64,000 nucleotides of DNA, taken from NCBI RefSeq assembly GCF_001719065.1, contig NZ_LWAF01000001.1:62001-126000 (forward strand), written 5' to 3'. Both the position numbers and the translations under genes were made by a program. Shown here in pieces: positions 1 through 64,000 of the stretch (the first letter of the stretch is position 1; each line of letters starts with the position of its first letter). The notes below the pieces were generated by a model. That model worked only from the letters and a program-made list of their open reading frames with translations, had not been told where the DNA came from and did not search any database. Source of the stretch: Fervidobacterium thailandense. Lineage in GTDB: Bacteria > Thermotogota > Thermotogae > Thermotogales > Fervidobacteriaceae.

Positions 1-972
1 ACGTTTGAGAAACCCGAAGGAGCGGTTTCCTACAGTGAAGTGTTCGGGAACACGCTTGTTGAACTTGCCAAGAAGGACTCGAGGATAGTAGCCTTGACTG
101 CTGCGATGCCGGATGGTACCGGGTTGAATTCCTTTGCCAAGATGTTCCCAGAACGGTTTGTCGATCTGGGTATTACGGAACAATCGGTAGTAACGTACGC
201 CGGAGCACTCGCACTGTACGGGATGAAACCTGTGGTGGCGATATACTCGACCTTCTTGCAAAGGGCCTACGATCAGGTGATACACGATGTGGCCTTGCAG
301 AAATTAAAAGTCATATTCGCCATTGACCGTGCTGGACTTGTTGGTTCGGACGGACCAACGCACCACGGGGTTTTCGATATAGCGTTTTTGAGGCCGATTC
401 CAAACGTGGAAATTTTTACCCCACTTGATGCTGGGGATCTTGTGGGAATGCTCGCGTACGTCCTCGAAAATTTCGAACATCTTAATGGACCGGTGGCCAT
501 CAGATACCCAAGGGATGTTGAATTTGCCAAACTCGAGCAATTGTGTGGTAAAATAGAACCAGCCGAACCGCACAGCTGGAATTTGGTACGTAACGGGAAG
601 AACGTCGCTCTGCTCAGTGTTGGAACGCTGACACGTCTGTACACGGAAATCTGTGCAAGGAACGATTGGACTCTCGTTGGAGTTAGAAGTGTAAAACCCC
701 TTGATGAGGATACGTTGAACAAGGTTGTTGCGAGTCACGAGGTAATAGTAACCATTGAGGAAGGTACACTGAACGGTGGATTTGGAGATGCGGTCAACTC
801 CTTCATCGTGAACCGAGCACTGGCTGGGAAGGTTAGAGTACTTAACATCGGTATAGGTGATCAGTTTGTACCGCACGGCTCGCGAGAAGAGCTCCTTCGG
901 TACACAGGTTTGGATCCAACTTCAGTTGAAAGACGTGTGAGGGATTTTCTGAGAGTTAGCTGTTCGTCGTAG
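1..972 (+). CDS. dxs: 1-deoxy-D-xylulose-5-phosphate synthase, C-terminal half (5' end outside window)
   Basis: DXS is the thiamine-diphosphate enzyme that condenses pyruvate and glyceraldehyde 3-phosphate in the first step of the MEP isoprenoid pathway. The reading frame is open from base 1, so the N-terminal thiamine-binding domain lies outside the window. What remains is the pyrimidine-binding and C-terminal transketolase domains. The stretch DRAGLVGSDGPTHHGVFD is a DXS hallmark and separates it from ordinary transketolase; the conserved Glu of the pyrimidine-binding domain is in DLGITEQ. GTG 40 is only the first in-frame start codon visible and is unlikely to be the true start. Two other isoprenoid genes (the IspF fusion at 10307 and uppS at 11886) lie in the same plus-strand run. 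Confidence 0.9.
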   Translation, partial: TFEKPEGAVSYSEVFGNTLVELAKKDSRIVALTAAMPDGTGLNSFAKMFPERFVDLGITEQSVVTYAGALALYGMKPVVAIYSTFLQRAYDQVIHDVALQKLKVIFAIDRAGLVGSDGPTHHGVFDIAFLRPIPNVEIFTPLDAGDLVGMLAYVLENFEHLNGPVAIRYPRDVEFAKLEQLCGKIEPAEPHSWNLVRNGKNVALLSVGTLTRLYTEICARNDWTLVGVRSVKPLDEDTLNKVVASHEVIVTIEEGTLNGGFGDAVNSFIVNRALAGKVRVLNIGIGDQFVPHGSREELLRYTGLDPTSVERRVRDFLRVSCSS

Positions 973-987
973 GAAAGGGGTGAAATC

Positions 988-1317
988 GTGAAATTCCAAA
1001 CCGAGTATGGTGAAATCGAGATAACGGTGAACGCTATTAGAAAACTCGTCTATCTTGCCGTGCTCGAGACTTACGGGCCGATCAGTATCGGTACCGATAA
1101 TTGGTTCGCGCGTTGGTTTTCCTCTGAAGAAGGGAAGATCAAAGTCGAAGAGGACGATTACGGACACATTACCGTAGATATATTCGTTGAAGTTGAATAC
1201 GGAACAAAAGTCACGGAAGTGGCGAGGAACATAGAAGAGAACGTTCAACACAAGCTCCGTACCTACGCTAACATCGAGAACGTAGACGTCAACGTACACA
1301 TAATCGGAGTCAAGTGA
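988..1317 (+). CDS. Asp23/Gls24 (YloU-like) family protein
   Basis: A 109-residue protein starting at GTG 988 behind AGGAAAGGGGTG. It has the alternating beta-strand and helix pattern of the Asp23/Gls24 family: an N-terminal strand with GEIEITVNAIRKLVYLAVLE, then acidic DYGHITVDIFVEVEYG and a VARNIEENVQHKL helix. These are small cytoplasmic proteins of unclear biochemical role, linked to envelope stress and membrane association in Gram-positive bacteria. The gene sits 14 bases before a DAK2-type kinase gene, which repeats the yloU-yloV pairing known from Firmicutes and supports the call. Function here is inferred from family and neighbour only. Confidence 0.8.
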   Translation: MKFQTEYGEIEITVNAIRKLVYLAVLETYGPISIGTDNWFARWFSSEEGKIKVEEDDYGHITVDIFVEVEYGTKVTEVARNIEENVQHKLRTYANIENVDVNVHIIGVK

Positions 1318-1331
1318 AATGAGGTGATACT

Positions 1332-2951
1332 TTGCTCACCGCAATAAACGGAAAAGAGCTGAAAGGCATCTTCATGAAAGGTACCGAAAATTTGCTCATG
1401 CACCGGGACGAAATAAACGCCCTGAATGTTTTCCCAGTACCGGATGGGGATACCGGTTCAAACATGAGTTCCACTATGCTCGAGGCGTGTAAGTACCTCG
1501 AGAATCTGAGCGATACTAAGTTAAAGAACGTTCTCGATGCTATAAAGAAAGGCACATTGATGGGAGCGCGTGGGAACTCGGGAGTTATTCTGTCGCAAAT
1601 ATTCCGCGGGTTCTGTGAAGCGCTTGAGAAGAAGAACAAAATAACGGTTCCGGATTTCGTTAAGGCGATCAAGAACGCAAAAGAGGTGGCCTACAAGGCA
1701 GTATTGAGACCAGTCGAAGGAACGATATTAACGGTCGTTCGCATTTTGGACGAGCGCTCGAAGGAACTTTCAAGCATAGAAAACTTTGAAGAGCTCTTTC
1801 AGCGGATGGAAGAGATTTCGCACGAGGCGGTAAAAATGACGCCTTTATTGCTACCGAAATTGCGTGAAGCGAACGTGGTGGATGCTGGTGCAAAAGGGTT
1901 GTACTACATCATACAAGGTTTCAAACTTTACGCTCAGGGAGATACGACGATAAACCTCGAAGGTGTCGAGACCAAACCGGCGGAAGAGATCACCATTGCA
2001 CCCGAGGAGCTCAGATTCCAGTACTGCACGGAATTGATAGTCCGCGCTAAGAAGAAGATTTCCGAGGGTGAGAAGGCCAAGCTCGAGGCCTTTTTGAACG
2101 AAATCGGTGATTCCATTGTGTTTTTCGTGCAGGATGACATCGCAAAGTTGCACGTACACACGAACAATCCCGGAAACGTTATCGAGAGATTCTTAGAGTA
2201 CGGTGAGTTACTAAAAGTCAAAATCGATAACATGAAAGAACAGCACGAACATGTCGTGAGTGAACGCTACGAGAAGAAACGAGAGAGGAAAAAGGTGGCC
2301 TACGTTGCCGTTTCACCAGGCGAAGGAATCTCGAGAGTCTTACTTGACCTTGGGGTTGACGAGATCGTTTCTGGTGGTCAATCGATGAACCCGAGTATGG
2401 CGGACATTTTGGATGCCATCAGGAGGGCGAACGCGGAGCACGTCATCGTGTTCCCGAACAATTCGAATATAATTCTAGCCGCCGAGCAAGCTGCGAAGAT
2501 CGCGGAAAACGAAGGGATAACCGTTCACGTGGTGAAAACAACGAACGTCCAAGAGAGTATCGCTGCGATGATTTACAAGTCCGGTGAAGAAATTGAGGAA
2601 ATTCTCGAGAGTATCAAACAGGTCATACCCAACGTTATTTCACTATCCATAACGATAGCGGTACGCGATTCGAAGTACGCTGGGGAAAGAATTAAGAAAA
2701 ACGAGTACTTGGGATTCATGGGGAAAGAACTGGTTGCTCACAATCGAAACCTCGTTAACGTACTCAATAAGCTCTACGAAAAATGTAACCTGGGCGAGAG
2801 GGAGATACTCACGGTGTTCGTGGGTTTTGAGGCAACACCGATTGAACAATCGATTGTCGAAAAGTACACGAAAAAGAAGTATCCAAACGTTCAGCTGGAG
2901 TTCATCGACGGTGGTCAGCCACATTATCCTTTCCTCATGATGGTGGAGTAA
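1332..2951 (+). CDS. fakA: DAK2-domain fatty-acid-kinase-like protein (FakA/YloV family)
   Basis: A 539-residue protein starting at TTG 1332 behind GAGGTG. The N-terminal third is a DAK2 (dihydroxyacetone-kinase-like) nucleotide-binding domain, with NVFPVPDGDTGSNM near residue 35 providing the Asp residues that coordinate Mg-ATP, and MGARGNSGVILSQIFRG near residue 77. The C-terminal part contains a repeated alpha/beta region (HVIVFPNNSNI, IEFIDGGQPHYPF). In FakA of Firmicutes the protein phosphorylates fatty acids held by a FakB (DegV-like) partner, feeding exogenous fatty acids into phospholipid synthesis. No fakB is visible in the window. The asp23-fakA pair is probably co-transcribed. Substrate is inferred from family, not shown. 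Confidence 0.85.
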   Translation: MLTAINGKELKGIFMKGTENLLMHRDEINALNVFPVPDGDTGSNMSSTMLEACKYLENLSDTKLKNVLDAIKKGTLMGARGNSGVILSQIFRGFCEALEKKNKITVPDFVKAIKNAKEVAYKAVLRPVEGTILTVVRILDERSKELSSIENFEELFQRMEEISHEAVKMTPLLLPKLREANVVDAGAKGLYYIIQGFKLYAQGDTTINLEGVETKPAEEITIAPEELRFQYCTELIVRAKKKISEGEKAKLEAFLNEIGDSIVFFVQDDIAKLHVHTNNPGNVIERFLEYGELLKVKIDNMKEQHEHVVSERYEKKRERKKVAYVAVSPGEGISRVLLDLGVDEIVSGGQSMNPSMADILDAIRRANAEHVIVFPNNSNIILAAEQAAKIAENEGITVHVVKTTNVQESIAAMIYKSGEEIEEILESIKQVIPNVISLSITIAVRDSKYAGERIKKNEYLGFMGKELVAHNRNLVNVLNKLYEKCNLGEREILTVFVGFEATPIEQSIVEKYTKKKYPNVQLEFIDGGQPHYPFLMMVE

Positions 2952-2972
2952 CTTCGATGCGGAGTTGGAAAG

Positions 2973-3407
2973 ATGCGAGAGGTATTAACAGTAACAAAAA
3001 TTGACGAAGATTACGTGTACTTAAAACCGTTGGCTGATGAAGCCACGTGTAGTTCGTGCTCGATATCGGGAGCTTGTTCACTCAAAGGTTCAAAACGTGA
3101 GTTGAGGGTTCGTAGATCCGAGGTAGATCTTTTACTGGGACCTGGTGATAGAGTTTTGGTCGACTTGAAATACAACCAAGCAGTGATGTCGTTCATCGTG
3201 TACGGTTTACCGCTGAGTGGGTTCTTGGTTGGCATAACCTTTGGATATTTGTTGCGCCTGAGTGACCTCTTTTCTTTACTTTTAGGACTTGGAGGATTGA
3301 TCTTTGGGTTTACCGTGGCAAGACGGATCGATAAACGTTACAGCGTGCGGATAATCGAAAAACTACCGTACACAACGGTTCGCAGTACTTACAACGTGGA
3401 CACATGA
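2973..3407 (+). CDS. RseC/MucC-like cysteine-containing membrane protein
   Basis: A 144-residue protein. The N-terminal ~60 residues are cytoplasmic, with a cysteine cluster (ATCSSCSISGAC, CX2CX5C) followed by a small beta domain. Two adjacent transmembrane segments follow (VMSFIVYGLPLSGFLVGITF and LFSLLLGLGGLIFGFTVA) and a short basic tail. This is the architecture of the RseC/MucC family, first described as SoxR-reducing/sigma-E modulating proteins and often found near Rnf genes in other bacteria. Here the Rnf-like cluster is 46 kb away. The cysteines suggest redox or iron-sulfur function, but this is family-level inference. Confidence 0.75.
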   Translation: MREVLTVTKIDEDYVYLKPLADEATCSSCSISGACSLKGSKRELRVRRSEVDLLLGPGDRVLVDLKYNQAVMSFIVYGLPLSGFLVGITFGYLLRLSDLFSLLLGLGGLIFGFTVARRIDKRYSVRIIEKLPYTTVRSTYNVDT

Positions 3408-3446
3408 CGGAAATTACTGCGATCTTACTCACAAGGGGATGAGGGG

Positions 3447-4205
3447 ATGCTGTATTCCTTCAAGCGTGGTGAACCGGCTCGGGGGTACGTGGTCCTCGTA
3501 CACGGGTTGGGTGAACACTCAGGTCGATACGAGCCACTTATCGAAAAGATTGGGGCAAGTGGTTTGAGCGTGATTGGATTTGATCTCCCCGGGCACGGTA
3601 AAAGTGGTGGGAGACGCGGCGATACCTCCGTGGAGGAAGTGATACGTGTCATAGACGAACTTACGAGAGGTATCGAAAGGTTTCGTCTTTTCGGACACAG
3701 TCTCGGAGGATTGATCGCGATTAGGTACGCCCAGGAACGTCCTCAACGCGTGGAAAAATTGGTGGTTTCATCCCCGGCGTTGATGGTAAAACCGGCCGTG
3801 TTTCAACGTATCTTGCTAACTCTACTATCGGGCATTGCACCGTTCGTTACGTTCGATAACGGCATCAACGCTGGGATGTTGTCGAGAAGTAAGGAAGCGG
3901 TTGAGAAGTACCTATCAGATCCACTTGTACACGATCGTATCTCGATAAGACTCGGGCGAAGCTTGTTGAAAAACGTTGACAAGGCTCATCAATACGCCGA
4001 AAAGATCGTATGTCCAGTTACCCTCTTAATTGGCACGGCTGACGTGATAACTCCACCTGAAGGAGCGAGGTTATTCTACGAGCGGTTGAGGACACAGAGA
4101 AAAAAGATGCTCGAATTCCCGGGTGGTTACCATGAACTCTTCGAAGATCCGCAGCATGCGGTAAATTTCAAGGAAGCGGTTGTGAGTGAACTACTTGAAA
4201 TATAA
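3447..4205 (+). CDS. alpha/beta hydrolase, monoacylglycerol-lipase-like
   Basis: A 252-residue serine hydrolase. The nucleophile elbow is FGHSLGG, the oxyanion-side motif VLVHGLGEHSGRYEPL and the GFDLPGHGKSGG strand are typical of the monoacylglycerol lipase/lysophospholipase group (Hydrolase_4). The acid is probably the Asp of GTADVITPPEGA and the catalytic His that of GGYHELFED, giving a complete triad. No signal peptide is present, so it acts in the cytoplasm, plausibly on monoacylglycerols, lysolipids or short esters. Start ATG 3447 follows AAGGGGATGAGGGG. Exact substrate cannot be read from the sequence. Confidence 0.85.
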   Translation: MLYSFKRGEPARGYVVLVHGLGEHSGRYEPLIEKIGASGLSVIGFDLPGHGKSGGRRGDTSVEEVIRVIDELTRGIERFRLFGHSLGGLIAIRYAQERPQRVEKLVVSSPALMVKPAVFQRILLTLLSGIAPFVTFDNGINAGMLSRSKEAVEKYLSDPLVHDRISIRLGRSLLKNVDKAHQYAEKIVCPVTLLIGTADVITPPEGARLFYERLRTQRKKMLEFPGGYHELFEDPQHAVNFKEAVVSELLEI

Positions 4206-4262
4206 GCGACCTGGATTCCCCTTTTAACGACACGATCAATATCTTGAATGTGAGGGAGAGAT

Positions 4263-4688
4263 GTGCTCATGATATTCTCCACCAAATTGGGCAAATTTGA
4301 ACTCCAGGAAAACGAAATTGTGACTTTTCCAAACGGAATACCCGGTTTTGAACATCTGAGAAAATTCTCCGTGATTTCGCTCAACGAGACCAATCCGATA
4401 TGTTGGCTTGTAAGCTTGGAAGATGATTCTGTAGCACTCCCGGTCATTGATCCGTGGTTAATAATCGAAGATTACGAGGTGAACCTCTCGGAAGAGGATG
4501 TAAAGGTATTAGATGTCCAAGATCCGTCCGACCTGGTTGTTTGGGCTGTTGTTACAATACCACCGGGTGCTCCCGAACAGGCGACGGTGAACTTGAAGGC
4601 GCCGATCGTGATTAACCTGAGAAATGGAACGGGTGTGCAGGTAATAATGGACAGGTACGAACTGAAACATCCGATAAAGGGCTCTTGA
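4263..4688 (+). CDS. fliW: Flagellar assembly factor FliW
   Basis: A 141-residue protein with the FliW signature: FPNGIPGFEHLRKFSVISL near the N terminus, then a conserved beta-barrel ending in APIVINLRNGTGVQVIMDRYELKHPI. FliW binds CsrA and releases it from flagellin mRNA, and it also binds flagellin, coupling flagellin export to translation. csrA follows 38 bases downstream of the stop, the standard fliW-csrA pairing. GTG 4263 follows GAGGGAGAGAT closely; ATG 4269 is an alternative with better spacing. No flagellar structural gene lies in the window, so motility is implied, not shown. Confidence 0.93.
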   Translation: MLMIFSTKLGKFELQENEIVTFPNGIPGFEHLRKFSVISLNETNPICWLVSLEDDSVALPVIDPWLIIEDYEVNLSEEDVKVLDVQDPSDLVVWAVVTIPPGAPEQATVNLKAPIVINLRNGTGVQVIMDRYELKHPIKGS

Positions 4689-4726
4689 CGCCTCGAGAAT
4701 TTTAATTGCCGAAAGTGGTGGTGCGA

Positions 4727-4951
4727 ATGCTCGTACTTTCGAGAAAGGTTGGAGAAAGCATAATAATCGGGGACAACGTGGAGATAAAGATACTGAAGGT
4801 CGAGGGTTCTTCGGTTAAACTCGGTATCGTTGCCCCGGCGGATGTGAAGATTTACCGTGAGGAGGTTTACAAAAAGGTCGCCGAGCAGAACAAAAGTTCA
4901 ACACTGTTCGATGCCGGACAAGTTTCGGACATTATTAAGCGAGTGAAATGA
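4727..4951 (+). CDS. csrA: Carbon storage regulator CsrA
   Basis: An RNA-binding translational regulator that recognises GGA motifs in mRNA leaders. From ATG 4727 the protein begins [20 protein letters not shown], the canonical CsrA N terminus; an upstream in-frame TTG at 4706 would add seven residues absent from the family and is rejected. The total is 74 residues, a normal CsrA length, with the beta-strand core [25 protein letters not shown]. It follows fliW, its known protein antagonist. The site in front of the start is a weak GGTGGTG. Confidence 0.94.
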
Positions 4952-4970
4952 CGCTTTTGGAGGTGGAAGC

Positions 4971-5258
4971 TTGATAAGGATAGACGACAAACTCGTTGAG
5001 CACCTCTGCAAACTTGCCAGGATAAGCGTTGCGGATTGGGATAGACTCAAAAGTGATTTACAGAAAATTATAGATTACTTCGATATACTCAACGAAGTTG
5101 ATACGACCGATGTTGAACCGATGTACACACCGGTTGAAGGAACAGCTTGTCTCAGGGAAGCACAATCTCCAAAAACAGCTGACGAGGTGGAGGAGATTGT
5201 TAAGAACTTTCCGGAAAGGCAGGAACGGTTTATCAAAATCCCGGGTATTTACGGTTAA
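4971..5258 (+). CDS. gatC: Aspartyl/glutamyl-tRNA amidotransferase subunit C
   Basis: A 95-residue protein of the GatC family, the small subunit that clamps GatA and GatB together for conversion of Glu-tRNA(Gln) or Asp-tRNA(Asn) to the amidated form. Diagnostic features are the N-terminal VEHLCKLARISV helix, IIDYFDILNEVDTTDVEPMYTP, and the C-terminal REAQSP segment. It starts at TTG 4971 after GGAGGTGGAAGC. gatA and gatB are not adjacent, so the subunits are encoded apart. Confidence 0.93.
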   Translation: MIRIDDKLVEHLCKLARISVADWDRLKSDLQKIIDYFDILNEVDTTDVEPMYTPVEGTACLREAQSPKTADEVEEIVKNFPERQERFIKIPGIYG

Positions 5259-5298
5259 CTGGTGGCCGTTTAAGCGCTTTGGTGCTTTTAGGCAGAAT

Positions 5299-5652
5299 GT
5301 GGACCTGTCAAAGATCAGTTGGAAAAATGCCGAGGAACTGGCAGCGGAATACCTGCGGTCAGAGGGGTACAAAGTTATCGGAAGGAACGTTAGAACACCG
5401 TTTGGTGAAATCGACATCGTCGCCTTGAAGAAGGGAACTTACGTTTTTGTTGAAGTTAAGTCGGGCTACTCAAAGCGAATTAGCCCTGCTGAACGTGTTG
5501 ACCGAGTGAAATACGCAAAAATTCTGAACGCAGCGGAATATTACATTTCTAACTTCCCGAAAAAGAAGTTTCGCTCGGCCAGAGTGGATGTTATCGAAGT
5601 AACCGACAATGGAATCAAACACTACGAAAACGTTGGGTGGGAGTATCGATGA
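5299..5652 (+). CDS. YraN family (UPF0102) endonuclease-like protein
   Basis: From GTG 5299 this is a 117-residue protein, the usual size for YraN/UPF0102. It carries the PD-(D/E)XK-like motif of the family: [20 protein letters not shown] followed by YVFVEVKSG, and the [20 protein letters not shown] helix at the N terminus. The frame is open upstream through gatC, but those residues are the shadow of gatC. The family resembles Holliday-junction resolvases in fold; its cellular role is unsettled. It overlaps smpB by ATGA (stop 5650-5652, smpB start 5649), so the two are translationally coupled. Confidence 0.83.
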
Positions 5653-6095
5653 AGTTGATCGCGACGAACAAGAAGGCTTACACCGACTACACGATCGTCG
5701 AGACCTACGAAGCCGGAATAGTGCTCGTTGGTACGGAAGTGAAATCTCTGAGAGAGCACGGAGCCAGCTTCAAGGACTCGTTCTGCCGCATAAAAGATGG
5801 TGAAATTTTTCTCTTGAACCTCCACATTCCGCCTTACCGGTTCGGTAACATCTACAACCACGACCCGGAACGACCTCGCAAGTTGTTGCTTCACCGAAAA
5901 GAGATAGACCGGTTGTGGGGAAAGGTGCGTCAGGAAGGTTACACGATAATACCAACGAAGATTTATTTCAACGATCGCGGGATAGTAAAGGTAGAAATAG
6001 CTGTAGCGCGCGGTAAGAAAGCTTACGACAAACGTGAAGAGATCAAAAAACGTGAGATTGAAAAAAAGATAAGGGAACATCTCAAGTACAGATAA
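5649..6095 (+). CDS. smpB: tmRNA-binding protein SmpB
   Basis: SmpB delivers tmRNA to stalled ribosomes in trans-translation. ATG 5649 gives a 148-residue protein with the family landmarks: [52 protein letters not shown] and the basic C-terminal tail [20 protein letters not shown], which enters the mRNA channel. The GGGTGGGAG ribosome site lies inside the end of yraN. An in-frame GTG at 5637 is less likely. No tmRNA gene was seen in the window. Confidence 0.96.
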
Positions 6096-6116
6096 AATAA
6101 AACGGAGGTTTAAGTT

Positions 6117-6854
6117 ATGGATATACGAAGAATTGTCGAGGAAAAAGTAAAGGAATTCAGGAGTAACTACAAACCGGTAGAACTTGAGATCGATGCAGCC
6201 CAGCTGAAACTGGGCTCTTACATTGAGCACACGAACCTCAAGCCCACTGCGACAACGGATGAAATCGTAAAGCTCTGTGAGGAGGCTAAGGCATTCGGTT
6301 TCAAAGGCGTGTGCGTCAATCCTGCCTTTGTTCCACTTGTCCGGGAGAAGCTCCAAGGTACGGGAATCCTCGTGGTTACCGTTGTCGGATTTCCGTTAGG
6401 AGCAACGGCAATCGATGTTAAGGCCTTCGAGGCTGACTGGGTTGTCCGCAACGGTGCGCAGGAAGTTGACATGGTCATCAACATCGGTAAGTTAAAAGAA
6501 GGTGACTACAAGTATGTTTACGAGGACATACGTGCTGTAGTCGAAGCTTCTAAGGTTCCAGTAAAGGTAATTATCGAAACGTGCTACCTAACTGACGAGG
6601 AAAAGGTTGCCGCTTGCGTGATTTCGAAACTTGCCGGGGCGAAGTTCGTTAAAACGTCGACGGGTTTTGGAACCGCCGGTGCAAAGTTCGAGGATGTCCA
6701 GTTGATGCGATGGGCCGTTGACGGTGAGATCGAGGTGAAGGCCTCCGGAGGCATTCGCACACTTGAGGATGCCCTCAAAATGCTCAAGGCTGGCGCGACG
6801 CGCATCGGTACGAGCTCGGGGGTAGCGATCTGCTCGGCACATTTGAATGGCTGA
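6117..6854 (+). CDS. deoC: Deoxyribose-phosphate aldolase
   Basis: DeoC cleaves 2-deoxyribose 5-phosphate to acetaldehyde and glyceraldehyde 3-phosphate in deoxynucleoside salvage. In the 245-residue protein the Schiff-base lysine is K179 in AKFVKTSTGFGTAGAK; the conserved Asp of EVDMVINIG (about residue 118) and C-terminal KASGGIRT, GATRIGTSSG phosphate-binding loops are present. About 30 N-terminal residues precede the barrel. Start ATG 6117 is behind CGGAGG. The pyrimidine-nucleoside phosphorylase at 25251, which provides the pentose phosphate upstream in the same pathway, is also in the window but not adjacent. Confidence 0.95.
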   Translation: MDIRRIVEEKVKEFRSNYKPVELEIDAAQLKLGSYIEHTNLKPTATTDEIVKLCEEAKAFGFKGVCVNPAFVPLVREKLQGTGILVVTVVGFPLGATAIDVKAFEADWVVRNGAQEVDMVINIGKLKEGDYKYVYEDIRAVVEASKVPVKVIIETCYLTDEEKVAACVISKLAGAKFVKTSTGFGTAGAKFEDVQLMRWAVDGEIEVKASGGIRTLEDALKMLKAGATRIGTSSGVAICSAHLNG

Positions 6855-6891
6855 TCCGGGAGTAAAGAATCCCGAGGGGGTTGATAAGATG

Positions 6892-8001
6892 AAGGTACTC
6901 GGTTTGATTCTGGCGGGGGGACGTAGCGAAGCGTTGGGAAAATTGGTGCACAAGCGGGCGAGTGCCGCGTTACCCGTTTTCGGGAAATATCGTGCAATAG
7001 ACTTTACACTCAGCAACATGGTCAACTCTGGAATTTACAAGGTCGGGGTACTGACGCAGTACAATCCCCGTAGTTTGATGGACCACCTCGGATCGGGTAA
7101 GGAATGGGACCTTGACAGAAAGCACGGGGGACTTTACATTCTTCAGCCGTACTTGGGAATGACCGGTGAGTACTGGTACAGGGGTACGGCGGATGCGATT
7201 TTCCAGAACACAACGATGTTGAGGCGCGGTGATGAGGATTATGTACTGATTGGCTCCGGTGATCACATTTATAAGATGACCTACAACAACCTGTTCAGCT
7301 ATCACTTCGAAAAGGGAGCCGACATAACGTTGATCGTCAAAGAGCTCGACGACACTTATGATATAAGGCAGTACGGTGTGGTTGTTACGGATGCGGATGG
7401 CAGGATATTAGAGTTTTACGAAAAAGTTGAAAACCCACCGACCCGTAAGGCGTTCCTTGGAGTTTACTTTATTAACAAATACCTGTTACTCGACCTCCTG
7501 TACGACACCGTGCCATCCGGGAAGTACGACTTACTCTTGGATGTTGTAGTACCGAACTTATCCAGACTCCGCGTTTACGCGTACGAGTTCAAGGGTTACT
7601 GGAGGAATGTCAAAAAGGGTATCCTGGAGTATTACAGAATCAACATGGATGTTTTGAAAAAGGAAGTACGCGAAGAACTCTTCTTAAAAAACGGCAAGGT
7701 GTACACCAAATTGAAAGACTACCCCCCGGCAAAGTTCACTGGAACAGCTAAGGTTTCCAACTCGCTCGTGTCCGATGGTTGTATCGTTTCCGGTGTGGTG
7801 AAGAATTCCGTACTATTCAGGGGGGTCGTTGTCAGGGCTGGGGCTCGCGTGGAGAATTCCATCGTGATGCAGGACACAGTCATAGAAGAGGGGGCCTACG
7901 TTAAGAACGCTATCATCGACAAAAACTGCGTTATCCGTGCGGAACAGTCCCTCATCGGCGATTTCGAGCCTGTCGTTTTGGAAAAATGGATGGTAGTTTA
8001 G
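6892..8001 (+). CDS. glgD: Glucose-1-phosphate adenylyltransferase, GlgD-type (regulatory/non-catalytic) subunit
   Basis: A nucleotidyltransferase with a C-terminal left-handed beta-helix (hexapeptide repeats such as NSVLFRGVVVRAGARVENSIV). The N-terminal loop reads LILAGGRSEALGKLVHKRA, lacking the GGxGTRL nucleotide-binding consensus that its neighbour has. This loss, together with the tandem position before glgC, is typical of GlgD subunits that modulate a catalytic GlgC. ATG 6892 is preferred because it follows GAGGGGG at good spacing and starts at MKVLGLILAGG; an upstream ATG at 6847 overlaps deoC and adds 15 unsupported residues. Role: glycogen synthesis from glucose 1-phosphate and ATP. 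Confidence 0.87.
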   Translation, partial: KVLGLILAGGRSEALGKLVHKRASAALPVFGKYRAIDFTLSNMVNSGIYKVGVLTQYNPRSLMDHLGSGKEWDLDRKHGGLYILQPYLGMTGEYWYRGTADAIFQNTTMLRRGDEDYVLIGSGDHIYKMTYNNLFSYHFEKGADITLIVKELDDTYDIRQYGVVVTDADGRILEFYEKVENPPTRKAFLGVYFINKYLLLDLLYDTVPSGKYDLLLDVVVPNLSRLRVYAYEFKGYWRNVKKGILEYYRINMDVLKKEVREELFLKNGKVYTKLKDYPPAKFTGTAKVSNSLVSDGCIVSGVVKNSVLFRGVVVRAGARVENSIVMQDTVIEEGAYVKNAIIDKNCVIRAEQSLIGDFEPVVLEKWMVV

Positions 8002-8013
8002 GGGGCGTTTCGT

Positions 8014-9279
8014 ATGAAAAACGTTGTTGCGCTCATACTTGCCGGTGGGCAAGGGACAAGGTTAGGTGTGCTGACGGAGAAGATTCCAAAACCAGCCGTT
8101 CAATTCGGGGGAAAGTACAGGATCATAGATTTCACACTGAGTAACTGTGTTAACTCTGGGATATATCAGGTCGGTGTACTGGCGCAATACCGTCCCCACT
8201 TGTTGAACAAGCATATCGGAATCGGTAAGCCCTGGGATTTGGACAGAAAAGGTGGCGGGGTCACGATACTGCAACCGTATTCAACGCTCAAGGAGAGTGT
8301 TTGGTACAAGGGAACGGCCGATGCCGTTTATCAGAATATCGAATTTATCGAAGAGTACAAACCTGAGTACATCATCGTTCTTTCGGGAGATCACATATAT
8401 TCGATGGACTACAGTGAATTCGTGTACTATCACATCTCGAAAGGTGCGCTTGCCACCATCGCGTGTATGGAGGTACCGATAACCGAAGCGCACAGGTTCG
8501 GTATCATGATAACAGATATCGACAACAAGATCATCGAATTTGAAGAAAAGCCGAAGCGGCCAAGATCAAATCTCGCATCCTTGGGAATTTACGTCTTCAG
8601 TTGGAACTTCATAAAAGAAGTACTGATCGAAGATGCGAAGGATGAATCGAGCGACCACGATTTTGGTAAGAACATCATCCCAAAAATACTGACAACCGGC
8701 AGAGTCTACGCATTCCCGTTCGAAGGGTACTGGAGGGACGTTGGAACCATACTCTCCTACTGGGAGGCGAATCTTGAACTCACAAGACCCATTCCTCCGT
8801 TCAACTTGTACGATCCAAACTGGCGGATCTACACGAAATCCGAGGAAATGCAACCAGCTTACATCTCCGAGACTGGTGAAGTGAGAAATTCGATCATCAG
8901 CGAGGGTTGTGAAATTCACGGCTATGTTGATAATAGCGTCATCTCCCAAGGCGTCATTATTGGTGAGGGTTCCGTGATACGAAACAGTGTGCTGATGACA
9001 AAAGTTTGTGTTGGTCGTAACGTTGTTATAGAGGACGCGATCATAGCCGATAACACGGTGATCGGCGATAACTGCAGGATAGGTTTGGGAAAGTTTGCGG
9101 AGAGTAAGTACGATAAAAAAGTCTACGATTCTCATATTACTGTCATCGGAATGGATAGTCAAATAGGTGAGGGATGTGAATTTGGAAAGAACGTTGTCGT
9201 AGGTAACGATACGATCGTACCGGCCGGTACCAAGATCGAGAGTGGAGGATTCTTCTTCAAGGGAGTAAATGAAAGGTAG
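8014..9279 (+). CDS. glgC: Glucose-1-phosphate adenylyltransferase (catalytic GlgC)
   Basis: A 421-residue ADP-glucose pyrophosphorylase. The catalytic loop [21 protein letters not shown], the [11 protein letters not shown] segment, [12 protein letters not shown] (metal-binding Asp), and FEEKPKRP are intact, followed by a long hexapeptide-repeat domain. It lies 12 bases after glgD and is surely in the same operon. It forms the activated glucosyl donor for glycogen synthase; no glgA or glgB lies in the window. The start ATG 8014 has AGGGGGCG upstream. Confidence 0.95.
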
Positions 9280-9305
9280 AACACCTGAACCAGGAGTGAG
9301 CCTGC

Positions 9306-10289
9306 ATGGATCTTTATTTCATCAAAGTCAGGGCACGAAGCAAGGGCACGGCAGAGGAAATAATCGGATACTTTTTTGGAAAAACGAACAGTGCTCCGGA
9401 TTTTGATTTCTTAGTTGTACCCCTGAGGTATTCAAACATGCTTGATCAATTCACCTTGGAAGAAAATTTATCCGAGTTCAAGGACAAACTTGCCAAACTC
9501 AAAGAGAAGCTCAAGACTCAAACCAGTGTTGGGGATGTGACGTTAGCGTTCGTTTCGTACCTCAATAACGTAATGAACCGTCGCGGTAAAATCCCGCTTG
9601 GAATAGAATTCACAACCGCCATAAAGGAAGGCGATGAGGAAGTTTTGAAAATCATAATTGCCGATCTCCTCGAAGAGTGGAGTCCAAAGATGGAGGTTTT
9701 CCTCAAGGCGGAGGCGTTAACGCTTGAAGAATACTCCGCACTAACTTTTTTCGATATTCAAGAAGATTTTTCCGATGCAGTGGTTGCGCAAGTTTACTCA
9801 AGGTCAGATGTTGCAGACTTGCCTGAGGTTTTTCCAGTCATTGATCCAATAAATGGCGTAAGTATCGTTCAATTTGACGTTGGTGACAAGATTCCAATAG
9901 TTGTCCTCAACTACGGTAAGTACGAATCGGCAATTAAAAGCAAGATACCTGACGTGGACACCGCAAAAAAGGCGATAGAGGGGACTATTGTGAGCAAAGA
10001 GCTGGTGAAGATTAAAGGCGGGACGTTGTACCTTGTGAAGGTTGAAATCGCCGACGGTATAGTTGGAAAGGGATTGATCAGTCCCGCTCTGAAGATATTG
10101 ACCGATGAAGCGTACTTTCTCAAAAAGCGCTCAACTGCTGTGAGGGAACAGAGTGAACGTCAACCGGGCGTTAAGGAGATCAAGCTGCAAGTTCCGCCAA
10201 CGACCGGGAACGAGTTACTCATAGCGTTCATGACGACATTACTTGTCACCGGTGCGTTACTCATCATCGTCTACATATTCACTAAATAA
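9306..10289 (+). CDS. Unknown tail-anchored protein
   Basis: A 327-residue protein I do not recognise. It has no signal peptide. About 300 cytoplasmic residues, rich in Lys, Glu and Asp, include a lysine-rich helix near residues 60-76 (EFKDKLAKLKEKLKTQ). The only membrane segment is at the extreme C terminus (LLIAFMTTLLVTGALLIIVYIF), three residues from the end, making it a C-tail-anchored inner-membrane protein. It is placed between glgC and the GNAT-IspF gene with short gaps (26 and 17 bases), so it probably belongs to the same transcript. No catalytic motif is visible. Confidence 0.6.
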   Translation: MDLYFIKVRARSKGTAEEIIGYFFGKTNSAPDFDFLVVPLRYSNMLDQFTLEENLSEFKDKLAKLKEKLKTQTSVGDVTLAFVSYLNNVMNRRGKIPLGIEFTTAIKEGDEEVLKIIIADLLEEWSPKMEVFLKAEALTLEEYSALTFFDIQEDFSDAVVAQVYSRSDVADLPEVFPVIDPINGVSIVQFDVGDKIPIVVLNYGKYESAIKSKIPDVDTAKKAIEGTIVSKELVKIKGGTLYLVKVEIADGIVGKGLISPALKILTDEAYFLKKRSTAVREQSERQPGVKEIKLQVPPTTGNELLIAFMTTLLVTGALLIIVYIFTK

Positions 10290-10306
10290 GGGAGGTAATC
10301 GCAAGG

Positions 10307-11287
10307 TTGAAGATTAAAAAATTATCGAACGAATACGTAGATGAAGTTGCAAAGCTCGTTTACTTGGAAAAGCAGGACTTTTACGATGATCTCTTCGGGA
10401 CCGATGCGCTCAAATATATTGTGAAAGCTCTGAACAATGACATTCCACCCTTTCTAAAAGACCACAGCCTTGTGGCGTTGGAAAACGAAAAGGTGGTTGG
10501 TACACTCCTCTTTGCGGACAAAGCGTCATTCAGACACGGTTATCAGAAATGGTTGAAAGTTTTGGGGCTGAAGATTTTTCCCGTTGGTAGTAAGATGATA
10601 TACATAATCCAAAGGTTGCTCCTGGAATTCGGGGTCGATGACCTCTACATAGTGGCACTCTCGGGTAGCGTTAGGGAGTACCTCCTGCACGCTTTCATCA
10701 AACAAAACAGATACAGGAAGGTCATAGTTGATACGACAGACGAGGCTTTTTACGCAAAGTTTGGGTTTCACGAAGGAACGCCCGTACACAATAAGCTGAA
10801 GAGGTTTGAAAAACTATGCGATTATGAAACGTTGTCTGGAATTGGATGGGATACTCACCCTCTTGTTAGCGGTCGTGAACTTGTGCTCGGTGGTGTGAAG
10901 ATCGAAAGTCAGGTTGGTTTGGATGGTCACTCCGACGCTGATGTTTTGTGTCATGCGATTATCGATAGCTTACTTGGGGTGTCTCTCAAAACCGACATAG
11001 GGCAGATCTTCCCGGAAACGGCGGAAAACAGAAATAGAAACAGCCTGGAGATGTTGAAAGAAGTCGTTCAGAAGTTGAACATCGATGGGTACTTTCCCTC
11101 CTCGATAGACTGTGTTATAATCTCACCGATAAAGCTGAGTGTTTATAGAGAGAGGATGACTGAAAAAATCGCGAGCGTCACCAATTGCCCGGTATCGATA
11201 AAGTTCAAGTCCGGTAACGGGGTGTACCCCGAATCTGAGTTCAAAGGTATCACTGCTATCTGCATCAGTAATGTGGAGAAAATATAA
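10307..11287 (+). CDS. ispF: GNAT acetyltransferase-like domain fused to 2-C-methyl-D-erythritol 2,4-cyclodiphosphate synthase
   Basis: A 326-residue two-domain protein. Residues 1-165 resemble a GNAT N-acetyltransferase, ending with TTDEAFYAKFGFHEG, the usual motif B. Residues ~178-326 are IspF-like: GWDTHPL and GHSDADVLCHAI supply the Zn-binding Asp and two His, and TDIGQIFPETAENRNR follows. IspF makes 2-C-methyl-D-erythritol 2,4-cyclodiphosphate. The C-terminal family motif (TTTEKLGF.GRGEGI in E. coli) is instead KSGNGVYPESEFKGIT, losing the Mg-binding Glu. Start TTG 10307 follows GGAGGTAATC. The frame is continuous, so the fusion is real in this sequence. Activity of the IspF half is uncertain. 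Confidence 0.85.
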   Translation: MKIKKLSNEYVDEVAKLVYLEKQDFYDDLFGTDALKYIVKALNNDIPPFLKDHSLVALENEKVVGTLLFADKASFRHGYQKWLKVLGLKIFPVGSKMIYIIQRLLLEFGVDDLYIVALSGSVREYLLHAFIKQNRYRKVIVDTTDEAFYAKFGFHEGTPVHNKLKRFEKLCDYETLSGIGWDTHPLVSGRELVLGGVKIESQVGLDGHSDADVLCHAIIDSLLGVSLKTDIGQIFPETAENRNRNSLEMLKEVVQKLNIDGYFPSSIDCVIISPIKLSVYRERMTEKIASVTNCPVSIKFKSGNGVYPESEFKGITAICISNVEKI

Positions 11288-11331
11288 AAAAATCCAAATA
11301 AACTCAGTTAACAGGAAGCGGAGGTGGAGCT

Positions 11332-11886
11332 ATGGTGAACTCGTTCCTTAAGACTGCGGAGGAAAAGATGAAGAAATCTGTTGAAAAGATAGCCGAAGAA
11401 TTGAAACACTTGAGGACCGGACGTGCTTCTCCGGCTGTTCTCGAAGAAATCAAGGTCGATTACTACGGTGTACCAACACCGATACTCCAGGTTGCGCAGG
11501 TAACAACCGAAGAAAGGCAGCTTATTATAAAACCGTGGGAACGCAACCTCTTGAGTGCCATTGAAAAGGCCATTCTTGCGAGCGACCTTGGATTAACACC
11601 GGTTAACGATGGGAACGTTGTGAGAATAGTGTTCCCGACGCCAACGACCGAACAAAGGCAAAAATGGGTCAAGAAGGCCAAGGAGATAGTTGAAGAGGGG
11701 AAGGTGGCGGTCCGAAATATCAGGCGCGACGTACTCAAGGATGTGAAGGATAAGAAGAAAGAGGGCGAGATCTCCGAAGATGATGAAAAGAGACTTGAGA
11801 AGGAGATACAGAACCTAACTGACAAGTACATTGCCGAACTTGACAAACTCTTTGAAAAGAAGGAAAAGGAGATAATGGAATTCTGA
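11332..11886 (+). CDS. frr: Ribosome recycling factor
   Basis: RRF splits the post-termination ribosome together with EF-G. The 184-residue protein matches the family end to end: [89 protein letters not shown] and a C-terminal coiled-coil helix. ATG 11332 follows GCGGAGGTGGAG. Its stop overlaps the uppS start, so the two are coupled. Confidence 0.97.
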
Positions 11887-12599
11887 TGGCCACAGTAAGA
11901 AAAGAACCACCGAGGCACATCGCGTTTATAATGGATGGTAACGGCCGATGGGCAAAGGAGAAAGGTAAACCGAGGACTTACGGGCACTACGTTGGTGCAT
12001 ACAAGATCGAGGACGTCGTTAGGTGGTGCGCCCAACGTGGCGTTGAGTTCGCCACCTTTTACGCCTTTTCGACGGAAAATTGGAAACGGCCTCTGGACGA
12101 AGTGAAGTTTTTATTCAACCTGCTCGTTGAAAAGATAGGAGAATTCTATGAACGGATGAACAAAGAAAAAGTAAGGTTGAGGTTCATAGGAAGAATAACC
12201 GAACTGCCCGATGCGGTGAAAGAGAAGTGCTTAGAGTACGAGGAGAAGACGAAAAACAACGACAGAATACAGGTAATCATAGCGTTGAACTACGGTGGTC
12301 GTGCCGAAATTGTAGATGCGGTGAAAAAGATTGTTCAATCCGGTTCGGTTAACATAAATTCTTTGAATGAAGAGAATTTCCGAAACTTTTTGTATGCACC
12401 GGATGTACCGGACCCGGACTTGGTAATCCGGACATCTGGTGAACAACGGATTAGCAACTTCCTACTTTGGCAAATTGCTTACAGTGAACTTTACTTTAGT
12501 CCAGTGTACTGGCCCGATTTCAGCGAGGAAGAACTGGACAAGGCGATAGCTTTTTACATGAGTAGGGACAGAAGGTTCGGGGGGATTGGGGAAAGATGA
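11886..12599 (+). CDS. uppS: Isoprenyl transferase (undecaprenyl diphosphate synthase type)
   Basis: A cis-prenyltransferase that extends farnesyl diphosphate with isopentenyl diphosphate to make the C55 carrier for peptidoglycan and glycans. The catalytic Asp and phosphate-binding Arg are in FIMDGNGRWAKEKGKPRTYGH; ALNYGGRAEIVDAVKKI, LVIRTSGEQRISNFLLWQIAYSEL and WPDF complete the family pattern. Length 237 residues is normal. It overlaps frr and cdsA (ATGA at 12596). The MEP-pathway genes in the same run supply its precursors. Confidence 0.96.
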   Translation: MATVRKEPPRHIAFIMDGNGRWAKEKGKPRTYGHYVGAYKIEDVVRWCAQRGVEFATFYAFSTENWKRPLDEVKFLFNLLVEKIGEFYERMNKEKVRLRFIGRITELPDAVKEKCLEYEEKTKNNDRIQVIIALNYGGRAEIVDAVKKIVQSGSVNINSLNEENFRNFLYAPDVPDPDLVIRTSGEQRISNFLLWQIAYSELYFSPVYWPDFSEEELDKAIAFYMSRDRRFGGIGER

Positions 12600-13423
12600 G
12601 TAATTTAAAGGTCGAGACCGTCCAACGCGTCGTGAGCGCTCTCATCGTAGCCCCGTTCGTTGTTCTGTGCTTTATCTCGTACAACAGTCTGGTCGGTCTT
12701 GTTGCGGCAATCGTTATGATTTCGAGTGGGGAATTTTTCTACACAACGCTGAAAAAACACGGCGCGTGGTTAATGGTCGTTTACACGGCAATAGTTTCGG
12801 CATTTCCTATTCTGTACGGAACATTTTTCCAAGATAGGCCTATGGAATTGCTCGCTTACGTGTACATTGCCGGAATAGTCTTCACACTGGCACAAGTTAA
12901 GAACAGAGAGATAGTTACGGAGATTTATTTCGCCTTCACTACAGCTCTTGTTTATATCGCGTTTCTGCTGTCGTTTTTTATCCCGTTGTACGCGAAATTT
13001 GGTGCCGATGCAGCGTTGCTAACGTTAACTTTGAGTTGGTCGTACGATAGCTTCGCCTTCGCTTTTGGCATGTCAACTGGCGGGAAGCACAAACTGGGAA
13101 GCTATTACAGTCCCAACAAATCCTGGGAAGGTTTGTTTGGTGGAATTTTTGGTACAATCTTGTACATAATCTTGTACCAGAACCTTGCGAGGTTGTTCTT
13201 CAACTCGGATTTGAAACTTTCCTTCCCGATCGTTCTACTCATCGCGGCGGTGACCGCGATTTTCGATACCTTTGGTGACATCTTTGAATCGTCCATCAAG
13301 AGACACTACAACGTGAAGCACATGGGAAACTTACTTCCGGGACACGGAGGTATGCTTGATCGGATAGACGGTCTTTTATTCATAACACCGGTTGTGTACA
13401 CGATATTTATGATCTTCGGCTGA
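12596..13423 (+). CDS. cdsA: Phosphatidate cytidylyltransferase
   Basis: A 275-residue polytopic membrane enzyme that makes CDP-diacylglycerol from phosphatidate and CTP. About seven hydrophobic segments are visible. The signature SIKRHYNVKHMGNLLPGHGG with MLDRIDG follows directly, close to the CDS consensus (S-x-K-R...H-G-G-x-x-D-R), and SPNKSWEG precedes it. It overlaps uppS by four bases. The uppS-cdsA order is a widespread arrangement. Confidence 0.95.
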   Translation: MSNLKVETVQRVVSALIVAPFVVLCFISYNSLVGLVAAIVMISSGEFFYTTLKKHGAWLMVVYTAIVSAFPILYGTFFQDRPMELLAYVYIAGIVFTLAQVKNREIVTEIYFAFTTALVYIAFLLSFFIPLYAKFGADAALLTLTLSWSYDSFAFAFGMSTGGKHKLGSYYSPNKSWEGLFGGIFGTILYIILYQNLARLFFNSDLKLSFPIVLLIAAVTAIFDTFGDIFESSIKRHYNVKHMGNLLPGHGGMLDRIDGLLFITPVVYTIFMIFG

Positions 13424-13444
13424 AAATGATAACTCGGAGGTGCG

Positions 13445-16045
13445 ATGATGAGATACATGACGAGCGAAGAGATACGAGAATCGTTTCTTTCTTTCTTCGA
13501 ATCGAAAGGGCATAAAAGGTTACCAAGTGCATCGTTGATTCCGGACGATCCACAGCTTTTGTTTACCGTCGCTGGTATGGTACCTTTCAAGCCCATATTC
13601 TGGGGTAAAGTGGAACCGGTGTACACGAGGGTCACAACCTGCCAAAAATGTGTGAGGACGAACGATATAGAGAACGTGGGTAGAACCCCAAGGCACCACA
13701 CTTTCTTCGAGATGCTCGGGAATTTTTCCTTCGGAGATTATTTCAAGAGAGAAGCGATCGAATGGGCTTGGGAATTCGTTACTCAGGTTCTCCAGATGCC
13801 CGAAGAGAAACTGTGGGTATCGGTGTACGAAGAAGACGATGAGGCTTTCGAGATATGGAGAAGCGTAGGTGTCCCGGAGAGAAAAATCGTTCGAATGAGC
13901 AAGGAGGACAATTTCTGGGGGCCGGCCGGTCCCACGGGTCCGTGCGGTCCGTGTTCGGAGATCTTCTACGATACGGGTGTGGAAGTACCGGTTCCAGAAG
14001 GTCAAGAACCGACACCGGCTAACACGGACGGTCGATTCATAGAGATCTGGAACCTGGTCTTTACGGAATTTTACCAGGACGAGGAAGGTAAACTCCATCC
14101 ACTGCCCAAAAAGAACATTGATACCGGTGCGGGCTTAGAACGCATCGCGGCTATGATGCAGGGGGTTTACTGGAACTTCGATACGGACCTTTTCAAACCA
14201 ATCATCGACCGGATCCAGGAGGTCCTTAACGTAAAATACAAGGAAGATCCGAAGAAGGACGTTTCGATTCGGGTAATAGCTGATCATGTCAGGGCCGTCA
14301 CGTTCATGATAACCGACGGTGTCCTGCCTTCGAACGAGGGACGTGGATACGTGCTCAGAAGGGTATTACGGAGGGCCCTCAGGCACGGGGTACTCCTTGG
14401 TGCCAAAGAGCCGTTCCTCTATAAAATCGTCGAGAGTGTCGTTTCCAAGATGAAGTCCGTTTATCCGGAGCTTCTTGACAAGCGTTCCTTCGTGGAAAAT
14501 GTGGTGAAAAACGAGGAATTAAGATTTATTTCGAACTTGACCAGAGGTACGGAGATGGTACACAAAATCGCTTCCAGCACGGGTGGTAGGATCTCCGCTG
14601 AAGATGCGTTCAAACTTTACGATACCTACGGTTTCCCGATAGATATCCTCAAAGATATCGCACGCGAGAATAATTACGCGTTGGACGAGGAAGGCTTTGA
14701 AAGGTACCTGGAAGAGCAAAGGGAACGCTCGCGGAAAGCGCAAGGGGAGGTAGAATTTGCTGCGAAAACCGGGTACGAGGGAATTGACCTGGAGACCGTA
14801 TTTGTCGGGTACGACACGTTGGAGTCAAAATCGAAGGTTTTAAAAATCAAGTTTGGCGATCAATTTGTTGAATCCGCACGCGACTGTGACTGCGAAGTGG
14901 TTCTTGATGTCACGCCCTTCTACGCGGAGAAAGGTGGACAAGTTGCGGATACCGGGGTCATAATTGGAAGGGACGGAAAATTCGAGGTACATTATGTTTA
15001 TTCGCCGGTAGAAGGCGTGATCGTTCACAAAGGTCGTTTGAACGGAAGCTTGTCCATTGGTGAAGAGGTCCAAGCACGCGTGGATGAAGGAAAGCGTAAA
15101 GCGACGATGCGAAACCACACAGCCACGCATCTACTCCACGCGGCTTTGAGAAAGGTACTTGGTACACACGTTCGACAAGCCGGTTCTCTTGTTGAACCTG
15201 CACGCTTGAGGTTTGACTTCACACATTACCAGGCTTTATCGGATGAGGAAATAGCCGCAATAGAGGATTTGGTGAACGAAGTAGTGCTTTCCGCAATCCC
15301 CGTTGAGATCGAGGTGAAGCCGTACGATGAGGCGGTAAAAGAGGGAGCCATCGCCCTGTTCGACGAAAAGTACGGTGATTTCGTAAGGGTGGTAAAGGTT
15401 GGTGATTTTAGCGAGGAATTGTGCGGTGGAACGCACGTGAAAAACACCGGCGAGATTGGTCTCTTTAAGATCGTCTCCGAAGGAGCCGTGAGTGCTGGTG
15501 TACGTAGGATAGAGGCGGTTACTGGTTTGAACTCGCTGAAGTTATTCCGTACTTTGGAAACGAGGATAAGATCGATCAGGGGGATCTTTGACGTTCCTGA
15601 GGAACAGCTGGTGGAAAAAATTCAAAGGTTGGTTGAAGAGAGAAAACGGCTGGAAAAGGAAGTATCCGAACTCAAGAGGAAGGCAATCAGCGTTGAGGAT
15701 ATAATTGCTAATGCTAAAGAATACGGTGGTGTGAAATACGTCGCGCACGTGTTTGATGGCGTCGAGCCGGAAGTACTCAAACAGTTAGTCGATGACCTTT
15801 CCGATAGGCTGAAGGGACCGGTACTCCTTATTTCGAAACTCGAGGGCAAAATACTCTTCGTTGTTAAGGTGCCGAAGGAACTGACCTCGGACTACCACGC
15901 TGGGAACATTGCCAAGGCCGTGGCGCAAGTCCTGGGTGGTGGCGGCGGTGGAAGTCCAACCTTCGCACAAGCGGGTGGAAGGTCTGTTGACATGATTCCG
16001 AAGGCGGTTGAAACTTTCGAAAAAATCGTCAGAAAGGAAGTGTAG
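13445..16045 (+). CDS. alaS: Alanyl-tRNA synthetase
   Basis: A full-length class II synthetase of 866 residues. Visible features: N-terminal catalytic core ([50 protein letters not shown]), editing domain with [16 protein letters not shown] and [13 protein letters not shown] (zinc ligands for proofreading of Ser and Gly), then a coiled-coil ([17 protein letters not shown]) and the C-Ala domain ending in the glycine-rich [16 protein letters not shown]. Two adjacent ATG codons (13445, 13448) follow TCGGAGGTGCG. Confidence 0.98.
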
Positions 16046-16047
16046 TA

Positions 16048-17061
16048 ATGTTCGGTAGACTCGACCTTGGTATCGATCTTGGGACTGCGAACACCCTCGT
16101 GTACGTTAGAGGTAGAGGAATAGTAGTCAACGAGCCATCCGTGATCGCGATAAACGTGGAAACGAACGAGATCGTCAAAGTTGGTGAAGAAGCAAAGAAG
16201 ATGATAGGCAAGACACCGTCCTTCATCCAAGCCATTCGACCACTAAAAGACGGTGTTATCGCGGACTACGACGTTGCTTTGGCTATGCTTACCTATTTCA
16301 TAGCTAAAGCCCAAGATAGGTTCTCCTTTTTCAGACCACGCGTGGTGATCGGGGTTCCGGTCGGTGTCACCGAGGTGGAGAGTCGGGCACTGCTCACAGC
16401 TGGTAAAGAAGCCGGTGCGAAGAAGGTCTTCCTCATTGAAGAACCCATGGCAACGGCACTTGGTGCAGGATTGCCCGTTGAAGAGCCGCAGGGACACATG
16501 GTGATCGACATCGGCGGTGGTACCACGGAGGCCGCGGTCATCTCACTTGGTTCGATTGTAACGTGGTCTTCCACACGCGTTGCTGGAGACGAGTTCGACG
16601 AGGCAATCATCCAGTACGTTCGTGAGGTTTACCGTGTAACCATAGGCGTTCGAACTGCCGAGAGAGTCAAAATAGAGGTCGGTAACGTATTTCCGTTGAG
16701 GGAATACGATGAGCTCCAAACGGAGGTCGTTGGCATAGAACTCTCCTCTGGACTGCCGAAGAGACTCACGCTCACCGGTGGTGAAATCCGGGAAGCGATA
16801 AAATCAACCGCGATGCAAATTGTTGAAACTGCCAAGGCAACACTCGAAAAAACACCTCCGGAGTTGGTAGCCGATATCACCGAGCGTGGTATCATTGTCT
16901 CCGGTGGTGGTTCATTACTGAGAGGGATTTGCGAACTCATCTCCAAAGAAACAGGTATAAACGTTTACAGGGCCGAAGACCCGATGAGCTGTGTGGCACG
17001 TGGGGCTGGAATGGTCTTGGATAAAATGGACATACTTGCGAGGTTGAAGAGTGTAGAATGA
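16048..17061 (+). CDS. mreB: Rod-shape-determining protein MreB
   Basis: A bacterial actin homologue that polymerises beneath the membrane and directs lateral wall synthesis. The 337-residue protein shows [20 protein letters not shown] (phosphate 1), [13 protein letters not shown] (phosphate 2) and [14 protein letters not shown] (adenosine loop). It starts 2 bases after alaS stops, and its end overlaps the next gene, a possible mreC. Confidence 0.97.
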
Positions 17062-17684
17062 GGGAAAACGTTCTTGCCACAGTTTCTATGGTTTTACTAC
17101 TCATCCTTCTGCTCGACGTGTTCACCGAAAACGTGTTTTCAACTATCGTTGCCGAAATTTTGGCCAAAATTTCGTACCCACTGTACATTTCCAGAGAGTA
17201 TTTGGAAAGTTTCTTTGAAAAAAGGCCAACCACCATAAACGTCACACTGTTCGGAAAACGCGAAGACGTACTGGTGATATTGAGCGAGGATACGAACGGG
17301 TTTTACGTGAAAGACCTCGAAACGAGGGGTCTGGTTATAGAACCACGTTCAAGGCAGTTGATAGGTTTTGTTGAGCGTACGGGAAAGATCGGTTACGTGA
17401 GAAAATGGTGGGAGTCGGAGTTTCCAGTAACGGTGGAGAGCTCGGAAACCAGGGTGGTGGGGTTTTACAGAAAACTGAGGATCGAGATCCCGGATCCGCA
17501 ACTGGAAGTCGCCGGAAAGGTTTACTTAGCCGATAGTGAAGAGTACGGTAGGCTCTTGAGAGCTCACGACATATCGATAGGTACCTTCAATGATGGTTAC
17601 TTCCAGCCGAAAATACCAAGGATTCCAAAATACGTGATCGTCTTACCTTCGTACGAAGAGTATGACGAAGGAGCCCGCAAATAA
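17058..17684 (+). CDS. Single-pass membrane protein, possible divergent MreC
   Basis: A 208-residue protein whose start overlaps the mreB stop by four bases (ATGA). It has an N-terminal membrane anchor (residues 6-25, [18 protein letters not shown]), a short helix, and then a beta-rich extracytoplasmic domain. Position immediately after mreB and this topology fit MreC, which links MreB to the wall synthases. The sequence lacks the usual recognisable MreC glycine-rich strands and is shorter than the ~270-residue norm, so I rate this as context-based inference. No mreD follows. Confidence 0.5.
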
Positions 17685-17700
17685 AAGAGGGGGGAAACGA

Positions 17701-18279
17701 ATGTACGAGGAACTTTCAAAAGAGCAGCTGATCCAAAAAATTCACGAACTGGAAGACGAAATTGCACGACTGAAAATGAGGGAGAACGAGCTCGAAATAC
17801 TATTGAACGAGTATTCAACAATTATGAAGAAGCAGTTCGAAGTTTTTGACGATTTTATCAGGGACGTTGGGACGAAACGCATGATCGACCCGCTGACAAG
17901 GGTCTATTCTCACGAGCACATCATGAAACTCATCTCATATTATCACCAGAAGGCGTTCGAAGAGAATTTCGAATACGCCTTGGTTACTGTACGAATAAAC
18001 AATTTTGAAAGTATGGAACAGATCGAAAAAGAGCAAGCGCTTTTGAGTGTCGGTAAGCTTTTAAAGGAACTTGTCAGGGTTCCGCTTGACAGCGTCGGAA
18101 GGTTAAGCGACGACACGTTCATAGTGTTGCTTACCGAGATAAGCAGGGAAAACGCGCTGAAGGTCAAGGAACGCATAGAGAATGCACTTGCTATAAGGAA
18201 CATCGACTGTAGCATAAAGTTTTCCAGTTATCCAAAGGATTCAACAAACCTTGAGGAGCTCGTAAAGAAGGTTTTCTGA
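17701..18279 (+). CDS. Degenerate GGDEF-domain protein with N-terminal coiled coil
   Basis: A 192-residue protein from ATG 17701 (ribosome site AGAGGGGGGAAACGA). Residues 1-45 form a heptad-rich coiled coil (LIQKIHELEDEIARLKMRENELEILL). The rest aligns with a diguanylate cyclase fold: DPLTRVYSHEHIMKLI corresponds to the DPLTGLYNR start, but the signature loop is RLSDDTF where active enzymes have R.GGDEF. Two glycines needed for GTP binding are absent, so it probably does not make c-di-GMP and may be a regulatory or scaffold protein. A longer start at 17662 would overlap the previous gene. An HD-GYP gene is at 45315. Confidence 0.75.
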   Translation: MYEELSKEQLIQKIHELEDEIARLKMRENELEILLNEYSTIMKKQFEVFDDFIRDVGTKRMIDPLTRVYSHEHIMKLISYYHQKAFEENFEYALVTVRINNFESMEQIEKEQALLSVGKLLKELVRVPLDSVGRLSDDTFIVLLTEISRENALKVKERIENALAIRNIDCSIKFSSYPKDSTNLEELVKKVF

Positions 18280-18354
18280 AGATCGGTTGGAGTTTACAGT
18301 TCAAAAGTAATCGCGGCTTGGTTGAGCAAATAAGACGAAGGTGAGGAGCGCAGT

Positions 18355-19626
18355 ATGGGTAGCATTGTTGTGTCAAAGAGTGTTTTATCCGGTGAAGTGG
18401 AAGTCTCCGGTGCGAAGAACTCCGCACTGCCACTTTTGGCAGCCACCATACTAACGGACGAGGAAGTCATTTTAAACAAAGTCCCGCATTTAGCCGATGT
18501 GGAAACGATGTTCGACATCCTCAGAACTTTGGGTAAGAAAGTGCAGTACGACAGAGATTCCGGGGTTGCCCGGGTTTCCGGTGCCGTGGATAAGGCACAC
18601 GTACCCTACGATTTGGTGCGGAAAATGCGTGCCTCGTTCAACGTGATGGGGCCACTGACGGTGATGCTTGGTGAGGCGAGCACGCCACTTCCCGGTGGTT
18701 GCGCCATTGGGGTTAGGCCTGTTGACTACCACATCGAGGGACTTAAAAAATTGGGCTTTGAGATTTTCTTCGAGCACGGTGAAATCAGGGCTCGAGTTGG
18801 AAAGAAGGATGAGTTTGTCGTCGTTCATCTACCGTTTCCGAGTGTTGGCGCCACCGAGCACATCATGAGCGTGGCGACGTTGCTGCCAGGAACGACCGTC
18901 ATCGAAAATGCGGCGATGGAACCCGAAATAGTGGATTTGCAGGATTTGCTCAACAAAATGGGTGCAAGAGTTCGGGGAGCTGGTACGAGTAAAATAATCG
19001 TTGAAGGAGTTGAAAAGCTTCACGGGTGTGAGCATACCATCATTCCGGACAGGATAGAGGCCGGAACCTACGCCATAGCGATCCTTTCCACAGGCGGTGA
19101 GGGACAAGTAAAGAACGTCGTTCCAGAACACCTTGACGCGCTGTGGTCGGTGCTCGAACGCTCAGGTGCTTACGTCAAGAGGGGAACGAACTACGTATAC
19201 GTAAAATCACCCGGCAAATGGCATGCGTGCGATGTGAACGTCCTGCCTTATCCAGGATTTCCAACCGATTTGCAACCGCAAATCGTTGTTTACCTCTCAA
19301 CAGCGCAGGGTACAAGTACTGTAACGGAAAACGTCTTCAAAACGAGGTTTGCACACGTTGCCGAGCTTGTTAGAATGGGAGCGAACATGAAGTTGAAAGA
19401 CAACACGTTGATAATCGAAGGGGTCGAAAAACTACAGGGAGCCACCGTGATGGGTACGGATCTCAGGGCAACGGCCGCACTCGTGATCGCCGGTTTTGTC
19501 GCCGAAGGTTCGACAGAGGTTACCCAGGTGGAACACATCTTCAGAGGATACGAGAGGGTTATAGAAAAGTTCAGGGGGCTGGGAGGTGTTCTCGAGTACA
19601 GGCCCGGAGGTGTGCCAGAAATTTGA
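18355..19626 (+). CDS. murA: UDP-N-acetylglucosamine 1-carboxyvinyltransferase
   Basis: MurA transfers enolpyruvyl from PEP to UDP-GlcNAc, the first committed step of peptidoglycan synthesis. The 423-residue protein shows [17 protein letters not shown] (UDP-GlcNAc contacts, K21-N22), the PEP-binding Cys at about residue 116 in [16 protein letters not shown], and [12 protein letters not shown]. The reactive residue is Cys rather than the Asp found in fosfomycin-resistant forms. ATG 18355 is behind GGTGAGGAG. The next gene overlaps its stop. Confidence 0.96.
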
Positions 19627-21443
19627 AAAAGCTTGAACGTGTTGAAATCGCAACTACGGTGTTAAGACTTAGAAGAAAGGTAGTTTTATTTCTGCTTGAT
19701 ACATTTCTGATGTGCCTGGCCGGAGTCATGGCACTATTTGTTAGGTTTGGAACCAACTTCAATGAAATAAAGAAATTTTACAGTGGTGTAGTCGCACTTA
19801 TCGTCTTCACAGCAATTGCAAATTTGCTGAACGGAAGCTACAAAATAGTGTGGCGCCACGCCGCCTCAAGGGACTTGATCATCCTCCTGCGCGGCCTTTT
19901 TTTCGGATACGCCAGCACCCTTATAGCTTTACACTATCTCCACTTTGCACGATTACCCAGGTCCGTGGGCATGCTTACCTTCCTGGGCTCGGCGTTTCTG
20001 CTCGTTACCGCCCGTCTTTTCTACCAGTTTGTTCATTTCAACAGGGGAAGCGGAACAAAGAGAATTGCCATCGTTGGTGCTGGCGAGACGGGTGTTTCGT
20101 TGAGTGCACAACTTCGTAGAAGTGGCTATGGCAAAGTGCTCGCATTCGTTGATGACGATCCCTCCAAGATCGGTAGGACGATAGGTGGGATAAGGGTCTT
20201 CGGACCTGTGGAAAGGGTTATGGACGTTGTGGAAAACCTGGGAGTTCAGGAATTGATCATCGCACTACCTTCCGCAACGTCTGAACAGATGCAGAGGATA
20301 CTATCGAGTATCGACACCACGAAAGTACAGGTAAAGACCGTTCCACCTATCGACAAGATCCTCGGCGAAAGTGTATCGGTAAAAGATTTGAGAGACCTCT
20401 CACTTCAAGACATCCTCGGACGCGAACCCGTGAAGGTGAATTTGAACGAAATCAGCGGTTACATCTCCGGAAAGTGTATTCTCGTAACCGGAGCGGGAGG
20501 AAGCATAGGTGGTGAGATCGCAAGGCAGATATCGGGATTCTCACCAGCCCGGGTTATCCTACTGGGTCGTGGCGAGAACAGTATCTACGAAATCTACAAC
20601 GAGCTACGGGAAGAATTCCCAAATGTTCGATTCGAACCCTTTATTGGTGACGTGGCCGACCAACAGTTGATGGAGGTGGTTTTCCAGAAGTTTAGACCCG
20701 ATATCGTTTTCCACGCGGCAGCGCACAAGCACGTTTTTTTGATGCAAACTAACCTGTACGAAGCAGTGAGGGTCAACGTACTTGGAACGATAAACGTTGC
20801 CAAACTCTCATGTAAGTACGGAGTGGAGAGGTTTGTATTCATATCTACTGATAAAGCCGTTAATCCCACTTCCTACATGGGCGCAAGTAAACGCCTCGCT
20901 GAGCTTTACATTCTCGCCATTCCACGCACTTGTGATACCAAGTTTGCCATAGTGCGTTTTGGTAACGTCATCGGGAGTCGAGGAAGCGTATTTTGGAAGT
21001 TTAAAAAGCAGATAGAGAATGGTGGTCCGGTTACAGTCACTGATCCGCGGATGAAACGTTACTGGATGAGCATTCCGGAAGCTGTTGCACTCGTGATACA
21101 AGCGGGTGCCTTTTCCAGTGGTCGTGACTTGTACGTGCTTGACATGGGGGAACAGATTCCGGTTGAGAAGATAGCTAAGACCTTGGCAAGGTTGATGGGA
21201 CGACCGGAGATCGAAATAAAGTACATCGGGCCGGTACCAGGAGAGAAGTTTGAAGAAGAACTACTCTACGACTATGAGCAGCCTCAGCCAACAAGTCATC
21301 CAAAGATAATGACGGTAAAGTACGAAAATTCGATTCTTTCCGACCAAGAAATCGAATCCCTGGTTGTGGAAGTCCTTCGACGTTGCTTGAACGGGGAGGA
21401 AAAGGAGGCGTGGGAACTGTTGAAGAAAGCAATATCCGTTTAG
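19623..21443 (+). CDS. Membrane-bound nucleoside-diphosphate-sugar dehydratase (PglF/WbpM/CapD family)
   Basis: A 606-residue protein that starts at TTG 19623, overlapping murA by four bases. The first ~130 residues hold four membrane segments; residues ~145-260 are a Rossmann-like CoA/NAD domain ([17 protein letters not shown]), and the C-terminal ~330 residues an extended short-chain dehydrogenase with [14 protein letters not shown] and [18 protein letters not shown]. The usual SDR Tyr of YxxxK is replaced by Met (MGASK), as is normal in this group of UDP-GlcNAc 4,6-dehydratases. It likely starts synthesis of a modified amino sugar for surface glycans, together with the dehydrogenase at 30441 and DegT aminotransferase at 40360. 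Confidence 0.9.
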
Positions 21444-22309
21444 AACTCTTCCTTCAAAAGCTGGACAAGTTCATCTTTTTCAAACACGTAAACGCTACTG
21501 CACCATTTGCACGTAACCTCCGCCCTACCTTCGGCGATCAAACCGAGCAGGTCATCTTCACTCAGTACCGTGAGCGCATCCCTTGCCTTTTCCTTGGAGC
21601 ATCCGCAGTGAAACTTCACCTCAGCCGTTTCTATGATCAGATCCCAGGTTCCAAGCAACCGTTCCGCCAGTTCTTCCAACGTGTAATTACCCAAAGCGGA
21701 TGTCACCGAGAAACCCTTCAGACTGTTTTCCACGTGCGCAAGCGCCTTTTCATCTATGGATTTATCGAGTACCTGGATCGCTACTCCACCGGCTTTGACA
21801 ACACCCTCCTTGTTCATCAAAACACCCAATGCGAATGCGGATGGAATCTGCTCGGAAACGGTGTAATAATACGCAATGTCCTCGGCTATTTCACCTGATA
21901 CAATGGGAACTTTCGATATCAGCGGATTGCGCAATCCCACATCCCTAACAACTGTTAAGGAACCGGAACCGACCGCACTTCTTACATCAAACTTCCCCAG
22001 TTCGTTACGCTCGAGTTCGAAGTTCTTGTTGGTTATGTACCCCCTCACTGTATATCTCGAATTCGATTGTGCACTCACCGTACCCGCTGGTCCATCACCA
22101 CTCAAAACAAACGTGATCGTCTCCTTTTCGGACAACCACGGGCAAACGAGCCCGGCCCCCACCAGTAGCCTTCCAAGTACGACCGTTGGGAGATACGATA
22201 ATCCGTGCTGTTTTCTCGCAACTTCAACGATATCCGTACCTTCAAGAAGCGAAAACCTCAATTTACCCGCGTAAGCCGTTCCGTAGATGATCTTTCCCAT
22301 GCCATCCAC
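21440..22309 (-). CDS. hslO: Redox-regulated chaperone Hsp33
   Basis: A 289-residue Hsp33. The C-terminal zinc centre has the required four cysteines: FHCGCSKEKA and, 30 residues later, CKWCSSVY. Oxidation of these releases zinc and activates the holdase. The N-terminal domain includes CPWLSEKETITFVLSGDGPAG. It converges on the dehydratase gene and overlaps its 3' end by four bases. A TGGTATAAT extended -10 (22367-22372 on the minus strand) lies 58 bases upstream of the start. Confidence 0.95.
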   Translation of the reverse strand: MDGMGKIIYGTAYAGKLRFSLLEGTDIVEVARKQHGLSYLPTVVLGRLLVGAGLVCPWLSEKETITFVLSGDGPAGTVSAQSNSRYTVRGYITNKNFELERNELGKFDVRSAVGSGSLTVVRDVGLRNPLISKVPIVSGEIAEDIAYYYTVSEQIPSAFALGVLMNKEGVVKAGGVAIQVLDKSIDEKALAHVENSLKGFSVTSALGNYTLEELAERLLGTWDLIIETAEVKFHCGCSKEKARDALTVLSEDDLLGLIAEGRAEVTCKWCSSVYVFEKDELVQLLKEEF

Positions 22310-22366
22310 TCCTTTTCATCGCTCTAAACAAATTGATTCACAATGATTTTGACAGGACTATCAACG

Positions 22367-22375
22367 ATTATACCA
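22367..22375 (-). promoter_or_regulatory. Extended -10 promoter of hslO
   Basis: On the minus strand the sequence reads TGGTATAAT. It has a TG two positions before a perfect TATAAT. No good -35 is seen at 16-18 bases, as is common for extended -10 promoters. Confidence 0.6.
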
Positions 22376-22428
22376 CAAAACGTTTCAAAATCGAGATTTC
22401 TCTCCTCTTTTCGGATTCATAACCCAGG

Positions 22429-22437
22429 TGGTAAAAT
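22429..22437 (+). promoter_or_regulatory. Extended -10 promoter of the 22483 gene
   Basis: TGGTAAAAT 46 bases upstream of GTG 22483. It is divergent from the hslO promoter; the two lie about 60 bases apart. No convincing -35. Confidence 0.45.
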
Positions 22438-22482
22438 AGTTACGAAAAGGAACAAAGAAATTTAACCTGGGAGGGGGTCTGT

Positions 22483-23091
22483 GTGGGAGCAGCAGATGTT
22501 TCGAGAATAGAGGAACTGATATCGAGGGTTCCCGGCGTGAAGGCGGTAAAGGTTGTGGGTAGCGGGGGCGAATTGCAAGAAATTCACGTGATCACAACCA
22601 GTGATAAGAGCCCGAAACAGTTGGTTCGGGATATTGAAACAGTTGTCCTGGCGAGTACAGGTTTAAGATTAGATAGAAAGATCATATCGATTGCCCAAGT
22701 TGAATCGGATGTTAAGACTCAGAAAGTTGTACCGTTTCAACTGACGAGTGTGAAGGTGGAAAACGTTGACGAAAGAACTGTTCGTGTGAAGGTCACCATA
22801 GAGCACGGAGAAGAAGAGTTCTACGGTGAGTACACCGGCCCGCGCACAAGTAGAAACATTCCGAAAGTTGTTGGCACCGCTGTTCTCAACGCGCTTTCAG
22901 ATGTTCACGACTTTGCACTTTCGTTCGACGACTACGCGGAGGTTTTCTTGGTAGGGAAGAAATACATCGTCGTTCACGTCACAAAGCAGTACAACGGAGC
23001 TGAAGAGAGTGTAATCGGAACGGCCGCATTCGACGGGAACCTGGAGAGATCCATAGCGGAAGCGGTTCTCGATGCGTTCAGGAGAATGTAA
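22483..23091 (+). CDS. Conserved-looking protein of unknown function
   Basis: A 202-residue soluble protein starting at GTG 22483 behind GGGAGGGGGT. I do not recognise it. It appears to have two alpha/beta halves: residues 1-80 resemble an ACT-like beta-alpha-beta unit (VPGVKAVKVVGSGGELQEIHV, RDIETVVLASTGLRLDRKIISI), and residues 85-202 hold a beta-rich segment with GEYTGPRTSRNIPKVVG and a final helix. No signal peptide, membrane segment or cysteine. It is a single-gene unit: promoter upstream and terminator 25 bases downstream. Confidence 0.6.
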   Translation: MGAADVSRIEELISRVPGVKAVKVVGSGGELQEIHVITTSDKSPKQLVRDIETVVLASTGLRLDRKIISIAQVESDVKTQKVVPFQLTSVKVENVDERTVRVKVTIEHGEEEFYGEYTGPRTSRNIPKVVGTAVLNALSDVHDFALSFDDYAEVFLVGKKYIVVHVTKQYNGAEESVIGTAAFDGNLERSIAEAVLDAFRRM

Positions 23092-23116
23092 CGTGTTAAA
23101 CTAATCGACTCTTTCC

Positions 23117-23145
23117 AAGGGCTGAGGTACTCCTCGGCCCTTTTC
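23117..23145 (+). terminator. Rho-independent terminator after the 22483 gene
   Basis: Stem AAGGGCTGAGG / CCTCGGCCCTT (11 pairs with one G-U), loop TACT, followed by TTTT. It separates the 22483 gene from the two-component operon. Confidence 0.85.
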
Positions 23146-23195
23146 ATTGTAAACTTGTAACATTTAACGGTGGCTAAACGAAACCAAAAAACTCT

Positions 23196-23224
23196 TTGAC
23201 AAAAGGTAACGAACGTGATATAAT
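23196..23224 (+). promoter_or_regulatory. Consensus sigma-70 promoter of the two-component operon
   Basis: TTGACA (23196-23201), 17-base spacer, TATAAT (23219-23224), 40 bases before the response-regulator start. Both hexamers and the spacer match the consensus exactly, so this should be a strong constitutive promoter. The octamer CGTGATAT overlapping the -10 also occurs as the arm of the inverted repeat at 45187; this may be chance. Confidence 0.92.
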
Positions 23225-23263
23225 CGTAAAAGAATTAACTTTCAAAAAAGAGGAGGTAAGAGC

Positions 23264-23983
23264 ATGGCGAAAAAGACGATTATGATTATCGATGACCAAC
23301 CTGAAATTCTCGAATTGGTCAGTTTTACTTTGCAAAAGGAAGGGTACGACGTTATACCTGTTGAGGATGCGGAAACGGCGCTCCAAGAGCTGAAGGAAAA
23401 GGATATCGACATGTTCATCGTCGACATCATGTTACCCAACATGGACGGTTTCGAGTTTGTCAGGACGATCAGGTCAATGGAAAAGCATAAGGCAACGCCT
23501 GTGATATTCCTCAGCGCTAAGGGCGAAGAGTTTGACAAAGTACTTGGACTCGAACTTGGAGCGGATGACTACATCGTGAAGCCCTTCAGTATCAGGGAAC
23601 TCCTTGCGAGGATCAGGGCGGTCTTCAGAAGGATGCAGGCGGGCGTGGTGCAGAAAGAGGAGAAACCGAAAAAGATAGTTGCCAAGGACCTGGAGATTGA
23701 TATCGACAAGTACGAGGTCCGTGTGAAGGGCAAGAAGGTCAACCTGACTCCTCTGGAATTCGACTTGCTCAGGTTCCTTGCCGAAAACGAGGGGAAGGTA
23801 TTCTCCAGAGACGTGCTCCTTGATAAGTTGTGGGGGTACGACTATTTCGGTGATACCAGAACTGTTGACGTACACATCAGAAGACTGAGAACAAAAATCG
23901 AAGAAGATCCATCGAACCCGAGGTACGTGGTCACCGTTCGTGGAAAGGGTTACAAGTTTAGGGATCCAGGAAAGGAAGAATAA
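23264..23983 (+). CDS. OmpR/PhoB-family response regulator
   Basis: A 239-residue DNA-binding response regulator. The receiver domain (1-120) has acidic residues D10-D11, phospho-acceptor D54 in FIVDIMLPNMDG, and the conserved Lys of DDYIVKPFS. A linker leads to the winged-helix domain, recognisable from LTPLEFDLLRFLAENEGKVF, SRDVLLDKLWGYDY, RTVDVHIRRLRTKIEEDP and VRGKGYKF. The cognate kinase follows directly. The target signal and regulon cannot be read; the operon also encodes nucleoside and cell-surface functions. Confidence 0.95.
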   Translation: MAKKTIMIIDDQPEILELVSFTLQKEGYDVIPVEDAETALQELKEKDIDMFIVDIMLPNMDGFEFVRTIRSMEKHKATPVIFLSAKGEEFDKVLGLELGADDYIVKPFSIRELLARIRAVFRRMQAGVVQKEEKPKKIVAKDLEIDIDKYEVRVKGKKVNLTPLEFDLLRFLAENEGKVFSRDVLLDKLWGYDYFGDTRTVDVHIRRLRTKIEEDPSNPRYVVTVRGKGYKFRDPGKEE

Positions 23984-25264
23984 GTGCAGATGATGATTGC
24001 GTTAGTCTTTGCAGTCGTTGTTGCAACGGTTTCCGTCGCCCTCTTCTTCCTTGAGTGGAGAAAAAGAAGGGTTTATTCTAAGTACATGGACAAAATTGCG
24101 GTGAGCATAGGGGAGGAGACTGGTGCTCCTCCGCTTTATATTTACGAACGACTTCGAAAGAAGCTGGGTGAATTGGAACAGAGGGTAATTGAAACGGAAC
24201 GGGAAAGGCGTAATGTATTTACAATTCTAAATAACATCACCGATCCAATAATCATCGTTCGTGGTGATGGTGTGGTAACTTTCTCGAACATCGCCGGTCG
24301 CGACGTAACCAGGCCCGGAGTGGAAGGTAGGAAGGTTTACGAAGTAGTTGAGAACTACCACTTGCTTGAGATGTTCGAGAAGGCGTTGCAGACTGGTGAA
24401 ATCCAAAGTGGAGATATTTCGCTTGTGGTTAACGGTGAAACGCGTTATTACGATGCAAAGGTCGTACCAATCAAGCTGGACCAGGAGAGTGAACGGTACA
24501 TCATTGTCCTTCACGATACCACGAAAGAAAAACAACTCGATAAACTACGCAGGGAGTTCATCTCCAACGTTTCCCACGAGTTGCGAACTCCTCTGACATC
24601 CATTCACGGATACGCTGAGGCGTTACTTGATGACGATCTGTCCAACAAGGACTTGGTGAGGAGATTCCTTGGAATAATTGAAAGTGAATCGGCCAGGATG
24701 ACACGGCTCATAAACGACTTGCTCGATCTCGAGAAACTTGAATCTGGTGAAGCGAAGTTCAACTTCACGATTGTTGACATGTGTCAGGTTATCGAACGAG
24801 TGCTCAGCATCGTTGAACCTATTGCCGACGATTACGGCGTCGAGGTGCGTTGGACTTGCGAAGGCGAAAAATTTGTTTACGGTGATTTCGATAGACTTGT
24901 CCAGCTCGTTCTGAATTTAGTTGATAACGCCGTCAAGTACACTTCGCTAAAGGAGTCCGGTGAAAAGAGTGTAACCGTTCGGTGTTTTGAGAAAGACGAC
25001 AAGGTTGTATTCGAAGTTAGTGACACCGGACCAGGCATTCCCGAAGAAGCCCAGCGAAGGTTGTTCGAGAGGTTTTACCGTGTTGACAAGGCACGGAGCC
25101 GGAAAGTTGGGGGTACAGGCCTGGGACTTTCGATAGTGAAAACTATCGCCGAAAAACACAACGCAAAGATCGAGTTCGAAAGTAAACTTGGACAGGGTAC
25201 GACTTTTAGGGTGATTTTCAACAAGCCTCAGGTAAAGGAGGAGCAGGACGATGCGGCCGTATGA
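23984..25264 (+). CDS. PhoR-type sensor histidine kinase
   Basis: A 426-residue kinase that starts immediately after the regulator stop (GTG 23984 or ATG 23990). Order: one N-terminal membrane helix (IALVFAVVVATVSVALFFL), a coiled-coil, a PAS-like domain (~80-185, NNITDPIIIVRGDGVVTF), HisKA with H198 in SNVSHELRTPLTSIHGY, and HATPase_c with NLVDNAVKYT, DTGPGIP and GTGLGLSIV. There is no extracytoplasmic sensor domain, so sensing is membrane-internal, through PAS, or by a partner, as in PhoR. It overlaps the next gene by 14 bases. Confidence 0.93.
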   Translation: MQMMIALVFAVVVATVSVALFFLEWRKRRVYSKYMDKIAVSIGEETGAPPLYIYERLRKKLGELEQRVIETERERRNVFTILNNITDPIIIVRGDGVVTFSNIAGRDVTRPGVEGRKVYEVVENYHLLEMFEKALQTGEIQSGDISLVVNGETRYYDAKVVPIKLDQESERYIIVLHDTTKEKQLDKLRREFISNVSHELRTPLTSIHGYAEALLDDDLSNKDLVRRFLGIIESESARMTRLINDLLDLEKLESGEAKFNFTIVDMCQVIERVLSIVEPIADDYGVEVRWTCEGEKFVYGDFDRLVQLVLNLVDNAVKYTSLKESGEKSVTVRCFEKDDKVVFEVSDTGPGIPEEAQRRLFERFYRVDKARSRKVGGTGLGLSIVKTIAEKHNAKIEFESKLGQGTTFRVIFNKPQVKEEQDDAAV

Positions 25265-26555
25265 CATTATATTGAAGAAAAGGAACGGTGGCAAATTAAG
25301 CTACGATGAGATAAAGTTCATGGTCGACGGCTATGTAAAGGGAGAGGTACCAGATTATCAGATGGCCGCCTTTTTGATGGCCATCTATTTTCGACATATG
25401 GATGAAGAGGAACGGGCCTGGTTGACAGAAATAATGGCCAACTCTGGCGATAAGATTGATCTTTCAAGTATTCCCGGGGTGAAGATTGACAAGCACTCAA
25501 CCGGTGGCGTAGGGGATAAGACGACACTCGTTGTTGGGCCTCTCGTGGCTTCCCTTGGGATACCCGTGGCCAAAATGTCCGGAAGGGCCTTAGGACACAC
25601 AGGAGGTACGATAGATAAGCTGGAATCGATACCAGGGTTCAGAACAGCTCTTTCAGAGGAAGAGTTCTTCAGGAACGTCAAGGAAATAGGTATTGCCATA
25701 GTTGGTCAGACAGCGAACCTCGTTCCCGCGGACAAGAAGATTTACGCGCTTAGAGATGCAACCGCCACGGTTGACGAGGTATCACTCATCGCGGCGAGTA
25801 TAATGAGTAAGAAACTTGCCGGTGGAGCTGATGGTTACGTTCTGGATGTGAAGGTTGGAAGTGGTGCGTTCATGAAAACTCTCGAGGAAGCCAGAGAACT
25901 TGCAACGGCAATGGTGGGTATTGCAAAGGCTCACGGAAAAAAGGCTGTAGCCGTTTTGACGAACATGAACGTCCCGCTGGGGAGGATGGTAGGAAATTCC
26001 CTCGAGGTCCTCGAAGCAATTGAAACTCTGAAGGGAAGAGGTCCACAGGACTTCACGGAACTTTGCTTGAACCTGGCCGCGTGGATGTGTCACTTGGCAG
26101 GTCTCGGATCCTTCGAAGAGTGCATCAAGTTGGTCGAAGGTTCACTCAAATCAGGTTCGGGACTTGAGAAGTTCAGGCAGATGGTTGAAAGGCAAGGCGG
26201 GGATCCAAGGGTTGTTGACAAACCGGAGGATATTCTACCTATAGCACGTGAAGTTGTGGAATTCAGGGCTTGGGCATCAGGTTACGTAAGAGCCATCGAC
26301 ACGGAGAAGATAGGATTGGCCTCCAACTATTTGGGAGCGGGCCGAAGGACAAAAGAAGACACGATTGATCACAGCGTTGGAATCGAGATACTTAAAAAGG
26401 TAGGAGATCAGGTCCAGGAAGGTGAACCGTTGGCATTGCTGTACGTTTCCTCAAAGAGCGACGTAACGCAGGCAACAAAGTTGCTGAAGGAAAGCTACAC
26501 AATTAGCGAGACGCCTCCGGAACCAGAACCACTGATACTTGACGTAGTGCGTTGA
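25251..26555 (+). CDS. pdp: Pyrimidine-nucleoside phosphorylase
   Basis: A 434-residue class II nucleoside phosphorylase, which splits uridine, thymidine or deoxyuridine with phosphate. Signature: KHSTGGVGDKTTLVVGPLVA and MSGRALGHTGGTIDKLESIPG; also KKLAGGADGYVLDVKVGSGAFMK and GRRTKEDTIDHSVGIEI in the C-terminal domain. ATG 25251 follows AAAGGAGGAGCAGGACG within the kinase gene. Its deoxyribose 1-phosphate product would reach DeoC (6117) after mutase action. Being in a two-component operon is unusual. Confidence 0.94.
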   Translation: MRPYDIILKKRNGGKLSYDEIKFMVDGYVKGEVPDYQMAAFLMAIYFRHMDEEERAWLTEIMANSGDKIDLSSIPGVKIDKHSTGGVGDKTTLVVGPLVASLGIPVAKMSGRALGHTGGTIDKLESIPGFRTALSEEEFFRNVKEIGIAIVGQTANLVPADKKIYALRDATATVDEVSLIAASIMSKKLAGGADGYVLDVKVGSGAFMKTLEEARELATAMVGIAKAHGKKAVAVLTNMNVPLGRMVGNSLEVLEAIETLKGRGPQDFTELCLNLAAWMCHLAGLGSFEECIKLVEGSLKSGSGLEKFRQMVERQGGDPRVVDKPEDILPIAREVVEFRAWASGYVRAIDTEKIGLASNYLGAGRRTKEDTIDHSVGIEILKKVGDQVQEGEPLALLYVSSKSDVTQATKLLKESYTISETPPEPEPLILDVVR

Positions 26556-26588
26556 CGGAAGAATGGGAAAATTTGAGGGGGAATAATC

Positions 26589-28166
26589 GTGGTAAGAGAT
26601 AGACTTCCTAAAATACTTTTGATAGCGTCTTTCCTTCTTTTTGTGGGGACTCTTTTCGCACAATTCATCATCTTCAACGGTAAGGTTTACGAAGTCACCA
26701 ACGGGTATTTGAGCGAAGAACAACTCAGAAATATGGGATTTAATATTCTCAAAAACTCGAAAGTTTACCTTGTTTTCAACAGAAAACTCATCATAGGAAG
26801 TAACGGGGATTTTATTGTGGACTTTGAGAGTTACGTACCAAAGGCATACCAGCTAAGTAACGGTACACTCTACGTTAGGGACACGTTCTTGGCGAGCTTT
26901 CTCGGTTTGAAGCGATTGGGAAACGTGTACTACGATAAGCCCATCACGGTGAGTGCACTGAATCTCCAACAGAACGAACTGATCCTGCAAACCGATGTAG
27001 AACTGCGAAAAGAACTTGTGAACGTATCGCTCTCGGGAGGCAAGCTAAAGCTTTCTTTGGCACCGGCCGTTTTTACGGGATCCACGGTTCCCGAGAAAGT
27101 GAGAGTTACCTCTGACGGAGCCACCGTGCAACTCTCCTTGGAAAACGAGTACGAAGACTACGAAGTTTCACTCGATGAAAAACGGTTTATCATCCTTTTA
27201 GTACCGAAGGAGAGGCGCTTGGAGTACGTTCAAAAGGTCGAGAAGTTCCTTGGTTACAACTACACGATCAACTACCTCATTGCGGATCCGAAGCTCGTGG
27301 ATTTCGTTCCGCTACTTCCCACCGGTGGTATTGGAAAGACTGCACCCTTGGCGAACATCTTAAAAGCCAACGGTGTACTCCACGGTGTGAATGCGAACTA
27401 TTTCGACCCCAACACGGGACTTCCAATCGACATTGTTATTGCGAACGGTAGGGTTTTATCGCATCGGTACGGTCTTCGTCCGGTTTTCGTCGAAACCTGG
27501 GACGACAAGGTCTTCATACGCAAGGCTTACTTTGACGTGACAGTTCGTCTTGGCGGTGTTCTCCTACTTGTCAAAGGGGTCAACACGCCTGCAGTTTCGG
27601 AGGTCAACCTTTACACCGAAGAGTATGGTTTGACAATTCCAAGAGACGCGAGTCGGGAATATATCGTGGTTAGAAACGGGAAGGTGGATTCGATAGGTTA
27701 TGTTAAGAACGTTCCGGAAGGGAAAAATTCCTACGTCGTGATGGTAGCCAGGAACTTGTTCAACAAGTTTTTGAAAACACTGAAGGCCGGCGACAGTTTT
27801 ACACTAGAAATTTATACCGACGAGGGTTACAGGATTAAGAATGCGATTGGAGCTGGACCGCTGATTCTTCAAGACGGGAAAATTATCGAAGATTCTCGGG
27901 AAGAAAAGATGCGCTACGGTGGAGGGATTCCCACCTCGAGAACAACGAGGACTATTGTAGCGATCAAGGATGGAAAAGTTCACCTTATCACGATTGAAGG
28001 TGGTGCTGGGATGAATTTTGATGACGTTGCCAAGTTCTTACTGGAGAAAGGCTACCAGTCCGCTATGATGCTCGATGGTGGTGGTTCCACATCGATGGTT
28101 TATCAGGGACGTTACGTAACGAGCATCAGTCCGAGAAACATTCCCGTAGCGCTGGGCCTCAGATAG
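26589..28166 (+). CDS. Exported phosphodiester glycosidase family protein (NAGPA domain)
   Basis: A 525-residue protein from GTG 26589 (site GAGGGGG). The N terminus has a signal peptide or anchor (PKILLIASFLLFVGTLFAQF). Residues 25-230 are two beta-rich modules resembling secretion or copper-amine-oxidase-like N-terminal repeats (KVYEVTNGYLSEEQLRNMG). Residues ~245-525 form the phosphodiester glycosidase domain related to the mammalian uncovering enzyme: LHGVNANYFDPNTGLPI, GAGPLILQDGK, RTTRTIVAIKDGKVHLITIEG and AMMLDGGGSTSMVYQG. Likely acts on sugar-phosphodiesters in the periplasm or the wall. It lies between pdp and a lipoprotein gene in one operon. Confidence 0.88.
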   Translation: MVRDRLPKILLIASFLLFVGTLFAQFIIFNGKVYEVTNGYLSEEQLRNMGFNILKNSKVYLVFNRKLIIGSNGDFIVDFESYVPKAYQLSNGTLYVRDTFLASFLGLKRLGNVYYDKPITVSALNLQQNELILQTDVELRKELVNVSLSGGKLKLSLAPAVFTGSTVPEKVRVTSDGATVQLSLENEYEDYEVSLDEKRFIILLVPKERRLEYVQKVEKFLGYNYTINYLIADPKLVDFVPLLPTGGIGKTAPLANILKANGVLHGVNANYFDPNTGLPIDIVIANGRVLSHRYGLRPVFVETWDDKVFIRKAYFDVTVRLGGVLLLVKGVNTPAVSEVNLYTEEYGLTIPRDASREYIVVRNGKVDSIGYVKNVPEGKNSYVVMVARNLFNKFLKTLKAGDSFTLEIYTDEGYRIKNAIGAGPLILQDGKIIEDSREEKMRYGGGIPTSRTTRTIVAIKDGKVHLITIEGGAGMNFDDVAKFLLEKGYQSAMMLDGGGSTSMVYQGRYVTSISPRNIPVALGLR

Positions 28167-28185
28167 CTAATTTGGGGGGATGCCA

Positions 28186-30360
28186 ATGAAAAGGATACTC
28201 GTAGTTTTCGCTAAATTGTTCGCTTTCGCACTTCTGGTGAGTCTTGCCTCGTGTATTGGAACGATTAATAAAAACCCAATAGAACTTATTGCTCCGAAAA
28301 ATGGAGAGACTAACTTATCGTTCAACAACCTGAGCTTTGAGTTTTCGGTAAGAACCACAGGAGATTACGATTTAATCATCAGGGATGACAAGGGTGACAC
28401 CGTATACAAGGAAACCATTTCCAGAGTGAGTGGTAAGGTCAGTCACACCGTGCCGGCTGGCAAATTGCGACCGGGTACATCCTACAGGTGGTATGTGAGG
28501 CGAGCTGGTACAGATAGCATCGCCAGTGAGATGTGGCGCTTCAAAACAAGAAACAACAGTGCTCCGGTGCTCTCAAATCCGAAACCGGATAAGCTTTACA
28601 ACGAACCGTTTGGTGCGTTAGCGCTCACTTGGGATGCTAACGATCCTGACAATGATGTCCTCAAGTTCGAGGTGAAAGTGTACAGAAAAGGTGAATCGAC
28701 ACCGGTCTTCAATAAAGTTTTCAATGATCCGTCCGGGGTCGTCAAGGACTTGGAGCAACTAACGGAATACGAGTGGACGGTCGTTGCAATCGATCCCTGG
28801 GGTGCAAAGAGCAACGAGTTGCGAGCCAGTTTTAAGACAAAAGAAAACGAGCCCCCGCAGGATATCCGCTTGGTGGAACCTGAGATCAGACCAGGACAAA
28901 GGGTCAGATTCAATAACCTTAAACTGAAATGGGAAGGTGTTGACCCGGATCGAGAAGACCTACTCTACACCGTAACGATCACCGGTGCAAACCAAAGTAG
29001 AGCATTGCTCAATTTCCAGAAAGATACGGAAAGCGCTGTGGATCTCAAACCTTCGACCAACTACGTGCTTGAGATAGAGGCGACGGACAAATACGGAAAG
29101 AGCCTTAAAAAGACGTTCAATTTCACAACGGTCGATAACAGCGCTCCAGAAAAACCAACCCTCAAGAATCCTTCAAACAACGAGAAGATTAACGTAAAAA
29201 GGTTCAGCAGCATCGATTTCCAATGGGATGCGGTGAGTGACCCAGACGACGATGTGGTAATGTACAAAATTGTTATCAAAAGGGGAAACTTAAACGTTGA
29301 GGAACGAAACGGATTAACGACAACTACGTATTCTGTTTCGCTTCCATCGGAGAAGTTCCGCGCCGGTGAAAGATACACGTGGTACGTTGAAGCATACGAC
29401 AAGTGGGGGGGTGTACGCAGAAGTGACGAGTATTCCTTTGAACTCTATTCCAACAGTCCTCCCAGTAAACCAATGAGTCCCAATCCGAGCAATGGAGCAA
29501 AAAATTTACCGAACAGGATTAGGTTCAGTTGGTATGCAACGGATGAGGATGGGGATAAACTCCTCTACGATTTTTACGTGGGCGACAGCCCCAGTAATTT
29601 GAAACTCGAGGCCTCGAACCTCGAATCCCCAGAGTACCTTAGGCCAGTACTTTTTGATTACTCCAAGACTTATTACTGGAAAGTGGTGGTGAAGGACGGC
29701 GACATGTCGGTTGAGGGTGATGTGTGGAGCTTTACAATCACGTCCGAGGACAAGCCACCAACTGTTCCCGAACTCTTAGGTCCGCCCAACGGTGCAACTG
29801 GCTTGAAGTTCAACAACCTTAAACTCTCGTGGAAGGCAAGCCAGGACGATAAAACAGCACGCGATAAGTTGGAGTACATCGTCGTTTTAGGCGAGGCCGA
29901 TTCTATGGCGGTTGTTGGAACCGTAACGGGCGTTAGTACTGATGTTATCGACTTTGTTATCAGCAACTTAAAACCACTGACGAGGTACTACTGGAGAGTT
30001 GAAGTGAAAGACTCCTTCAACAATTTTGCGTACAGCCAGACCTGGACCTTTACCACAAAAGTGAACACGTCACCAAAGGCCCCGTACAATCCCAGTCCCG
30101 CCGATGGAAGTGTGTTACGACCAGGTGCGGTGCAGTTCGCGTGGCAGTCTAGGGATGAAGATGAAGATACGTTGACTTACGAGCTTCGAATAGCAAAGAC
30201 CCCCGAAGCACTCGAAAGTGCCACACCCATCATCAGGAACACAGAGAACTATACTGCCGAAATCAACGAGGAAGGAACTTACTACTGGAGGGTGACCGCA
30301 AAAGATCCGCACGGTGGACAGGCATCGAGTACGTGGACCTTTACTATCCAAAAACCGTAA
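28186..30360 (+). CDS. Lipoprotein with seven fibronectin-type-III-like modules
   Basis: A 724-residue protein from ATG 28186; an ATG at 28180 sits directly on the GGGGGG ribosome site and is less likely. The N terminus is a lipoprotein signal with lipobox LASC (cleavage before the Cys). The mature protein is seven tandem ~95-residue beta modules sharing the pattern P.NG...L...L.F.W...D.D.D.L.Y.V......L.P.T.Y.W.V.A.D..G....S..W.F.T...N..P. These resemble FN3 or Ig-like modules and suggest a surface or outer-sheath protein binding polysaccharide or protein. No catalytic domain. It ends the operon begun by the response regulator. Confidence 0.88.
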   Translation: MKRILVVFAKLFAFALLVSLASCIGTINKNPIELIAPKNGETNLSFNNLSFEFSVRTTGDYDLIIRDDKGDTVYKETISRVSGKVSHTVPAGKLRPGTSYRWYVRRAGTDSIASEMWRFKTRNNSAPVLSNPKPDKLYNEPFGALALTWDANDPDNDVLKFEVKVYRKGESTPVFNKVFNDPSGVVKDLEQLTEYEWTVVAIDPWGAKSNELRASFKTKENEPPQDIRLVEPEIRPGQRVRFNNLKLKWEGVDPDREDLLYTVTITGANQSRALLNFQKDTESAVDLKPSTNYVLEIEATDKYGKSLKKTFNFTTVDNSAPEKPTLKNPSNNEKINVKRFSSIDFQWDAVSDPDDDVVMYKIVIKRGNLNVEERNGLTTTTYSVSLPSEKFRAGERYTWYVEAYDKWGGVRRSDEYSFELYSNSPPSKPMSPNPSNGAKNLPNRIRFSWYATDEDGDKLLYDFYVGDSPSNLKLEASNLESPEYLRPVLFDYSKTYYWKVVVKDGDMSVEGDVWSFTITSEDKPPTVPELLGPPNGATGLKFNNLKLSWKASQDDKTARDKLEYIVVLGEADSMAVVGTVTGVSTDVIDFVISNLKPLTRYYWRVEVKDSFNNFAYSQTWTFTTKVNTSPKAPYNPSPADGSVLRPGAVQFAWQSRDEDEDTLTYELRIAKTPEALESATPIIRNTENYTAEINEEGTYYWRVTAKDPHGGQASSTWTFTIQKP

Positions 30361-30380
30361 AATTAACGATTTGAGTTAGA

Positions 30381-30410
30381 AAGGGCTGGTGCGGACACCA
30401 GCCCTTTTTT
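30381..30410 (+). terminator. Strong terminator after the FN3 lipoprotein gene
   Basis: Perfect 11-pair stem AAGGGCTGGTG / CACCAGCCCTT with loop CGGA and a run of T. It ends the ~7.2-kb operon that starts at 23196. Only a weak T run is found in the other direction. Confidence 0.92.
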
Positions 30411-30440
30411 CTTAATTTTCGATTCCGGCTTTTTTGTACT

Positions 30441-31739
30441 TCATAGTAGATATACGTTGCTGTACTTGCCTTTAGTCACATTCTTTGTGTCGAAAACAAA
30501 CGGTACATACTTGGCAATGAATTCATAGTCGATACCTATCGTGTGACCAGAGGTTATTACTGCGCAATCCATTTTTTGGAGAGTTTCTTGACTGAGCTCT
30601 ATTCTTTTGTAATGTTTGCCGTTATGTTCAAATTCGGGTATGAACGGGTCGTAGTAATAGACGTTCGCTTTTTTTCGTTCCAATATTTCAATCACTTTAA
30701 GCGCGGGGCTTTCTCGCATATCGTCAATATTCCCTTTGTACGCAACGCCCAAAATGAGGATGTTTGTCCCGTTGAGACATTTCTTTCTTTCGTTCAGTAG
30801 ATCCGCCAACCTCTCGACAACGTAGTAAGGCATACTATCGGAAATCTCTCCAGCCACTTCAACGAGCATCATGTGGAGATCGTACTCTTTCGCTTTGTAA
30901 ACCAGGTAGAACGGATCAATTGGGATACAGTGCCCGCCTATTCCGGGACCAGGATAGAACGGCATGTAACCGAACGGTTTTGTCGCGGCGGCATCTATGA
31001 CTTCCCATATATTGATGTTCATCTTGTTGGCAACCTTTGTCATCTCTTGCACCAGGGCAATGTTCACGAGTCTGAAAGTGTTTTCCAGAATCTTCGTGAG
31101 CTCCGCCGCCCTGGGCGAAGAAACTGGGTAAACCCCCGCTTCCAGCACGTTCTCGTAGAGTGCAACGGCGTGGCGGGTACACTCCGGAGTCATACCTCCG
31201 ACCACCTTGGGTGTATTCCTTGTTTTGTACCGTGGATTTCCCGGGTCAACGCGTTCCGGGCTGAAGGCCAGGTAGAAATCCTTACCGACCACCAAGCCCG
31301 TCTCACTCAGTATCGGGTAAACCACCTCTTCTGTTGTTCCGGGATAGGTGGTACTTTCCAAAACGACAAGTTGCCCCTTCCTTAACCTCTTCTTAATTTC
31401 GTTAGCACTGTTGATTATGTAGGACAGATCCGGTTGTTTGAACCTGTCAAGTGGTGTGGGAACACAGATACTTATGATATCGCAGTCCCTCAACTCGTCG
31501 AAGTTTGTCGTAGCTCTGAGTCTTCCGGCGTTGACCAATTCTTTCAACTCTTGGTCGTTAACATCGCCGATGTAGTTTACACCGTTGTTTATCATCTCCA
31601 CGCGTTTTTGCTGGATATCGAACCCAATTACCCTGAACCCGGCCCTCGCTTTCTCAACTGCAAGCGGCAAGCCGACGTATCCCATACCAATTACTCCCAC
31701 AATCGCTTGTTTACTGACTATTTTCTCATAAAGACTCAT
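30441..31739 (-). CDS. UDP-N-acetyl sugar / UDP-sugar 6-dehydrogenase (WbpA/WecC type)
   Basis: A 432-residue nucleotide-sugar dehydrogenase, oxidising C6 of a UDP-sugar to a uronic acid in two NAD steps. Visible: VIGMGYVGLPLAVEKARAGF (NAD site), FSPERVDPGN, the catalytic Cys in GPGIGGHCIPIDPFYL, and C-terminal AVITSGH. The sequence is closest to the UDP-GlcNAc/UDP-ManNAc branch rather than UDP-glucose enzymes. ATG 31739 with GGGAGGTGACGTG upstream is preferred to an ATG seven codons earlier. It has its own promoter with a palindrome. Likely contributes acidic amino sugars to surface polysaccharide. Confidence 0.92.
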   Translation of the reverse strand: MSLYEKIVSKQAIVGVIGMGYVGLPLAVEKARAGFRVIGFDIQQKRVEMINNGVNYIGDVNDQELKELVNAGRLRATTNFDELRDCDIISICVPTPLDRFKQPDLSYIINSANEIKKRLRKGQLVVLESTTYPGTTEEVVYPILSETGLVVGKDFYLAFSPERVDPGNPRYKTRNTPKVVGGMTPECTRHAVALYENVLEAGVYPVSSPRAAELTKILENTFRLVNIALVQEMTKVANKMNINIWEVIDAAATKPFGYMPFYPGPGIGGHCIPIDPFYLVYKAKEYDLHMMLVEVAGEISDSMPYYVVERLADLLNERKKCLNGTNILILGVAYKGNIDDMRESPALKVIEILERKKANVYYYDPFIPEFEHNGKHYKRIELSQETLQKMDCAVITSGHTIGIDYEFIAKYVPFVFDTKNVTKGKYSNVYLL

Positions 31740-31754
31740 CACGTCACCTCCCTC

Positions 31755-31773
31755 ATTCATTCACTGAATGAAT
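31755..31773. repeat. Inverted repeat at the start site of the UDP-sugar dehydrogenase gene (candidate operator)
   Basis: ATTCATTC-ACT-GAATGAAT, perfect 8-base arms around a 3-base centre. It begins inside the -10 of the minus-strand promoter and covers the likely transcription start and first bases of the leader, the classic position for a repressor site. Confidence 0.5.
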
Positions 31774-31801
31774 TATACCACGTAAGTCTCGTATCTGTCA
31801 A
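31772..31801 (-). promoter_or_regulatory. Sigma-70 promoter of the UDP-sugar dehydrogenase gene
   Basis: Minus strand: TTGACA (31796-31801), 18-base spacer, TATAAT (31772-31777), also with TG before the -10 (TGGTATAAT). About 33 bases upstream of the start codon. Confidence 0.88.
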
Positions 31802-31867
31802 CAAACTTGGAGACCTAACTTTTGTTAATGTGCTCAGCAGAAGAAAAGTACCATAGGTGTGGGATAG

Positions 31868-31896
31868 TTGACAGAAACGGGGGGCTGTGGTACAAT
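31868..31896 (+). promoter_or_regulatory. Promoter of the tRNA-Cys/tRNA-Met transcript
   Basis: TTGACA (31868-31873), 17-base spacer, TACAAT (31891-31896), 23 bases before the tRNA-Cys 5' end. Confidence 0.88.
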
Positions 31897-31919
31897 GTAA
31901 GACGCGCAGAACAGTATGG

Positions 31920-31996
31920 GGCGACGTAGCCAAGGGGTCTAAGGCGGAGGTCTGCAAAATCTCTATTCGAGGGTTCAAATCCCTCCGTCGCCTCCA
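31920..31996 (+). tRNA. tRNA-Cys (GCA)
   Basis: Acceptor GGCGACG pairs with CGTCGCC; discriminator T as expected for Cys, and CCA is encoded. Anticodon stem GAGGT/ATCTC with loop CTGCAAA gives anticodon GCA. T arm GAGGG-TTCAAAT-CCCTC is intact. Confidence 0.95.
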
Positions 31997-32002
31997 GAGA
32001 GT

Positions 32003-32078
32003 GGGCTCGTAGCTCAGTTGGTAGAGCATCCGGCTCATAACCGGACGGTCGGCGGTTCGATCCCGTCCGAGCCCACCA
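32003..32078 (+). tRNA. tRNA-Met (CAT), elongator type
   Basis: Acceptor GGGCTCG pairs fully with CGAGCCC, discriminator A and encoded CCA. Anticodon stem TCCGG/CCGGA with loop CTCATAA gives CAT. A fully paired first base pair and an anticodon stem lacking the three consecutive G-C pairs argue against initiator tRNA; a lysidine-modified tRNA-Ile cannot be excluded by eye. Confidence 0.88.
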
Positions 32079-32082
32079 GCAA

Positions 32083-32106
32083 GGGAGCGTAAAGCTCCCA
32101 ATTTTT
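32083..32106 (+). terminator. Terminator after tRNA-Met
   Basis: Stem GGGAGC / GCTCCC, loop GTAAA, then AATTTTT. Short stem, so it may be partial and allow some read-through into rpsF, for which no separate strong promoter is visible. Confidence 0.7.
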
Positions 32107-32130
32107 CTGTTAAATACTCCAAACACAATC

Positions 32131-32172
32131 CCGTTCTGCCACAAAAATGGCAGGACCGTAAGACCGAGGGAG
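32131..32172 (+). promoter_or_regulatory. Structured rpsF leader, candidate S6:S18 autoregulatory site
   Basis: Just before the rpsF ribosome site lies a perfect 6-pair hairpin CTGCCA-CAAAAA-TGGCAG (32136-32153) flanked by CCG elements (CCGTT before, GGACCGTAAGACCGAGG after). In many bacteria the S6:S18 protein pair binds a leader structure with a CCG element and represses its own operon. The arrangement here, with both rpsF and rpsR downstream, fits that idea; the assignment is inference. Confidence 0.45.
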
Positions 32173-32182
32173 GAGGTGCGTT

Positions 32183-32566
32183 ATGAGGATTTACGAGACT
32201 ATGTTCATCATCAGGCCGGACGTGCCTGAGCAGCAAAGGGAAGAGCTCGTTGAAAAGACGAAGAAGTTTCTTGAGGAAAGAGTTAAGGCAACGGTGGAAA
32301 ACGTTGACCGTTGGGGTTTGAGGAAACTGGCTTACAAGATCGGTAAGTATTACGACGGTGACTACACAGTAATTTACTTCAGGTGCAACGGACAGGGACT
32401 TGATCAGTTCGAAAACTTCTTCAAGGTCCATCCAGAATTCATGAGATGGCAGACTTTCAGGAGAGTGGACCTTGAGAAGAAGGAAAGAAAAGCAGCCAGG
32501 GCAAAGAAGGAGGAAAGTGCGACGGAACCTCAAACTGAGGTAGCCGCCGAAGAGAAGGTGGAATAA
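32183..32566 (+). CDS. rpsF: 30S ribosomal protein S6
   Basis: S6 binds 16S rRNA with S18. The 127-residue protein starts MRIYETMFIIRPDVPEQQRE and contains NVDRWGLRKLAYKIGKYYDGDYTVIYF, typical of S6. The C-terminal 25 residues are a charged Lys/Glu-rich tail (KKERKAARAKKEESATE) longer than the S6 core. Site GAGGGAGGAGG. First gene of rpsF-ssb-rpsR. Confidence 0.96.
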   Translation: MRIYETMFIIRPDVPEQQREELVEKTKKFLEERVKATVENVDRWGLRKLAYKIGKYYDGDYTVIYFRCNGQGLDQFENFFKVHPEFMRWQTFRRVDLEKKERKAARAKKEESATEPQTEVAAEEKVE

Positions 32567-32973
32567 TGTCGTTTAACAAGGTGATTTTGGTAGGTAGACT
32601 CACCCGTGACCCTGAAATGAGACAGACACTGGACGGGAACTTGATCGCAACCTTCACCTTAGCAGTTGATCGGGCAGGTAACGGGGAGACAGACTTTATA
32701 AGGATCGTAGCCTTCAGAAAGCTCGCCGAGTTGGTTCACACCTATTTGCAGAAAGGTCGGATGGTCCTGGTGGAGGGGAAGTTACGTATAAACAAATGGA
32801 CTTCGAACGATGGGATCACCAGGAGCACTCCGGAAATATGGGCGGACAATATCGTGTTCGTTGACTCAAGGAGGACTGTTAAAGAAGCCTTAGAAACGGG
32901 TTATGAAGAGATTTTCAACGAGGATGTGGATTTTTCGGAAGATATACCTGAAGATGACGAACCACCGTTCTGA
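32566..32973 (+). CDS. ssb: Single-stranded DNA-binding protein
   Basis: A 135-residue SSB with one OB fold (FNKVILVGRLTRDPEMRQTLDGN, GRMVLVEGKLRINKW) and the acidic C-terminal tip EDIPEDDEPPF that recruits repair and replication proteins. The start ATG 32566 overlaps the rpsF stop. The rpsF-ssb-rpsR order is the usual bacterial one. Confidence 0.96.
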   Translation: MSFNKVILVGRLTRDPEMRQTLDGNLIATFTLAVDRAGNGETDFIRIVAFRKLAELVHTYLQKGRMVLVEGKLRINKWTSNDGITRSTPEIWADNIVFVDSRRTVKEALETGYEEIFNEDVDFSEDIPEDDEPPF

Positions 32974-33008
32974 TTTTTAAACTAACTATCTGAGAGGAGG
33001 GACGGACA

Positions 33009-33236
33009 ATGGCGAGAATTAGGAGAAAGAAAAAGGTCAAACAGTGTAAACTGTGCGAAATGAAGTTGGAGTACGTTGATTATAAAGACACAAAGTTGCT
33101 AAAAGATTTCTTGAATGAAAAAGCTAAGATACTTCCCAAGAGGTTGACTGGAAACTGCGCCAAGCACCAGAGAATGGTAAAGACGGCTATCAAACGTGCA
33201 AGACAGATGGCGTTGCTTCCGTATATAAGGTACTAA
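33009..33236 (+). CDS. rpsR: 30S ribosomal protein S18
   Basis: A 75-residue S18 ([51 protein letters not shown]). It keeps a cysteine-containing N-terminal motif KQCKLCEMK, and another Cys in GNCAKH, a possible zinc-binding form common in S18 paralogues of thermophiles. It ends the ribosomal operon before a strong terminator. Confidence 0.97.
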
Positions 33237-33254
33237 TTTATCGGAGGTAAAACA

Positions 33255-33289
33255 GAAACGCTCACCTGGTGAGGTGAGCGTTTCTTTTC
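33255..33289 (+). terminator. Terminator of the rpsF-ssb-rpsR operon
   Basis: Perfect 13-pair stem GAAACGCTCACCT / AGGTGAGCGTTTC with loop GGTG and TTTCTTTT at its 3' side. Confidence 0.93.
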
Positions 33290-33318
33290 ATAAGATCATA
33301 AGAAAGGGGCTTTGATGA

Positions 33319-34257
33319 ATGGTTAAAATTTTGGATAGATCCGTTTTTTTGTTATGCATCGTACTGATTTTCGCCCTCTTCTCCCGTACTTCGGTGGGGC
33401 TAATGCTACTGAACATTACCGTGGTGCAACAGGAATGGTTACTCTTTCTCAACGGTCCGAAGCTTGAGGATATTGCCCGAACGAACGTAACACCCGTTAT
33501 CATCGATTACTCGCGTGATGGTTCCGAGTCCAAAGAATTCACAAGAGAAGACATCGAACCACTGAAGAGGATGAGTAACGGTAAAACCCGTGAAGTGTTG
33601 GCGTACGTCAACGTTGGCATCGCTGAGCGTTGGCGATGGTATTGGTCATTCCTTCCGTCGACACTCCTTTACGGTCCGCTTGAAGGGTGGGAGGGAGAGT
33701 ATTATATTAAATTTTGGACCGATGAGTGGATTTCCACGTTAGAAAAGTACGTTGAAAAGATTGTGGGCGCAGGTTTTGATGGTATCATGTTCGATTGGGT
33801 GAACGTTTATTACAGCAAGTCTCTACAAAAATATTCAAAGCTCTCGGAAAGCCAGCTGAGGGAACTGATGGCAGAAACTCTGAGAAGTATCGTGAACAAA
33901 TTCCCGAACCTGGTCTACGCGTTTGTGAACGGTGAGGATATCTTGAACTTATATCCCGATTTACGCTCGAAGGTTAAGTACGTGGTCGTTGAGGACCTTT
34001 TCTTCAACAACAACCAGTTGGCAATCGAAACAAAAGCGTTTAAAGACCGCTTAGAAAAGCTGTTGAGGCTGAAGGAACACGGGATTTCTGTTCTCAGTGT
34101 TGAGTACGTCGATAACGGAAATCCGTTCGACGAAGAAAACGCAAAGCGGATTAAAAGTTATATCGAACAAGCCAAGCTGTACGGTTTCAAATACTACGTA
34201 GCCAGCGTCGACCGAAAGCTGAACGAAATCAACATCCCGCGGATTCGCGCAGGGTGA
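33319..34257 (+). CDS. Exported TM1410-type putative glycoside hydrolase (GH114-like)
   Basis: A 312-residue protein with an N-terminal signal peptide (SVFLLCIVLIFALFSRTSVG). The body is a TIM-barrel of the family that includes Thermotoga TM1410 and endo-alpha-1,4-polygalactosaminidases: VTPVIIDYSRDGS near the first strands, LAYVNVGIAERWRWYW, GFDGIMFDWVNVYY (probable catalytic acids around the conserved Asp), VYAFVNGEDIL, VVVEDLFF and LSVEYVDN. It may cut galactosamine-containing or similar extracellular polysaccharide. The gene follows the rpsR terminator with only about 30 bases between, and no clear promoter is visible. Confidence 0.85.
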   Translation: MVKILDRSVFLLCIVLIFALFSRTSVGLMLLNITVVQQEWLLFLNGPKLEDIARTNVTPVIIDYSRDGSESKEFTREDIEPLKRMSNGKTREVLAYVNVGIAERWRWYWSFLPSTLLYGPLEGWEGEYYIKFWTDEWISTLEKYVEKIVGAGFDGIMFDWVNVYYSKSLQKYSKLSESQLRELMAETLRSIVNKFPNLVYAFVNGEDILNLYPDLRSKVKYVVVEDLFFNNNQLAIETKAFKDRLEKLLRLKEHGISVLSVEYVDNGNPFDEENAKRIKSYIEQAKLYGFKYYVASVDRKLNEINIPRIRAG

Positions 34258-34290
34258 AAAAGAAGTAGAAATAAAGAAATTCTTCGAACA

Positions 34291-35187
34291 TCAGTTTATG
34301 TCATCTCGCATACCAATTTCGTTCAAGATGATGAAGTCTTTGTTTCTCCAATCTTTCTTTACTTTCACGTGCAAGTCGAGGTACACTTTGCGGTCCAAAA
34401 GGAACTCAATATCTTTACGGGCGTGTTCACCGATCTTCTTTATCATCTGGCCATTTTGTCCGATGATTATCCCCTTCTGGCTCTCACGCTCAACGTATAT
34501 GTTCGCTCGAATGTAGATGACACCGTTTGGTCGTTCCTTCACTTCCTCCACGATCACGGCGGTCGAGTGTGGAACTTCCTCGTAGGTGAAGTGGAATACC
34601 TTTTCTCTGATGAGCTCGGCGGCGATGAACGATAGTGGTCTGTCGGTAACCATATCCTCAGGATAATATTGCGGGCTCTCAGGTAAGTTTGCCTTTATCA
34701 CACTCAGAAGCTCTGACAACCCTTCTCCGGTGACTGCCGAGGTTCGGACAAGCGCCACCAGTTTTTTCACCTTTTCCCTCATAATCTCCTCTATTGTGGC
34801 TACTTTGTCCGCCTTTACGAGATCAATTTTGTTGATTACACCAATTACCGGTGTGCCGGATTGATTCACAAGTTCGGTGATATGTTCTTCCGGTTTCTCA
34901 AAACCTTCTTTTGCATCGACGGTGAAGAGCAAAAGATCGACGTTCTTGAGGGCCTGCACCGCGGCTTTTACCATGTATTCCCCAAGTCTGTGGATCGGTT
35001 TGTGGAGCCCAGGTGTGTCCACAAAGATGATTTGCGAGTCCGTGTCGGTGTAGATAACATTTATTCTGTTGCGTGTTGTTTGTGGCTTATCCGATACAAT
35101 TACAACCTTCTTTCCCATTATCGCGTTGATTATGGACGACTTTCCCACGTTCGGTTTTCCTACGAACGATGCAAAACCCGCCTTCAT
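34291..35187 (-). CDS. era: GTPase Era
   Basis: A 298-residue GTPase for 30S ribosome assembly. GTP motifs: [14 protein letters not shown] (G1), PQTTRNRI (G2), DTPGLHKP (G3), NKID (G4). The C-terminal KH domain has [22 protein letters not shown], which binds the 3' end of 16S rRNA, and [12 protein letters not shown]. It is the last gene of the minus-strand run, 18 bases after holA. Confidence 0.96.
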
Positions 35188-35205
35188 TGTCTTGCCTCCT
35201 TTCCG

Positions 35206-36204
35206 CTACTTGGACTGTTTTTCCAAGTTTTTTCTGAGTTTGAGAAATAGGTTGCTGAGAAGCAATCGCACGTCACCACCGAGTTTCACTTGCCTATCTA
35301 TGAAATAGAGCTCTTCGATTAGCTTGCGAACGCTCTCAAAATCGTACAACTTTCTGTGGTTAACTGGGTTTTGTCTCTGACCTTTGAACTTGAACCCGAG
35401 GAACCTTGCCACCCTCGGTGTGGGAATGCCCAGTTCCTTCGAAACTTGTGCAACATCCGGCCAGGAGTACACGTCCTTGGGTTTGACGTTTTCAACGATG
35501 TTCAAGAGTTCAACAACGTGTTTTCCGAGGGAGTAAACTATAAGTGGCGGTTCGTACTCGTTGCACACTTCGTCCAGAACTGCTCTAAATCTATCGGAAT
35601 CACCTTCGGTCAGTGCGTAGCAAAGTTCATCAAGTTTTGTTACAGTTCTTTTGTACACAATATCGGCGATTTCCTCAATTGTCAACTGTGAAGTGTTTCC
35701 TTTTGAGTATGCCTTTATCTTTTGCAGTTCCGTCAGCAGTGCGTACTCGTCTGTGCCAACTTGCTTTAAGAGTAAGCGAGCGATTTCGTCGTTAATACTC
35801 AGTTCGATGTTCGCTGCCAAGTTCAGAATGAACTGAATCCACTTATCCTCTTCCCATTCTTTTGGTGTTTCGAAAGACAAGATTTTAACTTTCTCCGATT
35901 CTCTCACTTCCTTCGGCACGCTTTCGATCCTAACGAAGACGTGTACGTTATCCCTTGGAAAATCGATTTTAAGGAAAGCTTCCCTATCTTTCTTCGACCA
36001 GTTTTCAAAATCGACGATATCGTAGATCTTAACGTCTGAGAATAGTCCAAAACTAACGGCGGCGTTTTTCAGTTCATCGAGTTTGTTCTCATCGTCGGCG
36101 TAAACCTTTTGGTACTGCCCATCCACCTTTTTGAGAAAATTTGCAACGTAAATATCCTTTCCAAGGGACGAATTACCTACCAAGAAGTAAACCACGTAGC
36201 CCAC
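35206..36204 (-). CDS. holA: DNA polymerase III delta subunit
   Basis: A 332-residue protein fitting the clamp-loader delta subunit: N-terminal YFLVGNSSLGKDIYVANFL with a degenerate P-loop (delta does not hydrolyse ATP), a central acidic region, and a C-terminal helical collar (KLDELCYALTEGDSDRF, YEPPLIVYSLGKHV). Delta opens the beta sliding clamp. It starts at GTG 36204 and neighbours era, coaD and dnaB. Sequence conservation in this family is low, so the call rests on pattern and length. Confidence 0.85.
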   Translation of the reverse strand: MGYVVYFLVGNSSLGKDIYVANFLKKVDGQYQKVYADDENKLDELKNAAVSFGLFSDVKIYDIVDFENWSKKDREAFLKIDFPRDNVHVFVRIESVPKEVRESEKVKILSFETPKEWEEDKWIQFILNLAANIELSINDEIARLLLKQVGTDEYALLTELQKIKAYSKGNTSQLTIEEIADIVYKRTVTKLDELCYALTEGDSDRFRAVLDEVCNEYEPPLIVYSLGKHVVELLNIVENVKPKDVYSWPDVAQVSKELGIPTPRVARFLGFKFKGQRQNPVNHRKLYDFESVRKLIEELYFIDRQVKLGGDVRLLLSNLFLKLRKNLEKQSK

Positions 36205-36239
36205 CCCTCGTTCAGTGTGAGAGGCATAAGGTGAGTCAC

Positions 36240-36956
36240 CTACTCACCGACGTTATCTTCTATCGAGACTATCTTCCCACTGTTCATGCGAACAATACGG
36301 TTTGCAATACGTGCCACGTTTAGATCGTGTGTCACGATTACGAAGGTGGTTCCATACTCGCGGTTGAGTTCCACTATCAATTGTTTGATCTGTTCTCCGT
36401 TCTTTTCGTCGAGAGCTCCCGTTGGCTCATCCGCCCAGATGATCTTCGGGTTCGTAGCCAACGCCCTTGCAATGGATACCCTTTGCTGTTCGCCGCCGGA
36501 AAGCTGCGATGGGTAAGCGTCTTTACGGTGTGCAACGTTCATCCTTTCCAGTAGCTCTACGGCCCTTCTTCGTGCCGTGGCAAAGTCTACGCCGTTCAAT
36601 AAGAGCGGCAATTCGACGTTTTCAACGGCGGTCAAAACAGGAACGAGGTTGAAGAACTGGAATATAAACCCCATGTTCTTTCCACGAAACCTCGTACGCT
36701 CCTCTTCGGACATACTCGTAATATCCTTGTCTTCTATGAGTACTCGACCTGTAGTGGGTAAGTCGAGCCCGGCGAGAATGTTCAACAATGTGGTCTTGCC
36801 GGAACCGGATGGCCCGAGGATCGCGACTATTTCCCCAGATCGCACCTCCAGATTGACACCGTCAAGCGCTACAACTTTTGAATCTCCTGTACCGTAAACT
36901 TTTGAAATATTTTCCGCGATTACAATCTTCTTAACGAGATCAGCCAGAAAGCTCAC
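36240..36956 (-). CDS. ABC transporter ATP-binding protein (LolD/MacB type), orphan
   Basis: A 238-residue ATPase with Walker [16 protein letters not shown]-loop [17 protein letters not shown], signature [16 protein letters not shown], Walker [14 protein letters not shown] and H-loop VTHD. The pattern is that of the MacB/LolD/FtsE group, which serves lipoprotein release, peptide export or division. The start (GTG 36956) overlaps coaD by 17 bases. No FtsX-type or MacB-type permease is adjacent, so its partner is encoded elsewhere. Confidence 0.9.
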
Positions 36957-37434
36957 CTCTTCTCAATTTTTCCATCAATCTCCGCTCTACTATTTCAGGT
37001 ACCCACTGTGAGACTTTTCCACCGAACGAAGCGACTTCCTTTACAAGGCTGGAGGACAGGAACGAGTAGCTTTTGTCGGTCATTAAAAAGACAGTTTCCA
37101 CCCCGTTGCAGATCTCCTTGTTTGCGAGTGCCATTTGGAGTTCGTACTCAAAATCGGTGACAGCCCTCAACCCACGAATAACTACGTTCACGTTCTTGAG
37201 CGCAGTGTACTCCACAAGCAATCCCGAAAAACTCTCAACGTGTACGTTTGGTAAATCCTTCAGACACTCGCGCACCATTTCTACGCGCTCGTCGACTGAA
37301 AAAGTATACTTTTTGCGTTTGTTTTCCATGACCACGACGTACAACTCATCGAAGAGTGCTGCCGCCCTTCGCGCAATGTCGATGTGTCCATACGTGATTG
37401 GATCGAAAGAACCTGGATACACGGCCCTAATCAT
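36940..37434 (-). CDS. coaD: Phosphopantetheine adenylyltransferase
   Basis: CoaD makes dephospho-CoA from 4'-phosphopantetheine and ATP. The 164-residue protein starts [20 protein letters not shown], including the nucleotidyltransferase motif TYGH, with [16 protein letters not shown] and the C-terminal [16 protein letters not shown] 37434 is chosen because GGAAAGGAG lies at the right distance; a further upstream start would add six residues. Confidence 0.95.
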
Positions 37435-37476
37435 ATCCCGACTCCTTTCCAATGCGTTCGCCCGAAAGTATACATC

Positions 37477-38814
37477 TTATTCCTGATGGAATACATCTGG
37501 TTCGAAGAAATTCGTGAACGACGGGTTGAACATGAGAGTTACGGTACCTATCGGACCATTTCGTTGTTTGCCGATTATTATCTCCGTCTCGTGGGGAAGG
37601 TCGACACGTTGCTTTTTGTAGTACTCCTCACGGTAGAGGAATATCACCACATCCGCATCTTGCTCGATCGCACCCGATTCGCGAAGGTCACTCAACCTCG
37701 GACGCTTATCTTCCCGTTGCTCAACGGCCCTCGAAAGTTGCGAAAGAGCCACTATCGCGATATCCAACTCACGCGCAAGGAGCTTGAGCGATCTTGAGAT
37801 CTCCGATATTTCCTGCTGACGGCTATCCCTTCTATCACCGAGGTTCATCAGTTGAAGATAGTCGATGAATATAGCATCCACGTTGTACTCTTTTTTCATT
37901 CGCCGTGCCTTAGCACGTAACACACGTGGTTCAAGGTTTGATTCGTCATCTATAATGATGTTGGCTTTCATCAACTTGGAAGCGCCGGCAACGAGTCTTT
38001 TCCACTCCTCGTCACTCAGCCACCCGCGCCTGACCTTTTGCAAATCCACAAGTGATTCCATGCAGAGGAGACGCTGGATGAGTTGTTCCTTACTCATTTC
38101 CAAGCTAAAAATACCAACGGATGCCTCACCAACTGTGGCCATATTTCTTGCAAGGTTTAGGGCGAAAGCTGTTTTTCCGACACTTGGCCTCGCAGCTATG
38201 ATGATCAGATCAGATTTATGGAAACCCGAGGTCATCTCATCCAACTTCTTAAACCCGGTGGGGATACCAGTAACAAGTCCCGCTATACCTTTGAGGTGCT
38301 TTTCGCGTAGCTGTTCTAAATGTTCGAAAACCTCCGTCAACGCGCTTCTAATGTCAACGTACGTCTTCGTTGCCCTCGATTCGGCGATCCTAAAGACTAT
38401 GCGCTCAGCTTCGTCAAGAATCTCTTCAACGTCCGAATCGCTGTAAGCACGCTCAACGATTTGGCTTCCGGCGGCTATGAGCTCACGCAATATCGCCTTG
38501 TCGCGAACTATCTGGGCGTAAACATCCGCGTGTGCGGCAGTTGGAACTGTATCAGCCAACTGGGCGACGTAAAGTTCTCCACCGACTTTATCGAGTAAAC
38601 CCTCGTCCCGGAGCCTGTCGCAAACTGAGATGATGTCGATGGGTTGTCCCTCTTCGTGAAGCTCTTCCATCACACGGAAAATATACTTGTTCCTCGGATC
38701 GTAAAAATCCGAGGAGTTAACTATTGAAACAATCTGATCCATTTTTTCTGGCTCGATCAAAATACTCCCTATCAACGCCTGTTCGGCTTCAATGTTGGAA
38801 GGAACGTTTTTCAA
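37477..38814 (-). CDS. dnaB: Replicative DNA helicase DnaB
   Basis: A 445-residue hexameric helicase. N-terminal DnaB domain begins NVPSNIEAEQALIGSILIEP; the RecA-like motor has Walker A ARPSVGKTAFALNLARN, DYLQLM and the arginine-finger segment DLRESGAIEQDADVVIFLYR. No intein is present. It lies between lnt and coaD. Start ATG 38814 is behind TGAGGTGATGG. Confidence 0.97.
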   Translation of the reverse strand: MKNVPSNIEAEQALIGSILIEPEKMDQIVSIVNSSDFYDPRNKYIFRVMEELHEEGQPIDIISVCDRLRDEGLLDKVGGELYVAQLADTVPTAAHADVYAQIVRDKAILRELIAAGSQIVERAYSDSDVEEILDEAERIVFRIAESRATKTYVDIRSALTEVFEHLEQLREKHLKGIAGLVTGIPTGFKKLDEMTSGFHKSDLIIIAARPSVGKTAFALNLARNMATVGEASVGIFSLEMSKEQLIQRLLCMESLVDLQKVRRGWLSDEEWKRLVAGASKLMKANIIIDDESNLEPRVLRAKARRMKKEYNVDAIFIDYLQLMNLGDRRDSRQQEISEISRSLKLLARELDIAIVALSQLSRAVEQREDKRPRLSDLRESGAIEQDADVVIFLYREEYYKKQRVDLPHETEIIIGKQRNGPIGTVTLMFNPSFTNFFEPDVFHQE

Positions 38815-38835
38815 ATTCCATCACCTCAGAAAATT

Positions 38836-40308
38836 TCAGACGAACATCCCGCGTTTCCTCTTTGCCGTAAGTGCGCACAAGACAACTATCGATAGCGAGA
38901 CAATGACCATGTAGTCGCCGAACCTGGTGTAGAACGTTACTTCCTTGTTCGGTGTGACGTAGAGAATTCTCCAGGTTGTTCCGTAAGGCAAGACGGTGAA
39001 CTTCCCGTACCGATCCACAAGCCCACTGAGGCCGGTGTTGGAAACCTGCACAAAATCTCGCCTTGTTTCCACTGCGCGGAAAACAATCTGTGAAAAATGC
39101 TGTTTCAGCGCGATCTTCGAACGATACCAGCCATCGTTTGTCGAGACCACAATGAAATCGGCCTTCTCAGACATGTGTCTGGAAAGGTGTGGAAAGTACG
39201 ATTCAAAGCATATTTGAAGACCAACGTTTCCGTATCCATCGACCGCGAACGTCTTTAAAGTACCTGGTGTGAAGTAAGAGACACCTCGAAGAAAACTTAA
39301 GAACCCGAATATCCTCGGATACGGAAGCGTTTCAACGAACGGGAATAATAGAATCTTGTCGTACCTTCCAACGTACGTGCCGTGGTTGTAAACGTGCAGA
39401 CTGTTGTAGAATTTGTTTTCCTCAAACGTTGGATAACCAATCACGAGCACGCTCTTTTTGAACTTCTCGATCAACTTTTTTTCAAGCTCCGTGTTTCGGA
39501 TGTCCATATCCGGAAATGTCGCTTCGGGAAAGATGGTAAGATAGCCTTCAAACTCGGTGAAATTACCGAGTAAATAATCCATTAACTTGGCTTTATCTGG
39601 TGAATACTTGACGCTCTGGGGAACATCGGTTTGCGCAACGACAATTGGTTTTTCTCCCACGTGATGCGGCAATACGCGCTCGATCAGGTTGTTCAAAAGC
39701 AGGATGCAACATAACATCGCAATTATCACAAAAGATTTATTGGGCCCTTGTTTGAGAATCCTGTAAAATTCGTAGTTGATCACCACTATTAAGAAGATCA
39801 ACCCGAGCGTACCGGTGAGAGGTAATATTTGGATGAGTCCAGTGTACGTGTAAAGTCCCTCGGAGATCCGTCCACCGGTAAATCCCAGGTCACCAACGCT
39901 CCTAAGGAACTCCGAAACGGTGTACAAACTCGCCACAAAAAGTGGCTGTAAGAACCTAAAGCGGATTTTTTCATGCCATAAGCTGTACAAAAAACCGAAG
40001 ATGAGAAACGGTAAAGCCTCGAGGATGCAAAAGAGAAGGTAGACGAAGAATCCAGCACTCGGGGAAAAATTTCCGAACAAACTTGGCATTCCCTTTGTTA
40101 GTACATCGATGAGAAAATGGAAGTTCAAAAAGGTAAAAGTGAAGAAAAACAAAAAAGACAGTATCGCCGAAGAAAACGGTCCTCCTCGTTCAAGTGCGAA
40201 AAAAAGGCCTATTAGCGATACGAAGGCGAGTATTCCATCCAAGTAGCCTGGCATCGAAAGAGTCAAAAGGGCCGCCGATAGAAAAACGTTCAACAAGTTT
40301 TCGACCAT
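38836..40308 (-). CDS. lnt: Apolipoprotein N-acyltransferase
   Basis: A 490-residue membrane enzyme that N-acylates the lipoprotein Cys, so the organism matures lipoproteins fully. Six or so N-terminal membrane segments are followed by a nitrilase-like domain whose catalytic triad is visible: Glu in FPEATFPD, Lys in RYDKILLFPFVE, Cys in LQICFESYFP; a last hydrophobic helix (MVIVSLSIVVLCAL) closes the protein. The seven-module lipoprotein at 28186 is a potential substrate. Confidence 0.92.
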   Translation of the reverse strand: MVENLLNVFLSAALLTLSMPGYLDGILAFVSLIGLFFALERGGPFSSAILSFLFFFTFTFLNFHFLIDVLTKGMPSLFGNFSPSAGFFVYLLFCILEALPFLIFGFLYSLWHEKIRFRFLQPLFVASLYTVSEFLRSVGDLGFTGGRISEGLYTYTGLIQILPLTGTLGLIFLIVVINYEFYRILKQGPNKSFVIIAMLCCILLLNNLIERVLPHHVGEKPIVVAQTDVPQSVKYSPDKAKLMDYLLGNFTEFEGYLTIFPEATFPDMDIRNTELEKKLIEKFKKSVLVIGYPTFEENKFYNSLHVYNHGTYVGRYDKILLFPFVETLPYPRIFGFLSFLRGVSYFTPGTLKTFAVDGYGNVGLQICFESYFPHLSRHMSEKADFIVVSTNDGWYRSKIALKQHFSQIVFRAVETRRDFVQVSNTGLSGLVDRYGKFTVLPYGTTWRILYVTPNKEVTFYTRFGDYMVIVSLSIVVLCALTAKRKRGMFV

Positions 40309-40359
40309 CCTATCCCTCCGAATAACGTTCTGCTCATCCCTTGATCGCCAAAAGGTACT

Positions 40360-41523
40360 TTACAAATAGTATTCTATCGCCTTTTCAAGGTGATACGCAA
40401 CGTATTCTTGCTCCTCGACGGTGATGTCGGTGTAAAAAGGTAGCGCTACCGTTCGCTGGGCGATTTCTTCGGTAACCGGCAGCGTTCCCTCACTCCATCC
40501 AAGCTCCCTGTACGGGCGCTGAAGATGAACAGGTTCAAAGTAGTTTCTGGCCTCGATACCTTGCTCATTTAAATAGTTTATAATCTTGTTTCGTTGCTCT
40601 CGAGTCGTACCTTTCGGTAACTTTACAACGTACACGAACCAACTCATTTTCGTTACATAGTCCTTTACAACCGGTAGTTCGACGTACCTCAAACAGGATG
40701 TGTACCTTTGTGCAGCTTGATTCCTTTTTTCGATGATATCATCGATCCTTTTTATTTGTGACCATCCCAGCCCAGCCGATAGCTCGTCCATCCGATAGTT
40801 GTATCCAACGAACTCGTGCTCGAGCCAACCCGCACCTTCAGACCTGCCCTGATTTCTCAGCGCTTTGGCCAGTTTTGCGATCTTTTCATCGTCGGTAACC
40901 AGAACGCCCCCTTCACCGGTCGTTATCTGTTTGTTGGGATAGAACGCGAATGCACCTGCTATTCCGAACGTTCCCACCTTTCTTCCCTTGTATTCGCTCC
41001 CCAACGCTTCGCACGAGTCCTCGACGATTGTAAAGTTGTACTTATACTTCAAATTGTAAATTGCATCCCAGTCAATTGGATGGCCGAAGATATCGACTGC
41101 CATCAAGAAAACCCTTTTACCGTCCTTGGCCAATTTTTCGAGCAAAACTTCAAGATGTGTTGGATCAAGGTTCATCGTAACTGGCTCAATGTCAACAAAA
41201 ACTACGTCGCCTTTCTCGAAAAGTGCGACATTCGCCGACGCAACAAAGGTGAAAGACGGTACGATTAAGACATCCTCGCTTGAAAAATCCAGGGCTTTCA
41301 AAATTAGATGCAACGCGGCCGTACCACTTGAGACGGCAACAGCATATCTGGCCCCGACGTATTCCGCCACGTGTTCCTCGAACAACTTTAAGTAAGGTCC
41401 AAGACTGAGCCTACCCGATTTGAGTATCTTCACGACGACTTCCACATCTTCATCCGTCACCTGTGGCCTTGATAGGGGAACCTTCAAACGCTCCATCGCT
41501 TTGATCATCTCCTGTTCTTTCAT
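40360..41523 (-). CDS. DegT/DnrJ/EryC1/StrS sugar aminotransferase
   Basis: A 387-residue PLP enzyme that transfers an amino group from Glu or Gln to a keto-sugar nucleotide. PLP lysine is in FYPNKQITTGEGG; VEDSCEALGSEYKGRKVGT and GYNYRMDELSAGLGWSQ are family marks. With the 4,6-dehydratase (19623) and the UDP-sugar dehydrogenase (30441) it could build an aminated surface sugar, although the three genes are far apart. Its stop region (40360) is 51 bases from lnt; its start overlaps the TPR-gene stop by four bases. Confidence 0.92.
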   Translation of the reverse strand: MKEQEMIKAMERLKVPLSRPQVTDEDVEVVVKILKSGRLSLGPYLKLFEEHVAEYVGARYAVAVSSGTAALHLILKALDFSSEDVLIVPSFTFVASANVALFEKGDVVFVDIEPVTMNLDPTHLEVLLEKLAKDGKRVFLMAVDIFGHPIDWDAIYNLKYKYNFTIVEDSCEALGSEYKGRKVGTFGIAGAFAFYPNKQITTGEGGVLVTDDEKIAKLAKALRNQGRSEGAGWLEHEFVGYNYRMDELSAGLGWSQIKRIDDIIEKRNQAAQRYTSCLRYVELPVVKDYVTKMSWFVYVVKLPKGTTREQRNKIINYLNEQGIEARNYFEPVHLQRPYRELGWSEGTLPVTEEIAQRTVALPFYTDITVEEQEYVAYHLEKAIEYYL

Positions 41524-42485
41524 TCCATCTTGATCCTCTGCAAAAAGTTATACTCGCTCAAAGCCTCCTCGTACATTCCAGCACTTTCGTAGAGTTGAGC
41601 GAGTTTGAGCCTTTTTTCCTCGTTTAGGGGATCCTTCTCCACGATACGTTTGTAGACCAGCGCTGCACGTTTTTTCATACCAAGGGCCATGTAAAACCAG
41701 AACCTGAACGTAGGAATAGTGAGTAAGATTGCTAACACGATCGGAGGAAGAGCGAACGGTAAAAACCTTGAGAATCTTTCGAACGTACTTAAGATTGGGA
41801 GAATGATCGTCGTGAGGCTGAGTTTTCGTTCACTTTCTATCAGTGATTCGAACTGTGGGTAAAGTAACTGACCGTTACTTACCTGCTTGATTTCCACGTA
41901 CATATTCATATATCGTCCTTTTTCAGCACCCTTTGCGGATGTGTAATCGTTGTAGAGCATGGCAAGGAGCTTTCCAAAGAGTTTCTCAAGGTTACGATCA
42001 CCTTTTTTCAGCTCCGAAAGTAGGTAACGACGCACTTTGTCGTTTTTGATAAAACTTTCGTAAACCAATTCGAGAGTCTCTTCATCGACTGTGGGAACGA
42101 CCTTTAAAAGCGCTACACTCTGTGGCTCCTCCGCTAAATTCTCCTTCAGATGGGCTGTCAACTTTTCTTCGCCGAATATTTCCAAGATGTACATCTTCAT
42201 CTCGGGCTTTACAACGTTGGAAGCCAGAAAACTAACCAATCCGTCGACGTCTTCCTCAACCGCAAAACGAAAGTTTTTCAGCTTTCTCTTTGCATGGAGA
42301 AACCTCCCGAGCTCTTCCAAGCTCTCCGGGGAATCGGACGATGAGAGCAAAACCAAGTAAAGATCCCAAGCCACCTCGGGATCTTCCTTCGATTTCTCCA
42401 AAATTTCCTCAACTGTCAATGCTCCGACAATAGTTGCGAGCATCAAAAACACGAAAATCAAGACGCATTTAACCCTTCCGCCCAT
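41520..42485 (-). CDS. Exported or membrane-anchored TPR-like protein of unknown function
   Basis: A 321-residue protein. It begins with a signal peptide or anchor (VLIFVFLMLATIVGAL), continues as a mostly helical extracytoplasmic region of about 200 residues, crosses the membrane near residues 238-268 (FALPPIVLAILLTIPTFRFWFYMAL), and ends with a cytoplasmic TPR-type helix pair (ALVYKRIVEKDPLNEEKRLKLAQLYESAGMYEEALSEYNFL). The role is not known; the TPR would bind a partner protein. The start overlaps the cation transporter gene by 17 bases. Confidence 0.7.
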   Translation of the reverse strand: MGGRVKCVLIFVFLMLATIVGALTVEEILEKSKEDPEVAWDLYLVLLSSSDSPESLEELGRFLHAKRKLKNFRFAVEEDVDGLVSFLASNVVKPEMKMYILEIFGEEKLTAHLKENLAEEPQSVALLKVVPTVDEETLELVYESFIKNDKVRRYLLSELKKGDRNLEKLFGKLLAMLYNDYTSAKGAEKGRYMNMYVEIKQVSNGQLLYPQFESLIESERKLSLTTIILPILSTFERFSRFLPFALPPIVLAILLTIPTFRFWFYMALGMKKRAALVYKRIVEKDPLNEEKRLKLAQLYESAGMYEEALSEYNFLQRIKME

Positions 42486-43422
42486 TCACATCGTCCTTCG
42501 TACTCAGCCCGTACGGTTCTATTTCCTCGTTCCCCTCGGGCTCGACGTGTATCACAATGTCGTAGATATCCTTCGAAGCGGAGAGCACCTTCTTGATGCA
42601 CTTGGTGATCTCGTGCGCGTCCTTGACAGTCATGTCTTCGCGAACTTCTATGTCAAGATCAATGTCAAACTTATTTCCAATTTTCCTTACCCTAACTTTG
42701 TGAGGATTCGATGCTCCGCACTTCTTGCACGCTTCAAAAACTTTTTCGTAAATCCACATCTCCTCCTCCCTCAAGCCGTCCATCAAATCGTGAAGGTTCT
42801 CTTCGAAAACCTCCCACGCCACTTTTATTATCATTAGCGACATTAATAGGCCGACGAGCGGATCCATCCATCCCAGACCGAGCTTGTTCATCGCCACACC
42901 GAAGAAAACCAATCCCGACATGAAGATGTCGTTTCGCATGTTCTTGGCTTCTGCAACCATCGATTGACTCTTGCACTTTCTACCTACTGAATACTCAAGT
43001 GTGAACAAAAAGGTCTTCCCAACAACAGAAAGCGCCGCAGCCAGCAACGGTAAAGCACCCTCAAGCGCAACGTAATCACCGGTTATGAGGCGTTTCAAGC
43101 TCTCGAACATCAGCGAAACGCCCGCGTAGAAAATCACAAAGGATATTATCTTTGCACCGATATTCTCCGCCTTGTGGTGACCGTACGGATGTCCTTTATC
43201 CGGAGGCCGTCTTGAAATGAGCGTTGCGATCAGCACTGTTGATGAGGTTAGGATATCCGTTGATGTATCTATACCGTCTGCAAGAACGGCCATACTACGA
43301 AAGATCAGTCCAACGCTTACCTTGAGTATTGCTAAAACTACGTTGGTAACAACAGCCGTGATTGCCACCCTGTTGAGTAGACGTTCCGAACCGGTAGTTT
43401 CCGCACTCTGGATTATGCTCAT
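42469..43422 (-). CDS. Cation diffusion facilitator transporter
   Basis: A 317-residue CDF efflux protein for divalent metals such as Zn, Mn or Fe. Transmembrane metal site: LADGIDTSTDILTSS in helix 2, followed by GHPYGHHKAENIGAKI, and the helix-5 counterpart AEAKNMRNDIFMSG. The C-terminal ~90 residues form the cytoplasmic ferredoxin-like dimer domain (IDLDIEVREDMTVKDAHEITKCI, IVIHVEPEG). First gene of the nine-gene minus run; a promoter overlapping the rplT terminator lies upstream. Confidence 0.93.
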   Translation of the reverse strand: MSIIQSAETTGSERLLNRVAITAVVTNVVLAILKVSVGLIFRSMAVLADGIDTSTDILTSSTVLIATLISRRPPDKGHPYGHHKAENIGAKIISFVIFYAGVSLMFESLKRLITGDYVALEGALPLLAAALSVVGKTFLFTLEYSVGRKCKSQSMVAEAKNMRNDIFMSGLVFFGVAMNKLGLGWMDPLVGLLMSLMIIKVAWEVFEENLHDLMDGLREEEMWIYEKVFEACKKCGASNPHKVRVRKIGNKFDIDLDIEVREDMTVKDAHEITKCIKKVLSASKDIYDIVIHVEPEGNEEIEPYGLSTKDDVNGRKG

Positions 43423-43444
43423 GACTCAGCTCCTCCAGACCATA

Positions 43445-43471
43445 CAAAAATTAATGGGGCACCAGCCCCAT
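43445..43471 (-). terminator. Terminator of infC-rpmI-rplT
   Basis: Minus strand: ATGGGGC-TGGT-GCCCCAT followed by TAATTTTTG. It sits 23 bases after the rplT stop and overlaps the likely start of the cation transporter transcript. Confidence 0.85.
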
Positions 43472-43475
43472 CTCT

Positions 43476-43504
43476 ATGATACCACAATCTTGATTACTTT
43501 CCAA
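43476..43504 (-). promoter_or_regulatory. Probable promoter of the cation transporter run, overlapping the rplT end
   Basis: Minus strand: TTGGAA (43499-43504, straddling the rplT stop), exactly 17-base spacer, TATCAT (43476-43481) with TG before it. The expected start would fall within the rplT terminator hairpin. Confidence 0.6.
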
Positions 43505-43850
43505 GAGCACTCTTTGCGATGTTTACGTACTCTCTGAAGCTCTCCGGATCGTTTACCGAAAGTTCCGCAAGCATTTTCCTGTTAATCTGAACGTTTGCAA
43601 GTTTGAGCCCATGGATCAGCTCGTTGTACTTAAGTCCTTCCTTGCGTGCCGCGATATTGATACGAGTGATCCAAAGCCTTCTGAAGTTTCCTTTCTTGTT
43701 CTTCCTACCGTCAAACGCAAACTTCAGCGCCCTGTAGTAGGATTGCTTAGCCAATGTGTATCGTCTGCTCAGTGCACCCCTGAAACCCTTTACAAACTTA
43801 AGAAACTTTTTCTTTTTCTTCCTTGCGTTCAATGCATTCTTAACGCGCAT
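43494..43850 (-). CDS. rplT: 50S ribosomal protein L20
   Basis: A 118-residue L20: RVKNALNARKKKKKFLKFVKG, GALSRRYTLAKQSYYRALKFAFDGR and RLWITRINIAARKEGLKYNELI. In other bacteria L20 represses its own operon by binding the mRNA; see the infC leader. Confidence 0.97.
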   Translation of the reverse strand: MRVKNALNARKKKKKFLKFVKGFRGALSRRYTLAKQSYYRALKFAFDGRKNKKGNFRRLWITRINIAARKEGLKYNELIHGLKLANVQINRKMLAELSVNDPESFREYVNIAKSALGK

Positions 43851-43895
43851 AATTTCATCCTCCTCTCAAACTTGGTTTCGTACCTGCTTCGATTC

Positions 43896-44096
43896 TTACT
43901 TACCAAGGAGCCTGAGAATTCTTTTTCTGTCGGGCTTAGCGACAACATCCTCCAACCTCAGTGCCCTCAGTGTGGACCTTCTCTTCTTTCCCGTTTTGTG
44001 CCACGCGTTAGCGTGTCGCCTCATTATCTTACCATTCTTCGTTACCTTAAAACGTTTTGCGGCGGTTTTGCTTACCTTCATCTTCTTCTTTGCCAT
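43896..44096 (-). CDS. rpmI: 50S ribosomal protein L35
   Basis: A 66-residue L35 starting MAKKKMKVSKTAAKRFKVT at ATG 44096 with GGGAGGGACTCAG before it. A longer open frame to 44156 covers the intergenic gap with infC and is not coding. Standard infC-rpmI-rplT order. Confidence 0.96.
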   Translation of the reverse strand: MAKKKMKVSKTAAKRFKVTKNGKIMRRHANAWHKTGKKRRSTLRALRLEDVVAKPDRKRILRLLGK

Positions 44097-44162
44097 ATCT
44101 GAGTCCCTCCCGTTGAAAGTTTTCACTTTCGAGCTTCCCCGAAAGCACCTTAACAAACTTTC

Positions 44163-44678
44163 TTACAAGTTTTTCGGCTTCAAAACCATTATCATATCGC
44201 GACCTTCAACTTTAGCTTCCTTTTCCACCACTCCGAGATCCGAAACGTCGTTCACGATACGGTTGAGGATCTCTTTTCCCTTGTCCATGAACGCCATTTC
44301 ACGTCCCCTGAACATTACCGTCACCTTAACCTTATTTCCATCTTCGAGAAACCTTCTAATGTGCTTGACCTTGGTCTGGTAATCGTGTTCGTTAATCACG
44401 GGTCTGAATTTCATCTCTTTAACTTCGATGACCTTCTGATTCTTTTTTGCCTTCTGCTCGCGTTTGGAGAGTTCGTACTTGTACTTCCCGTAATCGAGCA
44501 CTCTTGCAACTGGTGGCTGAGCGGTTGGTGCAACCAATATCAGGTCGAGCCCCTTCGAGCGTGCAAAGTTGATCGCCTCAGACTTACTCATGATACCGAC
44601 CATCTTACCGTCGGAATCGACCACGCGCAGCTGTTCAAATGGAATCTCCTCGTTCCTGATGATCTTCTCGTTTTTAAT
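44163..44678 (-). CDS. infC: Translation initiation factor IF-3, likely AUU start
   Basis: IF-3 keeps the 30S subunit free and rejects wrong start codons. Core: KNEKIIRNEEIPFEQLRVVDSDG, ARVLDYGKYKYELSKREQKAKKNQ, MKFRPVINEHDYQTKVKHIRRFLEDGNKVKVT. The frame opens at TTG 44685-44687, but that codon touches the AGGAGG site directly. ATT at 44676-44678, nine bases after AGGAGG, gives normal spacing and the usual IF-3 N terminus. AUU is the known autoregulated infC start in E. coli. Length from ATT is 171 residues. Confidence 0.9.
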   Translation of the reverse strand: MKNEKIIRNEEIPFEQLRVVDSDGKMVGIMSKSEAINFARSKGLDLILVAPTAQPPVARVLDYGKYKYELSKREQKAKKNQKVIEVKEMKFRPVINEHDYQTKVKHIRRFLEDGNKVKVTVMFRGREMAFMDKGKEILNRIVNDVSDLGVVEKEAKVEGRDMIMVLKPKNL

Positions 44679-44726
44679 ACTCTCCAACCTCCTATCGGGC
44701 TACCGAATATCTGGTTTAAACTATAA

Positions 44727-44846
44727 ACGGCGGGCAAACGCCCGCCGTCCCGTGAATTACAAGCTTTTTTCCACACCAAAGTCTTTTCTAAACTCTTTTT
44801 TTACCCAGCCAGCCGTTTGCCGCTGGGTGGGAAGCCGGGCGCTTCC
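44727..44846 (-). promoter_or_regulatory. Structured leader upstream of infC (candidate L20/IF-3 autoregulatory leader)
   Basis: Between tRNA-Lys and infC there are 236 bases without a gene. On the minus strand they hold three hairpins: GGAAGC/GCTTCC (44830-44846), ACCCAGC/GCTGGGT (44803-44828, loop containing a second GCTG) and a perfect 9-pair ACGGCGGGC-GTTT-GCCCGCCGT (44727-44748) followed by TTTATAG. A long structured leader before infC-rpmI-rplT is the setting for L20 autoregulation in Bacillus. The last hairpin could also serve as an attenuator. No clear promoter is seen between the tRNA and the leader. Confidence 0.5.
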
Positions 44847-44914
44847 TCTTAGCACACAAATCATCCGAAAGTTTTAAATATCATCTTGTCGACTGACCAC
44901 GGTTCTTGAAAACC

Positions 44915-44990
44915 TGGTGGGCCGCGTGGGACTCGAACCCACGGCCACCTGATTAAGAGTCAGGTGCTCTACCTACTGAGCTAGCGGCCC
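44915..44990 (-). tRNA. tRNA-Lys (CTT)
   Basis: Minus strand: acceptor GGGCCGC with GCGGCCC, anticodon stem CCTGA/TCAGG around loop CTCTTAA, anticodon CTT; T arm GTGGG-TTCGAGT-CCCAC; CCA encoded. Third of three tandem tRNAs. Confidence 0.95.
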
Positions 44991-44995
44991 ATTTA

Positions 44996-45070
44996 TGGTG
45001 CCCCCAGGAGGAATCGAACCTCCATTTGCGGATTAGGAATCCGCCGTTCTATCCTTTGAACTATGGGGGC
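44996..45070 (-). tRNA. tRNA-Arg (CCT)
   Basis: Minus strand: acceptor GCCCCCA / TGGGGGC, anticodon stem GCGGA/TCCGC around TTCCTAA, anticodon CCT; T arm GGAGG-TTCGATT-CCTCC; CCA encoded. Five bases from tRNA-Lys. Confidence 0.94.
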
Positions 45071-45093
45071 GTGTTGAATGGTGAGAAAAAATC

Positions 45094-45168
45094 TGGCAGC
45101 CCCACGGGGAATCGAACCCCGACCTTCGGACTGAGAATCCGATGGACTAGCCGTTATCCTATGGGGCC
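45094..45168 (-). tRNA. tRNA-Glu (CTC)
   Basis: Minus strand: acceptor GGCCCCA / TGGGGCT (G1-U72 wobble), discriminator G, encoded CCA; anticodon stem TCGGA/TCCGA around TTCTCAG, anticodon CTC; T arm CGGGG-TTCGATT-CCCCG. First of the three tRNAs. Confidence 0.93.
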
Positions 45169-45186
45169 GCACTCTTTCACAGATGA

Positions 45187-45212
45187 CCGTGATATATATT
45201 AGCATATCACGG
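45187..45212. repeat. Inverted repeat over the tRNA-Glu/Arg/Lys promoter
   Basis: CCGTGATAT-ATATTAGC-ATATCACGG: perfect 9-base arms, 8-base spacer. The spacer contains the -10 of the minus-strand tRNA promoter. It also lies 36-61 bases upstream of the -10 of the divergent HD-GYP promoter. Candidate protein-binding site. Confidence 0.55.
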
Positions 45213-45223
45213 AAAAAAGTCAA
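45196..45223 (-). promoter_or_regulatory. Promoter of the tRNA-Glu/Arg/Lys transcript
   Basis: Minus strand: TTGACT (45218-45223), 16-base spacer, TAATAT (45196-45201), about 28 bases before the tRNA-Glu 5' end. Confidence 0.8.
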
Positions 45224-45244
45224 GTACCCGAATTATGTTTTGTG

Positions 45245-45253
45245 TGGTATAAT
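45245..45253 (+). promoter_or_regulatory. Extended -10 promoter of the HD-GYP gene
   Basis: TGGTATAAT with no clear -35. Transcription from it would start near 45260, after the earliest in-frame ATG (45258), which supports ATG 45315 as the real start. Confidence 0.7.
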
Positions 45254-45314
45254 GTGAATGCAGGCTTTATTTCTTGAATTTGAGTTGATTTCGGAGTTTT
45301 TGAGAGGTGTTCGA

Positions 45315-46568
45315 ATGATAGATATCTTGCTTAAAACGATAATACTCGTTCCAAAGTTCGGTGTTCACGCGCTCCAGGTTGGTTTTTTCGCATCCAGAAC
45401 GGCGAGATTACTCGGCCTTAACGAAGAAGAAGCTTTCTATGCTGGTGTGCTTCACGATCTTGGTGTTATCACACCGCATAAGGGGGTTGTGCTGGACGAT
45501 ATTTCGAACGAGTTTTTGATCAACGAAGACGTCCCGACGTACGAATCGCCGATAAAGGACCATACGTTGGTTTCTAGTTTCGAAGTTTCGAAGATTTCCA
45601 AGCTCGTCAAGAGATTTCCCAATCTCTCGTCAGCCGTGCTCATGCACCACGCACTTCCGCAGTACCTAAACCCCGAATTGAAAGCGGACGTGTTGGCAAA
45701 CGTGTTGTCCATATCCGAAGAAGTTTCTAAGTACGTTATAGTGAACGACGAAGAACTGCTGTGGAAAGACTTCGAACTTCCACTCTCGGTGATAAAAAAC
45801 AGATTTTTCGATTTTGTCTACGATGCTGCGTTGGGTGCCTTAAAGGAAGAGTACACCCGCTGGATGCTTTACGATATAAAAGCCGGGTACAACAAAGAGG
45901 ATATCATCAGCGATTTCTTCTTCTCGGAGGAGTTCAATTTCAGCGAAGTCACCGAACTTGGTGCGGTCCTATCTTACATCATCGATTCCAAAAGTCCGTT
46001 CACGAGGGAACATTCATGGAGAGTTGCTAAGGTTTCGAGCGCTATCGCCAAAGAATTGTTACTCAACAGCGAGGAATTCTTCATCGCTGGCCTGTTCCAC
46101 GATATTGGGAAAATAACCACACCGTTATCGATTCTTGAGAAAAAGGGAAAGCTTGAGTCTGCCGAGATGGAAATCATGAAAAAGCACGTCTATTATAGCT
46201 ACATAATACTTTTGAATCACCGAGATGAACCTTGGTTCTGGCCAGCGGTGCGCCATCAGGAGAGAATCGACGGTTCTGGCTATCCATGGAAACTGAAAGG
46301 AGAGCAGATGAGCTTCAAAGACAAGATTCTGCAAGTTGCCGATTATTTCGTTGCCGTGTTGGAACCAAGGCCCTATCGCGGTCCAAACACTCCCGAAAAG
46401 GCTCTCGAGGAAGTTCTGAGGGCGGTTGGATATGGTACACTGGACAAAGGCCCAGCCAACATTCTTAGGGACTTGGTCCTCGGAGGCTACGATTTCAGCA
46501 CGATTGACTACATGTCAAGTATCCAACTTGACATTGAAAACTTCGAGAAGAGTTTGATGGAGGGATGA
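45315..46568 (+). CDS. Tandem HD-domain protein, C-terminal HD-GYP (c-di-GMP phosphodiesterase-like)
   Basis: A 417-residue protein from ATG 45315 (site GAGAGGTGTTCGA). The N-terminal half has a degenerate HD-type domain (LHDLGVITPHKG, SSAVLMHHALPQYL). The C-terminal half is HD-GYP: HSWRVAKVSSAIAKELLL, AGLFHDIGKI (metal ligands His-Asp), VRHQERIDGSGYPWKLKGEQ and VADYFVAVLEPRPYRG. HD-GYP proteins hydrolyse c-di-GMP to GMP or pGpG. There is no sensor or membrane domain. With the next two genes it forms a compact signalling cluster. Confidence 0.88.
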   Translation: MIDILLKTIILVPKFGVHALQVGFFASRTARLLGLNEEEAFYAGVLHDLGVITPHKGVVLDDISNEFLINEDVPTYESPIKDHTLVSSFEVSKISKLVKRFPNLSSAVLMHHALPQYLNPELKADVLANVLSISEEVSKYVIVNDEELLWKDFELPLSVIKNRFFDFVYDAALGALKEEYTRWMLYDIKAGYNKEDIISDFFFSEEFNFSEVTELGAVLSYIIDSKSPFTREHSWRVAKVSSAIAKELLLNSEEFFIAGLFHDIGKITTPLSILEKKGKLESAEMEIMKKHVYYSYIILLNHRDEPWFWPAVRHQERIDGSGYPWKLKGEQMSFKDKILQVADYFVAVLEPRPYRGPNTPEKALEEVLRAVGYGTLDKGPANILRDLVLGGYDFSTIDYMSSIQLDIENFEKSLMEG

Positions 46569-46572
46569 AGCC

Positions 46573-46962
46573 GTGATACAAGTCAACGATCTAAATAAGA
46601 TTGCGGTTGTTGGTGCGACGATAAATACTGATAAGTTCGGAAACATCATCGTGCGCAACCTGAAAAGTAAAGGCTACGATGTCGTTCCGGTAACACCGAA
46701 GTACGAGCAGGTCGAAGGGATTCCAACTGTGAAAGATGTTAGTGATCTACCGAAAGATGTGGACCTCATCGTTTTCGTCATTCCACCTGAGGTAGGTATC
46801 CTCGAGTTAGAAAAGGCTTATAAGGCCGGATTCAGGAAATTTTGGTTCCAGCCCGGTGCCGAATCGGATACGATCGTGGAACTTTCACGGAAACTTTCCG
46901 ATGCGGAATTTTCGTTTGTCAGATGCATCATGGTTGAAACAAAAGCTCGACACAACGCTTGA
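46573..46962 (+). CDS. CoA-binding domain protein (YccU-like)
   Basis: A 129-residue single Rossmann-fold protein starting at GTG 46573. Motifs: KIAVVGATINTDKFGNIIVRNLKSKGYDVVPVTP and LIVFVIPPEVGILELEKAYKAG, FWFQPGAES. Proteins of this kind bind CoA or a related nucleotide and are related to the succinyl-CoA synthetase alpha N-terminal domain. The partner and role are unknown. It lies 4 bases after the HD-GYP gene and 9 before the CBS-HATPase gene. Confidence 0.85.
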   Translation: MIQVNDLNKIAVVGATINTDKFGNIIVRNLKSKGYDVVPVTPKYEQVEGIPTVKDVSDLPKDVDLIVFVIPPEVGILELEKAYKAGFRKFWFQPGAESDTIVELSRKLSDAEFSFVRCIMVETKARHNA

Positions 46963-46971
46963 GGTGATCTG

Positions 46972-47913
46972 ATGGCGGAAATTCTTGAAAAGGTCCAAAA
47001 AGTTTTCGCGAACATCAAGGTTGAAGAGTTCATGACAAAAGACGTTATATACGTCAAACCAGATAGAACCGTTGCACAAGTCAAGGAAATATTGAGACTG
47101 AAACGTATCTCCGGTGTTCCCGTTGTGGACGATTCCGGAAAGGTTGTTGGGATCATAAGCATAGAGGATATCATCAAGTGCTTGGAGAACGGGAAATTGG
47201 GTGACAGGGTTGATGAACATATGACGAAAGATGTCGTGTGTATTAACGCGGACGCCACGTTGCAGGATGTCATAAAGTTCTTCGAACGATACAGGTACGG
47301 TCGATTCCCCGTGGTAAACACCGAAGGTAAGCTCGTTGGCATCGTGACGAAAAACGACATTTTGGCTGCCGTTGCGACGCGTTTAGGCCTTATCTATTTA
47401 CACGACGAGCGCAGAAGCATGGTACTTGACTCGGACATGCTCAACAGATCCCTAATCACCGGAGAAGAGATAAACAAAAAGGGTGCTGATTTTTACTTTA
47501 GGATCGACTACTTCGATGTGAATTTGGCTGGAATTGGTGCCGCACAACTTAAAAAATTCTTGTTGAAAAAAGGTATCGACGAATCTATTGTCCGGAAGGT
47601 TGCCGTTGCCACGTACGAGGCGGAGGTAAACGTCGTCATCCACAGTGGAAGCGAAGGGGAGATATATTGCTTCATCGGTGACGACAAGATCACCGTGAGA
47701 GTCGAGGATTGGGGAAAAGGCATCGAAAACATAGAACTGGCAATGAAGGAAGGTTACTCCACCGCCCCGGATCATGTGCGCGAACTTGGTTTCGGTGCTG
47801 GAATGGGACTTCCAAACATGAAACGGTTCTCGGATAAGATGGTTATTCTATCGGAAAAGGGAAAAGGTGTAGTTGTGGAGATGGTGTTTTACATAATAAG
47901 TGGACGTTCTTGA
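46972..47913 (+). CDS. Tandem CBS domains fused to an RsbW/RsbT-like ATP-binding domain
   Basis: A 313-residue protein. Residues 16-135 are two CBS domains (VEEFMTKDVIYVKPDRTVAQ, GVPVVDDSGKVVGIISIEDII; EHMTKDVVCINADATLQDV, RFPVVNTEGKLVGIVTKNDIL), which usually sense adenine nucleotides. Residues ~175-310 are a GHKL ATPase of the anti-sigma-kinase kind: ATYEAEVNVVIHS (N box), VRVEDWGKGIENIE (G1), GFGAGMGLPNMKRFSDKM (G2). There is no HisKA dimer-phosphotransfer domain, so it is likely a protein-serine kinase or sequestering protein of the RsbW/RsbT type under adenylate control. Its target is not known. Confidence 0.85.
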   Translation: MAEILEKVQKVFANIKVEEFMTKDVIYVKPDRTVAQVKEILRLKRISGVPVVDDSGKVVGIISIEDIIKCLENGKLGDRVDEHMTKDVVCINADATLQDVIKFFERYRYGRFPVVNTEGKLVGIVTKNDILAAVATRLGLIYLHDERRSMVLDSDMLNRSLITGEEINKKGADFYFRIDYFDVNLAGIGAAQLKKFLLKKGIDESIVRKVAVATYEAEVNVVIHSGSEGEIYCFIGDDKITVRVEDWGKGIENIELAMKEGYSTAPDHVRELGFGAGMGLPNMKRFSDKMVILSEKGKGVVVEMVFYIISGRS

Positions 47914-47997
47914 AACGAGAGTAATGCAACATCTAAGAGCACGCGTGCTGGAACTGACCTGTTGTCGTGAATTTTGATTCCAAAGTTCAGATTAGGC

Positions 47998-49137
47998 TTA
48001 AGTAGTGCTTATTTCATAACTCCATTCCAGTTTCTTCTCTTTGGTTTTGATGTTTAGTCCAATTAAATAGCACTTCCTCAGACCACATATTTTATTGTAC
48101 TGCTTCATTTTGATCTGCTGAAGTGCTTCCTGGGGCGTTTTGTCAACTTTTATCTCGAGAATGTAACCAACACCGTTTTGTATCAAGAAAGATACCGGTG
48201 TTGTATCCTCTATCTCTTGGCTAAGCAGCTCGGTTCTTGAGATTGTCTTTCTCTCAAGTATATCCTGGATCCTTATATTCCTAGCTCTTGAAGTAATTGT
48301 ACGGAAAACTCGGTTGACCCGATTCATACCAGAATTGGAAAATTTTTTCTCAAAAAAGATAAAGCAACACGCTAAACGGATTGAATACAAAATGCTTTCC
48401 ATCGAAAGAAAAACCACCATAATGTTTCTCAAGTTGTTCAAGTAGGTGGGCCTCACTGACGTTAAGCTTCGCACAAGCAGTTTGAATGTAATTGGGGAAA
48501 TACGTCTTTATTTCGTCGAGAGTATATCCGACCATTTGAGAAAAATCCTCGTGAAAAGATATATCAACAAGAAGGTTGTTTAAAGTGGAAAATACACCAG
48601 CTTTTGTGTATTTGGTAATACCCGTAAGGAAAACGAATCGTAAACAGTGGTCAAGACTTTTAATCTTACCGTACAGTTGCCTGAGGACTTTCCTCATTTC
48701 GTGGGCTTTCTGTTTGTCAGATATATGGTCAAGGATGGGTTTTTCGTATTCATCGACCAGCAAGACGACCGGTTTTTTTTTGATTTCTCGCTTAACTTTT
48801 CGATCAGCTCGTAAAATTTGCCGTCGTAAGTGCTCCTCTTGAGTTCCACACCATAGTTGACCGATAGTGATCTCATTTCGTCATCGATAGCCTGTTTAAG
48901 CAGTTCTGGGTTTTCCGTGTTTAAACTATTCATATCCAACCGAACAACTGGAAAAGGTTCCCAACTCCACTTATCGCAGATCCACGTGCCTTTGAAAAGA
49001 TCCTTTTCCCCTCTAAACAGGTACTCAAATACGCTTACGGTCAAGCTTTTTCCAAACCTTCTTGGTCTGGAAAAAAATAATTTCCCTTCGGCCTTCTCAC
49101 CAACTCGTAAAGATATCGTGTTTTATCGACGTATATA
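47998..49137 (-). pseudogene. Degraded AAA-ATPase-like / PD-(D/E)XK nuclease gene (DUF1703 group)
   Basis: Pieces in different frames together spell one protein of the AAA-ATPase-like plus PD-(D/E)XK family found in multicopy in many anaerobes. In order on the minus strand: FIYVDKTRYLYELVRRPKGN; frameshift at the A7 run 49071-49077 (one base short); FFSRPRRFGKSLTVSVFEYL; shift at the T9 run near 48773-48781; VVLLVDEYEKPILDH, FLTGITKYTKAGVFSTLNNL, NPFSVLL; shifts around 48355-48290 through FWYESGQPSF; then ELLSQEIEDTTPVSFLIQ and ILEIKVDKTPQEALQQIKMK. Start codon and central C-terminal part are missing. At least four indels make expression implausible. Confidence 0.85.
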
Positions 49138-49209
49138 AAATTTCCAGCAACAAGATCTTATTACGAGACGAGCAGGCGGTGAACTGTTTTGCTTTCTCTA
49201 CTTTGTATA

Positions 49210-49218
49210 TGGTATAAT
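49210..49218 (+). promoter_or_regulatory. Extended -10 promoter of the rnf/nqr operon
   Basis: TGGTATAAT 34 bases before TTG 49252. TTGCTT at 49189-49194 could act as a weak -35 (18-base spacer). Confidence 0.75.
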
Positions 49219-49251
49219 CTAATAGATACTGAAAGAGGGGAGGGGGAGTCA

Positions 49252-50175
49252 TTGAAGATAATTGGTTCCTTTTTCCAAAAGCAACCGATGATGCAACGGA
49301 TGTTGATCGCACTGCTACCCATCTACGCGTTCTCCATCTTTGCCTACGGACCCTACGTAGTCTTGCTCTCCTTAGTTGTGTTCGCAACTGGCATCTTTGT
49401 CGAGTACCTTTTCGAATCCCGCAAAAAGAAGCCCGTCAGTGAAGCTGTTCTCGTCACATGTATGTTGCTAACTTTGGCGATGCCACCACGCGTGCCCGTG
49501 TGGTTGGTCGTTATTGCTACCGTTTTTGCCGTAGTTTTCGGAAAGGAAGCCTATGGAGGTTTCGGAAGAAACGTCTTCAATCCCGCGATAACTGGCAGGT
49601 TGTTCGTTTACATTACCTTTCCACTTCTCATGACGAAGGGTTGGGTCAAGCCATCACCATTCGGCGTTGATTCGGTTACGAGTGCAACACCGTTAGAGAT
49701 AATGAGGCAGGGTGGGCACGTTGGGATTCTGGAACTCCTCCTTGGGTGGCGCGCCGGTTCGATAGGTGAAGCTCCGATATTTTTGATAATCGTGTCCGCC
49801 GTTTATCTGATAGTCACCAAAACCGCAAGTTGGAGGATAATCACTTCTACCTTAGGATCCGCGTTCTTGTTAACGCTAATCCTCGACCTGTTAAACGTTC
49901 CAAGCGCCTTGCCGACTCTTCCCGCGATTCTTTCTGGCAGTTTGTTTTTCGTTGCTGTCTTCATGGCTACCGACCCGATTTCGGCCCCGAAGAAGACGAT
50001 TTCCCACTGGTACTACGGTGTCATCGTCGGCGTCTCCGGTGTAATCATTCGAACATTTTCGCTTTTCCCAGAGGGATGGAGCTTTGCTGTGCTTTTGGGC
50101 AACACGTTTGCCCCGTTGCTCGATGAAGTTCTAAAGGAAAAGAAAAAACCTTCCGCAAAGAAGGTGACAACATGA
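49252..50175 (+). CDS. rnfD: Ion-translocating oxidoreductase subunit RnfD
   Basis: A 307-residue polytopic membrane flavoprotein (RnfD/NqrB family). Covalent FMN is expected on the Thr of DSVTSATPLE; GKEAYGGFGRNVFNPAITGRL and MATDPISAPKKTISHWYYGV are family motifs. Its length fits RnfD, not the ~410-residue NqrB. TTG 49252 is chosen because GAGGGGGAGT precedes it and because the promoter lies at 49210; the longer frame from 49189 would start before the promoter. It overlaps rnfG by ATGA. Confidence 0.9.
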   Translation: MKIIGSFFQKQPMMQRMLIALLPIYAFSIFAYGPYVVLLSLVVFATGIFVEYLFESRKKKPVSEAVLVTCMLLTLAMPPRVPVWLVVIATVFAVVFGKEAYGGFGRNVFNPAITGRLFVYITFPLLMTKGWVKPSPFGVDSVTSATPLEIMRQGGHVGILELLLGWRAGSIGEAPIFLIIVSAVYLIVTKTASWRIITSTLGSAFLLTLILDLLNVPSALPTLPAILSGSLFFVAVFMATDPISAPKKTISHWYYGVIVGVSGVIIRTFSLFPEGWSFAVLLGNTFAPLLDEVLKEKKKPSAKKVTT

Positions 50176-50786
50176 AGGTGGATAAAGAGAGTAAGCTTTA
50201 CACGGTAATCTTCAGCTTCGCTGTGACCTTCATCTTCGTTTTTGTGCTGGCTTTGCTCAACACTCTGACAGCTTCCATGGTTCAAAAGAACCAAGAGTTT
50301 TTCAAAATCCGCGCGGTGCTGAACGCGCTCGGAATACCGTACAATTCTTACGACGACGCGAAAGACAAATTCCAGCGGTTGGAAAAACTTAAATGGAACG
50401 GTTCGGAGATATTCGTGCACACGGACGATGGAAAAAAGGTTTACGCGATCATATTCCATGGAAGCGGCTTGTGGGGACCCATAGACGGTGTTTTGGCTGT
50501 GGCGGAGGATCTCGAGACCATTGTAGGGCTTGATTTCATCTCGCAAAACGAGACCCCTGGTTTGGGTGGGAGAATCGAGGAGAAGTGGTTTAAGGATCAG
50601 TTCAAAGGTGAGAGAGCTCCTCAAAAACTCGAAATTTCCGTTTCGAAGACGGTTGATGACAAGGGTGATGGAAAGGTCGATGCTATCAGCGGGGCAACAC
50701 TGACATCGAAGGCTCTTGAGAAAATTTTAAACGCTGCACTTGAAACGCTCAGAACGTCCCTCAACGGGGGTGTTGACAATGAGTGA
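50172..50786 (+). CDS. rnfG: Ion-translocating oxidoreductase subunit RnfG
   Basis: A 204-residue protein with an N-terminal membrane anchor (YTVIFSFAVTFIFVFVLALL) and an extracytoplasmic FMN-binding domain. Covalent FMN attaches to the last Thr of AISGATLTSKAL. NETPGLGGRIEEKWFKDQFKG is typical. Size fits RnfG rather than NqrC. It overlaps both neighbours. Confidence 0.92.
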   Translation: MKVDKESKLYTVIFSFAVTFIFVFVLALLNTLTASMVQKNQEFFKIRAVLNALGIPYNSYDDAKDKFQRLEKLKWNGSEIFVHTDDGKKVYAIIFHGSGLWGPIDGVLAVAEDLETIVGLDFISQNETPGLGGRIEEKWFKDQFKGERAPQKLEISVSKTVDDKGDGKVDAISGATLTSKALEKILNAALETLRTSLNGGVDNE

Positions 50787-51402
50787 GTTCGAGAAGATTC
50801 TCAGGAAAAACCTGTGGTCGGAGAACCAGGTTATCGTTCAGATCCTTGGGATATGCTCAACGCTGGCTGTTACAAACCGGATGGTAAATACATTGATAAT
50901 GACACTCGGTGTATCCTTGGTCACTGGTTTCTCGAGTCTGACGATCTCGGCAATGAGATCATTGATTCCTAGAAAGGTCAGGATGATTACGCAGGTATTG
51001 GTCATAGCATTCTACGTGATTATCGTCGATATCATCCTTCGAGCTTACGTTCCGGAAGTTAGTAAGGCGCTGGGACCGTACGTGGGCCTTATCATCACCA
51101 ACTGCATCATCATGGGCCGGGCCGAGGCGTTTGCACAGGGTAATCTCCCATTACTCTCCTTCTGGGATGGATTTACCGCGGGACTTGGTTACATGTGGGT
51201 ACTTATGGTCTTGGCGTTCATCAGGGAGTTGTTGGGCTTCGGGACAATTTTTGGCGTGAGAGTGCTGCCAACCTCGTTCATTCCGTGGACAATCATGGTG
51301 ATGCCACCGAGTGCGTTCTTTGTCCTTGCAGTGTTGATCTGGGTGATACGTGGAGCCATTGTCAAGAGTGAGATCAAGGCTACAGGTGGTGAGAAGAAAT
51401 GA
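50779..51402 (+). CDS. rnfE: Ion-translocating oxidoreductase subunit RnfE
   Basis: A 207-residue integral membrane protein with six hydrophobic helices (RnfE/NqrD family): NLWSENQVIVQILGICSTLAV at the N terminus, IITNCIIMGRAEAFA with the conserved Cys near the iron site shared with RnfA, and FIRELLGFGTIFG. ATG 50779 (GGGGGTG upstream) overlaps the rnfG stop by 8 bases; a start at 50740 is inside rnfG and not supported. Confidence 0.92.
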   Translation: MSEFEKILRKNLWSENQVIVQILGICSTLAVTNRMVNTLIMTLGVSLVTGFSSLTISAMRSLIPRKVRMITQVLVIAFYVIIVDIILRAYVPEVSKALGPYVGLIITNCIIMGRAEAFAQGNLPLLSFWDGFTAGLGYMWVLMVLAFIRELLGFGTIFGVRVLPTSFIPWTIMVMPPSAFFVLAVLIWVIRGAIVKSEIKATGGEKK

Positions 51403-51992
51403 TGCCGGAAATTAATCCATTCTTACTCTTCTTCGCTTCTATATTTACAAGCAACATCTTGCTTACAAACTTCCTGGGCATGTGCTCTTTCATTTCGATC
51501 TCAAGGGACCTGAGTTCATCTAACGGTCTGGGTATGGCCGTAACGATGGTAATGACTGTTACAACCGCTCTAAACTGGATCGTGGAAAAGTACATTCTAA
51601 CACCTTTCGGACTTGGATATCTCAGGTACATCGTCTACATCATTGTTATCGCGGCTGTGGTTCAGATGCTCGAAATGATAATCGATCGCGTCTCACCAAA
51701 TCTGTACATGGTACTGGGAATCTTCCTTCCGCTCATAACGGTCAACTGCGCGATACTGGGTGTGGCGTTGTTCATGCAACTTAGGAACTACAGTTTCGTT
51801 CAATCCGTGTTCTTTGGTCTTGGGAGTGGGCTTGGTTGGTGGCTTGCAATCGTGCTACTTGCGGCTATAAGGAAACGTGTGGACAACGCACCGGTACCGG
51901 CACCTCTAAGAGGCATAGGTATCACACTTATCACCATCGGTATCATGGCGATGGCTTTCATGGGGTTTGCCGGGATGATCAAGGTCCAATAG
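51399..51992 (+). CDS. rnfA: Ion-translocating oxidoreductase subunit RnfA
   Basis: A 197-residue protein, six helices, RnfA/NqrE family: IFTSNILLTNFLGMCSFISIS and ITVNCAILGVALFMQLRNYSF, which contain the two conserved cysteines that with RnfE hold an iron centre in the membrane. It overlaps rnfE by four bases and precedes nqrF by ten. Confidence 0.93.
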   Translation: MMPEINPFLLFFASIFTSNILLTNFLGMCSFISISRDLSSSNGLGMAVTMVMTVTTALNWIVEKYILTPFGLGYLRYIVYIIVIAAVVQMLEMIIDRVSPNLYMVLGIFLPLITVNCAILGVALFMQLRNYSFVQSVFFGLGSGLGWWLAIVLLAAIRKRVDNAPVPAPLRGIGITLITIGIMAMAFMGFAGMIKVQ

Positions 51993-52002
51993 GGGGGATA
52001 AT

Positions 52003-53112
52003 ATGAGTGTGATCGTTGCACCGCTGATCGTTGCTGGAATAACCACCGCGTTGGCTATCGTGATAACGATCGTCGATGCGATCGTCAACAACTACGGTGA
52101 GGTCGAGATCGATATTAACAACGGAAAGAGAGTTCTCAAAGTAAAAGGAGGAGCCCCCCTACTGACAACACTGTCCTCCGAGGGTATATTCGTTCCATCT
52201 GCCTGTGGTGGAAGGGGAAGTTGTGGAGCGTGCAAGGTGAGAGTTCTCTCGGACGTGGGGTCGTACCTTCCAACGGAGATCCCGTACATGAGCAAAGAAG
52301 AGATAGCAAAGAACATTAGGTTGTCGTGTCAAATAAAGGTTAAGAAGCCTATCAAAATTGAACTGCCCGAGGAACTCTTCAATATCAGAAAGTTCAAGGG
52401 TATAGTTGAGAGTCTTAAGGACGTTACGTATGACATAAAGGAAGTTAGAATTAGGCTCGTGGAACCTCCTGAAATAAACTTTAAGGCCGGTCAATACGCT
52501 CAACTTGTCATACCACCCTACGAAAACATCAAAGAACCAACGCAAAGGGCCTACTCCATATCATCACCACCGAGCGATAAAAACCACGTCGAATTCCTGA
52601 TAAGGCTCGTACCCGGCGGTATTGCAACCACCTACGTGCACAAGTACATGAAAGAGGGCGATGTTGTCGAACTCGTCGGACCGTTTGGTGATTTCTACAT
52701 GCGCGATACGGATGCTGATATGATCATGGTTGCCGGTGGTAGTGGAATGGCACCGATAAAATCGATACTCTTGGACATGTACGAACGCGGAATCACACAC
52801 AGAAGAGTCTGGTACTTCTTCGGTGCCCGCAGTGGAAGGGACCTATACTACGTGGAACTTTTCAGGGAACTTGAGCAAAAGTGGCCCAACTTCAAGTTTA
52901 TTCCCGCACTTTCCGAACCGCGTCCGGAGGACAACTGGACTGGAGAAGTTGGATTGATAACAGTTGTGCTCGAACGTTACTTGGAAAACGTCATACCAAA
53001 AGAGGGCCCAAAAGAAGGTTACCTTTGCGGAAGTCCCGGAATGATAAACGCATGCGTTCAGGTTTTCGAAAAGTTCGGAATAAAGGATGTTTACTACGAT
53101 AAATTCGCTTAA
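52003..53112 (+). CDS. nqrF: NqrF-type NADH dehydrogenase subunit (2Fe-2S / FAD)
   Basis: A 369-residue protein: N-terminal membrane helix (VIVAPLIVAGITTALAIVITIV), plant-type 2Fe-2S domain with CGGRGSCGACKVRVLS and distant Cys in LSCQIKV, FAD domain with RAYSISSPPSD, and NAD domain with MVAGGSGMAPIKSILLDM and LCGSPGMI. This is the architecture of NqrF, the NADH-oxidising subunit of Na-NQR. It stands where an Rnf operon would have RnfC and RnfB. NADH to FAD to 2Fe-2S to the membrane flavins is the expected path. Confidence 0.93.
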   Translation: MSVIVAPLIVAGITTALAIVITIVDAIVNNYGEVEIDINNGKRVLKVKGGAPLLTTLSSEGIFVPSACGGRGSCGACKVRVLSDVGSYLPTEIPYMSKEEIAKNIRLSCQIKVKKPIKIELPEELFNIRKFKGIVESLKDVTYDIKEVRIRLVEPPEINFKAGQYAQLVIPPYENIKEPTQRAYSISSPPSDKNHVEFLIRLVPGGIATTYVHKYMKEGDVVELVGPFGDFYMRDTDADMIMVAGGSGMAPIKSILLDMYERGITHRRVWYFFGARSGRDLYYVELFRELEQKWPNFKFIPALSEPRPEDNWTGEVGLITVVLERYLENVIPKEGPKEGYLCGSPGMINACVQVFEKFGIKDVYYDKFA

Positions 53113-53130
53113 TCAGAAGAAACGTTGAAA

Positions 53131-53184
53131 GGGGGGAGCGCACAGTTTCAAGCCTCCGGCTGAGGAAACGTGCGCGCATTTATG
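53131..53184 (+). promoter_or_regulatory. Ribosome site separated from its start codon by a hairpin
   Basis: GGGGGGAG (53131-53137) is followed by a long hairpin 53138-53175: GCGCAC/GTGCGC, one bulged A, GTTTC/GAAAC, a small internal loop, AGCC/GGCT with triloop TCC. Six bases later comes ATG 53182. Folding brings the Shine-Dalgarno to normal spacing from ATG 53182 and buries the alternative GTG 53170 in the stem. Confidence 0.6.
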
Positions 53185-53631
53185 AAGATGACACCAAAGT
53201 ACATAAAGGCTCAGGAGAACATGAAACCTGGAAAAATAACGGCCGACGGATTCTTGGGAAACGACGATAGGAATATAGTGGACATAATCACCACCGACGA
53301 GGAAGAATTTTCGTTTCTGGGCTTAGATTTCGTCGAAGTTGCAAAACTTATGAGAAAACTTATGAAAGAAGGTCTCAAGGGTCTTGGGGAACCTATCACC
53401 TACGACAAATGGGAGATCAAGGTGGATGAGGCACGCGGATACCTACCTTGCCCGTTCCAGGATGGCATCTTCAGAAAGCGAGTGGCAACTGTGAAAAACC
53501 TGAAGAACGGTAAGGAGATCGTTTACAGTGAACTTTCGATTCACCTACTTGCCGCACACCACTTCTTGCAAGGTAAGGGCTCGAAATTCAGACTCGAACC
53601 AGCACTTTTGAAGGAAGTACTCTACGAATGA
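53182..53631 (+). CDS. Conserved-looking protein of unknown function downstream of nqrF
   Basis: A 149-residue soluble protein from ATG 53182 (153 if GTG 53170 is used). I do not recognise a family. It is alpha/beta, with acidic N-terminal half (GFLGNDDRNIVDIITTDEEEFSFLGLD), a helix VAKLMRKLMKEGLKGLG, YLPCPFQDGIFRKRVATVKN and a C-terminal SIHLLAAHHFLQGKGSKFRLEP. One Cys only; His pair AAHHF. It follows nqrF by about 70 bases and may be part of the same transcript. A role linked to the electron-transport complex is only a guess from position. Confidence 0.6.
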   Translation: MKMTPKYIKAQENMKPGKITADGFLGNDDRNIVDIITTDEEEFSFLGLDFVEVAKLMRKLMKEGLKGLGEPITYDKWEIKVDEARGYLPCPFQDGIFRKRVATVKNLKNGKEIVYSELSIHLLAAHHFLQGKGSKFRLEPALLKEVLYE

Positions 53632-53684
53632 TGCACAATCTCTCCTGATAAAATCTCACAACCTTCGAAGGGAGGATGGACTGT

Positions 53685-54365
53685 ATGAAACTGACCTTTC
53701 TTGGTCACGCGGTTGTGCTCATCGAGGGTATCGATAGTAAGTACAACGTCATCATTGATCCGTTCATAACTGGAAACCCGGCTTTTCCTGAGGGCTTTGA
53801 GCTACCGAAGATCGACTACGTACTTGTAACGCACGGCCACGGTGACCATTTGGGCGATACACTTTCGATTTGCCAGAAACACGGAAGCACCGTTATCTCG
53901 AACTTCGAACTGTGTAACTTCCTCCAGCTGAAAGGTTGCAAGGTCCATCCCATGCACGTTGGTGGTGTCTACTACTTTGAATTCGGAAAAGTAAAACTGA
54001 CCCCGGCTATTCACGGTTCCGGTATCCACGACGGTGACAAGGTACTTTACGGTGGTAACCCTTGCGGGTTCTTGATAAAAGCCGAAGGTAAGACGATTTA
54101 CCATGCGGGCGACACGGGACTTACCAAAGAGATGGAACTTCTCAAGGATGTCGACGTTGCGTTCCTTCCCATAGGTGGTAACTTCGTTATGGATGCTGAC
54201 GATGCAGTTGAAGCGGTGAAGATGATTAAGCCAAAGATGGTCGTACCTATTCACTACAACACTTGGGACATCATCAAGGCCGATGTTGAACACTTCAAAT
54301 CGGAAGTTGAAAAGCTCGGAGTTGAATGCAAAGTTTTGAAACCTGGCGAGTCGATAGTTCTTTAA
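53685..54365 (+). CDS. UPF0173-type metal-dependent hydrolase (beta-lactamase fold)
   Basis: A 226-residue MBL-fold protein from ATG 53685 (GGGAGG nine bases upstream; an ATG at 53676 touches that site). Metal ligands are visible: [36 protein letters not shown], and PIHYNTWD at the C terminus. Matches the YtkL/UPF0173 family, whose substrate is not established. Confidence 0.9.
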
Positions 54366-54439
54366 TTAGGAAACCATAACCTCCCCATCGGAGAGTAACA
54401 AGACCCAGCTACAAAAGAGTTTTTAAGGATTTTTTAAGC

Positions 54440-54445
54440 TATAAT
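54440..54445 (+). promoter_or_regulatory. -10 element upstream of the secreted OB-like gene
   Basis: TATAAT 70 bases before ATG 54515. No convincing -35, so only moderate support. Confidence 0.5.
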
Positions 54446-54514
54446 TTGTACAATCAAACATTGCCAGAGCAGTGGTTACGCGCTGTCACCAACTCGTCAA
54501 GGGGAGGTGATTGG

Positions 54515-55066
54515 ATGAGAAGACTTTTCGCTACTGTGTTAGTTGCTCTGATTATCACAAGTGTTATCTTTGCTTACAACGTGCCTGTAAGAAGGCTACC
54601 TGGTAACATCCCAAGCTTTGGAAAGGTGCAACAACCAAAACTTCAACCACAGGTCCAAGAGAAGATCAGGGAGGCTTTGAAGGAAAGGGTAAGGAACTTC
54701 CTACAGAACAGGGCCAAACTCTTTGAAAAGGTACCAGCAGGATACTACCTCGGGTTGAGACTTCCTGCGGACGCGAGCCTGAGCGAGGTTAAGACATTCA
54801 CCGGGACGGTAAAAGAGATCTACGTTGAGGCCAAGAAGGGACTCGTAATTGTGTTCGAGACAGAAGAGGGAACCTACAAACTTGCGAACAACTTCGTTTG
54901 GAGACAGTTTGGACTGAAAGTCGGTGACCAACTCGAGGTTACCGGAAGAGTGTTGAAAGTTGGAGAGGAACAGACAATAATTCCCGAAAAAGTCAAATCC
55001 GGAGACAAGGAGATCGACCTCAGGAAGCTTTTAACCGAAAGAATCGAGAAAAGGCTGGAGAAGTGA
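54515..55066 (+). CDS. Secreted protein with an OB-like domain, unknown function
   Basis: A 183-residue protein from ATG 54515 (site GGGGAGGTGATTGG). Signal peptide residues 1-22 (RRLFATVLVALIITSVIFA). Residues 25-75 are Pro/Gln-rich, then a helical basic stretch (KIREALKERVRNFLQNRAKLF). Residues ~95-165 form a compact beta region resembling an OB fold: TFTGTVKEIYVEAKKGLVIVF, TYKLANNFVWRQFGLKVGDQLEVTGRV. A short charged helix ends it. No known family. Monocistronic: own -10 and terminator. Confidence 0.65.
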   Translation: MRRLFATVLVALIITSVIFAYNVPVRRLPGNIPSFGKVQQPKLQPQVQEKIREALKERVRNFLQNRAKLFEKVPAGYYLGLRLPADASLSEVKTFTGTVKEIYVEAKKGLVIVFETEEGTYKLANNFVWRQFGLKVGDQLEVTGRVLKVGEEQTIIPEKVKSGDKEIDLRKLLTERIEKRLEK

Positions 55067-55091
55067 AAGAAAACGCCTGAAAGAATTCACC

Positions 55092-55122
55092 GGCCCACCG
55101 TGTAGGTGGGCCATTTATTTTT
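55092..55122 (+). terminator. Terminator after the secreted OB-like gene
   Basis: Stem GGCCCACC / GGTGGGCC, loop GTGTA, then ATTTATTTTT. Confidence 0.88.
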
Positions 55123-55165
55123 CACCTTTATCGACTCGTTAACCTCGTGGTAATCGAGTAAGGTG

Positions 55166-55194
55166 TTGATGATGAGCGCATGAAGGGATATAAT
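55166..55194 (+). promoter_or_regulatory. Promoter of thiI
   Basis: TTGATG (55166-55171), 17-base spacer, TATAAT (55189-55194), 60 bases before the start. Confidence 0.75.
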
Positions 55195-55254
55195 AGGAAC
55201 GTTAAAAGAGAAAAGAACGAGATTCGAGCTGACGGCGGAGGTGATTTTTAGTTC

Positions 55255-56466
55255 ATGGAGCTGAGCGGGAGGATCGAACCGGTCTTCATATTGAGGTACG
55301 CGGAAATAGGTTTGAAAGGCAAGAACAGGGAATTTTTCGAAAAAAAGCTCATCGAGAACGTTCTTTCGATAGTTAGACCCGCTGCAGTGAACAAGAGGTA
55401 CGGTAGGATAGTTGTCAGGGTTGGGAGGAATGATCCCAACGAACTCGAGAGTAGACTCAGGTACGTGTTCGGAATCCAGAACTACAGTTATGGCTGGTCA
55501 GTTCCACACGATTACGAACTCCTAAAACAACTTGCTTTGGAGATAGCACGCGAGAAAGTTTCCCAAGGTTTCAAAACATTCAAAGTTTCCGCCAAACGCG
55601 GCTACAAGGAATTCCCTAAAAACAGTTTGGAAATCAACCGCGAAGTCGGTGCGTTCGTCCTCGAACACTTCCCGCAACTTACCGTCGATGTCCATAACCC
55701 GGAGTTTCAGATAGGTATCGACGTGAGGGAAAAGGAAATCCTTGTCTTCACCGAAAAACACGCGCTATATGGTGGCTTACCGGTTGGAGTTTCCGGTAAG
55801 GCCCTCTTGTTATTGAGCGGTGGTATAGACAGCCCCGTTGCTGGTTGGTATGCGATGAAGCGTGGATTAGAGATTCAAACGATAACGTTCCTCAGTCCGC
55901 CAATGACAACGGAGAAGTCGGTTCAGAAAATTCTGGACCTTGGAAAGGTGCTGGCCCGTTACGTGCCTGGGACACTGAAAATGTGGATAATACCATTTAC
56001 CCCGGTGCAGATGTACATAAAGGAAAACGCACCAGATGAGTATTCATTGATTCTCCAGAGAAGATCAATGATGAGAATCGCAACCATGCTTGCCCGCAGG
56101 AACAAGTTGAAAGCGATCATCACCGGGGAAACCTTGGGGCAAGTTGCAAGCCAAACCTTGAGTAACATGGCCGCAATAGAGGATGCAAGTGGTCTTATCA
56201 TATTGAGGCCTCTGGTGGGCTTTGACAAACTCGAGACTACGAAAGTAGCTAAAGAGATAGGCACGTTCGAAATTTCCATACTTCCGTACATCGACAGTTG
56301 CGTTGCTTTTGCCCCGAAACATCCGGCAACATCTTGTAACATCAACACGATTAGAGAAATAGAAAAACGATTAGAGAAGTTGCCTGATTTAGAATACGAG
56401 GTCTTTAAAAAGCGTGAACTCTTCAAAATTACATCCGGACCAATGGCTCAGGAAAGTCAGTTTTGA
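55255..56466 (+). CDS. thiI: tRNA 4-thiouridine synthase ThiI (no rhodanese domain)
   Basis: A 403-residue ThiI. N-terminal ferredoxin-like and THUMP domains (FILRYAEIGLKGKNREFFEKKL) bind tRNA; the PP-loop ATPase is LLLLSGGIDSPVAGWYAMKRG. IITGETLGQVASQTLSNM and the Cys of DSCVAFAPKHPAT are also present. The C-terminal rhodanese domain of E. coli ThiI is absent, as in archaeal and Gram-positive forms, so sulfur delivery needs a separate protein. It introduces s4U8 in tRNA. Confidence 0.94.
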   Translation: MELSGRIEPVFILRYAEIGLKGKNREFFEKKLIENVLSIVRPAAVNKRYGRIVVRVGRNDPNELESRLRYVFGIQNYSYGWSVPHDYELLKQLALEIAREKVSQGFKTFKVSAKRGYKEFPKNSLEINREVGAFVLEHFPQLTVDVHNPEFQIGIDVREKEILVFTEKHALYGGLPVGVSGKALLLLSGGIDSPVAGWYAMKRGLEIQTITFLSPPMTTEKSVQKILDLGKVLARYVPGTLKMWIIPFTPVQMYIKENAPDEYSLILQRRSMMRIATMLARRNKLKAIITGETLGQVASQTLSNMAAIEDASGLIILRPLVGFDKLETTKVAKEIGTFEISILPYIDSCVAFAPKHPATSCNINTIREIEKRLEKLPDLEYEVFKKRELFKITSGPMAQESQF

Positions 56467-56490
56467 ATCGAGAATTTGCTATGGTATAAT
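56463..56490 (+). promoter_or_regulatory. Promoter of the RnfB-like gene
   Basis: TTGAAT (56463-56468, over the thiI stop), 16-base spacer, TATAAT (56485-56490) with TG before it. Confidence 0.72.
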
Positions 56491-56546
56491 AGTTCTGATG
56501 TTCACCGCTGAAATTTGCCGAAATTCATCGGAGGTGTGTTACAACC

Positions 56547-56834
56547 ATGGTGATACTCTACTCCACACTACTTCTCGGTTTCCTCGGTTTTGCGTTCGGT
56601 ATGTTCCTTTCGTACGTTAGCGAACGATTTAAGGTGGAAGAAGATCCAACGGTCAAGCTCATCTTGGAAGTCCTGCCCGGTATCAATTGCGGTGCTTGTG
56701 GATATCCTGGATGCGAAGGTTATGCCAAAGCGGTGGCTAAGGGAGATAAACCCGACAAGTGTTTGCCTGGAAAGAAATCGGGAGTTGAGGAGCGAATAAA
56801 GGAAATCCTCACCAACTCCAAGAAGTCTGCTTGA
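56547..56834 (+). CDS. rnfB: Minimal RnfB-like iron-sulfur membrane protein
   Basis: A 95-residue protein consisting of an N-terminal membrane helix (LYSTLLLGFLGFAFGMFLSYV) and the single 4Fe-4S domain characteristic of RnfB (INCGACGYPGCEGYAKAV ... CLPGKKS, CX2CX4CX15C). Normal RnfB continues with two or more bacterial-ferredoxin clusters; here the protein stops, with no frameshift that would restore them. It has its own promoter, 3.4 kb after the rnf/nqr operon. It may be an electron-transfer partner of that complex. Confidence 0.85.
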   Translation: MVILYSTLLLGFLGFAFGMFLSYVSERFKVEEDPTVKLILEVLPGINCGACGYPGCEGYAKAVAKGDKPDKCLPGKKSGVEERIKEILTNSKKSA

Positions 56835-56849
56835 AAATCCGCTTGACAA

Positions 56850-57854
56850 ATGATCGGAGAACTTGATATCGTCGCTTTGCACACACTTTTCAGGAAAGAT
56901 TTGAACGAGATAGAGGAGATCATAAACTACGGTCCGGATTTAACGGAGGATTATCTGTTCTCCCAACCTGATTATCGAGAACTTCTGGGAAAACTGAGGC
57001 GTTATCTGAGCAACGATAACGTAAAACTGGTGACCTATTGGAGCGAAGATTATCCGGAGGTTCTGCGGGAAATCCCAGATCCTCCGGTTTATTTGTTTAT
57101 CAAGGGGAACTTCGAAATCCTCAAGCGTGAAATGTTCGCGGTAGTTGGTACAAGAAGACTAACACCGTACGGCAAAAGCGTGACAGCTCAGATTACGAAA
57201 GAAATCTGCCATCATTTCGTCATCGTCAGTGGAATGGCTTACGGGATCGACAGTGTTGCGCACGAGACAGCACTTTCGGAAGGACGACCAACGGTTGCTG
57301 TACTCGGGTGCGGTGTAGAGGTTGTCTATCCAAAATCCAACCTCAGTCTTTACAAAAAGATTCTGGAAAACGGCTGTGTCGTAAGCGAATACCTCCCATG
57401 GGAGACACCCAAGAAGTACACTTTTGTTCAAAGAAACAGGATTATATCGGGTTTATCGAAAGGAACACTTGTCACCGAGGCGGGTTTGGATAGCGGAGCG
57501 TTAATCACCGCAAGATTCGCGCTCGAACAAGGACGTGATGTCTTCGCCGTTCCGGGGGATATAACGAGGGAAGCGAGCAAGGGGACGAACTACTTAATCA
57601 AGAACGGTGCTTTCCCGGTAACGGATCCTTCGGACATTCTCGATTATTACGGGTTCAAATCCTACAAAAAGATCGTGGATTTAACGGAATCTGAAAAAGA
57701 GATTTACGATGCCCTTTCGGAACCACGATTCGTTGAAGACATCTCCGAAGCTCTTGGAAAATCCATCACTGAGATCCTGGTGACCTTAACGGTGCTGGAA
57801 CTGAAGGGTATTGTCCTCAGACGCGACGATGGAACGTACCAGAGGGTGGTTTGA
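56850..57854 (+). CDS. dprA: DNA-processing protein DprA
   Basis: A 334-residue DprA, which loads RecA on incoming single-stranded DNA in natural transformation. The Rossmann core is clear: FAVVGTRRLTPYGKSV, IVSGMAYGIDSVAHETAL, VAVLGCGVEVVYPKSN, QRNRIISGLSKGTLVTEAGLDSGALITARFALEQGRDVFAVPG, and SKGTNYLIKNGAFPV. The C-terminal winged-helix-like domain (ESEKEIYDALSEP) is present. It shares a terminator with the restriction-modification gene opposite. Confidence 0.96.
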   Translation: MIGELDIVALHTLFRKDLNEIEEIINYGPDLTEDYLFSQPDYRELLGKLRRYLSNDNVKLVTYWSEDYPEVLREIPDPPVYLFIKGNFEILKREMFAVVGTRRLTPYGKSVTAQITKEICHHFVIVSGMAYGIDSVAHETALSEGRPTVAVLGCGVEVVYPKSNLSLYKKILENGCVVSEYLPWETPKKYTFVQRNRIISGLSKGTLVTEAGLDSGALITARFALEQGRDVFAVPGDITREASKGTNYLIKNGAFPVTDPSDILDYYGFKSYKKIVDLTESEKEIYDALSEPRFVEDISEALGKSITEILVTLTVLELKGIVLRRDDGTYQRVV

Positions 57855-57860
57855 AGTAAA

Positions 57861-57887
57861 AATGCCCCCGAAAGGGGGCATTTTTTT
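57861..57887. terminator. Bidirectional terminator between dprA and the restriction-modification gene
   Basis: AATGCCCCC-GAAA-GGGGGCATT with TTTTTTT on the plus side; on the minus strand the same hairpin is followed by TTTTAC. It serves both converging genes. Confidence 0.9.
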
Positions 57888-57893
57888 GAAAAA

Positions 57894-60800
57894 TCACATA
57901 CAGCTTGAATCGATGATAAGTTTTCCTTTGAGCTGATTCCGTAGCTCCTGTACCCGAAGAGACACAGTAACCAGCCTCGGAATGAGCTCAACAAAGTACC
58001 GCGGGTTGTTGTTTTCTCTTAGCCAGTCGTTTGGATCCCATTCGATCATAGTCTCAGGATCGATCTTGTATCTATAGTACTCGGCCACCCATCTGAACGG
58101 ATGCTTACCGTTTACCTTGTAGTTGAAAGCTTCTTTCGGAATTCCGGAGATTAAGATGTTTTCGTTTATTTGGAACGTTCCGTTCTCTTCATCATACTTC
58201 ATTTCTGTTACATAATACGTCTTTTCATCATCGGGATCAGATTTTATTTCAATATTGACAGGATAAGGATCGATTGTTTCATAATTCAGTAGCAGGTCGG
58301 CAATGGCTTTTCCAACTTCTTTGAATAGCTCAAAAAGATCTCGACCTTTTACAAAGGGAATGTGAGCAATATCTTTTCTCAGCTCGTTAAAATACTTTGA
58401 TACGTAGTCCGGAGAATTAAGGATTCCGAACGTGTAGTAGAAAACATCTTCTTCAGTTAATTCTTTACCGTATAATTGTTTAAAACTCGACATTTCCTTC
58501 TGAGAGATGTTAATTTTCCTCGCATTAAAATCAAAAAGATTATCTCGATTTTTCTCAAACCCAGACCTAACCCAAAGTGGGAACCCCCTACCGTTAAAAA
58601 TCATTTGATAATCGAAGAGTGTGTCAACAATGAAGACATCAAAAACAGGCCCTTTTCCACTCGTTATCAAAACTACGTTCTTTTCGGTAGGGCTGTGAAA
58701 TATCTTGGGAAGCTGATATACACTGTTGTTGAATACGTTGCTGAAATAGCAAAACATCTTAACAAAAGGTCTGTAAACTCCAACATACACTGTTCCAGCA
58801 GTTTCGAAATCATAAGTTTTTCCACTGAAGAGCCTGGTTTTTAACGTTCCATCCCATTTTATTTTCGCGGCATCGTTTTCTAAAAAAACGTTCATGTTAT
58901 CGTAGTTCACTTGTTTTTCTGCGACTAGGAAGACATGCCTGTTAAACTCTTCTATCATGCGCCTCATGTTCTTTTCTAATTTTATTCTGCTGAAATTATA
59001 CACCCACGGATCGCGATTACTTTTGAGCCCGCCTGAATAAACTTCAAATATTCCCCGTGAAGTGTTCTGATCATCTTTTGAGGCAAGTGGGATGAATTTA
59101 TAGAACTCCAATCTCCTCTGGTTGATCCAATCTCCAAATTCGTTGGGTACTATTTCTATCAGTTTATCGACCAAATTACCAATATGTTCCAGTTTTCTCA
59201 ACTTTTCCAATTTCTCCTCTCTTGATAGATAATCACCTATGTCGTAATAATATATTTTGGCTTTCTCACCTCGGTTTTTCTGATCCTTGACAAAAAATAC
59301 AATACAAACACCCGCTCTCGAACCTTGGCCGAAAATTTTTCCTCCCTCTCTCTTCCAAGCTTCACCCTTTAATCTTGCGTTTCCTCTTAGGTTAATAACA
59401 TAAATTTCCGATAGCTCTTCCTCCAACCCTTTTCTCAAACCATCCATTGCGTTTCCATCAATCCAGCCGTTGTTCGTAACAAATCCAACTACTCCCCTCT
59501 CTCCAATCCTATCTAACGCCATCCGCATGGCCAAGATATAGCTATCATAAAGTGCGTTTCTTAATTGTGCTTTGGATTTTTTCGAGTATTTCTCCCTTAT
59601 TATGCGTTTCAGGTTTTTGTAGTCTGGTCGTTTGATATTTCTATGTTCTGTCTCTTGCAAGGCAAACCACGGTGGATTTGAGATTATCACGTTGATTTTC
59701 GCATTTTTCTCAGCGTTCACTAACATGCTGTATTCTTCTGGAAATAAGCCACCAGTCGGATAACTCTTCTCCTCGTAAATTTTCTCCATCATCTCGAAGG
59801 AGTCAACCAGTAAAATGTTTTTAAAGTGAACATACTCTTTAGTTTTGTCAAAGTAGCTACTTTCGATGTTGGCCTTACTAACATAGTACGGAAGCAGCAA
59901 TATTTCATTTGCCCAGATTTCTGATCGGGCTACTTTTTCTTTTACCGCTTCAGGTGGTAGGTAACTGAATAATCTTGTTATAAACGTTCCCGTTCCGGCA
60001 AACGGCTCGAGAATGACAACACCATCGTCTGCCAAGCTCTTGCCAAACTTGGTTTTCAATAGGTAGTCAACGCTCTTTATTATAAAGTCGACAACTTCCA
60101 CGGGTGTATAGACGATTCCCAGTTGTTCTGCTACTTTGTTGAAAGCGATTCTGAAGAAACTGTCGTATAAGGTCCTTAAGAACTCCTGTCGCTCAGATTC
60201 TTTATCTATTCCCTTGGATCTGATTTCCACCGATGTGTAGAATTGCGCAAGCTCCTTAGTTTCCCTTTCTAAGTAAGCCTTGAGGTACTCCGTTATTTTA
60301 CTCAGGGCCTTCGCTACGGGATTATCCTTCAGGAAGTCGTACTCGCTGAAGAGCGCCTCAAAGATCGGAACTGTTAAAATATGCTGTACAACCATGCTTA
60401 CTGTATCTTCGTATGATACCTTATCGTTGACAAACTCCTTCAGAATCATCCACAGTTCGTCAAGCATGTTCTTTAAAGTTGGGTCGATTTTCAGACCTTC
60501 CTCGATGTACCTTGAGATTCTTTCGGCAACCTTTGCAACTTCCTTTCCCCAATCTTCAAGGTATTTCTTCGTCAGCCCAAGTGATTTCGCCATCCTACCA
60601 AGAATAGCTCGTTTTAAATCGCTTGGAATGTTAAAGACGACAATTTCGTCACGTTCATCAGTTTCTACTTTTGGCGTCTTTGATTCGATAACTTTGGATG
60701 CTTCCTTTATGACTATTCTAAACTTTGCATCAAAAGTTTCGTCTATTGCCCTTAGAGCGTTTACAATTTGCCATATTGTCTTGTAGTCTGTCTTTTCTAT

Positions 60801-62633
60801 TTGCTCGCTTTCTGACTTTTCAGGGTCAATCAAAACTGGAATAATAATGTAGCCGTACCTTTTTCCGGATGCTTTTCTCATTACTCGTCCTATCGCTTGA
60901 ATGATTTCTACGACACTTTGTTTTGGTTGTGTGAATATCACGGCATCAAGAGAAGGTACGTCAATACCTTCTGTAAGAACTTTAGCATTGGTAAGTACGT
61001 GAACATTTTCCGGGGTTCCTTCTGCCAGCCAGTTGAGAAGCTTACGTCTTTCCGTCGCACGCATTTCTCCATCGATATGGTTTATGTGGACGTTTCTGAT
61101 CATAAACTCTCCAGGATTTTGCTTGAGATATTGCTCCGTGATTTCTTTGAATTGCTCAGCAATCATTCTCGAGGTTTTTATGTTCGATGTGAACAGGATG
61201 GCCTTACTAATCCTCAAATCCTCTCTTTCATCGTCGGTGTTGAGGACTCCTTCTTGAATGACCTTCCAAACTCCGAAGAGCTTAAATGTTAGGTCCTCGC
61301 TTAATCTCTCAGCACTATCATCGGTGTTGTCCTCTCTCAAGTAATCGTAGAAATGCCTAACTGCTTCGCGCCTATCGACGCTGAAAACGATCACTTTATA
61401 ATCGCTCAAATAACCCTCATCAACAGCTTTTCTGAAGGTATACTCGTAGATAGTTTCCCCGTAAACTTCTGGGTCGTCCATGCTATAGTATTCTAATTCA
61501 AATTCCTCCGCTATCTCCCTTGAGCTAATATCAAAGACTCTTGGGGTGGCCGTCATATAGAGCCGTTTAAGACCTTTAACGTACTCATCGCTGTGCACCA
61601 TTTGGAAATACGAGATCTTCTTCTCACCATTTTCAACTTTTGTTATACCGGTAGTCCTGTGAGCCTCATCGCATATTATTAAGTCAAAATCCTTCAATCC
61701 TTTTTTCTGGGCCTCAGATACAACCTCGATCGATTGATATGTTGAGAAAATTACGGTAAGTTCATCCGAAGACGTTTTTTGAAGATAATTAAGCAATTCG
61801 TCTGCCGAGGTTGTTGGTGGATAATGTAAACTTGTCAAACGATCAAGTGTATCCGCTGAGGTTCTTCCGACAGTTTTGTCAGAGACGACGGCAAATGCCC
61901 TAATTGGTAAGTCGGCTTCTTTCTCCCACTCCCGCATGGTTTGATCAAGCAAGGCTATCGATGGACACAAAAATAACACCAAGCCACCTTTTCCCACAAT
62001 TTCTTCTGTAAGTTTTAGGGCAACGAAGGTCTTTCCTGAACCAGGGGGCATGATCAATTTTCCTCTGTTGTATCTTTTGAAATACTCCTTGGCACTTTCA
62101 ATGGCTTCAATTTGGTACTTTCTTAGTCTCTTTTTTTCTGTCTTCTTGTATGTGGTTTCGTCTTCTAAATCCAGTGTCTCGATATCCAGATCCTCTAAGA
62201 TTTCATCTAAAGTGATAGTAATAATCTGCTTTTCAAAACTGCCAATGAATTTTTCAAGTCCCTCGGATATTTCCGAAGAGGTCACTATCATGCCGGCTTG
62301 GAATTCATCTGTTCCTAATGCAGCAAAGAAACTTTCCAAATCACCCTTGTTCAACTTTTCTTTATGTAGTTTACACTGGATAGCCCAGCGCTTTCCGTAT
62401 TTGTCTTCCGCAACAATATCAACACCGAAATCGGTACGCCTTCCTCGGTTTGGGTAGTCACTCCAACGCCAGATATTGACAAAAGTACTGGAGTAATACG
62501 GGTTGATTTCCTTTAAGTATTTGTAAGTTAGCTTCTCAAACAGCCTTCCCTTTTCTTGCGGGGTGTAGGAATTGAACCGTTTGAGTAATTCTAGCTTTTT
62601 ATCATGTAACCTTTCTCCCGTTAGGGCGCTCAC
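57894..62633 (-). CDS. Single-polypeptide type ISP restriction-modification enzyme (nuclease-helicase-methyltransferase-specificity)
   Basis: A 1579-residue protein from GTG 62633 (AGGGGGGAGA upstream); TTG 62702 gives 1602 but has no ribosome site. Counted from that TTG: Mrr-like nuclease ~50-150 (TDFGVDIVAED, IQCK); superfamily-2 motor with PPGSGKT at 219-225, DEAH at 345-348, MTATPRV and QAIGRVMRKASGK; helical coupler; N6-adenine methyltransferase with ILEPFAGTGTF near 896 and SNPPWFALQ near 1008; C-terminal target-recognition region. Order and length match LlaGI/LlaBIII-type enzymes, which translocate along DNA and cut after head-on collision. All catalytic motifs are intact. No separate methylase or specificity gene is present. 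Confidence 0.92.
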   Translation of the reverse strand: MSALTGERLHDKKLELLKRFNSYTPQEKGRLFEKLTYKYLKEINPYYSSTFVNIWRWSDYPNRGRRTDFGVDIVAEDKYGKRWAIQCKLHKEKLNKGDLESFFAALGTDEFQAGMIVTSSEISEGLEKFIGSFEKQIITITLDEILEDLDIETLDLEDETTYKKTEKKRLRKYQIEAIESAKEYFKRYNRGKLIMPPGSGKTFVALKLTEEIVGKGGLVLFLCPSIALLDQTMREWEKEADLPIRAFAVVSDKTVGRTSADTLDRLTSLHYPPTTSADELLNYLQKTSSDELTVIFSTYQSIEVVSEAQKKGLKDFDLIICDEAHRTTGITKVENGEKKISYFQMVHSDEYVKGLKRLYMTATPRVFDISSREIAEEFELEYYSMDDPEVYGETIYEYTFRKAVDEGYLSDYKVIVFSVDRREAVRHFYDYLREDNTDDSAERLSEDLTFKLFGVWKVIQEGVLNTDDEREDLRISKAILFTSNIKTSRMIAEQFKEITEQYLKQNPGEFMIRNVHINHIDGEMRATERRKLLNWLAEGTPENVHVLTNAKVLTEGIDVPSLDAVIFTQPKQSVVEIIQAIGRVMRKASGKRYGYIIIPVLIDPEKSESEQIEKTDYKTIWQIVNALRAIDETFDAKFRIVIKEASKVIESKTPKVETDERDEIVVFNIPSDLKRAILGRMAKSLGLTKKYLEDWGKEVAKVAERISRYIEEGLKIDPTLKNMLDELWMILKEFVNDKVSYEDTVSMVVQHILTVPIFEALFSEYDFLKDNPVAKALSKITEYLKAYLERETKELAQFYTSVEIRSKGIDKESERQEFLRTLYDSFFRIAFNKVAEQLGIVYTPVEVVDFIIKSVDYLLKTKFGKSLADDGVVILEPFAGTGTFITRLFSYLPPEAVKEKVARSEIWANEILLLPYYVSKANIESSYFDKTKEYVHFKNILLVDSFEMMEKIYEEKSYPTGGLFPEEYSMLVNAEKNAKINVIISNPPWFALQETEHRNIKRPDYKNLKRIIREKYSKKSKAQLRNALYDSYILAMRMALDRIGERGVVGFVTNNGWIDGNAMDGLRKGLEEELSEIYVINLRGNARLKGEAWKREGGKIFGQGSRAGVCIVFFVKDQKNRGEKAKIYYYDIGDYLSREEKLEKLRKLEHIGNLVDKLIEIVPNEFGDWINQRRLEFYKFIPLASKDDQNTSRGIFEVYSGGLKSNRDPWVYNFSRIKLEKNMRRMIEEFNRHVFLVAEKQVNYDNMNVFLENDAAKIKWDGTLKTRLFSGKTYDFETAGTVYVGVYRPFVKMFCYFSNVFNNSVYQLPKIFHSPTEKNVVLITSGKGPVFDVFIVDTLFDYQMIFNGRGFPLWVRSGFEKNRDNLFDFNARKINISQKEMSSFKQLYGKELTEEDVFYYTFGILNSPDYVSKYFNELRKDIAHIPFVKGRDLFELFKEVGKAIADLLLNYETIDPYPVNIEIKSDPDDEKTYYVTEMKYDEENGTFQINENILISGIPKEAFNYKVNGKHPFRWVAEYYRYKIDPETMIEWDPNDWLRENNNPRYFVELIPRLVTVSLRVQELRNQLKGKLIIDSSCM

Positions 62634-62951
62634 TGTTCTCCCCCCTACGCATGTCTGCGAGATTTGTCTGACTCTATCGTAAGCGCTCGAAATTGGTTGC
62701 AAAGTAACTATTTTGGTTTGTGAGTAAATCTTCGGTCTTTGGAAAGCACAAAAGAGAGGAAAGAAATTGGGAGTAATAGGTAACGGTATTCCTCAGTTTT
62801 GTGTAAAAAGTTAGCACATTTTTCTTTCTAAATTATATCACTGATCAAACAGATTTTGACAACTGTTTTTTTACTCGCAACTTTAAAGCAGCAGCCTTTG
62901 GCAACTATTAAAAAAGGCAAAAAACTCCCCGCGTTTTACGCGGGGAGTTGG
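62634..62951. other. Intergenic region between gyrB and the restriction-modification gene
   Basis: About 318 bases without a gene. It holds the gyrB terminator at its right end and a possible minus-strand promoter, TTGTCA (62857-62862) and TATAAT (62832-62837), with a long 19-base spacer. A start there would leave a leader of about 190 bases before the restriction-modification gene. No open reading frame worth calling is seen. Confidence 0.6.
62917..62949 (-). terminator. Terminator of gyrB
   Basis: Minus strand: AACTCCCCGCG-TAAAA-CGCGGGGAGTT with TTTTTTG following; perfect 11-pair stem just after the gyrB stop. Confidence 0.93.
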
Positions 62952-64000
62952 TTATACATCCAGATCCGCCAGTGTTAGCTGTTTTGCGTGCCTCATTATG
63001 TAGCCACGTCTTTCTTCTGGATCCTTTCCCATCAGGATTTCAAACAGGCTATCTGCTTCTTCCGCGTCCTCGATGCGAACCTTCATGATCTTTCTTGTTT
63101 CCGGATTCATCGTGGTTTCCCAAAGTTGTTCTGGGTTCATTTCTCCCAATCCTTTGTATCTTTGCACTTCGTATTTTCCGGGTTGGAGATCTTTTGTCAG
63201 TTGCTTCAGTTCTTCATCTGAATAGAGATATATTGGTTTTTTCTGACCACTTATGGTGACTTTGTAAAGCGGAGGCATAGCTATGTAAACTCTACCGTCT
63301 TCTATCAGTGGTCTCATATAGCGATAGAAGAGCGCAAGGAGCAGTGTTCGTATGTGTGCACCGTCCACGTCCGCGTCAGTCATGATGATTATTTTTCCGT
63401 ACCTGATTTTTGACAAATCAAAGTTGTCTCCGATTCCAGCACCGATTGCCGTGATGATATCCCTTATGGTTTCGCTCTTTAGTAATTTCAATTCGTTGCT
63501 CTTTTCAACGTTCAGAATCTTACCTCTAAGCGGGAGTATCGCTTGGAAGTTCCTGTTTCTTGCCTGCTTTGCACTGCCACCCGCTGAATCTCCCTCGACG
63601 ATGAAGAGTTCCGCTTCTTCGACGCTCTTCGAGATACAGTCGGCAAGTTTTCCGGGGAGTGTTGATGCACCCAGTGCGCTTTTGCGCTTTACGGCTTCAC
63701 GTGCTCTCTTTGCAGCTTCGCGCGCTTCCCTGGCTTGCTGGGCCTTCTGGATGATAATTTTGAGTGTGGATTCGTTCGTTTCAAAGTATTCTGTCAGTTT
63801 ATCCCTTACAACTTTTGCAACGGCATCCTGGACTTCCTCATTACCAAGTTTTGATTTTGTCTGACCTTCGAATTGTGGTGTTCCCATCATCAACACACTA
63901 ATGACCGCGGTCATTCCTTCCCGCAGGTCTTCACCTTTGAACGGGTCTCCCTTAATGAGGTTCTTTTTCTTACCAAGTTCGTTCACAACTCGCGTAAACG
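62952..64000 (-). CDS. gyrB: DNA gyrase subunit B, C-terminal part (5' end outside window)
   Basis: The frame runs off the right edge (residues FTRVVNELGKKK directly precede the first visible start codon), so the ATPase N terminus is missing. Present are the transducer end (EGMTAVISVLMMGTPQFEGQ), and the TOPRIM domain: LYIVEGDSAGGSAKQARN-type FIVEGDSAGGSAKQARNR, IIIMTDADVDGAHIRTLLLA (metal-binding DxD), and QRYKGLGEMNPEQLWETTMNP, ending RHAKQLTLADLDV. GyrB rather than ParE is favoured by these motifs, but the distinction is not absolute by eye. Confidence 0.93.
   Translation of the reverse strand, partial: FTRVVNELGKKKNLIKGDPFKGEDLREGMTAVISVLMMGTPQFEGQTKSKLGNEEVQDAVAKVVRDKLTEYFETNESTLKIIIQKAQQAREAREAAKRAREAVKRKSALGASTLPGKLADCISKSVEEAELFIVEGDSAGGSAKQARNRNFQAILPLRGKILNVEKSNELKLLKSETIRDIITAIGAGIGDNFDLSKIRYGKIIIMTDADVDGAHIRTLLLALFYRYMRPLIEDGRVYIAMPPLYKVTISGQKKPIYLYSDEELKQLTKDLQPGKYEVQRYKGLGEMNPEQLWETTMNPETRKIMKVRIEDAEEADSLFEILMGKDPEERRGYIMRHAKQLTLADLDV

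Follow-up and report, generated by a model that had tools for sequence, protein, structure and literature searches.

A candidate ribosome-binding site split by an RNA hairpin downstream of nqrF in a Thermotogales genome

Genes and features at the nqrF junction

We analyzed a 64,000-nucleotide stretch of DNA (the window) from a Thermotogales genome of 2.04 Mb and 46% G+C, in a family of Fervidobacterium-like relatives of a different genus; the published values for F. thailandense are 45.8% G+C and 2.07 Mb (PMC11673897). Within the window, nqrF is followed by a gene for a conserved 149-residue protein, and the junction between them carries a strong Shine-Dalgarno site, a stable stem-loop and a start codon, in that order:

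52003-53112, + strand: nqrF, Na+-translocating NADH:quinone reductase subunit F, the upstream cistron (TIGR01941, 309.5 bits; cut-off, 295)
53110-53112, + strand: TAA stop codon of nqrF
53127-53136, + strand: Shine-Dalgarno site GAAAGGGGGG, located by its duplex with the genome's own 16S 3' end; its G-run is shared with relatives L002 to L006
53131-53136, + strand: the G-run, read from the sequence, with A 53137 next
53138-53175, + strand: stem-loop of 38 nt and 15 bp between the Shine-Dalgarno site and the start codon, predicted by folding
53162-53165, + strand: GAGG inside the hairpin, a weak Shine-Dalgarno-like site for GTG 53170 (-5.6 kcal/mol)
53170-53172, + strand: competing in-frame GTG, placed in the 3' arm of the stem by pairing probabilities
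53176-53181, + strand: spacer GCATTT from the hairpin foot to the ATG, read from the sequence
53182-53631, + strand: conserved 149-aa protein of unknown function, from ATG 53182; orthologues align from this Met

The nqrF stop and ATG 53182 are separated by 69 nt, and the stem begins 26 nt past the stop. A preliminary description of this DNA had reported the 38-nt stem-loop with ATG 53182 six bases beyond it, and both the sequence and the coordinates hold. It had also proposed that the start lies too far from the Shine-Dalgarno site when the RNA is unfolded (about 44 bases) and at a normal distance when it is folded (about 6). Our counts agree, at 45 to 46 nt linearly and 7 to 8 nt with the hairpin looped out. 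Deleting exactly 53138-53175 in silico gives GGGGGGAGCATTTATG, which resembles the GGGGGG-N6-ATG of the nearest relatives. An imperfect direct repeat with the exact core GAAACGT lies before the hairpin (GAAGAAACGT, 53116-53125) and inside it (GAGGAAACGT, 53162-53171), and may hint at the origin of the extra bases.

In 22 of 45 Thermotogales genomes, that of the window among them, and in a Spirochaetales metagenome-assembled genome, the gene for the 149-aa protein immediately follows nqrF. Cys90, His121 and His126 are invariant. The protein matched nothing in Pfam, NCBIfam or PDB sequences and had no significant PDB fold match, while its AlphaFold2 model has a pLDDT of 96; it is possibly an undescribed NQR accessory protein. 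In a search run without a positive control, nqrF was unmatched in four high-completeness genomes of the family (G010, the only one analyzed from the same genus, and G005, G016 and G019), and the NQR complex appears to have been patchily lost or gained in the family.

Shine-Dalgarno energetics and hairpin stability

Pairing of GAAAGGGGGG with the genome's own 16S 3' end, CACCTCCTTTCT, is predicted at -14.1 kcal/mol at 37 C, the strongest of 23 orthologous sites; the median over 530 genes sampled is -9.3 kcal/mol. For this duplex the spacing is 46 nt linearly and 8 nt after the hairpin is looped out. The linear alternative is the GAGG within the hairpin, 15 nt from ATG 53182 and 3 to 4 nt from GTG 53170, and ATG 53182 has no other linear site better than its -5.6 kcal/mol.

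The hairpin has a predicted energy of -18.9 kcal/mol. Its 15 pairs are interrupted by a 1-nt bulge and a 1x3 internal loop and capped by a 3-nt loop. It had been described as nearly perfect, which is slightly generous. Only 3 of 200 dinucleotide shuffles were equally stable (z, -2.9; the hairpin beats 98.5%), as were 10 of 5,000 mononucleotide shuffles of 53137-53181. Fervidobacteria grow at 65 to 80 C (PMC11673897). The six outer pairs are predicted to be jointly formed with a probability of 0.85 at 65 C, 0.70 at 75 C, 0.57 at 80 C and 0.41 at 85 C. When 300 nt of context are folded at 65 to 80 C, the G-run bases are about 60 to 76% unpaired and ATG 53182 is 50 to 80% unpaired, whereas GTG 53170 has an unpaired probability of at most 0.4. 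All these values are nearest-neighbor extrapolations that take no account of magnesium, polyamines or proteins. Folding at growth temperature, a check proposed beforehand, thus leaves the stem mostly folded and the Shine-Dalgarno site and ATG mostly exposed, with GTG 53170 mostly paired, in line with the claim that the stem buries it.

These predictions also bear on a possible response to temperature. The G-run is mostly unpaired throughout 37 to 80 C. At 37 C, which is below the growth range, a weak additional stem pairs with ATG 53182, whereas the codon is mostly free at 65 to 80 C. We therefore rejected an RNA thermometer, as the site and start are not paired in the cold and free in the heat within the growth range. 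The suggestion that the stem is a temperature- or protein-sensitive switch found no backing either, given a stem mostly folded over 65 to 80 C and conserved in no relative; a regulatory role for the hairpin is possible but unsupported. If temperature does act, melting of the stem near the upper growth limit is expected to bring a loss of initiation, whereas a classical thermometer works in the other direction. Because melting is predicted at about 80 to 85 C, the gene could depend on the 15-bp hairpin for initiation and the hairpin could act as an inverse heat sensor, on when folded and with the Shine-Dalgarno site out of reach when melted, tuning an NQR-associated gene. We regard this as quite unlikely.

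Strong hairpins are common in this genome, with 179 clusters at or below -17 kcal/mol in 283 kb on both strands, so the case rests on the position of this one. We surveyed a 583-kb, 530-gene sample of the same genome for hairpins whose removal restores strong Shine-Dalgarno spacing, and the nqrF junction ranked top. The runner-up resembled a terminator, lying directly behind a stop codon and carrying a T-tract, and third came a long, loose fold. By a rough estimate, from the hairpin-cluster count and a guess at how densely Shine-Dalgarno-like sites occur, about 0.1 to 0.2 such placements are expected by chance per genome. Statistics alone are therefore not decisive, and orthology is the stronger argument.

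The hairpin was compared with known kinds of element. A dispersed, REP-like element was rejected, as searches with the DNA itself, with patterns and with a covariance model returned no further copy from this genome or from 19 genomes of the family. The GTTTC...GAAAC core recalls a CRISPR-repeat remnant, which we rejected since the other pattern matches were unrelated sequences. There was no match in Rfam, and none in a search of viral contigs. An intrinsic terminator was excluded because no U-tract follows the stem and no terminator was called. A position between two cistrons of one operon would suit a transcript-processing, stabilizing or attenuation element of the nqr operon, but the absence of a T-tract or terminator call, of an Rfam match and of copies elsewhere makes that role highly improbable.

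Orthologous junctions and the conserved start

We read 22 orthologous junctions, from 21 Thermotogales and one Spirochaetales bacterium, and all 22 keep the order of nqrF then the 149-aa gene. The orthologous proteins share a first aligned residue at the position of ATG 53182 (L026 and L027 start with GTG; the protein alignment was made without L026, whose locus coordinates were shifted). This comparative evidence suggests that ATG 53182 is the true start codon, as previously proposed. In 20 of the 22 junctions the gap is 12 to 29 nt, with a Shine-Dalgarno site 3 to 9 nt before the start and no hairpin. The five nearest relatives, L002 to L006, have GGGGGG, about 6 nt and then ATG, with the same G-run as the window. 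Only L007 and L008 differ in layout, with 78-nt junctions and a GAGG site close to the ATG that is used.

In those two sequences, which are closely related (minus strand, just beyond position 1947), the Shine-Dalgarno sequence AAAGAGGUG forms an 8-bp hairpin with CACUUUUU. This hairpin is predicted to melt near 70 to 75 C and resembles a fourU-type thermometer; it had no match in Rfam.

The GAGG of L007 and L008, at a comparable place, lends something to initiation at GTG 53170. Once heat or ribosomes melt the hairpin, the GAGG at 53162-53165, in frame and 3 to 4 nt upstream, could direct a start there that adds MRAF ahead of the conserved Met, leaving the G-run as a relic. We find this rather unlikely. 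The GTG is mostly paired at all growth temperatures, its site, at a spacing of 3, falls well short of the median for the 530 sampled genes, and the G-run is undecayed and the strongest of the orthologous set. The extension from GTG 53170 to the ATG is absent from all orthologues, and a stop occupies position -15 in L004, L014 and L015.

Termination-reinitiation or coupling from nqrF would let ribosomes or 30S subunits moving along the mRNA reach the start, making the hairpin an incidental passenger. An operon order that is the same in all relatives and the generally short junctions favor coupling, but the gap here is 69 nt rather than 12 to 29, the stable stem lies across the path, and a strong Shine-Dalgarno site has been retained. 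We consider this account unlikely.

The hairpin occurred in none of the other genomes searched, close relatives included, which left the search for compensatory changes in the stem nothing to compare. Relatives that keep the gene and lack the stem had been named in advance as evidence against the proposal. Such relatives exist, but they also lack the 38 extra bases; deep conservation is therefore ruled out, and bridging is not. The L007 junction partly resembles that of the window (its alignment beats 1,999 of 2,000 shuffles), and that of its sister L008 does not. The tree places the window genome with L002 to L006 rather than with L007 and L008, with only moderate support (81/88). Given these long junctions and this support, the sequences are compatible with either a gain of the hairpin in the window lineage or loss of an older long junction in L002 to L006.

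The extra bases might instead have damaged the ribosome-binding site, leaving the gene poorly translated and the fold a product of chance or a trace of insertion. Equally strong hairpins elsewhere in the genome, relatives without the hairpin, and the short repeat GA(A/G)GAAACGT before and inside it are in keeping with damage. We consider it very unlikely, as the protein is intact, at 84 to 89% identity to its nearest orthologues, and the ends of the hairpin leave near-normal spacing on both sides.

A probable split site and its comparison with known systems

The window retains the two ends of the ancestral ribosome-binding site, and the bases between them fold. We thus favor, as the probable though far from certain reading, that the ribosome-binding site of the gene downstream of nqrF is split and bridged by the hairpin. 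The 30S subunit would pair with GAAAGGGGGG; the 38 nt between site and spacer would be folded away as a 15-bp hairpin, projecting away between the site and the P site; and the effective distance to ATG 53182 would be about 7 to 8 nt. In the window lineage, the Shine-Dalgarno site and the ATG, both ancestral, would be separated by extra bases that are tolerable because of their self-complementarity. What computation shows is the site, its hairpin, a start shared with the orthologues and the spacing in relatives; from these we infer that ribosomes in the cell cross the hairpin and start at ATG 53182.

Orthologues that have the same site and start but no insert provide a natural experiment on the amount of structure that the ribosome can accommodate between its binding site and the start codon at high temperature. 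Starts of this kind would be misjudged by gene-finding programs whose scores assume linear spacing.

The best-known examples of hairpin-bridged initiation are two T4 genes, and a partial, word-based literature search found no bacterial chromosomal case. RNA thermometers and other Shine-Dalgarno-sequestering hairpins likewise place a hairpin in the translation initiation region, but the stem at the nqrF junction holds neither the Shine-Dalgarno site nor the ATG, and its folding would help the conserved start.

In T4, a hairpin cuts the Shine-Dalgarno-AUG spacing from 22 to 5 in gene 38 and from 27 to 11 in gene 25, and destabilizing mutations lower initiation, so that both cases are experimentally supported (Nivinskas 1999; Malys and Nivinskas 2009; reviewed in PMC3014915). 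The comparison with gene 38 made in the preliminary description is apt and extends to gene 25: the nqrF junction likewise has a strong site that is linearly too distant and a stable intervening hairpin that restores the spacing. Conservation of the hairpin is a feature of the T-even set; it serves as support and is no part of how the mechanism is defined. The gene 25 arrangement is also confined to close relatives, as at the nqrF junction. The nqrF junction differs in lying on a bacterial chromosome, that of a thermophile, in being known here from sequence, and in its scale: a 38-nt hairpin, about twice the length of those in T4, which counts against bridging, would shorten the spacing from 45 to 7 nt.
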